The translations under genes and the position numbers were made by a program. A stretch of 43,729 nt of DNA from Modestobacter caceresii (GTDB taxonomy: Bacteria; Actinomycetota; Actinomycetes; Mycobacteriales; Geodermatophilaceae). The stretch's first letter is position 1. Every line of letters starts with the position of its first letter. Under the pieces are notes generated by a model. That model searched no databases, was not told the DNA's origin, and saw only the letters and a program-made list of their open reading frames with translations. This document shows, one piece after another, positions 1-43,729 of this stretch. The DNA lies in NCBI RefSeq assembly GCF_000761485.1, contig NZ_JPMX01000091.1, positions 217,129 to 260,857 of the forward strand, read 5' to 3'.

Positions 1-1861
1 TGCCGGGCACTGCCGTGAGGTCCTCGACCGAGGCCGCACGCAGCCGCTTGAGGGATCCGAACTGCTTCATCAGTGCCTTCCGCCGGGTGTCGCCGAGCCC
101 CGGGACGTCGTCCAGGAGCGAGACCAACATGGTGCTGGATCGCTTCTGCCGGTGGTAGGTGATCGCGAACCGGTGTGCTTCGTCGCGCACCCGCTGCAGC
201 AGGTAGAGCGCCTCGGAGGTGCGCGGCAGGATGACCGGGTCGGGGTCGTCGGGCAGCCAGACCTCCTCCATCCGCTTGGCCAGGCCGCAGACGGCGACGT
301 CGACGATGCCCAGCTCGGCCAGCGAACGGCTGGCCGCGGCCACCTGCGGGGCGCCGCCGTCGACCACCAGCAGGTTGGGCGGGTAGGCGAACCGGCGCGG
401 CCGTCCTTCCTCCGCGGCGACGCCCTGCTCGTCCCGGCGGTCCTGCTCCTCCTTGAGGTGCCGGGCGAACCGGCGGCGCACGACCTCGGCCATCGCCGCG
501 GTGTCGTCGGTGCCCTGGGCCACGGAGAAGCGCCGGTAGTCGGACTTCTTGGCCAGGCCGTCCTCGAAGACCACCATGCTGGCGACGACGTTGGTGCCCT
601 GCACGTGCGAGATGTCGATGCACTCGATCCGCAGCGGCGCCTCGGGCAGGTCCAGGGCCTCCTGGATCTCCGACAGCGCCAGCGACCGGGCGGTCAGGTC
701 GCTGGCCCGCTTCACCCGGTGCCGGGTGAAGGACTCCTTGGCGTTGCGCTCGACGGTCTCCATCAGGCTGCGCTTGTCCCCGCGCTGCGGCACCCGCAGC
801 GACACCCGGGAGCCGCGCAGCTCGCTGAGCAGCTCGGCGTAGACCTCCGCATCGTCGGGCAGCTCGGGCACGAGCACCTCGCGGGGCACGGACTCCCCCA
901 CCTCGCCGGTGCCGGTCTCCTCGTCCACCCCGCCGTAGACCTGCAGCAGGAACTGCTCGACCAGCTGGCCGGTGGTGACGTCCTCGACCTTGTCGATGAT
1001 CCAGCCGCGCTGGCCGCGCACCCGGCCACCGCGGACGTGGAACACCTGGACGGCGGCCTCCAGCTCGTCCTGCGCGAAGGCGACGACGTCGGCGTCGGTG
1101 CCGTCACCGAGGACGACGGCCTGCTTCTCCAGGGCCCGGCGCAGCGCGCCGAGGTCGTCGCGCAGCCGGGCGGCCCGCTCGTAGTTCATCTCCTCGGCGG
1201 CCTCGGTCATCTGCCGCTCGAGCCGGCGGATCATCTGCTCGGTGCGGCCGCCCATGAAGTCGCAGAAGTCGTCGACGATCTCCCGGTGCTCCTCGGCGCT
1301 GACCCGGCCGACGCAGGGCGCTGCGCACTTGCCGATGTAGCCGAGCAGGCAGGGCCGGCCGATCTGCGCCGCCCGCTTGAAGACGCCGTTGGAGCAGGTG
1401 CGGGCCGGGAAGACGCGGGTGAGCGTGTCGACCGTCTCGCGGATCGCCCAGGCGTGGGCGTAGGGGCCGAAGTACCGGACGCCCTTGCGTTTGGGGCCGC
1501 GCATGACCTGCAGCCGCGGGTACTCCTCGTTCAGCGTCACGGCGAGGCTGGGGTAGCTCTTGTCGTCCCGGTACCGGACGTTGAACCGGGGGTCGAACTC
1601 CTTGATCCAGTTGTACTCGAGCTGGAGGGCCTCGACCTCGGTGCCGACGACGGTCCACTCGACGCTCGCCGCGGTGGTGACCATCTGCCGGGTGCGCGGG
1701 TGCAGGCCCCAGACGTCGGCGAAGTAGCTGTTCAGCCGCTGCCGGAGGCTCTTGGCCTTGCCGACGTAGACGACCCGGCCGGCCGGGTCGCGGAACTTGT
1801 AGACCCCGGGGCTCTCCGGGATGCTGCCGACCGCTGGGCGGTACGTGGACGGGTCGGGCAT
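1..1861 (-). CDS. uvrC: Excinuclease ABC subunit C (UvrC), 3' end cut by window
   Basis: UvrC makes both incisions flanking a lesion after UvrA/UvrB loading in nucleotide excision repair. The 620 visible codons hold the whole layout except the extreme C-terminus. A GIY-YIG nuclease domain is at the N-terminus (GVY at 19-21, YVGKAKSLR from 32). Next comes a four-cysteine cluster of the kind that binds 4Fe-4S (C...RPC-x7-C-x3-C), then a UVR domain ([13 protein letters not shown]). The RNase-H-like second nuclease follows (ECIDISH, LLVVDGG), and the frame runs into the helix-hairpin-helix ([20 protein letters not shown]) at position 1. Family length is about 600-690 residues, so little is missing. 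The ATG at 1861 gives the canonical N-terminus and sits 7 bases after a TAACCT hexamer. In other actinobacteria rapZ-yvcK-whiA follow uvrC, so they may lie outside the window (inference). Confidence 0.97.
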
Positions 1862-1868
1862 GCCCCCC

Positions 1869-1874
1869 AGGTTA
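1869..1874 (-). promoter_or_regulatory. -10-like TAACCT, probable leaderless promoter of uvrC
   Basis: TAACCT (TANNNT class) is followed by 7 bases and the uvrC ATG. No Shine-Dalgarno is visible beyond a run of G. The spacing matches ten other genes in this window. Confidence 0.5.
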
Positions 1875-2059
1875 GGTCCGCACACCGACACTCCGTCGGC
1901 CGCCCGACCCCCGCCGCGGGGCGTGTCCCCCATCGGCCCGCTGACCTGCACGGGACCGGCCGGGCCACCCGCCGCCCTCGCCTGTGGACGACGCCGGCAC
2001 CACTCCGGCTGCAGCTGCCAGGGTGGCCCGGTCGGTGACCGGGGACGAACGGGGTGGGC

Positions 2060-2617
2060 ATGCGTGCGACGGCGAGCAGCGAACGGGACGGCGTGGTGGT
2101 GGCCGATCGCCGGGGTGGGCACTGGCGGGTCAGCTGTCACCGCGCCGGGGTGCTGCCGTCCCCCGCGACGCCGCCGGACAGCGGTGCGGTCGGCCGGCTG
2201 CTGCTGCCGTGGGCTGCTGCGCCGGAGGCACCCCCGGCCCTGCCGCGGGCCAGTTGGGTGCTGGGCCGCTCGGCGCGCTGGCAGGGCCCGGGCGCGCCCG
2301 GCGCGAGCGAGGACCCGCTCCGGGACGAGGCGGTGGCACTCCGCGACGCGCTCGCGGTGACCGGCGGCGGGCCGGCCGCCCTGGGCCTGGTCATGTGGGC
2401 CCGGCGGGCGTGGCAGACGGGGCAGCGGGAGCGCACGCACCCGTGGCTGGTGCAGCTCTGCAGCGCCGACGGCGCTGATCGCCGGGCCACCTGGGCGGTC
2501 GCCGGCCCGGAGGCCGCCCAGGCCGCGGTGGCCGACGTCGCCGGGGCCGTGGGCGCCGGCCGGCTGCCGGAGCCGGTCGGCGCACGACTGCTCGACGTCC
2601 GCGACGATCGGCGCTGA
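2060..2617 (+). CDS. Hypothetical protein, ~186 residues, divergent from uvrC
   Basis: I do not recognise this protein. Codon use is clearly coding, with third positions almost all G or C. The product is Ala/Gly/Arg-rich, with an N-terminal stretch that looks like a small beta-rich domain and a more helical C-terminal half ([34 protein letters not shown]). There is no signal peptide, membrane helix, metal motif or Walker motif. It is transcribed away from uvrC and ends in front of a small hairpin, converging on the downstream hydrolase. The ATG at 2060 is preferred; an in-frame GTG at 2054 would add two residues. Gene reality is likely; function is unknown. Confidence 0.7.
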
Positions 2618-2624
2618 CCGCCGC

Positions 2625-2640
2625 GCCGCCCTCGGGCGGC
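2625..2640. terminator. Short GC hairpin between convergent genes
   Basis: GCCGCC-CTCG-GGCGGC forms a 6-bp stem with a tetraloop directly after the stop at 2617. There is no T tract. It could end transcripts from either side. Confidence 0.4.
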
Positions 2641-2660
2641 ACTGCCGTCAGACCGGAGCC

Positions 2661-2708
2661 GCCAGCTCCAGGGCGGGCGCCGGTGGCCGGGGCGGCCAGC
2701 TCCAGGGC
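2661..2708. repeat. 14-bp direct repeat
   Basis: GCCAGCTCCAGGGC occurs at 2661-2674 and again at 2695-2708, in the short gap between two convergent genes. No function is apparent. Confidence 0.6.
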
Positions 2709-2734
2709 CGGAGCCGGGTGTCGGAGCGGCGGGC

Positions 2735-3655
2735 TCAGCCGGCCAGACGGTCGTCCAGCCAGCCGAGCAGGTCGGCGACGACCTCGTCGCGGTTGGTCTC
2801 GTTGAAGACCTCGTGCCGCGCCTCGGGGTAGACCCGCTGGTCGACCGGCAGACCGCGTTCCCGGAGCAGCCCGGCCAGGGCGGTGACCTGCTCGGCGTCC
2901 CGGCCGCCGACCGGGTCGTGCTGCCCGGACAGCAGCAGCACCGGCAGGGCTGCGGGCAGTGCGGCGACCCCCTGCGGGCTGGCCGCGCGGACCGACATGC
3001 CGAAGACCCCGGCCGCGTACCCGTGGGTCAGCGGCACCTGGTCGCCGGCGAGCGGGTCGGCCAGGTAGGCGTCCACCTCGGCCGGGTCACGGGACAGCCA
3101 GTCGTAGGGGGTGCGGGCCGGCTCGAACGGCTCGTTGAAGGCGCCGAGGGCGTCCAGCGGCTGGTCCCCCAGCCCGGCAGCCACGGCACCGTCCAGGGCG
3201 GACACCGTCTCGGCCAGCTCCGGCGACACCCCGATCGGTCCGGACAGCACCAGCCCGCTCAGCCCCGCGCCGTCCCGCTCGGCGCTGGCCAGCGCGATCA
3301 CCGAGCCCATCGAGTGGCCCAGCAGCACCCGTGGCGGGCCCGGGTGCTCCTCGGCGGCGAGCCGGTGCAGGGCCTCGACGTCGTCGAGGACGCCGTCGGC
3401 GCCGGGCACCCCGAACCGACCGGGGCCGGTGACCTCGGCGGTCCGGCCGTGCCCGCGCAGGTCCATCGCGTAGACGGCCAGGCCCCGCTCGGTGAGCGCA
3501 CCGGCCAGCCGCTCGTAGCGGCCGGAGTGCTCGGAGGCGCCGTGGACCAGCTGCAGGGTGCCCCGGACCTCGCCGGCGGGCAGCCAGCATCGGTAGGGGA
3601 CGTCCACCCCGTCGGGGCGCGGGAGCACGGGCAGGTCGCCGGACGTCGTCGTCAC
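2735..3655 (-). CDS. Alpha/beta hydrolase, monoacylglycerol-lipase/S33 type
   Basis: This is a serine hydrolase of the 'lysophospholipase / serine aminopeptidase S33' family, 306 residues, near the usual length. The nucleophile elbow GHSMGS places the catalytic Ser at about 115. The acid lies in SGQHDPVG and the catalytic His in ARHEVFNE. An oxyanion-type VHGASEHSGRYE motif sits at 38-49, and DLRGHGRT follows strand 4. All three catalytic residues are present, so an active esterase or lipase is expected; the substrate (monoglyceride or lysophospholipid) is inferred from the family. The GTG at 3655 is chosen because GAGAGGA lies about 8 bases upstream and the product then begins where the family does. 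The open frame continues upstream in the same phase through antisense-free uvrA sequence, but that is not a fusion. It lies 56 bases downstream of uvrA on the same strand, with a hairpin between. Confidence 0.9.
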   Translation of the reverse strand: MTTTSGDLPVLPRPDGVDVPYRCWLPAGEVRGTLQLVHGASEHSGRYERLAGALTERGLAVYAMDLRGHGRTAEVTGPGRFGVPGADGVLDDVEALHRLAAEEHPGPPRVLLGHSMGSVIALASAERDGAGLSGLVLSGPIGVSPELAETVSALDGAVAAGLGDQPLDALGAFNEPFEPARTPYDWLSRDPAEVDAYLADPLAGDQVPLTHGYAAGVFGMSVRAASPQGVAALPAALPVLLLSGQHDPVGGRDAEQVTALAGLLRERGLPVDQRVYPEARHEVFNETNRDEVVADLLGWLDDRLAG

Positions 3656-3678
3656 GGTGGGTCCTCTCGTTCGGGGGC

Positions 3679-3706
3679 GCACGAGGCGGCCGCAACCGCC
3701 CCGTGC
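3679..3706 (-). terminator. Hairpin just after uvrA
   Basis: GCACG-A-GGCGG, a six-base loop, then CCGCC-C-CGTGC make a 10-bp stem with one mismatch, 6 bases past the uvrA stop. No T run is seen. It may limit read-through into the hydrolase gene. Confidence 0.45.
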
Positions 3707-3711
3707 ACCGG

Positions 3712-6606
3712 TCAGCTGGCCTTCTTGCGGGCCTTCTTCTTCGGGCCTGCGGCCACCGCCGCGACGGCCTCCGGATCGAGGATCTTGGCGAGGAACCTGC
3801 CGGTGTGGCTCTCCGGGACCGAGGCGACGAGCTCCGGCGGCCCCTCGGCCACGACCACGCCGCCGCGGAAGCCACCTTCCGGCCCCATGTCGATCAACCA
3901 GTCGGCGCTCTTGATCACGTCGAGGTTGTGCTCGATGACGATGACCGAGTTGCCCTTGTCGACCAGCCCCTGGATGACCTGCAGCAGCTTGTTGATGTCC
4001 TCGAAGTGCAGCCCGGTGGTGGGCTCGTCGAGGACGTAGATCGTGCGGCCGTTGGAGCGCTTCTGCAGCTCGCTGGCGAGCTTGACCCGCTGCGCCTCGC
4101 CACCGGAGAGCGTGGTGGCCGGCTGGCCGAGCCGGACGTAGCCGAGGCCGACGTCGGTGAGGGTGCGCATGTAGCGGGCGATCGCCGGGATGGCCGCGAA
4201 GAACTCGGCGGCCTCCTCGATCGGCATGTTGAGCACCTCGGCCACGGTCTTGCCCTTGTAGTGCACCTCGAGGGTCTCCCGGTTGAACCGGGCGCCCTTG
4301 CAGACCTCGCAGGGCACGTAGACGTCGGGCAGGAAGTTCATCTCGATCTTCAGCGTCCCGTCGCCGGAGCACGCCTCGCACCGGCCGCCCTTGACGTTGA
4401 AGGAGAACCGGCCGGGCTGGTAGCCGCGGACCTTCGCCTCCGACGTGCTGGCGAACAGCTTGCGGACGTGGTCCCAGACCCCGGTGTAGGTGGCCGGGTT
4501 CGACCGCGGGGTGCGCCCGATCGGCGACTGGTCGACGCCGACGACCTTGTCCAGCTGGTCCAGGCCGGTGATGGTGCGGTGCCGGCCGGGCACCATCCGC
4601 GCGCGGTTCAGCTCGTTGGCCAGGGTCGTGTAGAGGATGTCGTTGACCAGGCTGGACTTGCCCGAGCCGGAGACGCCGGTGACGGCGACCAGCATGCCCA
4701 GCGGGAACGCCACGTCGATCCCGCGCAGGGTGTTCTCCCGGGCGCCCTTGACGACCAGCTCCCGGCCCGGCGTCCGCTCGCGCCGGATCTTCGGGATGGG
4801 GGTCTCCCGGCGGCCGGACAGGTACGCACCGGTGATCGACCGCTCGCTGGCGAGGAGGTCCTCGTAGGTGCCGCTGACCACCACCTCGCCACCGTGCTCG
4901 CCGGCGCCGGGACCGATGTCGACGATCCAGTCGGCCTGCTTGATGGTGTCCTCGTCGTGCTCGACGACGATCAGCGTGTTGCCCATGTCGCGCAGCCGGA
5001 CCAGCGTCTCGATCAGCCGGACGTTGTCGCGCTGGTGCAGTCCGATCGACGGCTCGTCGAGCACGTAGAGGACGCCGACCAGCCCGGAGCCGATCTGGGT
5101 GGCCAGCCGGATGCGCTGCGCCTCCCCACCGGCCAGCGTGGCGGCCGGACGGTCCAGGGACAGGTAGTCCAGCCCGACGGAGACGAGGAAGGAGAGCCGG
5201 GCCTGGATCTCCCGGAGCACCTGGACGGCGATGGCCCGCTCGCGCTCGCCGAGCTCCAGGGCGTTGAGCCACTCGGAGGCCTCGCCGATGGACAGCCCGG
5301 TGACCTCGGCGATCGACCGGCCCATCATCTTGACGGCGAGGATCTCCGGCTTGAGCCGGGTGCCGTGGCAGATCGGGCAGGGCACGTCGCGCATGTAGCC
5401 CTCGTACTTGTCCTTCATGAACTCGCTGTCGGTGTTCTCGTGGCGGCGCTCGAGGAAGGGCAGCACGCCCTCGAAGGCGGCGTAGTAGCTGCGCTCGCGG
5501 CCGTAGCGGTTCTTGTACTTCACGTGGACCTGGTCCGGGGACCCGTGCAGGACCGACTTCTGGACCTTCGCGGGGAGCTCCTCCCACGGGGTGTTCATCG
5601 AGAAGCCGTTCATGTCGGCCAGCCCGCCGAGCAGCCGCTGGAAGTACTCGTTGCTCATCGAGCCGGCCCACGGGGCGATGGCGCCCTCGGCCAGGCTCTT
5701 GCCCGGGTCAGGGACGACGAGGTCGGGGTCGACCTCCTTGCGGGTGCCGATGCCGGTGCACTCCGGGCACGCGCCGAACGGCGAGTTGAACGAGAACGAC
5801 CGCGGCTCGAGTGCCTCGAAGGACAGCCCGTCGTCGATGCAGGCCAGGTGCTCGGAGAAGGTGCGCTCCCGGTGTGCGTCGTCCTCGGGGAGGTCGACGA
5901 AGTCGAGCACCACCAGGCCACCGGCGAGCCCGAGCGCGGTCTCGACCGAGTCGGTCAGCCGCCGCTTGGCGCTCTCCTTGACCGTCAGCCGGTCGACGAT
6001 CACCTCGATCGTGTGCTTCTCCTGCTTCTTGAGCGTCGGCGGCTCGGTCAGCGGGTGGATGGTGCCGTCGACCCGCACCCGGGAGAAGCCCTGGGTCTGC
6101 AGCGAGCTGAACAGGTCGACGTACTCGCCCTTGCGCGCCCGTACGACCGGTGCCAGCACCTGGAACCGGGTGCCCTCCTCCATGGCGAGCACCTGGTCGA
6201 CGATCTGCTGCGGCGTCTGCCGCGAGATCGGCTTCCCGCAGTTGGGGCAGTGCGGCTGACCGGCCCGGGCGTACAGCAGCCGCAGGTAGTCGTAGACCTC
6301 GGTGATCGTGCCGACCGTCGACCGCGGGTTGCGGTTGGTCGACTTCTGGTCGATCGACACCGCCGGGGACAGGCCCTCGATGAAGTCGACGTCGGGCTTG
6401 TCCATCTGGCCGAGGAACTGGCGGGCGTAGGCCGACAGCGACTCGACGTAGCGGCGCTGCCCCTCGGCGAAGATCGTGTCGAAGGCCAGGCTGGACTTGC
6501 CCGAGCCGGATAGCCCCGTGAACACGATCATCGCGTCGCGGGGCAGGTCGAGGTGGACGTCCTTGAGGTTGTGCTCTCGGGCGCCGCGGACGACGAGCCG
6601 GTCCAT
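3712..6606 (-). CDS. uvrA: Excinuclease ABC subunit A (UvrA)
   Basis: UvrA is the damage-recognition ATPase that dimerises and delivers UvrB to lesions. The product has 964 residues, the normal size. Walker A of the first ABC half is at 31-38 (GLSGSGKS), followed by the signature [26 protein letters not shown] cysteine pair marks the first zinc site. Half-one signature and Walker B appear as [13 protein letters not shown] and [17 protein letters not shown]. The second half has [10 protein letters not shown], the zinc finger CEACSGDG...CEVCKG and [12 protein letters not shown]. The half-one signature has Ala where many UvrAs have Ser (TLAGG against TLSGG); this looks tolerable rather than inactivating. 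The ATG at 6606 gives the canonical start [15 protein letters not shown]; the frame stays open about 400 bases further upstream but without family similarity. No LexA box was found in the 185 bases upstream. Confidence 0.98.
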
Positions 6607-6791
6607 GTGATCCCTGTCGGTCGCAGTGGTTCGGTGCTGGTCCGTTCGCGGGGCGGCGGGGACCAGTGGTGCAGTGCGGAGCTCGAGGCCGGTGAGGTGC
6701 ATCGCCCAGTGGAACGGTGGCCCGACAGGCGGGCTTCCCGGCGCGGGTGTCGGCTGGGTCTCCCCCGCCCGCGCTGGGCGACGCTGCCCGG

Positions 6792-8246
6792 TCAGCCGGC
6801 GGGGCCGCCGACCCGTCCGGCCGGGTCGAAGACCGGCGCGTGCCGGCGCCAGGGCAGCCGGTCTTCGAGCTCCCCGGCCAGCCAGAGTAGCCGCGTCTCG
6901 GCCCCGGCCGGGCCGACGAACTGGACGGAGCTGGGCAGCCCGTCCCGCCCCGGGCCGGCCGGCAGGACGAGCGCCGGCAGACCCGCCACGTTCCAGGCCG
7001 ACGTCCACGGCGCCCAGCGGGCGTTGGCCGTGATGTTGGCCAGGAAGCCCCGCTCGTGCCAGGGCCGGGCGGCGAGCGGCGGACCGGAGACGACCGGGCT
7101 GAGCAGGACGTCGACGTCGGAGAAGAAGTCGGCCATCCGGGCCCGGAACGCCGCCGCCGTCTGCGGCCGGACGAGGCCGGCCCGGCGCACCCAGCGGCCC
7201 AGCCGGGCGTGGGTGCGGCTACGCGGCTCCAGGGCCTGGCGGTCGAGCCCGAGGGCCTCGGCGTCGGAGTCCGCGCCGGCCAGCCACCGGGTGATGGTGC
7301 CCAGCGCCGCAGCCGGGGTGATCAGCGGCTCCTTCTCGACCACGACGTGCCCGGCGGCCCGCAGTTCGGCGACCACGGCGTCCAGCGCAGCGCGGCCGGC
7401 GGCGTCCAGCCGGACGCCGGGCACGGGCGACCGGGTCGACACCGCGATCCGCAGCGGGCCGACCGGGGCCGCCGGCTGGGCCGACTCGGTGCCGGCCAAC
7501 ACGGCGAAGCCGACGGCCAGGTCGGCGACGGTGGTGGCCAGCACACCGTTCTCCGCCATGCCGGACCAGCTGTCGGCACCGATCTGGGCCGGGACCACGC
7601 CGGAGCCGGGCTTGAGGGTGACCAGCCCGCAGGCGGCGGCGGGCAGTCGGAGTGAGCCCATGCCGTCGTTGCCCTGGGCCAGCGGGACGACGCCGGCGGA
7701 GACCGCGGCGGCGCTGCCCCCGGAGGAGCCGGCGGCCGAGCGTGCGGTGTCCCACGGGTTGCGGGTGACCGTGCCCGGACCGTCGGTGGCGCAGTACAGG
7801 CAGAGCTCGGGCACCCGCGTGATGCCGACGACGACCGCCCCCGCGGCCCGCAGCCGGGCCACCACCGGGTGGTCGGCGCTCGCCGGCGCCGGCAGGTGGG
7901 CCGACGACCCGTCCGTGGCCACCTCGCCGGCCACCGCGACGTTGTCCTTGACCGCGATCGGGACACCGGCCAGCGGCAGCCGGGCCCGGTCGGGACGGGC
8001 GTCGACGGCGGCGGCCTCGGCCAGCGCGGCTCCGGTGCGGACGACCCGGAACGCCCCGATCCGCGCCTCCACCGCGGCCAGGTGCCGCAGATGGGCACGG
8101 ACGACGCCGACCGCGGAGAGCTCACCGGCGCGGACCCTGGCGGCCAGCTCGGTCGCCGGGAGACCGACCACCCCGTCGAGCGTCGGCTCCCCGGAACCCG
8201 CCGCGGCCGGCGCGCCGGAGGGCCCGGAATCTGCACTAGCGTCCAT
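6792..8246 (-). CDS. Amidase signature (AS) family hydrolase
   Basis: This is a member of the amidase-signature family, 484 residues. The Ser-cisSer-Lys triad is visible: Lys in [10 protein letters not shown], the Gly/Ser-rich core [14 protein letters not shown], and the nucleophile region [17 protein letters not shown]. That last stretch departs from the usual G-x-D-x-G-G-S by carrying Met for one Gly. A C-terminal [22 protein letters not shown] segment also fits. The substrate is not predictable; GatA is unlikely because no gatB/gatC are near. The ATG at 8246 is taken as the start because TAGGTT lies exactly 7 bases upstream (leaderless pattern). A GTG at 8270 would add 8 residues but would overlap that hexamer. 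It lies upstream of uvrA on the same strand, with a 185-base gap. Confidence 0.92.
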
Positions 8247-8253
8247 GCCGACG

Positions 8254-8259
8254 AACCTA
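8254..8259 (-). promoter_or_regulatory. -10-like TAGGTT, probable leaderless promoter of the amidase gene
   Basis: TAGGTT, 7 bases, then ATG on the minus strand; no Shine-Dalgarno is visible. Confidence 0.5.
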
Positions 8260-8293
8260 GACGGCGGCACCGACAGTCTCAGACGGGAGCGCG

Positions 8294-8962
8294 ATGAGCG
8301 GGCAGACGTACACCGGGGACGTGCAGGTCGGTGGCCCCGCCGACGTCCGCGAGCTCCCGGGGCTGACCATCCGGAAGCTGGCCGTCAGCGAGATGGCGAA
8401 CAACGTCTACCTGCTCACCAGCACGGCCAGCGGGGAGTCGCTGCTGGTCGACGCGGCGGCCGAGCCGGCGGCGCTGCTGGAGCTGATCGGCGACGCCGAC
8501 GTCCGCACGGTGGTGACCACGCACGGCCACTGGGACCACCACCGGGCACTCCCGGAGGTGGTGCAGGCGACCGGCGCGGAGACCGTCGCGCACCCTGCCG
8601 ACGCAGCCGACCTGCCGGTGCCGGTCACCCGCCCGGTCTCCCACGGCGACACCGTCCCCGTGGGCGACCAGACCCTCGCGGTGGTGCACCTGCGCGGGCA
8701 CACGCCGGGCAGCATCGCGCTGGTCTGGCGCGGCCCCGAGGGCGCCGGCACGCACGTCTTCACCGGCGACAGCCTGTTCCCGGGCGGCGTGGGCAACACC
8801 CAGTCCGACGCCGCCCGGTTCACCAGCCTGGTCGACGACGTGGAGAGCCGGCTGTTCGCTGAGCTGCCCGACGACACCTGGGTCTACCCGGGCCACGGCG
8901 CGGACACGACGATCGGCGCCGAGCGCCCGAACCTGCCGGAGTGGCGCGCCCGCGGCTGGTGA
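8294..8962 (+). CDS. Metallo-beta-lactamase-fold hydrolase (glyoxalase II-like)
   Basis: The MBL-fold hydrolase has 222 residues. The metal-binding HxHxDH motif is THGHWDHH (H77, H79, D81, H82). A second His follows in RGHTPGS, the bridging Asp in FTGDSLF, and a last His in YPGHGADT, so both metal sites are complete. It is similar in size and style to actinobacterial glyoxalase-II-like proteins encoded beside uvrA, such as the M. tuberculosis protein next to uvrA (from memory). Thioester or lactone hydrolysis is a family expectation, not shown here. A GGGAG lies upstream of the ATG. It is divergent from the amidase gene, with only 47 bases between them. Confidence 0.92.
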   Translation: MSGQTYTGDVQVGGPADVRELPGLTIRKLAVSEMANNVYLLTSTASGESLLVDAAAEPAALLELIGDADVRTVVTTHGHWDHHRALPEVVQATGAETVAHPADAADLPVPVTRPVSHGDTVPVGDQTLAVVHLRGHTPGSIALVWRGPEGAGTHVFTGDSLFPGGVGNTQSDAARFTSLVDDVESRLFAELPDDTWVYPGHGADTTIGAERPNLPEWRARGW

Positions 8963-8997
8963 CCGGCGCAGGGCCCGGTCTCGAAGCGTTCCGGCCA

Positions 8998-9057
8998 TCG
9001 AAGAGCCCTCGTCCTCGAAGAGCCCTCGTCCTCGAAGAGCCCTAGTCCTCGAAGAGC
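8998..9057. repeat. 17-bp tandem repeat, three copies plus a partial fourth
   Basis: TCGAAGAGCCCTCGTCC at 8998-9014 is repeated at 9015-9031 (identical) and 9032-9048 (one change, CTCG to CTAG). A partial copy starts at 9049. The change in the third copy creates the minus-strand TAG stop of the small gene that starts at 9320. Confidence 0.9.
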
Positions 9058-9320
9058 TCGACGAGCTCCTCCGCCGTCCCTGCCACGTGCAGCGGCACCA
9101 CCGAGATCGACCAGTCGGGGCGGCGCTCGTCGAGGTCGACCGCGAGGTCCCAGGCCGCCCTCGCGGTGAGCGGGCCGAAGCACGCGTCGTCCCCGTCCTC
9201 CCCCACGGCGATCTCGACCAGCCAGTTGTCGGAGAGATCCGCCGCGAGCTCGTCGAAGTCGGCCTCGCTGTCCTCGTCGGGCTCCGGGAGGTCGGCCTGG
9301 ACGGGGTAGATGAGCGCCAT
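9042..9320 (-). CDS. Small acidic hypothetical protein, 92 residues
   Basis: I do not recognise this protein. It is strongly acidic (PEPDEDSEADFDELAADLSD; ELVELFED at the C-terminus) with a compact hydrophobic pattern (NWLVEIAVG, WSISVVPLHVAG), and it is probably cytosolic. Codon usage is typical of real genes here. The ATG at 9320 follows TAGCGT by 6 bases, a leaderless arrangement. The last codons and stop lie within a 17-bp tandem repeat. Without the TAG the frame would run on through further copies coding GLFEDEGLFEDEG, so the stop seems to have arisen in the repeat. Confidence 0.75.
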   Translation of the reverse strand: MALIYPVQADLPEPDEDSEADFDELAADLSDNWLVEIAVGEDGDDACFGPLTARAAWDLAVDLDERRPDWSISVVPLHVAGTAEELVELFED

Positions 9321-9326
9321 GCGGAC

Positions 9327-9332
9327 ACGCTA
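9327..9332 (-). promoter_or_regulatory. -10-like TAGCGT for the small acidic gene
   Basis: TAGCGT, 6 bases (GTCCGC), then ATG at 9320. This is the leaderless pattern. Confidence 0.5.
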
Positions 9333-9494
9333 GACCGGCTCGCGGCCCGGACCGCCCTCCTCCGCCGCCTGCTCCGGTCGCCGGGTCGTCGACGCCAGAC
9401 CGGGTAGTGCGCAACCGGAGCCGTGGACGAACGCGCCGCGGCCCGTCCGGAAGCGCCGTGTCCTTGCGGCCACCGCCCGAGCGAGGAGAGCTCC

Positions 9495-9743
9495 ATGACC
9501 ATGTCGAACAGCGACATCGCGACCGGCAAGCGCGACATCAAGTCCCACGAGACGACCAGCTTCGCCGATTTGGGCAAGGAGATGTGGGCCTACCTGACGG
9601 GCAAGGGCGCGGCGATCAACTACGAGTTCGTGGACATGACCGTCGAGGTGCCGCGGGAGACCAGCCCGGACGCACCCCGCGCCACCTGGCGGCTGAACGG
9701 GACGCTGCGCATCACCACCGCCGAGAACGCCAGCAGGGGATGA
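9495..9743 (+). CDS. Hypothetical protein, 82 residues, first of a coupled pair
   Basis: I do not recognise this protein. Its N-terminus is polar (SNSDIATGKRDIKSHETTSFADLGKEM), and a beta-rich second half has alternating hydrophobics (AINYEFVDMTVEVPRE, ATWRLNGTLRIT). There are no cysteines, no signal peptide and no membrane helix. A strong Shine-Dalgarno, GAGGAGAG, lies about 5 bases before the ATG at 9495; a second ATG at 9501 is possible. Its TGA overlaps the ATG of the next gene (ATGA), so the two are translationally coupled and probably work together. Confidence 0.75.
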   Translation: MTMSNSDIATGKRDIKSHETTSFADLGKEMWAYLTGKGAAINYEFVDMTVEVPRETSPDAPRATWRLNGTLRITTAENASRG

Positions 9744-10174
9744 ACCCGGAGGTGGCCCGCCTCGACGTGACGGGCGACCTGTCCATCGAGGTCGACGGTG
9801 CGCCCGTGCGGGTCACCGCCGCCGGCGGTGACGTCCACGTGGTCGCCGACGACGTCCGCGGGTTCGTGCTGGGCCTGCGGGCGGCGGCCACCGCCCGCAC
9901 CGGGACCCGGCCCGGCCGCGCCGATCTCGCCGAGCTGGCCGGCGCGCTGGCCGATGCCGGGCTCACCGCCCGGCTCGACTCACCGTCGCAGCACATCGTG
10001 ACCGTCGGCGCGGGCGTCGACTCGTCGCTCGGTGGAGCGCTGCTGGGCACCCGGCAGGCGCGCCCGGACGCCGTCGGCATCGTCCGCGCCAGCATCCGGG
10101 CCCGGGCTGTCGAGACGGCGCTGGGCGCGATGCTGCTCGCCCTCGGCTACGCGGTGGTCCGCCGCCGCAGGTGA
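9740..10174 (+). CDS. Hypothetical protein with C-terminal hydrophobic tail, 144 residues
   Basis: I do not recognise this protein. It starts within the stop of the upstream gene (ATGA overlap at 9740). The N-terminal half looks beta-rich (VARLDVTGDLSIEVDGAPVRV, DVHVVADDVRGFVLGL). The middle is helical. The C-terminus is a hydrophobic helix ending in basic residues (ETALGAMLLALGYAVVRRRR), which could be a tail anchor or an amphipathic helix. It is convergent with the S9 peptidase gene, 25 bases apart, with no clear terminator between. Confidence 0.75.
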   Translation: MNPEVARLDVTGDLSIEVDGAPVRVTAAGGDVHVVADDVRGFVLGLRAAATARTGTRPGRADLAELAGALADAGLTARLDSPSQHIVTVGAGVDSSLGGALLGTRQARPDAVGIVRASIRARAVETALGAMLLALGYAVVRRRR

Positions 10175-10199
10175 GCGGGGGCGCGGACCAGCGCGCTCC

Positions 10200-12251
10200 T
10201 CAGTCGACCCTGGTCGCCTGCACGGTCAGCGGCTCGGCCGGGTCGGGCCCGGCCGGGCCGGACCCGGCCGGAAGCGCGCCCATCGCCGGGCTGTTCTGCG
10301 GGGTCGGCAGCCAGCGGCTCCACCAGCGCAGCACGTGCTCGAGGCGCGCCCGGCGGTGCTCCGGCCGGCCGGACCGGGACAGCTCGTGCCCCTCCCCCGG
10401 GAAGAGCAGCAGCTCGGTGGGGACGTCGCGGCGCTTGAGCTCCACGTAGAGCCGGGTGCCCTGTTCCAGCGGGCAGCGCCAGTCCTCCTCCGAGTGGATC
10501 ACCATCGTGGGGGTGGTGATCCGGTGCGCCGAGGCCATCGGCGACTGCGCCGCGACGCGCTCGGGATCGGTGCCCACGTACTCGTCGGGGAAGAAGAACC
10601 CGATGTCGGAGGAGCCGACGAAGCTCACCGGGTCGTTGAAGCCCCGCTCGCTGATGCCGGCGACGAACCGATCGGTGCGGCCGAGCAGCAGCGTGGTCAT
10701 GAACCCGCCGTACGAGCCGCCCATCAGCCCGACGCGGGTGGCGTCCAGCCCCGGATCGGTCAGCGCCGCGTCGAGGAAGGCCAGCACGTCGTCGGCGTCC
10801 AGCTCGCCCATGTGCTCCTTGATCACCCGGCCGTGCGCCTGGCCGTAGCCCGACGACCCGCGGGGGTTGCACATCAGCACGGCGTAGCCGGCCTCGACGT
10901 AGGCCTGGGTCTCGTCGAACAGCGTCCAGCCGTACTGGCTGAACGGCCCGCCGTGCACGGTCAGCAGCACCGGGTGCGGCCCCGGCCCGGGCGGTGTGGT
11001 GATCCAGCCGTGCACCGGGTAGCCGTCCGGGGCGGTCGCCGTCGTCTCCCGCATCCGGTGCAGCCGGCCGGTGGCCTGCAGCGGCGCACCGAAGCCGGTG
11101 ATCAGCCGGCGCCGTCCGGGGGTGACCGCGATGAGCTCGCCCGCCGAGCGGTCGTGCGCGACGGTGGCGACGACGACGCCGCCCCCGACGGCCATCCCCC
11201 GCACCGTGTACTGCCCCTCGACCAGCACCTCGGGCTCGCCCCCGCCGAGCGGGACCCGCAGCAGCTCGACCGCGCCGCGGCGCTGGACACCGATGAGGGC
11301 GGCGCCACCGGCCACCACGGTCGCCGGGGTCTCGTCGCCGCGGTCGTGCTCCTCCGGGTCGAGCAGCGGCACCACCGGGCCACCCGCGGCGCTGACCTGC
11401 GCCAGGGTGGTGTTCCGGCCGACGAAGTCCCGGCCGAGCGGGCCCAGGTCGGGGATCGCCGAGAGGTAGATGGTGCTGCCGGTGGGATCGTCCGGGTCGT
11501 AGGCCGGGTGGCTGCACGCGGACCGGGATTCGGTGACCCGGCGCAGCCCGCTGCCGTCGGGCCGGACGACGTACACGTCGGAGACCAGGTCCAGGTCGGC
11601 GCCCTCGTGCCGCGCGGAGACGAAGGCGAGCACGGAGCCGTCCGGACGCCAGGCCACGTCGGTGTCGTCGACGTCGCCGCCGGTGACCTGGAACGGCGTG
11701 GGCTGCTCGACGGCGTCGTCGTCGGTGTCCGCGGGCAGGTCGACGACGAAGACGTGACTGCGGCGGTCGTTGGTGAAACCGATGTCGTCGGCCCGGTACT
11801 TCAGGGTGGTGATCAGCCGGGGAGGCTCCGCGCCCGGCGACACGTCCTCGTCGGTGCCGTACCGCCCCTGCTCGGGCACCCGCGCGGTGTAGGCCAGCCG
11901 GCGGGAGTCCGGCGACCACACGGGGGTGCCGGCGCCCAGGTGGTGGTCGGTCAGCCGCCGGGCCGTGCCACCGCCGGCGGGCAGCACGTGCAGCTGCGGC
12001 TTCCCCTTCGGCTCGGCTGACAGGTAGGCCAGCCAGTGGCCGTCCGGGGAGAACGCGGGTGCCGAGTCGTGGTGGCCGTGGGTGAGCGGTCGGGCCGGCG
12101 CCGAGCCGTCGGTCGGGACGGTCCACAGCTGGCTGCGGTACTCGTCGGCGTCCAGGTCCAGCCGGCTGACGGCGACGACGGCGGTCGCCCCGTCCGGGGA
12201 CACCGTGGGCACACCGGGAACGCGCAGCAGGGAGAGGTCGGTCGGCCGCAT
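10200..12251 (-). CDS. S9-family prolyl oligopeptidase-like serine peptidase
   Basis: The 683-residue protein has an N-terminal beta-propeller and a C-terminal alpha/beta hydrolase domain, the plan of acylaminoacyl-peptidases and dipeptidyl-peptidase relatives. Propeller blades show as WD40-like repeats (SPDGHWLAYLSAE, WSPDSRRLAYTAR, WRPDGSVLAFVSA). The catalytic Ser is in MGGSYGGFM, the Asp in HSEEDWRCP and the His in GEGHELSR, so the triad is intact. No signal peptide is present, so it is cytosolic. The C-terminal tail is Pro/Gly-rich. The ATG at 12251 begins MRPTDLSLLRVPG and lies 7 bases after TAGCGT. The same phase stays open upstream through the MFS gene on the same strand, which is not a fusion. 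Confidence 0.94.
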   Translation of the reverse strand: MRPTDLSLLRVPGVPTVSPDGATAVVAVSRLDLDADEYRSQLWTVPTDGSAPARPLTHGHHDSAPAFSPDGHWLAYLSAEPKGKPQLHVLPAGGGTARRLTDHHLGAGTPVWSPDSRRLAYTARVPEQGRYGTDEDVSPGAEPPRLITTLKYRADDIGFTNDRRSHVFVVDLPADTDDDAVEQPTPFQVTGGDVDDTDVAWRPDGSVLAFVSARHEGADLDLVSDVYVVRPDGSGLRRVTESRSACSHPAYDPDDPTGSTIYLSAIPDLGPLGRDFVGRNTTLAQVSAAGGPVVPLLDPEEHDRGDETPATVVAGGAALIGVQRRGAVELLRVPLGGGEPEVLVEGQYTVRGMAVGGGVVVATVAHDRSAGELIAVTPGRRRLITGFGAPLQATGRLHRMRETTATAPDGYPVHGWITTPPGPGPHPVLLTVHGGPFSQYGWTLFDETQAYVEAGYAVLMCNPRGSSGYGQAHGRVIKEHMGELDADDVLAFLDAALTDPGLDATRVGLMGGSYGGFMTTLLLGRTDRFVAGISERGFNDPVSFVGSSDIGFFFPDEYVGTDPERVAAQSPMASAHRITTPTMVIHSEEDWRCPLEQGTRLYVELKRRDVPTELLLFPGEGHELSRSGRPEHRRARLEHVLRWWSRWLPTPQNSPAMGALPAGSGPAGPDPAEPLTVQATRVD

Positions 12252-12258
12252 GCCGGGC

Positions 12259-12264
12259 ACGCTA
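12259..12264 (-). promoter_or_regulatory. -10-like TAGCGT for the S9 peptidase gene
   Basis: TAGCGT, 7 bases (GCCCGGC), then ATG at 12251; no Shine-Dalgarno. Confidence 0.5.
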
Positions 12265-12298
12265 GCCCAGCGCACGGCGGCGCAGATGGTGAGCCCCG

Positions 12299-13636
12299 CT
12301 AAGGGGTGAGCGCTCCCGGGTCGCGCCGTTCCGCCCGGATGCTGCGGGCCAGGCCCAGCGCACCGAACAGCGGCAGTGCGGCGAGCAGCAGCAGACTGCG
12401 GTCCAGCCCGAGCACCTCGCCCGCACCGCCGACCACCGCCGACCCCACCCCGCCGCCCACCAGGAAGACCAGCGTGGCGATGCCCAGCGCGACGCCGCGC
12501 ACCTCGTCGGGGACGGCGCCGCCGACCGCGGCCATCAGTGCCGGCTGGCCGAGCCCGAAGGCGACCGTCACCAGGACGACGGCCGTCACCAGGCCGGGGG
12601 CGGAACCAGCGCTGGCACCGAGCGCAGCGACCAGCAGCGCGACGGTCGCGATGACCCCGGAGATGGCCAGCGACCGGGCGGGGCCGAGCCGGGCCAGCAG
12701 CGGGCCGGCGAGCCGCGGGGCGAGGAAGCCGGTGACCGCGCTGGGCACCAGCGCCAGGCCGATGTGCAGCGGCGTCCACCCCTCGCCCGCGAGCACGGCG
12801 GGGACGGCGATCAGCAGCGCGAACCAGGCGGCCGGGACGGCCGAGGCGGCCAGCGCACTGCGGACCACCACCGGCTCCCGGAGGACGGCCGTGGGCAGGA
12901 AGCCCTCCGGCCGGCGGCGCACCTGCGCGGCGACCGCCGGGACGCCCAGCCCCAGCAGCGCGGCACCGACGGCGGCGATCACCACCCCGGAGGCCGGGGA
13001 CTGCACGAGCAGCACCAGACCGGCGGCGGTGCCGGCGACCAGGACCGCGCCCAGCACGTCCAGCCGGGCACCGGTGCCCACGGCGGGGACCGAGCGCCAC
13101 AGCACCGGCACCAGCAGCAACCCGAGCGCCGGCAGCACCACGACCGCCCGCCAGCTGGCGACGTCGGCGACCAGCCCACCGACCAACGGCCCCAGGGCGC
13201 TGACCGCCGCCGCGGTGCCGGCGACCTTGCCCAGCGCGGCGGTCCGCACTGCTCCCTCGTACCGCGCGCTGACGATCGCCATGCCGAGCACCGGGACCGC
13301 AGCCGCACCGAGGCCCTGGAGGACGCGGGCACCCAGCAGCACCGGGTAGCTGGGGGCCAGGCCGCCGAGCACCGCCCCGGCGGTCATCAGGGCCACGCCG
13401 ACGACCAGCGGCAGCCGGATTCCGGCCAGGTCGGCGATCCGGCCGTACACGGCGGTCGCCACGGCCAGCATCAGCGCGTAGAGGCTGATCACCCAGGAGA
13501 CGCCGCCGGTGGTCAGGTCGAGGTCGGCGGCGATGGCCGGCAGCGTGACCGCGACCGCAGCACTGCCCATGCCGGCGAGCCCGAAGAGGACCCCGACCAG
13601 GCCGGCGACGCGGCCGGCGTCGGTCGGGGGGCTCAT
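12299..13636 (-). CDS. MFS transporter, drug-efflux type
   Basis: This is a polytopic membrane protein of 445 residues, almost wholly hydrophobic, with about 12 predicted helices. The loop 2-3 motif is GRIADLAGIRLPLVVG. Helix 4 contains ARVLQGLGAAAVPVLGMAIV, resembling the R-x-x-x-G of drug:H+ antiporters. It most resembles DHA-type multidrug efflux proteins; the substrate is unknown. The short charged C-terminus (SIRAERRDPGALTP) is cytosolic. The ATG at 13636 is preceded on its strand by TTGGCT at the leaderless distance, a weak fit. It is divergent from the amidohydrolase gene. In M. tuberculosis an efflux MFS gene also lies between uvrA and uvrB (from memory), so this may be an ancestral neighbour. 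Confidence 0.9.
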   Translation of the reverse strand: MSPPTDAGRVAGLVGVLFGLAGMGSAAVAVTLPAIAADLDLTTGGVSWVISLYALMLAVATAVYGRIADLAGIRLPLVVGVALMTAGAVLGGLAPSYPVLLGARVLQGLGAAAVPVLGMAIVSARYEGAVRTAALGKVAGTAAAVSALGPLVGGLVADVASWRAVVVLPALGLLLVPVLWRSVPAVGTGARLDVLGAVLVAGTAAGLVLLVQSPASGVVIAAVGAALLGLGVPAVAAQVRRRPEGFLPTAVLREPVVVRSALAASAVPAAWFALLIAVPAVLAGEGWTPLHIGLALVPSAVTGFLAPRLAGPLLARLGPARSLAISGVIATVALLVAALGASAGSAPGLVTAVVLVTVAFGLGQPALMAAVGGAVPDEVRGVALGIATLVFLVGGGVGSAVVGGAGEVLGLDRSLLLLAALPLFGALGLARSIRAERRDPGALTP

Positions 13637-13706
13637 GACCGGGAGCCAACCACGCGCCGACCCGACCTCCCCCGCCGCACGGTCCTGCGGCCCACTGACG
13701 GATCGC

Positions 13707-13712
13707 TAGTGT
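13707..13712 (+). promoter_or_regulatory. -10-like TAGTGT for the amidohydrolase gene
   Basis: TAGTGT, 7 bases (GACCCGG), then ATG at 13720. It supports the ATG over an in-frame GTG at 13711 that would fall inside the hexamer. Confidence 0.55.
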
Positions 13713-13719
13713 GACCCGG

Positions 13720-14964
13720 ATGACACGACGGGTGTTCGCCGGTGGCCAGGTGTTCGACGGCACGGGCGGGCCCGCTGCCCGCGCCGACGTCCTCGTGGAG
13801 GACGGCCGCGTCCTGGACGTCGGCACGGGGCTGGACGGCGACGAGGTCGTCGACTGCGCCGGCACCACCGTGCTGCCGGGCCTCTTCGACTGCCACGTGC
13901 ACGTCATGCTCAGCGGCGTCGACATGCTGCGGCTGCTGCAGACGCCGTTCAGCTACGGCTTCTACGAGGCGGTGCACAACCTCCGCCGCACCCTGGCGCT
14001 GGGCATCACCTCGGTGCGGGACGCCGGCGGTGCCGACCTGGGAGTGGCCCAGGCCGTGCGCGACGGGCTGATCGCCGGGCCGCGGATGCAGATCGCGATC
14101 AGCATGCTGTCCCAGACGGGTGGGCACGGCGACGGCTGGCACGTCTGCGGCGCCGAGGTACCGCTGATGGGGCCGCACCCCGGGCGGCCGGGCACCGTCG
14201 TGGACGGCGCCGACGAGATGCGCCGCACCGTGCGCGAGCTGCTGCGCGCCGGCGCCGACGTGCTCAAGGTGGCCACCAGTGGCGGCGTCCTCTCCGCCCG
14301 GGACGACCCGCGGCACCCGCACTTCCGGCCGGCCGAGCTCGACGTGCTCGTCGAGGAGGCGGTGGCGGCCGGAGTGCACGTGATGGCGCACGCGCAGGGC
14401 GCGGAGGGGATCAAGGCCGCCGTCCGGGCCGGGATCCGCTCGATCGAGCACGGCATCTACCTCGACGACGAGGCGATCGACCTGATGCTGACCCACGGGA
14501 CGTGGCTGGTGCCCACCCTCGCCGCGCCCCGGGCGGTGCTCACCGCCGTCGCCGCGGGGGCGTCGCTGCCCGAGGCCGTGATCGAGAAGGCGCGCGCGGT
14601 GCAGTCGGTGCACGACGAGTCCGTCCGCCGGGCGGTCGAGGCCGGGGTTAAGGTCGCGATGGGGACCGACAGCGGAGTGGGCCCGCACGGCGACAACCTC
14701 TCCGAGCTCGGCCTGATGGTCGGCTGCGGGATGACCGCGGACCAGGCCTGGCACGCCGCGACGCTGTCGGCCGCCGAACTGCTGGGCGTCGACGGCGAGC
14801 TGGGCAGCCTGCAGCCCGGCAAGCGGGCCGACCTGGTGGTCCTGGACGGCGACGCGGGCGACCTCACCGGCCTGGCCGGGCGGGTGCGCGAGGTGTGGCG
14901 GGACGGCGTCCTGGTCGCCGTCGGCGGCTCGACCGTCGAGCCGGGGACGATCCCGCCCCGCTGA
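13720..14964 (+). CDS. Metal-dependent amidohydrolase (imidazolonepropionase / Xaa-Pro dipeptidase type)
   Basis: The 414-residue amidohydrolase has a small beta domain around a TIM barrel. The metal motif DCHVHV has H59 and H61. The likely carbamylated Lys is in VLKVATSGG, with further His ligands in MAHAQG and SIEHGIYLD. The catalytic Asp is in MGTDSGVGPHG. The C-terminal GSLQPGKRADLVVLDGD closes the composite domain as in imidazolonepropionase-like enzymes. The exact substrate is unknown; members include prolidases and organophosphate acid hydrolases. The ATG at 13720 follows TAGTGT by 7 bases; GTG at 13711 would add three residues. It ends before a strong hairpin facing the TerC genes. 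Confidence 0.93.
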   Translation: MTRRVFAGGQVFDGTGGPAARADVLVEDGRVLDVGTGLDGDEVVDCAGTTVLPGLFDCHVHVMLSGVDMLRLLQTPFSYGFYEAVHNLRRTLALGITSVRDAGGADLGVAQAVRDGLIAGPRMQIAISMLSQTGGHGDGWHVCGAEVPLMGPHPGRPGTVVDGADEMRRTVRELLRAGADVLKVATSGGVLSARDDPRHPHFRPAELDVLVEEAVAAGVHVMAHAQGAEGIKAAVRAGIRSIEHGIYLDDEAIDLMLTHGTWLVPTLAAPRAVLTAVAAGASLPEAVIEKARAVQSVHDESVRRAVEAGVKVAMGTDSGVGPHGDNLSELGLMVGCGMTADQAWHAATLSAAELLGVDGELGSLQPGKRADLVVLDGDAGDLTGLAGRVREVWRDGVLVAVGGSTVEPGTIPPR

Positions 14965-14969
14965 CCACA

Positions 14970-15001
14970 CGGCGGCGGCCCGGGAGGCCGGGCCGCCGCC
15001 G
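14970..15001. terminator. GC hairpin between convergent amidohydrolase and TerC genes
   Basis: A 14-bp perfect stem (arms 14970-14983 and 14988-15001) with a GAGG loop lies 5 bases past the stop at 14964 and 3 bases before the TerC stop. It has no T tract; it is probably bidirectional. Confidence 0.7.
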
Positions 15002-15004
15002 CGC

Positions 15005-16102
15005 TCAGCTGGTGCGGTGGGGGTCCTCGCCGGTGGCGGCGCGGGCGCGCTGCTCGTCCTCGGTCAGCGCGCCGGGCCGGCCGGGCTCACCGGTGTCGGT
15101 GACGGCCGGGTCGATCGCGGCACCCTCGGCGTCGGGCACCTCGCCGCGGGTCTTGATCAGGCTGGCCACGGTGGCGACCAGCAGGACCACCAGGATGACC
15201 GTCAGCGACAGCCAGGTCGGGATCGCCGGGATGCTCTCCAGCGGCTCACGCTCGCCGGCGAAGGGGTACTGGTTCTCGTGCAGTGCCTCGAGGATCAGCT
15301 TGACGCCGATGAAGGCCAGGATGACGGCCAGCCCCAGGGACAGGTAGACCAGGCGCTTGAGCAGACCGCCGAGCAGGAAGTACAGCTGACGGAGGCCCAT
15401 CAGCGCGAAGATGTTCGCGGTGAAGACGATGAACGGTTCGCGGGTCAGCCCGAAGATCGCGGGGATGCTGTCCAGCGCGAACAGCAGGTCGGTCGTGCCC
15501 AGTGCCAGGAACACCACGATCATCGGCGTCCACAGCTTCTTGCCGTCCTGGACGACGCGGATCTTGCTGTCGTGGAAGTCCTGGGTCATCGGCAGGACCT
15601 TGCGCATCCGCCGGATCAGGCCGTTCTCCTCGTAGTCCTCGTCCTCCTCGCGGTGCCGGACCAGGTTGATCGCCGTGTAGACGAGGAACGCACCGAAGAG
15701 GAAGAAGACCCAGATGAACCGCTCGATGACGGCGGCGCCGGCGAGGATGAAGAGGCCTCGCAGCACCAGCGCGATGATGATCCCGACCATCAGGACCTCT
15801 TGCTGGAGCTTCCGGGGCACCCGGAAGCGGGCCATGATGATCACGAAGACGAACAGGTTGTCGACCGAGAGCGAGTACTCGGTCAACCAGCCGGCGTAGA
15901 ACTCGGTGGCGAACTGCCCGTTGGTCACCGCCAGCACGATCCCGCCGAAGGCCAGCGCCAGGGCCACGTAGAAGACCACCCACGCCGTCGCCTCCTTGAC
16001 GGAGGGCTCGTGCGGACGACGGACGACGAGGGCGAGGTCGGCGAGCAGCAGGACGGTGAGCCCCACGAACGTCGAGATCTCGAACCAGACGGGGAGCTCC
16101 AC
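15005..16102 (-). CDS. TerC-family integral membrane protein, copy 2 (downstream)
   Basis: The TerC/Alx family protein has 365 residues. About eight or nine helices are evident. The two acidic family motifs are SLSVDNLFVFVIIMARF and TDLLFALDSIPAIFG. A hydrophilic cytosolic loop (RHREEDEDYEEN...MTQDFHDSKIRV) separates the halves, and an acidic, disordered tail of about 50 residues ends the protein. TerC relatives export manganese or supply it to exported enzymes. The GTG at 16102 lies 8 bases after TAGAGT, indicating its own leaderless promoter. It lies 113 bases downstream of its paralogue on the same strand with a hairpin between, so it may be both co-transcribed and separately expressed. 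It lacks the riboswitch leader of its neighbour. Confidence 0.93.
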   Translation of the reverse strand: MELPVWFEISTFVGLTVLLLADLALVVRRPHEPSVKEATAWVVFYVALALAFGGIVLAVTNGQFATEFYAGWLTEYSLSVDNLFVFVIIMARFRVPRKLQQEVLMVGIIIALVLRGLFILAGAAVIERFIWVFFLFGAFLVYTAINLVRHREEDEDYEENGLIRRMRKVLPMTQDFHDSKIRVVQDGKKLWTPMIVVFLALGTTDLLFALDSIPAIFGLTREPFIVFTANIFALMGLRQLYFLLGGLLKRLVYLSLGLAVILAFIGVKLILEALHENQYPFAGEREPLESIPAIPTWLSLTVILVVLLVATVASLIKTRGEVPDAEGAAIDPAVTDTGEPGRPGALTEDEQRARAATGEDPHRTS

Positions 16103-16110
16103 GTACCGGC

Positions 16111-16116
16111 ACTCTA
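16111..16116 (-). promoter_or_regulatory. -10-like TAGAGT for the second TerC gene
   Basis: TAGAGT, 8 bases (GCCGGTAC), then GTG at 16102. Confidence 0.45.
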
Positions 16117-16170
16117 CGGGTTCGTTGCCTCGTGCATCGGTCGACGACCCGTGTCCCCGGCCGCTGTGGC

Positions 16171-16208
16171 GCGGGGCCAGGGGCGACGTTCGTCACCCCC
16201 GGCCCCGC
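16171..16208 (-). terminator. Hairpin between the two TerC genes
   Basis: GCGGGGCC at 16171-16178 pairs with GGCCCCGC at 16201-16208. The interior also pairs in part (GGGG/CCCC, GAC/GTC around GTTC). It starts about 8 bases beyond the upstream TerC stop. There is no T tract. Confidence 0.6.
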
Positions 16209-16215
16209 GCCGCGC

Positions 16216-17340
16216 TCAGTCGGTGCGCGACTCCGGCCGGCTCACCGGCACCTCGCGCGGGTCGGCCGGCGCCTCGGCCGTGTCGGCGCCCGGGTCGCCC
16301 GGTGCGCCGATGTGCCGCCCGGCGCTGTCGGCCCCCGGCTCCCCGGCGCCGCGCTCCGCGCGCCGCTGGGCGTCCTTCTTGTTCTTCCGCAGGCTCGCCC
16401 AGGTGGTCACCAGCAGGGTCACCAGGATGACCAGCAGCGACAGCCAGGTCGGGATCTCCGGGACCAGGGTGACGTGCTCGCCGCCGTTGATGAACGGCAG
16501 CGTGTTCTCGTGCAGCGCGTGGATCAGCAGCTTGATGCCGATGAACCCGAGGATGACCGACAGGCCGTAGGCGAGGTACACGAGCTTGTCGAGCAGTCCG
16601 TCGATGAGGAAGAACAGCTGGCGCAGACCCAGCAGGGCGAACGCGTTCGCGGTGAAGACCAGGTAGGTCTCCTGGGTGAGACCGAAGATCGCCGGGATCG
16701 AGTCGACGGCGAAGAGGATGTCGGCGCTGCCGATGGCGATCAGCGCGATCATCAAGGGGGTGATGAACCGCTTCCCCTTGATCTTCGTGACCAGGCGGTC
16801 GGAGTGGTACTCCTCGGTCGTCGGGAGCACCTTGCGGGTCAGCCGCAGGACCGAGTTCTCCTTGAACTCCTCCTCGTCGTCGTGACCGCCACTGCGGGCC
16901 TGGGCGATCGCGGTCCAGATGAGGAAGCCGCCGAAGATGTAGAAGACCCAGCTGAAGTTCTCGATGGCCGCGGCCCCGAGGAAGATGAAGATCGTCCGCA
17001 GCACGAGCGCGAAGGCGATGCCGAACAGCAGGACCTTCTGCTGCAGCTCACGCGGTACGGCGAAGCTGGCCATGATCAGCACGAAGACGAACAGGTTGTC
17101 GACCGAGAGGCTCTTCTCGGTGACCCAGCCGGCGAAGTACTCACCGGCGTAGGTGCCGCCCCAGAAGACGAGCACCACCAGCCCGAACAGGAGGGCGATG
17201 GCGATGTAGACCGCCGACCAGGTGCCGGATTCCTTCAGGGTCGGCGCGTGCGGCGTGCGCACGTGGCCGAAGAAGTCGAAGACGAGCATCCCGATGATCG
17301 CAGCCACCGTGATGCCCCACACCCACAGGGGGACGTCCAT
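16216..17340 (-). CDS. TerC-family membrane protein, copy 1, under manganese riboswitch
   Basis: The TerC/Alx/YkoY-like protein has 374 residues. The N-terminus is a helix (VWGITVAAIIGMLVFDFF). Acidic transport motifs are SLSVDNLFVFVLIMASF and ADILFAVDSIPAIFG, the central loop is acidic (GGHDDEEEFKEN), and the tail is long, charged and disordered. Manganese efflux, or supply to exported enzymes, is known for this family and is supported here by a yybP-ykoY type leader. The ATG at 17340 has a strong Shine-Dalgarno, GGAGGAAA, unlike the leaderless genes around it, which fits translational control. It is downstream of uvrB on the same strand. It is paralogous to the next gene, with much the same order of motifs; their tails differ. 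Confidence 0.95.
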   Translation of the reverse strand: MDVPLWVWGITVAAIIGMLVFDFFGHVRTPHAPTLKESGTWSAVYIAIALLFGLVVLVFWGGTYAGEYFAGWVTEKSLSVDNLFVFVLIMASFAVPRELQQKVLLFGIAFALVLRTIFIFLGAAAIENFSWVFYIFGGFLIWTAIAQARSGGHDDEEEFKENSVLRLTRKVLPTTEEYHSDRLVTKIKGKRFITPLMIALIAIGSADILFAVDSIPAIFGLTQETYLVFTANAFALLGLRQLFFLIDGLLDKLVYLAYGLSVILGFIGIKLLIHALHENTLPFINGGEHVTLVPEIPTWLSLLVILVTLLVTTWASLRKNKKDAQRRAERGAGEPGADSAGRHIGAPGDPGADTAEAPADPREVPVSRPESRTD

Positions 17341-17372
17341 GCATTTCCTCCGGTCGTCTGGCTCATGTCAGC

Positions 17373-17476
17373 ACCGGAGGTCTCTCCCACCGACCCGCCA
17401 GGCGGGTCGGCCGGCAGCGCCGGGGACCGTGGGATCCCGTGTTGACGACACTGCCGCGGGCGGGATACTCCCCTCC
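17373..17476 (-). promoter_or_regulatory. Manganese riboswitch, yybP-ykoY class, upstream of TerC
   Basis: Read on the minus strand, GGAGG (17476-17472) opens a stem closed by CCTCC (17380-17376). Inside are the segments GGGGAGTA (17473-17466) and TGTCGTCAACAC (17450-17439), which I recall as the yybP-ykoY core. A helix GGCAG/CTGCC also forms, as does a 10-bp-arm hairpin at 17410-17390. CCTCCGGT (17380-17373) is the exact complement of ACCGGAGG (17354-17347), which contains the TerC Shine-Dalgarno. CCTCC can therefore either close the aptamer or mask the ribosome site, a translational ON switch for Mn2+. yybP-ykoY leaders are known to control TerC/Alx/YkoY genes. The identification is from memory of the consensus; a covariance search would settle it. 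Confidence 0.78.
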
Positions 17477-17566
17477 ACGTGGGGCCTGCCCGGTCCGGCG
17501 CGGCAACGCACCGACCCCGGCGGTCCAGGTCCCAGGGTCCCCTACGAACGACCGCCCCGCAGAGTT

Positions 17567-17612
17567 CCCGCGGACGGCGATGACCTGTGCCCGCGGACGG
17601 CGAGGACTTGGG
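17567..17612. repeat. 23-bp tandem duplication after uvrB
   Basis: Two adjacent 23-bp units (17567-17589 and 17590-17612), both starting CCCGCGGACGGCGA, match at 20 of 23 positions. They sit just past the uvrB stop, upstream of the TerC leader. Confidence 0.8.
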
Positions 17613-17619
17613 CACCGGC

Positions 17620-19752
<2,133 letters not shown>

Positions 19753-19759
19753 GCCGACG

Positions 19760-19765
19760 ACGGTA
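19760..19765 (-). promoter_or_regulatory. -10-like TACCGT, probable leaderless promoter of uvrB
   Basis: TACCGT, 7 bases (CGTCGGC), then GTG at 19752. It decides the start codon within a long open frame. Confidence 0.55.
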
Positions 19766-19876
19766 CGACGGGCCTGTGACAGAAGTGGCCGGAGCGGCCC
19801 CGGGCCGGCGGCCCCGTCGGGATGGGCCGCACGGGACACGTGGGACGACTGATCGGCCGGCCGTCGCCGTGGGGAG

Positions 19877-19905
19877 TTGTCGACACGCCGACGTACCCCT
19901 AGCGT
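19877..19905 (+). promoter_or_regulatory. Sigma-70-like promoter facing treX
   Basis: TTGTCG (19877-19882), 17 bases, TAGCGT (19900-19905). The start site would be near 19912, giving treX a leader of about 420 bases. No start codon follows at the leaderless distance. Confidence 0.4.
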
Positions 19906-20333
19906 CAGCGCCCGCAGGAGCGAGCAGCACCGGTCGCCGCCAGTGCCACCCGGGTCACCGGGCGAGGTCGGCGGTGCCCGGGCTGCCGGTCCCGGCCCGG
20001 CCCGGCGCAGACACTGCCGCAGCCGGGCGCCGACGCCCTCCCCGGTCCGCCGCGGAGGGCGTCGCCGTCCCCGGGACACGGCCGGCGTCGTCGTCCCCGC
20101 GGCGGAGCCCGTGGCGCCGGTGGGTCGGCACTGCGCGGGCGAGCGGACCGGCCTTGGCAGACTCCCTCCGAGGACTGCCCGCGCTCGTCCTCCGGACATC
20201 GCCCGTGTCCTGATCGTCACAGGTGTGCGGAGGCCGCTCTGCGGGCATCCGACGACGAACCCCCGGTTCAGCCGTGACGACCCGCGCCCCTGCTCCGAGC
20301 CCAGGGGCGACCAGCTCAGGAGGACGACCTTTC

Positions 20334-22442
20334 ATGACCACCCAGGTGTGGCCCGGTTCCGCATATCCCCTCGGGGCGACCTACGACGGCACCGGCACCA
20401 ACTTCGCGATCTTCAGCGAGGTGGCCGAGAAGATCGAGCTGTGCCTGTTCGACGATGCGGGCAACGAGGAGCGGATCCGGCTCCCCGAGATGGACGCCTA
20501 CGTCTGGCACGCCTTCCTCCCCGGCGTCCAGCCCGGCCAGCGCTACGGCTTCCGCGTGTACGGCCCGCACGACCCCGAGCAGGGGCACCGCTGCAACCCG
20601 AACAAGCTGCTGCTGGACCCCTACGCCAAGGCGATCGACGGGCAGGTCGACTGGGACGAGGCGGTGTTCGGCTACCACTTCGCGACCGGGGCGAAGAACG
20701 ACGACGACTCGGCGGCGCACATGCCGAAGTCCGTCGTGATCAACCCCTACTTCGACTGGGGCGTGGACCGCCCGCCGAAGACCCCGTACAACAAGACGGT
20801 CATCTACGAGGCGCACGTCAAGGGCCTGACGATGACCCATCCGCGGATCCCCGAGGAGCTGCGCGGCACCTATGCCGGCGTCGCCCACCCGGCGATCATC
20901 GAGCACCTGCTGGAGCTCGGGATCACCGCGATCGAGTTGATGCCGGTGCACCAGTTCGTCCAGGACGACACGTTGCTGCAGAAGGGCCTGCGCAACTACT
21001 GGGGCTACAACACGATCGGCTTCTTCGCGCCGCACAACGAGTACGCGCAGCAGACCGACGGCCAGCAGGTGCAGGAGTTCAAGGGCATGGTCCGGGCCAT
21101 GCACGAGGCGGGCATCGAGGTGATCCTCGACGTCGTCTACAACCACACCGCCGAGGGCAACCACATGGGCCCGACGCTCTCCTTCCGGGGCATCGACAAC
21201 CAGGCCTACTACCGGCTGGTCGAGGACGACAAGCAGTACTACATGGACACCACCGGCACCGGGAACTCACTCAACGTCCGGACGCCGCAGTCGCTGCAGC
21301 TCATCATGGACTCGCTGCGCTACTGGGTCACCGAGATGCACGTCGACGGGTTCCGCTTCGACCTGGCGTCGTCCCTGGCCCGCCAGTTCCACGAGGTCGA
21401 CCGGCTGTCGGCGTTCTTCGACCTCTGCCACCAGGACCCGATCGTCAGCCAGGTGAAGCTGATCGCCGAGCCCTGGGACATCGGCGACGGCGGCTACCAG
21501 GTCGGCAACTTCCCGGCGCTGTGGACGGAGTGGAACGGCAAGTACCGCGACACCGTCCGCGACTTCTGGCGGGGCGAGAACGCCACGATCGGCGAGTTCG
21601 CCAGCCGGATCACCGGCTCGGCCGACCTCTACCAGCACTCCGGCCGGCGTCCGGTGGCCAGCATCAACTTCGTCACCGCGCACGACGGGTTCACGATCAA
21701 CGACCTGGTCTCCTACAACGAGAAGCACAACGAGGCCAACGGCGAGGACAACAACGACGGCGAGAGCCACAACCGCAGCTGGAACTTCGGCGTCGAGGGC
21801 GAGACCGACGACCCCGAGATCCTCGCGTTGCGGGCCCAGCAGCGGCGCAACTTCATCACCACGCTGATGCTCTCCCAGGGCGTCCCGATGCTGCTGCACG
21901 GCGACGAGCTCGGCCGCACGCAGCGCGGCAACAACAACGGCTACTGCCAGGACTCCGAGCTCACCTGGATCGACTGGGAGAACATCGACGAGGGCCTGCT
22001 GGAGTTCACCAAGCTGGTCACCAAGCTGCGCACCGACCACCCCACGTTCCGCCGCCGGCGGTTCTTCCACGGCCGCCCGGTGCGCCGCGCGGAGGGCGAC
22101 CCGGTCCAGGACGTCGCCTGGTTCACCCACGCCGGCGAGCTGATGAGCGAGGAGGACTGGGACGCCCACTACGCCAAGTCGATCGGCGTCTACCTCAACG
22201 GCCACGGGATCCGCTCCACCGACGAGCGGGGCGAGCCGGTCGTCGACGACTGCTTCTACCTGGTGTTCAACGCCTGGCACGAGGACATCGAGTTCACCCT
22301 GCCCAGCAGCGAGTACGCCGAGGGCTGGACCGTGGTGGTGGACACCGCGGAGATGAGCGAGGTCGAACCGGTCGTGGTGAAGGCCGGTGACACGTTGACC
22401 GTGGCCGCCCGCGCCACCGTCGTCCTGCAGTCCGCCTCATGA
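20334..22442 (+). CDS. glgX: Glycogen debranching enzyme / isoamylase (TreX/GlgX)
   Basis: The debranching enzyme cleaves alpha-1,6 branches in glycogen, giving linear maltodextrins for TreY and TreZ. It has 702 residues, the family size, with an N-terminal CBM48 domain (VWPGSAYPLGATYDGTGTNFAIF) and a GH13 barrel. The barrel regions are DVVYNHTAEG, the nucleophile Asp in DGFRFDLASSL, the acid Glu in LIAEPWDIGDGGYQVG and the Asp in VTAHDGFTINDLVSYN. The isoamylase-type segment EKHNEANGEDNNDGESHN is present. The ATG at 20334 has AGGAGG upstream; an in-frame upstream extension lacks similarity. It is the first gene of a treX-treY pair, overlapping treY by four bases (ATGA). It would equally be named treX. 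Confidence 0.96.
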   Translation: MTTQVWPGSAYPLGATYDGTGTNFAIFSEVAEKIELCLFDDAGNEERIRLPEMDAYVWHAFLPGVQPGQRYGFRVYGPHDPEQGHRCNPNKLLLDPYAKAIDGQVDWDEAVFGYHFATGAKNDDDSAAHMPKSVVINPYFDWGVDRPPKTPYNKTVIYEAHVKGLTMTHPRIPEELRGTYAGVAHPAIIEHLLELGITAIELMPVHQFVQDDTLLQKGLRNYWGYNTIGFFAPHNEYAQQTDGQQVQEFKGMVRAMHEAGIEVILDVVYNHTAEGNHMGPTLSFRGIDNQAYYRLVEDDKQYYMDTTGTGNSLNVRTPQSLQLIMDSLRYWVTEMHVDGFRFDLASSLARQFHEVDRLSAFFDLCHQDPIVSQVKLIAEPWDIGDGGYQVGNFPALWTEWNGKYRDTVRDFWRGENATIGEFASRITGSADLYQHSGRRPVASINFVTAHDGFTINDLVSYNEKHNEANGEDNNDGESHNRSWNFGVEGETDDPEILALRAQQRRNFITTLMLSQGVPMLLHGDELGRTQRGNNNGYCQDSELTWIDWENIDEGLLEFTKLVTKLRTDHPTFRRRRFFHGRPVRRAEGDPVQDVAWFTHAGELMSEEDWDAHYAKSIGVYLNGHGIRSTDERGEPVVDDCFYLVFNAWHEDIEFTLPSSEYAEGWTVVVDTAEMSEVEPVVVKAGDTLTVAARATVVLQSAS

Positions 22443-24787
22443 GCCAGGCGGCCGGAGGCCAGCCGGACGAGAGCCGCCGCCGGGAGGTGCCCGCGGGCAC
22501 CTACCGGCTGCAGGTGACCGCCGACTTCACCCTCGACGACGCGGCGACCGTGGCCGGCTACCTGGCCGACCTCGGCGTGACGCACGCGTACTCGTCCCCG
22601 CTGCTGCGCTCGGCGGCGGGGAGCACGCACGGGTACGACACGGTCGACCACGCGCACATCGACGAGCCGCGCGGCGGGCGGGCCGGGCTCGACCGGTTCG
22701 TGACCGCGTTGCACGAGCACGGGCTCGGCCTGGTGCTGGACCTGGTGCCGAACCACATGGGCGTCAGCGACCCGGCCGAGTCCGGCTGGTGGTGGGACCT
22801 GCTGCAGCACGGGCGGGAGTCCGACCACGCCGACGCCTTCGACGTCGACTGGGACTTCGGCGTCGGCCGGATCCGCATCCCGGTGCTGGGCAGCACGGAC
22901 GACGTCTCCCAGTTGGAGGTCGTGGAGACCGACGACGGCCCCGAGCTGCGCTACTACGACAACCGATTCCCAATCGCCCCGGGCACCGGGACCGGCACGC
23001 CGCAGGAGGTGCACGACCGGCAGCACTACGAGCTGGTCGACTGGCGGCGCGCGGACGACCAGCTGAACTACCGGCGCTTCTTCGCGATCAACACCCTCGC
23101 CGGGTTGCGGGTCGAGGACCGGGACGTCTTCCGGGCCACCCACGCGCTCGTCGTCCAGCTGGTGGAGAACGGCTCGGTCGACGCACTCCGGATCGACCAC
23201 CCCGACGGGCTCGCCGACCCGAAGGGCTACCTGGACCTGCTCGCCGAGGCGACCGGTGACCGGTGGACCGTGGTGGAGAAGATCCTCGAGCCCGGCGAGG
23301 AGCTCCCCGAGAGCTGGAAGACGGCCGGGACGACGGGGTACGACGCGCTCGCCGAGGTCGACGACGTGCTCATCGACCCGGCCGGCGAGGCCGCGATCAC
23401 CGCGCTGGACACCGAGCTGGCCGGCGGCCGGGTCGACTACGCCCAGCTCGTGCACGACTGCAAGCGCGAGGTCACCGACGGCATGCTCGGGTCGGAGGTG
23501 GCCCGCCTGCACCGGATCGTCGGTGAGCTCCCCGGCGTGACCGCCGAGCAGGTGACCGAAGGGCTGGCCGAGCTGCTGGCCGGCTTCCCGGTCTACCGCA
23601 GCTACCTGCCCGACGGCCGCGAGCACCTGGACGCCACGGTGGCCGCGGTGAAGCTCCGCCGTCCCGACCTCACCGCCGCCGTCGACGCGCTGCACCCGCT
23701 GCTGGGTTCGGCCGGCACCGAGCTGGCCACCCGGTTCGAGCAGACCTCCGGTCCGGTCATGGCCAAGGGCGTCGAGGACAGCGCCTACTACCGGTGGTCG
23801 CGCTTCGTCGCGCTCAACGAGGTGGGCGGCGACCCGGCCCGGTTCGGGACGACGGTCGAGCAGTTCCACGCGGCGCAGCAGCACCGCCAGGAGGTCAAGC
23901 CGGCCTCGATGACGACGCTGTCCACGCACGACACCAAGCGCAGCGAGGACGTCCGGGCCCGGCTGGCCGTGCTCGCCGAGGTCCCGTCCGAGTGGGCCGG
24001 CCTGGTCCGCGACTGGCTGGACCGGCACCCGCTGACCGACCGCCCGCTGGCCCATCTGGTGTGGCAGAACCTCGTCGGCGCCTGGCCGCTCTCCCGGGAG
24101 CGGGCGCACGCCTACGTGGAGAAGGCGGCCCGGGAGGCGGGCACCTCGACCACCTGGACCAACCCGGTGCAGGAGTTCGAGGACCAGCTGCACGCCCTGG
24201 TGGACGCAGCGTTCGACGACGCCACCACGCACGCGGAGATCGAGCGGTTCGTGCAGCGGATCGCGCCGTTCGGCTGGTCGAACTCGCTGTCGCAGAAGCT
24301 GCTGCAGCTGACCATCCCCGGCGTCCCGGACGTGTACCAGGGCACCGAGCTGTGGGACTTCTCGTTGGTCGACCCGGACAACCGGCGTCCGGTCGACTAC
24401 GGGGTGCGGCAGGAGCTGCTGGCCCGGCTGGACGAGGGCTGGGTGCCGCCGGTCGACGAGACCGGTGCGGCCAAGCTGCTGGTCGTCTCCCGCACGCTGC
24501 GGCACCGGCGCGACGCCCCGGATTCCTGGTCCGGGTACACCCCGGTGCCGGCCCGCGGGCCGGCGGCCGACTCCGTCGTCGCGTTCGACCGCGGCGGCGT
24601 CGTCACCGTCGCGACCCGGCGGCCGGTCCACCTGGCCGAGACCGGCTGGGGCGACACCGCGGTCGGCTCGCGGACCGGCGCGTGGCGGGACCTGCTCACC
24701 GGCACCCGACTGGTCTCCGACTCGGGCGGCATCCGGCTGAGCGACCTGTGCGCACAGCTGCCGGTCGCCCTGCTCGTCCGGGACTGA
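22439..24787 (+). CDS. treY: Maltooligosyl trehalose synthase (TreY)
   Basis: TreY isomerises the reducing-end alpha-1,4 bond of maltodextrins to alpha-1,1, making maltooligosyl trehalose. It has 782 residues, normal for TreY. The N-terminal PAGTYRLQVTADFTLDDAA and YLADLGVTHAYSSPLL are characteristic, as are GSTHGYDTVDH and VLDLVPNHMGVS. The nucleophile Asp is in ALRIDHPDGLADP and the Glu in WTVVEKILEPGEELP. SMTTLSTHDTKRSEDVRARL and the C-terminal TIPGVPDVYQGTELWDFSLVDPDNRRPVDY complete it. The start ATG overlaps the glgX stop, so translation is coupled. A strong hairpin follows the stop. TreZ, the next enzyme, is encoded 3.2 kb downstream beyond an opposite-strand exporter rather than adjacent. 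Confidence 0.97.
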   Translation: MSQAAGGQPDESRRREVPAGTYRLQVTADFTLDDAATVAGYLADLGVTHAYSSPLLRSAAGSTHGYDTVDHAHIDEPRGGRAGLDRFVTALHEHGLGLVLDLVPNHMGVSDPAESGWWWDLLQHGRESDHADAFDVDWDFGVGRIRIPVLGSTDDVSQLEVVETDDGPELRYYDNRFPIAPGTGTGTPQEVHDRQHYELVDWRRADDQLNYRRFFAINTLAGLRVEDRDVFRATHALVVQLVENGSVDALRIDHPDGLADPKGYLDLLAEATGDRWTVVEKILEPGEELPESWKTAGTTGYDALAEVDDVLIDPAGEAAITALDTELAGGRVDYAQLVHDCKREVTDGMLGSEVARLHRIVGELPGVTAEQVTEGLAELLAGFPVYRSYLPDGREHLDATVAAVKLRRPDLTAAVDALHPLLGSAGTELATRFEQTSGPVMAKGVEDSAYYRWSRFVALNEVGGDPARFGTTVEQFHAAQQHRQEVKPASMTTLSTHDTKRSEDVRARLAVLAEVPSEWAGLVRDWLDRHPLTDRPLAHLVWQNLVGAWPLSRERAHAYVEKAAREAGTSTTWTNPVQEFEDQLHALVDAAFDDATTHAEIERFVQRIAPFGWSNSLSQKLLQLTIPGVPDVYQGTELWDFSLVDPDNRRPVDYGVRQELLARLDEGWVPPVDETGAAKLLVVSRTLRHRRDAPDSWSGYTPVPARGPAADSVVAFDRGGVVTVATRRPVHLAETGWGDTAVGSRTGAWRDLLTGTRLVSDSGGIRLSDLCAQLPVALLVRD

Positions 24788-24793
24788 ACCGGC

Positions 24794-24832
24794 CCGGCCC
24801 TCGCCGCCGCCAGACCTGGTGGCGAGGGCCGG
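24794..24832. terminator. Hairpin between convergent treY and ABC permease genes
   Basis: A 12-bp stem has arms CCGGCCCTCGCC (24794-24805) and GGCGAGGGCCGG (24821-24832). It starts 7 bases past the treY stop and ends 5 bases before the permease stop. There is no T tract. Confidence 0.7.
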
Positions 24833-24836
24833 ACCG

Positions 24837-26048
24837 TCAGAACCGGATCGCGTCGATCACCTTCACCCGGACGGCGATCAGCGCGGGCACCAGACCGGCC
24901 AGCGCGCCGACGGCCGTCGCCGCGACCAACCCCTCGATCGCCGCCGAGACCGGGAACCCGGGCGCGTCGACCAGCGGGACGCCGCCGGCCAGCCACCTCT
25001 CCAGCGGCAGGTTCCGGACGATCGCCACCGACATAGCCACCGCGGCGAGCCCCGCCAGCGCGGTGGCCACGACGCTCTCCAGCACGACCGCGGAGAAGAC
25101 CCGCGCCGAGGTCGCCCCGAAGCTCCGCCGGACGCCGATCTCCCGGATCCGCTGGCGCACGGTGACCAGCCCGATGTTCAGCACGCCGAGCCCGCCGAGG
25201 GCCAGCACCACCAGCCCGGCGGCACGGACCGCGAGCCGGAGCTTGGCGATGGTGTCCTCCAGGTTCTCCGGGTCCTGCCGGTAGGCCTGCACCTCCGCCC
25301 CGGGCAGCAGCCGGGCCAGGTCGGTCTGCACCGCCGCCACCACCGCGTCGGCCTGCTCGGAGGGCACCCAGAGCTCCAACGTGGGCGACGCCCCGAACCC
25401 CGGGCCGCCCGCCGCGGTCACGGCGTCCCCGGCCGAGGAGTCGATCCGGTAGGTGCTCGGCCAGCCCTCGTTCCAGGCGACGACCCCGACGATCGTGGCC
25501 AGCACCGGCTGGGAGCCGCCGATCACCACGGTCGGCCGGGTGCTGAGATCGGTCACGCCGAGCAGCGTCAGGAAGTCCTGGTTGACGACCAGCGCGGGCG
25601 ACAGGCTCTGCCGGTCACCGGCGCGGAACCAGCGGCCCTCGACCGGCTGGATGCGGTGCAGCGGCCCGTAGGACGGCGAGACGCGCCGGGTCTCAACGGA
25701 CTGGGTGCCCCCGGGGAACCGGTACAGCCCGCTCTCCTGGGCGAGGGTGGCGACCGCCTGCTCGGGGAGTCCGTACCGGGTGACCAGCGCCTCGACCCCG
25801 GCGTCCCACTCCTGCCGGGGCACGTTCCCGGTCATCGGGTCGTAGGCGGAGACCCCGATGGTCGCCGTCCGTCCGCCGCTGGCCTCGGCCTGCTCCTGCT
25901 GCACCTGGGCGGCGATCTGGCCCAGCGCGGTCACCGTGGTCATCGCCAGCACGGCCAGGAAGACCCCGACCAGGGACAGCAGCACCCGGGCCTTGTGCAC
26001 CCGGACCTCTCCCCACGCCTCGCTGAAGGTGCCCAGCAGCCCGGTCAT
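24837..26048 (-). CDS. ABC transporter permease, MacB/FtsX type
   Basis: The permease has 403 residues. Helix 1 (about 22-45: VLLSLVGVFLAVLAMTTVTAL) is followed by a large extracytoplasmic MacB_PCD-like domain. Three C-terminal helices form the FtsX domain, containing the family loop NIGLVTVRQRIREIGVRRSFGAT. It ends AVRVKVIDAIRF, typical of this class. Such permeases act as mechanotransmitters for substrates taken at the membrane surface rather than pumping through the bilayer. Its ATG overlaps the ATPase stop (ATGA at 26045-26048), making it the third gene of a tightly coupled adaptor-ATPase-permease operon. The substrate is unknown. Confidence 0.93.
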   Translation of the reverse strand: MTGLLGTFSEAWGEVRVHKARVLLSLVGVFLAVLAMTTVTALGQIAAQVQQEQAEASGGRTATIGVSAYDPMTGNVPRQEWDAGVEALVTRYGLPEQAVATLAQESGLYRFPGGTQSVETRRVSPSYGPLHRIQPVEGRWFRAGDRQSLSPALVVNQDFLTLLGVTDLSTRPTVVIGGSQPVLATIVGVVAWNEGWPSTYRIDSSAGDAVTAAGGPGFGASPTLELWVPSEQADAVVAAVQTDLARLLPGAEVQAYRQDPENLEDTIAKLRLAVRAAGLVVLALGGLGVLNIGLVTVRQRIREIGVRRSFGATSARVFSAVVLESVVATALAGLAAVAMSVAIVRNLPLERWLAGGVPLVDAPGFPVSAAIEGLVAATAVGALAGLVPALIAVRVKVIDAIRF

Positions 26049-26773
26049 GCGTCGGTCCGGTCGCTGGTCGCGGCGGCGAGGGCGTCCCCCGCCGCCACCG
26101 GGGTGAGCCGGCCGGCGTCCAGCCGGAAACGGCGCCCGGCCAGCGCGGCCACCGAGAGGTCGTGGGTGATCGTCACCAGGGCTGCACCGTTCTCGGCGGT
26201 CACCTCGGTCAGCAGCGCCATCACGGCGGCCCCGGTCTCGACGTCCAGCGCGCCGGTCGGCTCGTCGGCGAGCACCACCCGCGGCCCACGGACCAGCGCC
26301 CGGGCGATCGCCACCCGCTGCTGCTCACCGCCGGAGAGCTTCTCCGGCACCGAGAGGGCGCGGGCGCCCAGCCCCACCCGGTCGAGCATGGTTCGGGCCG
26401 CCCGGTTGCGGGTGAGGAAGTCCCGGCCACGGGCGTAGAGCAGCGGGGCGGCGACGTTCTCCTCCGCGGTGCGCCGCGGCAGCAGGTTGAACTGCTGGAA
26501 GACGAAGCCGAAGGTCTCTCCCCGCAGCCGGGACCGCCGCCGTCCACCGAGGGAGTCGGTCGGCTGCCCGTCGAGCAGGTAGCTGCCGGCGGTCGGGCTG
26601 TCCAGCAGCCCCAGCACGTTGAGCAGGGTGGACTTCCCCGATCCGGACCGGCCGACGATGGACACGTGCTCGCCGGCCGCGACGCTCAGGTCGACCCCGG
26701 CCAGCACCGGCAGCAGGCTCCCGTCGGGGAGCCGCACGTCCCGGCCGATCCCGGAGAGCTCGAGCAGGCTCAC
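26045..26773 (-). CDS. ABC transporter ATP-binding protein, MacB/LolD type
   Basis: The ATPase subunit has 242 residues. Walker A is GRSGSGKSTLLN, the Q-loop region is VFQQFNLLPRRTAEENV, the signature LSGGEQQRVAIARAL, Walker B VVLADEPTGALD and the H-loop ITHD. The FQQFNLLP and PTGALD wording places it with LolD/MacB/FtsE exporters. The GTG at 26773 is chosen because it overlaps the adaptor's TGA (GTGA) and begins [12 protein letters not shown] just ahead of the ABC core; the frame is open further upstream but inside the adaptor gene. Overlaps on both sides mean all three subunits are probably made in fixed ratio. Confidence 0.95.
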   Translation of the reverse strand: MSLLELSGIGRDVRLPDGSLLPVLAGVDLSVAAGEHVSIVGRSGSGKSTLLNVLGLLDSPTAGSYLLDGQPTDSLGGRRRSRLRGETFGFVFQQFNLLPRRTAEENVAAPLLYARGRDFLTRNRAARTMLDRVGLGARALSVPEKLSGGEQQRVAIARALVRGPRVVLADEPTGALDVETGAAVMALLTEVTAENGAALVTITHDLSVAALAGRRFRLDAGRLTPVAAGDALAAATSDRTDA

Positions 26774-27795
26774 CCGTACGGCCCGCCCATGCCGTAGGGG
26801 TCGGCGGCCGCGTCGTCGGGCACCGGCACGAACTCCAGCACCGACTCGCCCTCGGTCAGGCCGCCGGTGATCTCCACCTGCTGACCGTCGGTGAGCCCCA
26901 GGGTGACCGGCCGCTCCTCGGGGGCGCCGTCGGCGCCGGGCACCCACACCATGCCGTTCTGCACCGAGCCCTGCACCGCGGTCACCGGCACCACCAGCGC
27001 GTCGGCGACCTCACCGGCCTGGACGGCGACGGTCGCCGCCATCCCGGCGAAGACGGTCACCCCGGCCGGGACGGCGCAGCGGGCGGTCGTGGTCGCGGCG
27101 ATCGGCATGCCGGTCATCGGGTCCACGCCGGCGTTCGCCTGGTCGTCCTCGCCGGGCGGGGCACCGAGGGTGAGCCCGGTGCAGGTGAACGGCGCCGGTC
27201 CGCCGGTGACGGTGACCTCGGCCGTGCTCGGCGGGCTCAGCAGCCGGAACTGGTCGGCCTGCGACAGCGACGCGGTCACCGAGAGGGTGCCCGGGGAGAT
27301 GGTGCCGACGGCGTCCCCGACGGCCACGACCTGGTCCTTGAGGACGTCGAGGGTGGCCAGCCGGCCGGCCGCCGGGGCGGTGACGGTCACCACCTTGACC
27401 AGCGGGTCCCGCGGCGTCGAGGTCGGGTTCCCCTCGGCGTCCGTGCCGACGACCGGGTCGCGCTCCTCCTCGTACCGGACGTCGAGCAGCTTGTCGCCGA
27501 CCACCACCGGCGCCCCGGCGCTGACGTGCAGCCGGCTCACCGTCCCGGCGGCGGTGGCCTTGACCGGCACCGCGGGGTCGGCGGCGATGGCGCCCTGCAC
27601 GGAGACGGTGTTGGTCACCGTGCCGCGGGCGACCGGGATCGAGGGTGACGCCAGGTCGACGCCGGGGGCACTGGTGTCGCCGGCGGGCCCGGTGTCGCCG
27701 CTGCCGCGGAAGGCGAGGACGACCAGGGCCACCGCGATCACCGCCCAGATCATGATCCTCAGCACGGGCAGGACCCAGGTCCGGACCACCGTCAT
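26770..27795 (-). CDS. Efflux adaptor protein, MacA/HlyD-like
   Basis: The extracytoplasmic adaptor has 341 residues. One N-terminal helix (about 12-30: [17 protein letters not shown]) anchors it. A biotinyl-lipoyl-like domain follows, with paired beta segments: [31 protein letters not shown], shown here only by its pattern, and [18 protein letters not shown] beta-barrel and a membrane-proximal segment ending [21 protein letters not shown] complete it. No long coiled-coil hairpin is evident, as expected without an outer-membrane channel. Two cysteines (FTCTGL, ARCAVP) could form a disulfide. The first gene of the exporter, it has AGAGAG before the ATG at 27795 and a TAGGTT about 40 bases further up. 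Confidence 0.88.
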
Positions 27796-28011
27796 GTCGG
27801 CTCTCTTCGTCGCGCGGAACGGAAGCGTGCAGAACCTAGCGGCGCTGCGCCCCTGTCGGGGTCATCCCGGCGACGGAAACGCCGTCGTCAGCAGGTCGTC
27901 CTCCAGGTGGACGCCGCCCGGCCCGAGACGTGCGCACCGGCGACGGTTGACCGCCGGGTGCCCGGGCATGATCGACCTGCCCGTCCCCCGCACCGCCCTG
28001 GAGGCCCCCGC

Positions 28012-29763
28012 ATGTCCGAGCCCGTCGACTTCACCGTCTGGGCGCCGCTGCCCGAGCGGGTCCGCCTGCAGGTCGACGGCGGGGTGCACGACATGCAGCG
28101 GGACGACGCCGGCTGGTGGCGCGCCACGGTCGACGCCTCCCCCGAGGCCGACTACGGCTACCTGCTCGACGACAACCCGACGCCGCGACCCGACCCGCGC
28201 TCCCGGCGTCAGCCCGACGGCGTGCACGGGCTCTCCCGCCGCTTCGACCCGTCCGCGTACCGCTGGGGCGACGGTGCCTGGACCGGGCGCCCGCTCGCCG
28301 GCGGGGTGGTCTACGAGCTGCACATCGGCACCTACACCCGCGAGGGCACCTTCGACGCGGCGATCCGGAACCTGGACCACCTGGTCGACCTGGGCATCGA
28401 CTTCGTCGAGCTGCTGCCGGTGAACGGCTTCAACGGCACGCACAACTGGGGCTACGACGGCGTCGCCTGGTACGCGGTGCAGGAGACCTACGGCGGCCCC
28501 GCGGGCTACCAGCGCTTCGTCGACGCCTGCCACCAGCGCGGGCTGGGCGTCATCCAGGACGTCGTCTACAACCACCTGGGCCCGTCGGGCAACTACCTCC
28601 CGGAGTTCTTCCCGGTCTTCGCCGAGGGCGCGAACACCTGGGGCAACTCGATCAACCTCTCCGGCCCGGACTCCGACGAGGTGCGGCGCTACGTCCTGGA
28701 CAACGCCCTGATGTGGCTGCGCGACATGCACGCCGACGGCCTGCGACTGGACGCGGTGCACGCGCTGGTCGACGAGCGGGCGACGCACGTGCTCGAGGAG
28801 ATGGCTGCCGAGGTCGCCAAGCTCTCGGTCGCCGAGGGCCGCCCGCTGACGCTGATCGCGGAGAGCGACCTCAACGACCCGCGGATGGTCACGCCCCGGG
28901 TGGCCGGCGGCACCGGTCTGGACGCGCAGTGGAGCGACGACTTCCACCACTCGCTGCACGCCCAGCTGACCGGCGAGGGGCAGGGCTACTACGCCGACTT
29001 CGAGGCGGCCGGGCTCGGCGGGCTGGCGAAGGTGCTGACCGGCGCCTTCTTCCACGCCGGCGACTGGTCCAGTTTCCGCAGGCGGCACCACGGCCGCCCG
29101 GTCGACACCGCGGCCCTGCCGGGCTGGAAGTTCCTGGCCTACCTGCAGGACCACGACCAGATCGGCAACCGGGCGGTCGGCGACCGGATCTCCGCCTCGC
29201 TCTCCCCCAGCCTGCTCGGCGTCGGCGCCACCCTGGTGCTGACCAGCCCGTTCACCCCGATGCTCTTCATGGGCGAGGAGTGGGGCGCCTCGACCCCGTG
29301 GCAGTTCTTCACCAGCCACCCGGAGCCCGAACTGGGGCGGGCCACCGCGGAGGGCCGGATCGGGGAGTTCGCCGAGCACGGCTGGGACGCCGCCGTGGTG
29401 CCCGACCCGCAGGACATGGAGACCTTCACCCGCTCGAAGCTGGACTGGTCGGAGGTCGAGCAGGAGCCGCACGCCCACGTGCTCGCCGTGCACAAGGCGC
29501 TGCTCGCGCTGCGCCGCCGGCACCCGGAGCTGGTCGACCCGGACCTGTCCGCGGTGCAGGTGCACTGGGACGACGCCGACCGGTGGCTGGTCGTGCACCG
29601 CGGCTCGCTGCGGGTGGTCGCCAACCTGTCCGACCAGCCGCGGGAGATCGACCTGGACACCGCGGCCACCCAGGTCCTGTTCGCCAGCGGGGAGCTGCCC
29701 GAGCTGGACGGGGCGCAGGTGACGGTGCCGGCGGAGAGCGCCGTCGTCCTCGCCACCCACTGA
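28012..29763 (+). CDS. treZ: Malto-oligosyltrehalose trehalohydrolase (TreZ)
   Basis: TreZ releases trehalose from maltooligosyl trehalose, the last step after TreX and TreY. It has 583 residues, family size. The N-terminal CBM48-like domain begins [17 protein letters not shown]. The barrel has [33 protein letters not shown], the nucleophile Asp in [13 protein letters not shown], Glu in [11 protein letters not shown], and [14 protein letters not shown] with the third acid. [16 protein letters not shown] follows. The ATG at 28012 has GGAGG about 6 bases upstream; a longer open frame upstream lacks similarity. It is divergent from the exporter operon. A reductase gene begins 2 bases after its stop, so the two form an operon. 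Confidence 0.96.
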
Positions 29764-29765
29764 GC

Positions 29766-30476
29766 GTGGACCGGCTCCCCCGGGACCCAGCCGAGCTGGC
29801 CGACGCCTACCGGGTGCCGGCCGGCCGGCACCTGCGGGTCAACTTCGTCGCCTCGCTGGACGGCGCCATCACCGTCGACGGCCGCAGCGGCGGGCTGGGC
29901 TCGGACGGCGACCGGCGGGTGTTCCGGATGCTGCGCGCGCTCTCCGACGCGGTGCTGGTCGGGGCCGGCACGGCGGCGGCCGAGGGCTACCGGCCGGTGC
30001 TCCCCGACTCCGCCGTCGGCCGGCTGCGCGCCCAGCTCGGCCGCCCGTCGGCCGCCCCGGTGGTGATCGTGTCCCGGCGGGCCTCGCTGGCCCCGGACGA
30101 CCAACTGGTCACCGCCGCCGTGACGCCCACCCTCCTGGTGACCTGCGCCGCGGCCGACGCCGACCGGCGGGCGGCGCTCACATCGGCCGGCGTCGAGGTG
30201 CTGGTCTGCGGCGACGACGAGGTGGACCTGCCGACCGCGCTGGACGCCCTGGCCGGACGGGGCCTGGAACAAGTGCTGTGCGAGGGCGGCCCGGCGCTGT
30301 TCGCCGCCGCCCTGGCCGCGCGGGTGGTCGACGAGCTCGACCTGACGATCGCCCCGCTGCTCGTCGGCGGCGGGCCGGGCCTGTTGCCGTCAACGTTCTC
30401 GGCGCCGCCCCGGGCCGAGCTCGTGCAGGCGCTCATCGAGGACGACGTCCTCTTCACCCGCTACTCCCTGCGCTGA
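29766..30476 (+). CDS. RibD C-terminal-domain (dihydrofolate-reductase-like) family protein
   Basis: The reductase has 236 residues and a DHFR-like RibD_C fold. Hallmarks are LRVNFVASLDGAITVDGRSGGLGSDGDRRVF, DAVLVGAGTAAAEGYRP (shown in parts), PVVIVSRRA, EQVLCEGGPALFAAALAA and DELDLTIAPLLVGGG. There is no deaminase domain, so it is not a full RibD. The M. tuberculosis Rv2671-type protein has this single domain and can act as a dihydrofolate reductase (from memory); the reaction here is unproven. The GTG at 29766 lies 2 bases after the treZ stop, implying coupled translation. Confidence 0.88.
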   Translation: MDRLPRDPAELADAYRVPAGRHLRVNFVASLDGAITVDGRSGGLGSDGDRRVFRMLRALSDAVLVGAGTAAAEGYRPVLPDSAVGRLRAQLGRPSAAPVVIVSRRASLAPDDQLVTAAVTPTLLVTCAAADADRRAALTSAGVEVLVCGDDEVDLPTALDALAGRGLEQVLCEGGPALFAAALAARVVDELDLTIAPLLVGGGPGLLPSTFSAPPRAELVQALIEDDVLFTRYSLR

Positions 30477-30531
30477 GGCCCGGGCCTCCGGAGGCTGGGG
30501 CACTGGTCGGTGAGTGGGCCAGGATGACGCC

Positions 30532-31065
30532 GTGGCGGAGACCGGTGGGACGGCGCTCAGCATGCAGGAACTCCGTGCGGTGACCAGGTACGCCGCTGAG
30601 AGCGCGCAGGAGACGCTCGAGGTCTTCGAGCGCGCTCGACCGGCAGATCTCAGGCCTCGCGACGCCATCGACGCCGCCTGGACCTTCGCCCATGGCGGCG
30701 AGCGCGGGAGGCGCCTGCGGGACACCGGCTGGGCCGCCCACAGAGCTGCCCGCGACGCCGGTACCGGAGCCGCCGGCGACGCGGCACGAGCAGCGATGCA
30801 CGCGGCATCAGCCGCGTATCTGCACCCGCTGGCCGACGCCCACCAGGTCAAGCACGTCCTCGGGGCCGCGGCGCACGCGGCGAGAGTGGCCGAGCTCATG
30901 GCGGGCGACGATCACGAGGTGGGCGCCCACCAGCTGGAGCGAGCGCGTCACCGCGCGACGCCCGTCGTCGTGGACGTGCTCAGCCGCTACCCCGCGGCCC
31001 CACCTGGTGGAGGCCGCGTCGGGGAGCTGCTCCGTGAGCTGGACGCGGCGCTCCGCCGACCGTGA
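30532..31065 (+). CDS. Imm-5-like / putative immunity protein, orphan
   Basis: This is an all-helical Ala-rich protein of 177 residues. The pattern RPRDAIDAAWTFAHGG, then AWxxH-type helices (TGWAAHRAARDAGTG, AMHAASAAYLHPLA), then AHQVKHVLGAAAHAARVAEL is that of a family annotated as 'putative immunity protein' or Imm-5-like in polymorphic-toxin surveys. No toxin is encoded beside it. The C-terminus (VVDVLSRYPAAP...VGELLRELDAALRRP) is also typical. The GTG at 30532 follows CAGGAT by 6 bases; a GTG at 30514 would add six residues. The family assignment is from pattern memory. A housekeeping role cannot be excluded, as the family is widespread in soil actinobacteria. Confidence 0.72.
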   Translation: MAETGGTALSMQELRAVTRYAAESAQETLEVFERARPADLRPRDAIDAAWTFAHGGERGRRLRDTGWAAHRAARDAGTGAAGDAARAAMHAASAAYLHPLADAHQVKHVLGAAAHAARVAELMAGDDHEVGAHQLERARHRATPVVVDVLSRYPAAPPGGGRVGELLRELDAALRRP

Positions 31066-31120
31066 GACCCCGCCTCCCGGGCCGCTCGCTGTTTCGACCG
31101 ACGCCGGAAACTGTCAGACC

Positions 31121-31136
31121 CCGTACGTACGTTCGA
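31121..31136 (+). promoter_or_regulatory. LexA (SOS) box-like site overlapping the HNH gene promoter
   Basis: CCGTACGTACGTTCGA fits the actinobacterial SOS consensus TCGAAC-N4-GTTCGA at 10 of 12 defined positions, with the right half perfect. It overlaps the -10-like TACGTT (31128-31133) lying 7 bases before the GTG at 31141. LexA binding would block the promoter. Confidence 0.5.
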
Positions 31137-31140
31137 ATGC

Positions 31141-32634
31141 GTGACGACGACGGCGATGCCACCGGGCTTCTGGGGTGTGGCGGTCGACGTCTTCTTCACC
31201 GGCACTGCGCACGGCGCGCGGGAGGCTGCTTCCTCCGATGAACAGCTGGCTGCCCGACTGCGGTCGGTGCAGCGCCAGCGGGCGATGGACGCCGCCGAGG
31301 AGGCCGAGCTGATCTTGCAGCTGGCCGGTCGGCGGCCCGCGGCGCTGGAGCCGGATGGCCCCGGTGCCCGCCGGCCCGGCTGGACGGCTGAGGTCGATGG
31401 CGCGGAGATCAGTGAGTTCTTCCTCGCCGAGCTGTCCGCGGTGCTCAACCTGGGCCGTGGGACGGCGGCGGTGCGGCTGCGGCGAGCACTGACCTGGTCG
31501 GAGAAGCTGCCGCGCACCTTCGCCCTCGCCACCGGCCAGCTGGACGAGCGCCGGGCCCAGGTGCTCGCCGACGTGCTGGAACACACCCCGGCGGCGATCG
31601 CCGGGCAGGTCGAGGCCGCCCTGCTGGGTGAGGCGCGCGAGCTGTCGGTGGCCCGGCTGGAGAAGCGGGCCACCGAGGAGTTGCTGCGCCTGGACGCCGC
31701 CGCGGCCGAGGAACGCCGGGAAGCCGCCGCCAAGAACGCCGACGTGCGCGTGTACCCCTCCCCCACCGACGGGCGGTCCACCCTCGCCGCGGACCTGCCC
31801 ACCGACGAGGCCGTGGAGTGCCACGACCTGCTCGACCAGCTGGCCCGGATGCTCAAGGCCGACGGCGACCAGCGACCCATCGGCGCCCTCCGCGCGCACG
31901 TCCTGTCAATGCTGATCCGCCGGCCGGCCGACTCCGGGCTGCCCGCCGTGGCCGCCAACGTCACCATCACCGCAGACCTGCACGCCCTCGCCGGGGCGAG
32001 CAGTGCACCGGGGGAGGTGAACGGACTGCCGATCACCGCCGCCCACCTCCGCGAACTGCTCACCCGGGTCGGCGCACTCGGGCTCACCACCCCCGAGGGC
32101 GGCACGTTGACCTACGCCCTCACCGGCCCCGCCGGGCAGCTGCTGGCCACGATCACCCCAGCCGAACTGGCCCGCCTCGCCCGCCGCGGCTGCCCGAACC
32201 ACCCGGATGCCACGAAGTGCGAGTGCGCGGTGCTCGGCCCGCCACCGGCCACCAGCGCCTACTCCCCCACCGAACGCCAGCGGTCGTTCGTGGTCACCCG
32301 CGACCGTCGGTGCCGGTTCCCCAACTGCGGGCAACGCGTCGGCTGGACCGACCTCGACCACGTGACCGCCCACGCCTGCGGCGGCCCCACCGACTGCACC
32401 AACCTCTGCTGCCTGTGCCGCTCCCACCACCGGCTCAAGACCTTCGCCCCCGGCTGGCAGTACCGCCTCGACAGGAACGGCACCCTGCACGTCACCACCC
32501 CCTCCGGGGTCACCCGCATCACCAGACCACCCGGCCAGCGCCCACCCGACTCCCGACCACCGGACACCCCGACCCGACAGTCCGGACCACCACCGGGAGC
32601 ACCACCACCGGCCGACGACCCACCGCCCTTCTGA
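31141..32634 (+). CDS. DUF222 / HNH endonuclease domain protein (13E12-type)
   Basis: The protein has 497 residues. An N-terminal and central DUF222 region is rich in helices (AARLRSVQRQRAMDAAEEAELILQLAGR; TAAVRLRRALTWSEKLP). The HNH nuclease is near 390-440: RDRRCRFPNCGQRVGWTDLDHVTAHACGG, then CLCRSHHRLKTF, listed here by key residues CxxxxC, DLDH, CxxC and HHxLK. The tail is a Pro/Thr-rich disordered stretch of about 40 residues. These proteins are abundant in actinobacteria (M. tuberculosis '13E12 repeat' family); their biological role is unclear, and several are SOS-induced. The GTG at 31141 follows TACGTT by 7 bases with no ribosome site. All HNH ligands are intact, so it should be an active nuclease. 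Confidence 0.93.
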   Translation: MTTTAMPPGFWGVAVDVFFTGTAHGAREAASSDEQLAARLRSVQRQRAMDAAEEAELILQLAGRRPAALEPDGPGARRPGWTAEVDGAEISEFFLAELSAVLNLGRGTAAVRLRRALTWSEKLPRTFALATGQLDERRAQVLADVLEHTPAAIAGQVEAALLGEARELSVARLEKRATEELLRLDAAAAEERREAAAKNADVRVYPSPTDGRSTLAADLPTDEAVECHDLLDQLARMLKADGDQRPIGALRAHVLSMLIRRPADSGLPAVAANVTITADLHALAGASSAPGEVNGLPITAAHLRELLTRVGALGLTTPEGGTLTYALTGPAGQLLATITPAELARLARRGCPNHPDATKCECAVLGPPPATSAYSPTERQRSFVVTRDRRCRFPNCGQRVGWTDLDHVTAHACGGPTDCTNLCCLCRSHHRLKTFAPGWQYRLDRNGTLHVTTPSGVTRITRPPGQRPPDSRPPDTPTRQSGPPPGAPPPADDPPPF

Positions 32635-32727
32635 TCGGTGGACAAAGCCGGGCTGCGCAGCCGACCTGCGCGGCCCGGTCATGCCGTCGATGCCTGCCGC
32701 CCGATCCCGCGCGACGCCGACTCCCGC

Positions 32728-32807
32728 GCCATGCTTGCGCGTGCCCCTGCCTACGCGAACCCCTGCCTACGCGAGCCTCTGCCTGCGCGCGCCCTGCCTG
32801 GCCCGCC
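32728..32807. repeat. 16-bp tandem repeat between HNH and ligase genes
   Basis: Units CCCCTGCCTACGCGAA (32744-32759), CCCCTGCCTACGCGAG (32760-32775) and CCTCTGCCTGCGCGCG (32776-32791) are adjacent, with decayed copies on both sides. The 265-base gap holds no gene I can support. It also has a 12-bp palindrome GGCTGCGCAGCC at 32651. Confidence 0.75.
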
Positions 32808-32899
32808 GTCGCGCCGTCTCGAGCCCGCTCCCCCGCGGTCCCTGGCCGACAGCGCGGACCGACTGCCCCGGCGTCGTCCCGGCTGCTTGACTGGCCGGC

Positions 32900-33973
32900 A
32901 TGGACCTGCCCGTGAACCCCCCGGTCAAGCCGATGCTCGCCAAGCCGGTGGCCAAGCTGCCCACCGGCGACGGCTGGTTCTACGAGCCGAAGTGGGACGG
33001 GTTCCGGTGCATCGTCTTCCGCGACGGCGACGAGGTCGAGCTGGGGAGCCGCAACGAGCGCCCGCTGACCCGCTACTTCCCCGACGTCGTCGAGGCGGTG
33101 AAGGCCCAGCTGCCCGAGCGCTGCGTGGTCGACGGAGAGATCGTCGTCCCGCGCGGGGACCGGCTGGACTTCGAGTCGCTGCTGCAGCGGATCCACCCGG
33201 CCGCCTCGCGCGTGACCCGGCTGGCCGAGGAGACCCCGGCGTCCTTCGTCGCCTTCGACCTGCTGGCACTGGGGGACGACTCGCTCATGGACTCCCCGTA
33301 CGCCGACCGGCAGGCCCGGCTGCGCGAGGCGCTGGCCGGCGCGCAGGCGCCGGTGTACGTCAGCACGGTCACCTCCGACGCCGAGGTGGGGCAGCGCTGG
33401 TTCGCCGAGTTCGAGGGCGCGGGCCTGGACGGCGTCATCGCCAAGCGGGGCGACCAGCCCTACTCCCCCGACCAGCGGGTGATGACCAAGGTCAAGCACG
33501 TCCGGACGGCGGACTGCGTCGTGGCCGGCTTCCGCTGGCACAAGAGCGGGCCGGTGGTCGGCTCGCTGCTGCTGGGCCTCTACGACGACGCCGGCACGCT
33601 GCAGCACATCGGCGTCGCGGCGTCCTTCACCATGAAGCGCCGGGCCGAGCTCGTCGACGAGCTCGCCCCCTACCGGGCCGAGGCGCTGGACGGACACCCC
33701 TGGCAGGACTGGGCCAACGCCCAGACGGGTGAGGACGGCGAGCACCGGATGCCGGGGGCGACCAGCCGCTGGAACGCCGGCAAGGACCTCTCCTGGGTCC
33801 CGCTGCGGCCGGAGCTGGTGGTGGAGGTCAAGTACGACCAGCTGGAGGGCAGCCGGCTGCGGCACACCGGCCACTTCCTGCGCTGGCGCACCGACCGGGA
33901 CGCCCGGTCGTGCACCTACGAGCAGCTGGAGGTCCCGGTCCGCTACGACCTCGCCGAGGTCCTGGGCGGCTGA
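32900..33973 (+). CDS. ligC: ATP-dependent DNA ligase, LigC type
   Basis: The stand-alone ATP-dependent ligase has 357 residues. The adenylylation motif EPKWDGFR puts the nucleophile Lys at 31. Motif III lies around VAFDLLAL, motif IV in GLDGVIAKRGDQPY, and motif V in VMTKVKHVRTADCVVAG. The OB-fold carries VVEVKYDQLEG and LRHTGHFLRWRTDR. It has no LigD polymerase or phosphoesterase domain. Mycobacterial LigC works with Prim-PolC in a base-excision-type repair pathway (established work). Here the primase-polymerase gene lies 1.7 kb downstream. The ATG at 32900 begins at the usual PPVKPMLAK region; no clear Shine-Dalgarno is visible. Confidence 0.94.
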   Translation: MDLPVNPPVKPMLAKPVAKLPTGDGWFYEPKWDGFRCIVFRDGDEVELGSRNERPLTRYFPDVVEAVKAQLPERCVVDGEIVVPRGDRLDFESLLQRIHPAASRVTRLAEETPASFVAFDLLALGDDSLMDSPYADRQARLREALAGAQAPVYVSTVTSDAEVGQRWFAEFEGAGLDGVIAKRGDQPYSPDQRVMTKVKHVRTADCVVAGFRWHKSGPVVGSLLLGLYDDAGTLQHIGVAASFTMKRRAELVDELAPYRAEALDGHPWQDWANAQTGEDGEHRMPGATSRWNAGKDLSWVPLRPELVVEVKYDQLEGSRLRHTGHFLRWRTDRDARSCTYEQLEVPVRYDLAEVLGG

Positions 33974-34016
33974 GCAGCGGGTGGGTGAGCAGCGGGTGGG
34001 GTGAGCAGCGGGCGGC
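33971..34016. repeat. 15/16-bp tandem repeat starting in the ligC stop codon
   Basis: TGAGCAGCGGGTGGG (33971-33985), TGAGCAGCGGGTGGGG (33986-34001) and TGAGCAGCGGGCGGC (34002-34016) are adjacent. The first TGA is the ligC stop. Confidence 0.85.
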
Positions 34017-34081
34017 TGATCTCGCGGCGCGCTGAGCGGTTCCTCACGCCGTACCTTGCTGCCACTCCCAGGTTCGCCTCC

Positions 34082-34087
34082 TACCCT
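34082..34087 (+). promoter_or_regulatory. -10-like TACCCT for the TAP-like hydrolase gene
   Basis: TACCCT, 8 bases, then ATG at 34096. It favours this ATG over the in-frame TTG at 34087. Confidence 0.45.
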
Positions 34088-34095
34088 TGCCGATC

Positions 34096-35655
34096 ATGAC
34101 CGCGCACCGCCGCCTGGCCGCCACCGGAGGAGCGTTCCTCGCCCTCGCTCTGACCGTCGCCGGGTGCACCTCCTCCGACGAGGGCGAGACGGCCGCGACC
34201 AGCGCTGCTCCGGAGACGCCGGCCGCGCCGGAGCCGCAGCTGATCGACTGGACCGACTGCGACAGCCAGATCGACCCGATCATCGCCGGGCGACCAGGTG
34301 CGGAGCGCGACCTCGTCTTCTCCTGCGGGACGACGACGGTGCCGGTCAGCTACGACGACCCCGAAGGCGGCACCCTGCAGCTGTTCCTGGTGCGGGCCAG
34401 CCTCGCCGGGCAGACCTACCCGATCGGCTCGCTGATGGTGAACCCCGGTGGCCCCGGACAGTCCGCGGCCGATGCGGCCATCCAGGCGGCGCTGACCCTC
34501 CCCGAGGCGGTCGTCAACCAGTTCGACATCGTCGGCCTCGACCCTCGCGGGACGGGGCTGTCCACCCCCGTCGAGTGCATCTCCGACGAGCAGAAGGACG
34601 AGCTGTTCGCGGCCGACCCGCGGGCCACCGACGCCGCCGCGCAGGACGCCCTGTTCAGCCAGGTCGAGGAGGTCGCCGCCGGCTGCGCCGAGGAGTACCA
34701 GGAGGCGCTGGGCGCCTTCGACACGGTCGACGCGGCCCGCGACATGGACCTGGTCCGGCAGTCCCTCGGCGACGACCAGCTCAACTACCTGGGTTACTCG
34801 TACGGCACCACGCTGGGCTCCACCTACGCCGAGCTGTTCCCCGAGCAGGTGCGCGCGATGGTGCTCGACGGCGCGGTCGACCCCGACACCACCGCGCAGG
34901 AGGCGGCCGAGGCGCGGGCTCAGGGCTTCGAGGCCGCCTATGACGCCTTCGCCGCCAACTGCCTGTCGCTGATCAGCGGCTGCCCGCTCGGGCCGGACCC
35001 GCGGGCGTTCCTCGACGACCTGCTGGCCCAGGCCGCCACGACCCCGATCCCGAGCAGCCGCGAGGGCGAGACCCGGCAGGCGACGCCCGGGCTGATCCTG
35101 GGCGGCGTCCGCTCGGCGCTCTACCAGCCCTCGGCCTGGCCGCAGCTGGCCCAGTCGCTGGCCGCCGCCCGCAACGGTGACGCCGCCGGCATCCTGACCC
35201 TCGCCGACACCTACACCGGCCGCAACGACGACGGCACCTACAGCAACGTGGTCGACGCGAACCTGGCGGTGAACTGCGCCGACACCGACGAGGAGTACGC
35301 GGCCACCGACGTGCAGGCCCTGGTGGCGGACTGGAACGCCCGGTACCCGCTCTTCGGCGCCGACGCCGCCCTGGGGCTCTACACCTGCTCGGCCTGGGAG
35401 GCCCCGCGCACGCCCCTGCCCGAGCGGGACGCCGCGGGCAGCCCGCCCATCCTGGTCATCGGCACGCAGGGCGACCCGGTCACTCCCCTGGCCGGCGCCG
35501 TCGACCTCGCGGAGGACCTGGAGAACGGCGTCCTGCTCACCTGGGAGGGCAACGGGCACACTGCCTACCCGAAGACCGAGTGCGTGACGGCGGCCGTGAA
35601 CGCCTACCTGATCGACCTCGCCGTACCGCAGGACGGGCTGACCTGCCCCGCGTGA
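34096..35655 (+). CDS. Secreted TAP-like alpha/beta hydrolase lipoprotein
   Basis: This is a 519-residue exported hydrolase. The signal is lipoprotein type: MTAHRR, a hydrophobic core, then LTVAGC with the lipidated Cys at 24. A Ser/Thr/Ala/Pro linker follows. The alpha/beta hydrolase domain has MVNPGGPGQS (oxyanion region), DIVGLDPRGTG, and the nucleophile Ser in LGYSYGTTLG. A C-terminal TAP-like domain supplies Asp in VIGTQGDPVTPLAGA and His in EGNGHTAYPKTEC. Streptomyces tripeptidyl aminopeptidase and SlpD/E are relatives, so extracellular peptide trimming is likely. Its closest role analogue may be the M. tuberculosis Rv2672-type secreted protease (from memory). It lies between the ligase and primase-polymerase genes on the same strand. 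Confidence 0.92.
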   Translation: MTAHRRLAATGGAFLALALTVAGCTSSDEGETAATSAAPETPAAPEPQLIDWTDCDSQIDPIIAGRPGAERDLVFSCGTTTVPVSYDDPEGGTLQLFLVRASLAGQTYPIGSLMVNPGGPGQSAADAAIQAALTLPEAVVNQFDIVGLDPRGTGLSTPVECISDEQKDELFAADPRATDAAAQDALFSQVEEVAAGCAEEYQEALGAFDTVDAARDMDLVRQSLGDDQLNYLGYSYGTTLGSTYAELFPEQVRAMVLDGAVDPDTTAQEAAEARAQGFEAAYDAFAANCLSLISGCPLGPDPRAFLDDLLAQAATTPIPSSREGETRQATPGLILGGVRSALYQPSAWPQLAQSLAAARNGDAAGILTLADTYTGRNDDGTYSNVVDANLAVNCADTDEEYAATDVQALVADWNARYPLFGADAALGLYTCSAWEAPRTPLPERDAAGSPPILVIGTQGDPVTPLAGAVDLAEDLENGVLLTWEGNGHTAYPKTECVTAAVNAYLIDLAVPQDGLTCPA

Positions 35656-35711
35656 CCGGCTCCGGCAAGATCGGCCTCCCACCCGGTCCTGCCTGACCCG
35701 AACGGAGCCCC

Positions 35712-36779
35712 ATGGCCAGCAGCAAGGACGCCGTCGTCCTCGAGCTCGACGGCCACGAGGTGCGGGTGAGCAACCCGGAGAAGCCGTACTTCGGGGACAA
35801 GGGCATCCGCAAGATCGACGTCGTCGAGTACTTCGTCGCCGTCGGCGAGGGCATCCTGTTCGCGCTGCGCGACCGGCCGACGACGCTGGAGCGCTGGCCG
35901 GGCGGGGTGTTCGAGGGCGCCCGGCTCTCCACCCGGGTCGACAACACCGGCGACGCGTTCTACCAGAAGCGGGTGCCGAAGAACGCCCCCGAGTGGGTGC
36001 CGACGGCGCACATCACCTTCCCCAGCGGGCGGACGGCCGACGAGATCGCCCCGGACTCGGTCGCCGTCGTCGCGTGGTGCGCCAACCTGGGGACGCTGAC
36101 CTTCCACCCGTGGCCGGTCTCCAAGGGCGACGTCGAGTCCCCCGACCAGATCCGGATCGACCTCGACCCACAGCCGGGCACCGACTTCTCCGACGCCGTC
36201 CGGGTGGCCCCGCACGTGCGCGAACTGCTGCACGAGTTCGGCATGGAGGGGTGGCCGAAGACGTCCGGCGGACGGGGCGTGCACGTCTACGTGCCGATCC
36301 AGCCGCGCTGGACCTTCCCCGAGGTGCGCCGGGCGGTGATCGCGTTCGGCCGGGAGCTGGAACGGCGCATCCCCGACCGGGTGACGATGAACTGGTGGAA
36401 GGAGGAGCGCGGCGAGAAGATCTTCATCGACTACAACCAGATGGCCCGGGACCGCACGATCGCCAGTGCCTACTCGATCCGGGCCAAGGCGCACGCTCCG
36501 GTGAGCGCCCCGGTCGACTGGGACGAACTGCCCGACGTCTCGCCCTTCGACTTCGACGTGCTCACCATGCCGGCCCGGTTCGCCGCCGTCGGCGACAAGC
36601 ACGCCGGCCTGGCCGACCACGCCTTCGACATCACGCCGCTGGTCGAGCTGGCCGACCAGCAGGAGCGCGACCTCGGGCTGGGTGAGATGCCCTATCCGCC
36701 GGACTACCCGAAGATGCCCGGCGAGCCGATGCGGGTGCAGCCCAGCCGCGCGAAGAAGGTCCCCGCCACGGAGGACTGA
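35712..36779 (+). CDS. LigD-type primase-polymerase, stand-alone (Prim-PolC-like)
   Basis: This archaeo-eukaryotic-primase-type polymerase has 355 residues and matches the polymerase domain of LigD without ligase or nuclease domains. The N-terminal VRVSNPEKPYFGDKG is characteristic of the family, as is FYQKRVPKNAPEWV. Metal-binding Asps are in RIDLDPQPG, with SGGRGVHVYVPI and DYNQMARDRTIASAYS, and a late Asp in VSPFDFDVL. It fills short gaps and prefers ribonucleotides in relatives (established for mycobacterial Prim-PolC). It probably partners the LigC upstream. ATG at 35712 with GGAG upstream. No Ku gene is in the window. Confidence 0.93.
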   Translation: MASSKDAVVLELDGHEVRVSNPEKPYFGDKGIRKIDVVEYFVAVGEGILFALRDRPTTLERWPGGVFEGARLSTRVDNTGDAFYQKRVPKNAPEWVPTAHITFPSGRTADEIAPDSVAVVAWCANLGTLTFHPWPVSKGDVESPDQIRIDLDPQPGTDFSDAVRVAPHVRELLHEFGMEGWPKTSGGRGVHVYVPIQPRWTFPEVRRAVIAFGRELERRIPDRVTMNWWKEERGEKIFIDYNQMARDRTIASAYSIRAKAHAPVSAPVDWDELPDVSPFDFDVLTMPARFAAVGDKHAGLADHAFDITPLVELADQQERDLGLGEMPYPPDYPKMPGEPMRVQPSRAKKVPATED

Positions 36780-36797
36780 GCCGAGGGCTCGCCGCGC

Positions 36798-36803
36798 TAG
36801 CGT
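36798..36803 (+). promoter_or_regulatory. -10-like TAGCGT for the PWPD-repeat protein gene
   Basis: TAGCGT, 6 bases (CGCACC), then GTG at 36810. Confidence 0.5.
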
Positions 36804-36809
36804 CGCACC

Positions 36810-37622
36810 GTGGCCGATCAGCCGACGCAGGCCTGGGACCTGGTGGCGGAGGGGCGCCGGCACCGAGTGGAGACGACCGGTTCCGTCTCGCGGACGGTGC
36901 GGTGGCGCGTCGACGGGCGGGTGGTGGCCGCCACGAAGTCCAGCGAGGACACCGTGCGGCTCAAGCCGGGTGACCGGCTCCAGGGCGAGGACGACGTCAG
37001 CCCGGACGACCAGCCCGCCGCCGTCGAGCCGGACGTCGGCTCGGTCACGGTGCAGTTCACCGGCCTCGGGAAGCCGAAGCGGGCCACCTGGTACCCGCCA
37101 GCAGACGGCGCCGCCGTGCGCGCCGCACTCGGCACCGGCGGGATCGACCTGGAACCGGAGCCGGGGTCCCCGGCCGCGCTCCGGGAGGAGCGGATCCGTC
37201 AGCACCCTCGCCGGTACGCGGTGCTCGCCGTGGCCGGCGGCGTGGCGAAGGTGGTCCTCCCGCTGCTGCTCGGGCTGCTCGCCGTCCGGCTGACCGTCGC
37301 ACTCCCCTGGCCCGACTGGGACCTGCCGTCGCTCCCGTGGCCGGACGTCGACCTGCCCTCTATCCCCTGGCCCGACGTGGACCTGCCCGACGTGGACCTG
37401 CCGGACTGGCAGGCCCCGGCCTGGGTCCGGTGGGTCGCCGACAAGGCCCAGTTCGTCTGGCCCGTCCTGCTGGCCGCCTACCTGGCCCGGCGGGAGATCC
37501 GGCGCCGGCGCGAGCAGGACGCCCTGCGCGCGGCGCGCCGGGCGGAGCAGCAGGCCCAGACCGGCCGCGAGGACGACCGCGAGGCCGGCCGTAAGGACGA
37601 CGACCGGCCGCCGTCGCAGTGA
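36810..37622 (+). CDS. Membrane protein with PWPDxDLPS repeats, 270 residues
   Basis: The function is unknown. Residues 1-135 form a soluble basic/acidic domain (VETTGSVSRTVRWRVDGRVVA; VTVQFTGLGKPKRATWYPP). A helix at about 136-165 leads into three 10-residue repeats: LPWPDWDLPS (165-174), LPWPDVDLPS (175-184) and IPWPDVDLPD (185-194), plus a short VDLPDW. A tryptophan-rich amphipathic stretch (PAWVRWVADKAQF) and a second short helix to about 226 follow, then a charged tail of 44 residues. The likely topology puts the repeats outside and both ends inside. I recall similar proteins beside ligD-like genes in other actinobacteria, but have not checked. The GTG at 36810 is set by TAGCGT 6 bases upstream. 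Confidence 0.85.
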   Translation: MADQPTQAWDLVAEGRRHRVETTGSVSRTVRWRVDGRVVAATKSSEDTVRLKPGDRLQGEDDVSPDDQPAAVEPDVGSVTVQFTGLGKPKRATWYPPADGAAVRAALGTGGIDLEPEPGSPAALREERIRQHPRRYAVLAVAGGVAKVVLPLLLGLLAVRLTVALPWPDWDLPSLPWPDVDLPSIPWPDVDLPDVDLPDWQAPAWVRWVADKAQFVWPVLLAAYLARREIRRRREQDALRAARRAEQQAQTGREDDREAGRKDDDRPPSQ

Positions 37623-37684
37623 CGGGCCGCAGCCGACGCCGGTGACGCTCCCCCGGCCGGCGACGGGCGGGCAACGACGGCCCC

Positions 37685-37702
37685 CTCACCCGCTGGGGTG
37701 AG
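37685..37702 (+). terminator. Hairpin after the PWPD-repeat gene
   Basis: CTCACCC-GCTG-GGGTGAG, a 7-bp stem 63 bases past the stop. No T tract. Confidence 0.4.
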
Positions 37703-37789
37703 CGAGCCGGACAGCGCTGTCGCGCGGGGCGCTTCCTGTCGTTGAGGAACCGTTCGGTCCCACGGTCAGACAGGCGGAGGAGCAGGGTC

Positions 37790-38236
37790 ATGCGGGTCGC
37801 GGTCCTGGTGTACGGCGTGCTGTACGTCGTCATCGAGGTCGTCGGCCACCAGTTGGAGCAGGTCAGCTGGCCCGAGCTCACGCCCCTGGACGTCGCGACC
37901 GCGCTGACCAACGCCTTCCTGACCGTCGCCGTGCTCGTCGCGGTGTTGGTGGGGATCGACCTCGCCGGACACCGCTGGCGCCGCCACCTGCGGACGGTCG
38001 CGCAGGAACGGGCCCGGCTGGCGCTCGAGGAGTGGGCGGCCCCCGAGCCGCTGACCGTGCAGGCCTGGCGGCCGGGGCCGCTCGCGCTGCCCGCTGCCCC
38101 ACCCCGTCCGACGGGGAGGACCAGGAGCGGCCCGGCTCAGGAGAACTGCACGTCAGATGCCTACGCACCGAACGCGTACGCCCGCCAGGCCTGGTCCGAG
38201 GACGCCGCCCGGGACGCCTCCGGACGGCTGCTCTGA
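37790..38236 (+). CDS. Small membrane protein with disordered tail, 148 residues
   Basis: I do not recognise this protein. Two hydrophobic segments span about 3-19 (VAVLVYGVLYVVIEVVG) and 40-60 (AFLTVAVLVAVLVGIDLAG). A basic helix follows (HRWRRHLRTVAQERARLALEEW), then a Pro/Ala-rich disordered tail to the end. A strong Shine-Dalgarno, GGAGGAG, precedes the ATG at 37790. The second half is likely cytoplasmic. It is followed by the cold-shock gene on the same strand. Confidence 0.75.
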   Translation: MRVAVLVYGVLYVVIEVVGHQLEQVSWPELTPLDVATALTNAFLTVAVLVAVLVGIDLAGHRWRRHLRTVAQERARLALEEWAAPEPLTVQAWRPGPLALPAAPPRPTGRTRSGPAQENCTSDAYAPNAYARQAWSEDAARDASGRLL

Positions 38237-38312
38237 CCCTCCGCGTGACGGCCCGGACCGGCTCGCCGGGGATCTTCTTGCCCCTGACCTCCCAAAGATC
38301 GCCGGAACCCGC

Positions 38313-38361
38313 TAGGGTCGTACTCGTCGGGAAGGCCCTGCGCATTGGCAGGACCCCGACG
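38313..38361 (+). promoter_or_regulatory. cspA promoter -10 (TAGGGT) and 5'-end hairpin
   Basis: TAGGGT at 38313-38318 would start RNA near 38325. From there CGTCGGG (38325-38331) pairs with CCCGACG (38355-38361), enclosing CCTGC/GCAGG (38337-38341 with 38348-38352). The leader is about 60 bases with AGGAG before the ATG. No good -35 is visible. Confidence 0.5.
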
Positions 38362-38385
38362 CACGACCTCAGCTAGGAGCGAGCA

Positions 38386-38589
38386 ATGCCCGAAGGAACA
38401 GTGAAGTGGTTCAACGCAGAGAAGGGGTTTGGCTTCGCCACCCCGGACGGCGGCGGCCCGGACGTCTTCGTCCACTACTCGGCCATCCAGACCAGCGGGT
38501 ACCGCTCGCTCGATGAGGGCCAGCGCATCTCGTTCGACATCGAGCAGGGCCAGAAGGGCCCGCAGGCGGCGAACGTCAACCCGGTCTGA
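38386..38589 (+). CDS. cspA: Cold-shock protein, CspA family
   Basis: This single-stranded nucleic-acid chaperone has 67 residues, the standard size. RNP1 is KGFGFATP and RNP2 is VFVHYSAI, after the start [18 protein letters not shown] insertion (PDGGGPD) follows RNP1. It unwinds RNA structure in the cold or during growth; many actinobacteria have several copies. The Shine-Dalgarno AGGAG is 7 bases upstream of the ATG. The 5' leader can fold at its very end. A strong bidirectional hairpin follows. Confidence 0.96.
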
Positions 38590-38630
38590 TCTCCAGACCG
38601 AGGAGCTGAACGCAGCCCTCTCGAACCACC

Positions 38631-38670
38631 GACAGTGCCCCCGCCCGGGAAACCGGACGGGGGCACTGTC
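38631..38670. terminator. Strong hairpin between convergent cspA and minus-strand gene
   Basis: A perfect 13-bp stem (GACAGTGCCCCCG at 38631 with its complement ending 38670) continues after one mismatch into CCGG-GAAA-CCGG. No T tract follows. Confidence 0.8.
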
Positions 38671-38687
38671 GCGTCCGGCCCCGGTGG

Positions 38688-39146
38688 TCAGCGCGCCCGG
38701 GGCACGTACCCGCCGATCAGGGCGGACATCAGCAACGCCCCGTCGTCGGGCCCGATCGCAGCCGCGGCGTCGGCGAAGGCCCGCCAGCGCTCCCGCTCCA
38801 CGTCGGTCATCGCGCTGGCAGCCCGGGCGCCGGCCTGCTCCAGCAGGCGGTCCCACTCGCTCTGCGGCGTGGGCCACAGACCGGTGAGCCGGCGGGCCTC
38901 CCCCGAGACGGCGGTGAACCGGACGATCTCGCCGGCGTGGTTGGTGAGCGCCTCGGCGTAGCCGGCGGTGACCAGCGCGTTGGCCGCGGAGACGACCTGC
39001 GGCTTGGGCAGGCCGCTGGCCGGCACGACCGCCCCGAGGTAGGGGGCGCTGCCGTGCGGCGGTTCGTCGATCAGCCGGACGATCGCCCGGAGTACGGGGA
39101 GATCGCGGGTGAACCAGGTGTCGGCCAGGGGCTGCGGGGTGCTCAT
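38688..39146 (-). CDS. Hypothetical protein, possible winged-helix, 152 residues
   Basis: The layout suggests a DNA-binding winged helix: DLPVLRAIVRLID, then LPKPQVVSAANALVTAGYAEAL, which could be the recognition and turn helices, then a beta wing (GEIVRFTAVSGEARRLTG). A C-terminal helical part (EWDRLLEQAGARAASAMTDVERERWRAFADAAAAI) ends GGYVPRAR. It could be a MarR-like or replication-type wHTH protein, but I cannot name it. A Shine-Dalgarno, GAGAGGA, is placed before the ATG at 39146. It is convergent with cspA and divergent from the secreted protein gene. Confidence 0.75.
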   Translation of the reverse strand: MSTPQPLADTWFTRDLPVLRAIVRLIDEPPHGSAPYLGAVVPASGLPKPQVVSAANALVTAGYAEALTNHAGEIVRFTAVSGEARRLTGLWPTPQSEWDRLLEQAGARAASAMTDVERERWRAFADAAAAIGPDDGALLMSALIGGYVPRAR

Positions 39147-39367
39147 GGGTCCTCTCGGCGGACGGCGGCGCCACCGGACGCGGCGCCGCGCCCACGGTAC
39201 GAGCACCGGACCAGGGCAGCGCGACCGCACGCCGCCGGTCACCCGACGGCTGCTTAGCGGGGCGAACTTCGTTACCGGATGTTGATCGACCCTTGCACTG
39301 GGCGATGACAGGATCGGAGTGTCCACCGCCCCGCACGCGAGCTCGCGCCGCCCGCCCGAGGAGACCC

Positions 39368-39895
39368 GTGTCCCGACGCAGCAGGCCCCGTGCCGTCGTC
39401 CTCGGCCCGGTCCTCGGCTCCCTCCTCGGTCTGACCCTCGCGGTGTCCACCGTCGGGCCGGCCGGCGCCGCGCCCACCTCCGGCTCCGACCCGCTGCCCG
39501 TGGTCGTCACCGCGACCGACGGGCTGAGCGAGCCCGGTGACCTCGCGGCCGACCCGGGCGCGACGGTCGCCGCTGACGCCGGACCCGCCGCGACGGTCAG
39601 CGACCCGTGGCCACTGCGGGAGGAGGAGCTGACCGTCCTCGGGACGGGGTTCTCGCCGGAGGAGAAGGTCACCGCCGAGCTGCCCGCGCGCCTCCGAGGG
39701 CAGCTCGGCACTGCCGTGGTCGGCCCGGACGGCACCGTCGCCATCCCCGTGCGGGCGCCGACGGCGCTGCAGGCCGGCGCGCACGAGGTGCTGCTGCGTG
39801 GCACCTCGGGTGCCACGGCGAGCACGAGCATCCAGCTCCGTCCGGTGGTCGAGGACCAGCTCACCCGGCTGGCCCGCTGGTGGCCGCGCGGCTGA
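39368..39895 (+). CDS. Secreted hypothetical protein, 175 residues
   Basis: The N-terminus is a Sec signal: MSRRSRPR, a hydrophobic core ([22 protein letters not shown]), then a probable cleavage after AGA-AP near residue 36. The mature part is beta-rich and acidic, with [25 protein letters not shown] and [29 protein letters not shown]. This resembles an immunoglobulin-like 'bigger-than-expected-signal' fold in which GTGF-x-P motifs recur (IPT-like). No enzyme motif is present. The GTG at 39368 with GAGGAG upstream gives a proper signal peptide; an ATG at 39293 would bury it. Confidence 0.75.
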
Positions 39896-39971
39896 CCGCA
39901 GCCTCCGGCACCCGGCCGGGACGCCGCTGACCAGGGCGGCACGGGCCCCGGCACGGGTGGCGGAGCCGCCG

Positions 39972-39977
39972 TACCGT
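39972..39977 (+). promoter_or_regulatory. -10-like TACCGT for msrB
   Basis: TACCGT, 6 bases (GGGGTC), then ATG at 39984. Confidence 0.5.
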
Positions 39978-39983
39978 GGGGTC

Positions 39984-40403
39984 ATGACCACTTCCGCCCA
40001 CCAGCCCCAGGTCGTCAAAAGCGACGAGGAGTGGCGCGCCCAGCTGTCGCCGGAGGAGTACGCCGTGCTCCGCCAGGCGGGTACCGAGCGGCCGTGGACC
40101 GGTGAGTACGTCGACACCAAGGCGGTCGGCACCTACTCCTGCCGGGCCTGCGGCGCCGAGCTCTTCCGCTCCGAGACGAAGTTCGACTCGCACTGCGGCT
40201 GGCCGTCGTTCTACGAGCCGTCGGACCAGGACAACGTCGTCCTCCGCGACGACACGACCCTCGGGATGCGTCGCACCGAGGTCCTCTGCGGCAGCTGCCA
40301 CAGCCACCTCGGCCACGTCTTCGCCGACGCCCCCCAGACCCCCACCGGCGACCGCTACTGCATCAACTCCGTCAGCATCAAGCTGGACCCCGCCGACAGC
40401 TGA
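39984..40403 (+). CDS. msrB: Peptide-methionine (R)-S-oxide reductase (MsrB)
   Basis: MsrB reduces methionine-R-sulfoxide in oxidised proteins using thioredoxin. It has 139 residues, the single-domain size. Zinc is bound by two CxxC pairs, CRAC ([10 protein letters not shown]) and CGSC ([13 protein letters not shown]). The catalytic Cys is in [21 protein letters not shown] and the N-terminal [21 protein letters not shown] are family signatures. There is no export signal, so it is cytosolic. The ATG at 39984 follows TACCGT by 6 bases. It is followed by a 16-bp terminator hairpin and converges on hemQ, the same order as msrB-hemQ in M. tuberculosis (from memory). Confidence 0.96.
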
Positions 40404-40421
40404 GCAGCACAGACCGAAGAC

Positions 40422-40461
40422 GACGAAGGCCCGTCCCCCACTGGTGGGACGGGCCTTCGTC
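40422..40461 (+). terminator. msrB terminator hairpin
   Basis: A perfect 16-bp stem has arms GACGAAGGCCCGTCCC (40422-40437) and its complement (40446-40461), with an 8-base loop. It starts 18 bases past the stop. Confidence 0.85.
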
Positions 40462-40556
40462 ATGCCGGACACGAGTCGGGAACGGCTTCGGTACGACCGG
40501 GCTACGAGTACGGACCCGCCGCTCTGTCGCGCCAGCGACCCCGCGGGACCCGGCGC

Positions 40557-40666
40557 GGGCCCGGAGGGTCCCGCCGGGAACCGCGGCCAGCGGCTCGGCG
40601 ATCCTGACGCGGGGCCCGGAGGGTCCCCGGCAGGACCGCCGGCAACGGCTCAGCGCAGCCTGGGCA
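40557..40666. repeat. Imperfect 55-bp tandem repeat in the msrB-hemQ gap
   Basis: Two units begin with GGGCCCGGAGGGTCCC at 40557 and 40612 and then diverge to roughly 70% identity. The 302-base gap (40404-40705) otherwise holds the msrB terminator and no gene I can support. Each unit can fold on itself; an upstream GCGGGACCC also pairs with GGGTCCCGC. Confidence 0.6.
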
Positions 40667-40705
40667 CGGCTCCTGGCCGCGGTGTCGTCCGGAGGACGAC
40701 CATCG

Positions 40706-41422
40706 TCAAGGCAGATCAGCCACCAGCTCTGCGACCTGCTTGCGGGTGCCGGTGTAGAACGGCACCTCCTCGCGCACGTGCCGGCGGGCCCGGCTGGCGC
40801 GCAGGTCGCGCATCAGGTCGACGATGCGGTGCAGTTCGTCGGCCTCGAAGGCGAGCATCCACTCGTAGTCGCCGAGCCCGAACGAGGAGACGGTGTTGGC
40901 CCGTACGTCGGGGTAGGGCCGGGCCTGCATGCCGTGCTCCTTGAGCATGTCCCGCCGCTCCTCCTCGGGGAGCAGGTACCACTCGTAGGAGCGCACGAAC
41001 GGGTAGACGCAGACGAAGCGGCGCGGCTCCTCGTCGGCGAGGAACGCCGGCACGTGGCTCCGGTTGAACTCGGCGGGGCGGTGCAGCGCCATCTGCGACC
41101 AGACGGGCTCGAGGCGGCGGCCCAGGGTGGTGCGGCGGAACCGGCCGTAGGCCTCCTGCAGCGCCTCCGGGGTCTCGGCGTGCCACCAGATCATCAAGTC
41201 GGCGTCGGCGCGCAGACCGGCGACGTCGTACACGCCGCGGACGACGACGTCCTTGCCGGCCAGCTCCTCGAACAGCGCGGTGACCTCGTCGGCGGCAGCG
41301 CTGCGCTGGTCGTCGCCGAGCGGCCGGGCCAGTTTGAACACCGACCACATCGTGTAGCGGATGAGGGCGTTCAGCTCGTTCGCCCGCTTGCCGATGCTGC
41401 GCTCTTCGGTCTGCTCGCTCAT
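40706..41422 (-). CDS. hemQ: Coproheme decarboxylase HemQ
   Basis: HemQ (chlorite-dismutase family) decarboxylates coproheme to heme b, the last step of the coproporphyrin-dependent pathway of monoderms. It has 238 residues, normal size. [13 protein letters not shown] is the N-terminal signature. The catalytic Tyr is in [10 protein letters not shown] (Y140) and the proximal heme-ligand His in [11 protein letters not shown] (H163). [12 protein letters not shown] and the C-terminal PFYTGTR also match. The Arg essential for chlorite dismutation is not in the expected setting, supporting heme synthesis over chlorite use. The ATG at 41422 is preceded by CACAAT, then GAGGAC, which may act as -10 or as ribosome site. 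hemY and hemE lie upstream on the same strand, separated by dps. Confidence 0.95.
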
Positions 41423-41545
41423 GTCCTCATTGTGGACCGCCGGTCCGTGGGGCGGTGCGGGACGTCGGTCCACCCGGACCGTGAGGCACGACACGGGCGT
41501 GCACGTCCCTCCGGGGACCGGGAACACCAGCCTCAGTCTGGATCT

Positions 41546-41560
41546 TGTACCGGACGTACA
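41546..41560 (+). promoter_or_regulatory. Inverted repeat upstream of dps, possible operator
   Basis: TGTAC-CGGAC-GTACA, perfect 5-base arms spaced by 5, centred about 33 bases before the dps ATG and hence near its probable promoter. The regulator is unknown; it does not fit the IdeR or LexA boxes I know. Confidence 0.4.
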
Positions 41561-41585
41561 CCTTCCCGACCGTAGGAGGAACAGC

Positions 41586-42056
41586 ATGGCCGTGATCGAG
41601 AGCCCGTTGTCCGAGGACGTCCAGAAGGTCACCGGCGAGGCGCTGCAGGGTGCCGTCGTCGACCTGATCGACCTGAGCCTGATCGGCAAGCAGGTGCACT
41701 GGACGCTGGTGGGCCGCAACTTCCGCAGCATCCACCTGCAGCTGGACGACGTCGTCGCCACTGCCCGCGAGTACCAGGACACCGCCGCCGAGCGGGCCGC
41801 CGCGATCGGCGTGCTGCCCGACGGCCGCGCCGGCACCGTGCAGGCCAGCGGCATCCCCCAGCCGCCGGTGGAGTGGGTGCACGCCGACGACGCGATCCGC
41901 TACTTCGTCGACGTCTTCACCCTGATCGTGGCCCGGATGCGCGACCGCATCGAGGCCACCGAGGACGACGAGGTCACCCAGGACCTGATCATCGAGATCA
42001 CCGGGGCGCTGGAGAAGCACCACTGGATGTGGCAGGCCGAGGCAGCGCAGAACTGA
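41586..42056 (+). CDS. dps: Dps-type DNA-binding ferritin
   Basis: Dps is a 12-mer that oxidises Fe2+ with peroxide, stores iron and shields DNA. It has 156 residues. The shared ferroxidase site between subunits is complete: HWTLVG (H38, W39), H50 and D54 in [10 protein letters not shown]65 and E69 in [23 protein letters not shown] closes the last helix. No Lys-rich DNA-binding tail is present at either end, so DNA binding may be weak. A strong Shine-Dalgarno, AGGAGGA, lies before the ATG at 41586. It is set between hemQ and hemY on the opposite strand, where other actinobacteria have no gene. An inverted repeat upstream may be an operator. Confidence 0.95.
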
Positions 42057-42071
42057 GTCCGCTGCACTTCC

Positions 42072-42113
42072 CACCGGAGGCCGGCACCCCGAGCGGGGTG
42101 CCGGCCTCCGGTG
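42072..42113. terminator. 19-bp hairpin between convergent dps and hemY
   Basis: A perfect 19-bp stem has arms 42072-42090 and 42095-42113 with a GAGC loop. It starts 16 bases past the dps stop and ends 17 bases before the hemY stop. Bidirectional. Confidence 0.85.
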
Positions 42114-42129
42114 CGTCGGGCGGTGCCAG

Positions 42130-43503
42130 CTAGCCCAGCGCCTGGACCGCCCGGCGTGCGTCACGGATGCAGGCCGGCACGCCGACACCGCCGTAGGCCG
42201 CCCCGGCCACGGCGAGCCCCGGGACGGCGTCGACCGCGGACCTGATCGCGGTGACCCGCTGCGGGTGCCCGACCAGGTACTGCGGGAGCCCGTCGACCCA
42301 GCGGACCAGCTCGGTCTGCACCGGCTCAGGCCGCCCCAGATCGAGCAGCTCGGCGACGTCGGCGACCACGGCGGCGGTGAGCTCGGCGTCGTCCCGCTGC
42401 AGGGCGGCGTCGTCGCCGAACCGGCCCACCGACGACCGGACCCGGAGCACCGGAGCGCCGTCGGGGCCGGACAGGTGCGGCCACTTGGACGAGGAGACGG
42501 TGACGCCCTTGACCAGCCGGCCGGTCACCGGCGGCACGAGCAACCCCGAACCGGCCGCGACCGGCTGGTCGGGGAAGGCCATGGCGACCACGGCCATCGA
42601 CGCGTACGGGATCTCCTGCAGCGGCTGCACGGCATCGGGGGCGACGTCGGCGAGCAGCCGGGCGGCCGGACCGGCCGGGGTGGCCAGCACGACGGCGTCG
42701 GCGATCAGCGTCCCGCCGCCGTCGACGTCCAGCTCGAAGCCGGCGGGGGTGCGGCGCAGCGCCGTGACCCGGGTGTCCAGCCGCACCTCGGCGCCCGAGG
42801 CACGCACCAGGGCGTCGGGCAGCGAGCCGATGCCGTCGCGGACCGTGACGAACACCGGGCCGTCGACGTCGCCGCGGCTGCGGGCTCCGGCGTCCCGGGC
42901 GGCGACGGCGGCCCCCAGCAGGGAGGTGGCAGCCGGCAGCTCGGCGGCGAGCGCGGGCATGGTGGCGGCGAGGGAGAGGTCGTCGGGGCGACCGGCGTAG
43001 ACACCGCCGAGCAGCGGCTCGACGAGCCGGTCGACGACCTCGTCGCCGAGCCGCTCTCGCAGCAGGCCGCCGACGGAGACGTCGCCGTCCAGTCGCAGCG
43101 GGGGCAGTTCCGCCTCGGCCCGCACCCGGGCGACCCCGGCCGGGGTCAGCACGCCGTCGAGGCCGTCGGCGGTCGTCGGCACGCCCTGGAGCGTGCCGGC
43201 CGGGAGCGGGAACCGGCCCTCGGGCAGCACGATGGCGGCCTGGGTGGTCTGCGCCGGCACCAGCTGGTCGGCCAGGCCGAGCTGCTCGATCAGCTCGACC
43301 GCCTCGGGCACCCGGGCGAGCACCGCCTCGGGGCCGGTGTCGTACCAGCGACCGGCGAGGTCGACCCGGTCCAGCTTGCCGCCGATGCGGCCGCCGGCCT
43401 CCAGGACGACGACCTCGCCGTCCGGGTGGGCGCGGTGCCACTCGAACGCCGCGCTGAGCCCGGTGATCCCGGCGCCCACGACGACCAGCTGGGGCGCGCT
43501 CAT
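42130..43503 (-). CDS. hemY: Coproporphyrinogen III / protoporphyrinogen oxidase (HemY/CgoX)
   Basis: This FAD-dependent oxidase has 457 residues. The dinucleotide fold is [16 protein letters not shown] at the N-terminus with [14 protein letters not shown] (the second glycine patch) and [11 protein letters not shown]. Family motifs [33 protein letters not shown] and the C-terminal [20 protein letters not shown] are present. With HemQ in the same locus, coproporphyrinogen III rather than protoporphyrinogen is the likely substrate, so HemY would be CgoX. Its ATG overlaps the hemE TGA (ATGA at 43500-43503), so hemE-hemY translation is coupled. Confidence 0.95.
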
Positions 43504-43729
43504 CTCGCGGTGAGCTCGTGCACCAGCTCCACGACGTGGGTCAGCACGCCGGGGTCGGTGTCCGGCAGGACGCCGTGGCCGAGGTTGAACACGTGCCCGC
43601 GGGCGGCCCGGCCCTGCTCGACGATGCGGCGGACCTCGCGGTCGACGGTCTCCCGGTCGGCCAGCAGGACGGCGGGGTCGAGGTTGCCCTGCAGCGAGTA
43701 CCCGGGTCCGACACGGCGGGGGGGGGCGG
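43500..43729 (-). CDS. hemE: Uroporphyrinogen decarboxylase (HemE), 5' part missing
   Basis: Only the last 75 or so codons are in the window. [23 protein letters not shown], shown by its core LQGNLDP, and [18 protein letters not shown] are diagnostic of the C-terminal end of HemE, which turns uroporphyrinogen III into coproporphyrinogen III. The stop overlaps the start of hemY. The outermost bases include nine G in a row, giving Pro-Pro where the family usually has Ala-Ala. That is probably poor sequence at a contig end, not biology. Confidence 0.93.

Follow-up and report, generated by a model that had tools for sequence, protein, structure and literature searches.

We asked whether the leader of a TerC gene in Modestobacter caceresii senses manganese and, in doing so, uncovers its own ribosome site. 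The gene lies in a stretch of 43,729 nucleotides (hereafter the window), where its open reading frame encodes 374 amino acids on the minus strand at 16216..17340 (Pfam TerC, E = 3.4e-50). It starts with ATG at 17340-17338, and the closest named protein relative found is that of Modestobacter sp. VKM Ac-2982 (97% identical). A first-pass annotation had proposed that the leader is a yybP-ykoY aptamer whose closing strand can alternatively mask the Shine-Dalgarno (SD) sequence of TerC. On the evidence described below, we consider it very probable that the TerC leader is a riboswitch of the yybP-ykoY class that responds to Mn2+ by turning translation on.

Another TerC gene lies in tandem at 15005-16102 on the minus strand (Pfam TerC, E = 8.3e-49) and has no such leader in the window; a -10-like TAGAGT stands 8 bases ahead of its GTG, as expected of a leaderless start. 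A scan of the minus strand of 16050-17650 for the E. coli-type consensus detected no sigma-70-like promoter ahead of the leader of the first gene.

The TerC leader reads as a yybP-ykoY aptamer

On the minus strand, positions 17479-17373 fold as a complete yybP-ykoY (Mn2+) aptamer, the first base of which lies 139 bases from the ATG of TerC. Direct reading confirmed that all the class motifs claimed for the leader are present. The aptamer is closed, as annotated, by GGAGG/CCTCC: the 5' strand of P1.1 (GGAGG, 17472..17476), a near-copy of the SD core, pairs with CCTCC at 17380-17376, and the P1.1 pairs covary. The class has GGGGAGUA in L1 with GAGA opposite, and both were found here; loop L1 reads GGGGAGTA at 17466..17473 and GAGA occupies 17384-17381. 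In an alignment of 93 leaders (A3, described below), GGGAGTA is present in 93/93 and the G that precedes it in 89.

The sequence TGTCGTCAACAC at 17439..17450 covers the end of P3.1 and loop L3. Within it, TCA at 17445-17443 is followed by ACAC, and the adenosine at 17443 (A in 92/93 leaders, gap in one) corresponds by its letters to A41 of L. lactis and A48 of X. oryzae, the N7 of which contacts Mn2+; the L. lactis letters are UCA41AUUC (excerpt of PMC6754395). The fold predicted by RNAalifold is a three-way junction without P2, in which five helices covary. The P1.1, P1.2 and P3 helices of the class are therefore present in one of its two junction forms; four-way junctions are described in PMC6754395, and a three-way junction is termed canonical yybP-ykoY in PMC9495176. 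The 200-nt leader folded with z = -2.68 (2/200 shuffles as good), and its best fold already included the CCTCCGGT/ACCGGAGG hairpin that is discussed below.

The Rfam model is insensitive to these leaders

A search with the Rfam model RF00080, whose failure the first-pass annotation had named as evidence against its reading, gave no match at the gathering cut-off of 45 bits anywhere in the window and none at E <= 10 within 17200-17700 (Rfam 15). By its own terms, the reading would formally be refuted at this point. A control scan with the same release was conducted on E. coli K-12 (loci L151 and L152). The mntP leader scored 41.6 bits, below 45, and alx was not listed at E <= 1. Both are treated as manganese riboswitches (mntP in the excerpt of PMC11647493; alx in a title cited in that of PMC10550928). 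Because mntP fell under the cut-off and alx was unlisted, the RF00080 test is insensitive; we dropped it as a deciding test after this control, and the Rfam miss is weak evidence against membership of the yybP-ykoY class.

In larger samples, RF00080 gave 0/394 genomes above the cut-off and six weak matches in the class draw, a lower bound as at most six candidates were scored per genome, and 0 above the cut-off with three weak matches over 59 relatives. When 18 actinobacterial loci matched by our own model, R1, were scanned directly, 0/18 reached gathering. Among the genome-search controls, E. coli was one of the genomes with an RF00080 match, and two control genomes, listed without identities, were above the cut-off. 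In an RF00080 alignment displayed for another locus, the GGGGAGTA part has no base pairs and a hairpin precedes P3 that is absent from the leaders studied here; these two properties of the model may explain the misses. Matches to SSRC10, PyrR210, McaS, P9 and sR14 near the leader (E <= 10) lay far under their cut-offs and were set aside.

Leaders of this form are widespread and covary

The covariance model R1 was built solely from A1, a MAFFT alignment of 35 leaders of relatives. These were taken from 37 leaders by reserving L001 for testing and omitting the second leader of L028. The leaders were chosen by GGGGAGTA and GAGACCT(C/T)C, with five GGGGAGTA copies outside leaders skipped, so the conservation of these letters is partly by construction, a caveat to which the window is not itself subject. 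R1 matched the aptamer at 17373..17479 over all 105 positions (105.1 bits, E = 3.7e-20), a score that is likewise by construction because the leader is in the training set. The alx leader, which did not contribute to R1, was found at full length (36.2 bits, E = 1.3e-6, filters off), and mntP gave a weak match (17.9 bits, E = 0.013, filters off).

An R1 match stood directly upstream of TerC in 80/80 named relatives. By name, 42 of these belong to Modestobacter, Blastococcus, Geodermatophilus or Klenkia and 37 to other genera, including Cellulomonas, Oerskovia, Isoptericola and Cellulosimicrobium; the label of the remaining one is unverified. In the class draw, at least 243 of 394 genomes had a match (10 candidates scored per genome); in the phylum draw, at least 40 of 198 did, 26 of them outside the class (20 candidates scored per genome). 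One of the matches outside the class (G605, 100.3 bits) lies at the end of a small contig and resembles the window's own family, and it may be contamination. Some relatives (L081, L087, L100, L103, L107 and L031) carry a second R1 match further down the same strand; in L031 it is directly ahead of the TerC gene that corresponds to the second one in the window.

Covariation was assessed in both alignments. In A1, which was not fitted to the model, RNAalifold predicted 32 pairs, 18 of which showed changes on both sides versus 8.7 in shuffles. A3 contains 93 leaders, including the alx row, drawn from 86 chosen sources as a subset of the loci; its fitting to the model is an advantage in this test. 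On these terms, 28/32 pairs in A3 changed on both sides (shuffle mean, 20.4), and the covariation score was 0.581 versus 0.202 in shuffles and 0.061-0.109 once the partner was slid; 0/500 shuffles reached the score or the pair count. In A3, 96.2% of the cells pair, and one P1.1 pair occurs as GC in 66 leaders, AU in 23, CG in two and GU in one. Letters and covariation together support assignment of the TerC leader to the yybP-ykoY (Mn2+) aptamer class, in what appears to be a form common among actinomycetes.

The closing strand can pair within the aptamer or with the Shine-Dalgarno

The closing strand of P1.1 extends to the putative switch strand CCTCCGGT at 17373..17380, which is both the P1.1 3' strand (CCTCC, 17380-17376) and a predicted anti-SD. 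It is the exact complement of ACCGGAGG at 17347..17354, the SD of TerC, i.e., its predicted partner in the OFF form according to sequence, folding and accessibility. All 8 pairs are Watson-Crick, as the first-pass annotation had read them; the gap between the two strands is 18 bases and not the 20 that it gave. The two pairings are mutually exclusive because both use CCTCC 17380-17376, and a P1.1 3' strand common to the aptamer and the expression platform is a trait of the class. This exclusivity, which had been claimed for this leader, was supported by cross-genus comparison, as was the claimed direction in which the bound form leaves the SD free.

CCTCC resembles the ribosome's own anti-SD; therefore, part of the pairing to an SD is expected anyway. 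We compared pairing within and between loci in 92 of the 93 leaders, with the alx row omitted. Even with the letters of the downstream region shuffled, pairing reached 6.23 bases on average, so six-base pairings are uninformative alone and we relied on swapping. Each leader's own closing strand and downstream region paired over a mean of 7.98 bases (n = 92), versus 7.14 when downstream regions were swapped among loci, with 7.36 as the highest of 200 swaps. Counting Watson-Crick pairs only, the values were 7.10 for own and 5.81 for swapped regions (highest, 6.16; n = 92). Because swaps keep the SDs, the excess is locus-specific.

The first strand also changed together with the closing strand, and sometimes the ribosome site did so too. 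All five P1.1 pairs were kept in 65 of the 67 leaders with the closing strand CCTCC and in 23 of the 25 with another closing strand, i.e., the first strand follows. Sixteen leaders have CCTTC as their closing strand: on the ribosome-site side, four of these carry GAAGG (L044, L047, L167 and L175), eight retain GGAG(G) and pair via G-U, and four have GGTCGAGG or GGCCGAGG. In L173 and L190, the three strands read CAAGG, CCTTG and CACAAGG. The extension past P1.1 changes in step as well, reading CCTCCAGGC/GCCTGGAGG in L187, CCTCCAGC/GCTGGAGG in L191 and CCTCCGAC/GTCGGAGG in L042. The longest pairing was shorter than six bases in 2/92 leaders (L166 and L180), and the longest match fell elsewhere in L116 and L174. 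The pairings are thus conserved in orthologous leaders, as shown by covariation, by the swap test and by P1.1 following the closing strand; a lack of such conservation was the other finding that had been named as counting against the switch.

We give almost no credence to the reading that there is no riboswitch and that the motifs are chance features of a G+C-rich leader. The Rfam miss is compatible with it, and a high G+C content makes long pairings common, as the shuffled mean indicates; however, covariation is far above both shuffles and slides, the alx leader is matched by R1, and the pairing exceeds that of swaps in which the SDs are kept.

Folding is consistent with a translational ON switch

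In the window, the computed energy of the SD-masked form was -81.0 kcal/mol versus -74.3 kcal/mol for the aptamer form. We then computed SD accessibility with P1.1 forced in the 88 of 92 leaders whose partner spanned six bases or more and lay within 60. The mean rose from 0.045 to 0.336, in keeping with the earlier proposal; accessibility increased by more than 0.1 in 77/88 leaders, stayed within 0.1 in nine and decreased in two. These values suggest that OFF is the computed default and that ON would have to be paid for by the metal, the docking energy of which is absent from the folding model.

The switch that we propose would act as follows. By default, CCTCCGGT would pair with ACCGGAGG and hide the TerC ribosome site, as computed. 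At high Mn2+, L1 and L3 would dock around the metal and P1.1 (GGAGG/CCTCC) would remain closed, by analogy with the class. With CCTCC occupied in P1.1, the SD would be exposed and TerC made. From its relatives, TerC might then export manganese or provide it to secreted enzymes.

No intrinsic terminator-like site was found between the aptamer and the start, the three in 16050-17650 lying elsewhere, and an intrinsic terminator in the leader was rejected. The aptamer could be real and Mn2+-sensing but act mainly on transcript level, by mRNA decay or Rho-dependent termination, and SD masking would then play a lesser part. Rho does act on the mntP riboswitch region of E. coli (excerpt of PMC11647493); however, it is the SD itself with which the switch strand pairs in a conserved and locus-specific manner, and the leader holds no intrinsic terminator-like site. 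We regard a mainly transcript-level output as improbable compared with the translational switch. Two other leaders, L067 and L068, have a further hairpin that holds AGGAG, with a T-rich stretch separating it from the ATG (the L067 gene is GDT1); perhaps this is a longer cascade, terminator-like or SD-masking.

Genes downstream of the leaders

A TerC homologue lies downstream in 81/93 A3 leaders, alx included, according to tblastn, which was used because choosing the longest open reading frame gives wrong frames in G+C-rich DNA. Pfam was run on 79 downstream open reading frames (79/91 proteins entered), some of them in wrong frames, and assigned 60 to TerC, three to GDT1, three to Na_Ca_ex and a few to other families. 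Placement ahead of manganese-transport genes, a further trait of the class, is thus seen for TerC and GDT1, their transport role being taken from papers.

The genome to which the window belongs has two further manganese riboswitch-like leaders, one before a third TerC gene (L153, contig C52) and one before a GDT1 antiporter gene (L001, C96). Elsewhere, L018 and L030 are short loci in each of which several such leaders, on both strands, surround TerC genes. R1 matches without TerC downstream occur in L033, L034 and L066, and L033 encodes a protein of the sodium/calcium exchanger family.

An aptamer of the same architecture might sense another divalent ion. According to a review, certain yybP variants can be expected to respond to other divalent ions (excerpt of PMC7266159), and Na_Ca_ex genes stand behind the leader in three of the 79 scanned frames. 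In contrast, the adenosine conferring Mn2+ specificity is present in 92/93 leaders and TerC and GDT1 dominate the named downstream families; we rate a different ion as slightly less probable still than a transcript-level output, and Mn2+ remains our preferred ligand.

Two lines of published work bear on what TerC would do. In Vibrio parahaemolyticus, the manganese riboswitch precedes mneA and terC; both genes are induced by manganese, and their loss raises cellular manganese (excerpt of PMC13274385). TerC proteins load metal into exoenzymes in Bacillus, where meeY is under riboswitch control (excerpt of PMC10550928). By analogy with these relatives, TerC may be a manganese exporter or a manganese supplier, as both roles fit. 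The switch gives the TerC genes of many actinomycetes a predicted manganese-regulated translational control, and hence a testable manganese role, in organisms where a scan with Rfam 15 sees little or nothing.

Comparison with known manganese riboswitches

Two elements of this picture are already in print: an RF00080 leader of the terC gene of Corynebacterium glutamicum (PMC3890552) and translational yybP-ykoY control of E. coli mntP (PMC11647493). An account of direct P1.1-to-SD exchange in the actinobacterial form was not found in the literature consulted, a weak negative as that literature did not cover the founding 2015 work. We slightly favour the broader view that the Mn2+ riboswitches of actinobacteria include a compact subclass that lacks P2 and that Rfam 15 mostly fails to detect, in which aptamer and ribosome site directly exchange a single strand. 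In this view, the first strand would mimic the SD as a decoy, and the three sequences (decoy, closing strand and SD) would coevolve, in some cases departing from the usual GGAGG. The three-strand covariation offers a clean comparative case for such an exchange.

The TerC leader resembles the Mn2+ aptamers of L. lactis and X. oryzae in its L1 GGGGAGTA, in an L3 with the Mn2+-contacting adenosine, and in a P1.1 switch helix with a 3' half (GAGACC...) competed for by the expression platform (excerpt of PMC6754395). Those aptamers have a four-way junction, whereas the TerC leader is predicted to form a three-way junction that lacks P2. According to the same excerpt, P1.1 of the X. oryzae aptamer is stabilised by Mn2+, and the terminator competes by invading the 3' half of this helix; in the TerC leader, the predicted competitor is the SD. 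The E. coli alx leader belongs to the same class, precedes a TerC-family gene and is matched by R1 at full length, but its stretch from aptamer to start is longer (79 bases versus 32 in the TerC leader). The mntP leader is of the same class but only weakly matched by R1; there, control is described as translational with the RBS hidden without manganese, and Rho acts too (excerpt of PMC11647493). Finally, C. glutamicum terC (cg2157) has an RF00080 leader with an observed 5' UTR, scored at 49.13 bits with an earlier Rfam model (excerpt of PMC3890552), and by that description it shares with the leader here its place, as an actinobacterial yybP-ykoY leader before terC.
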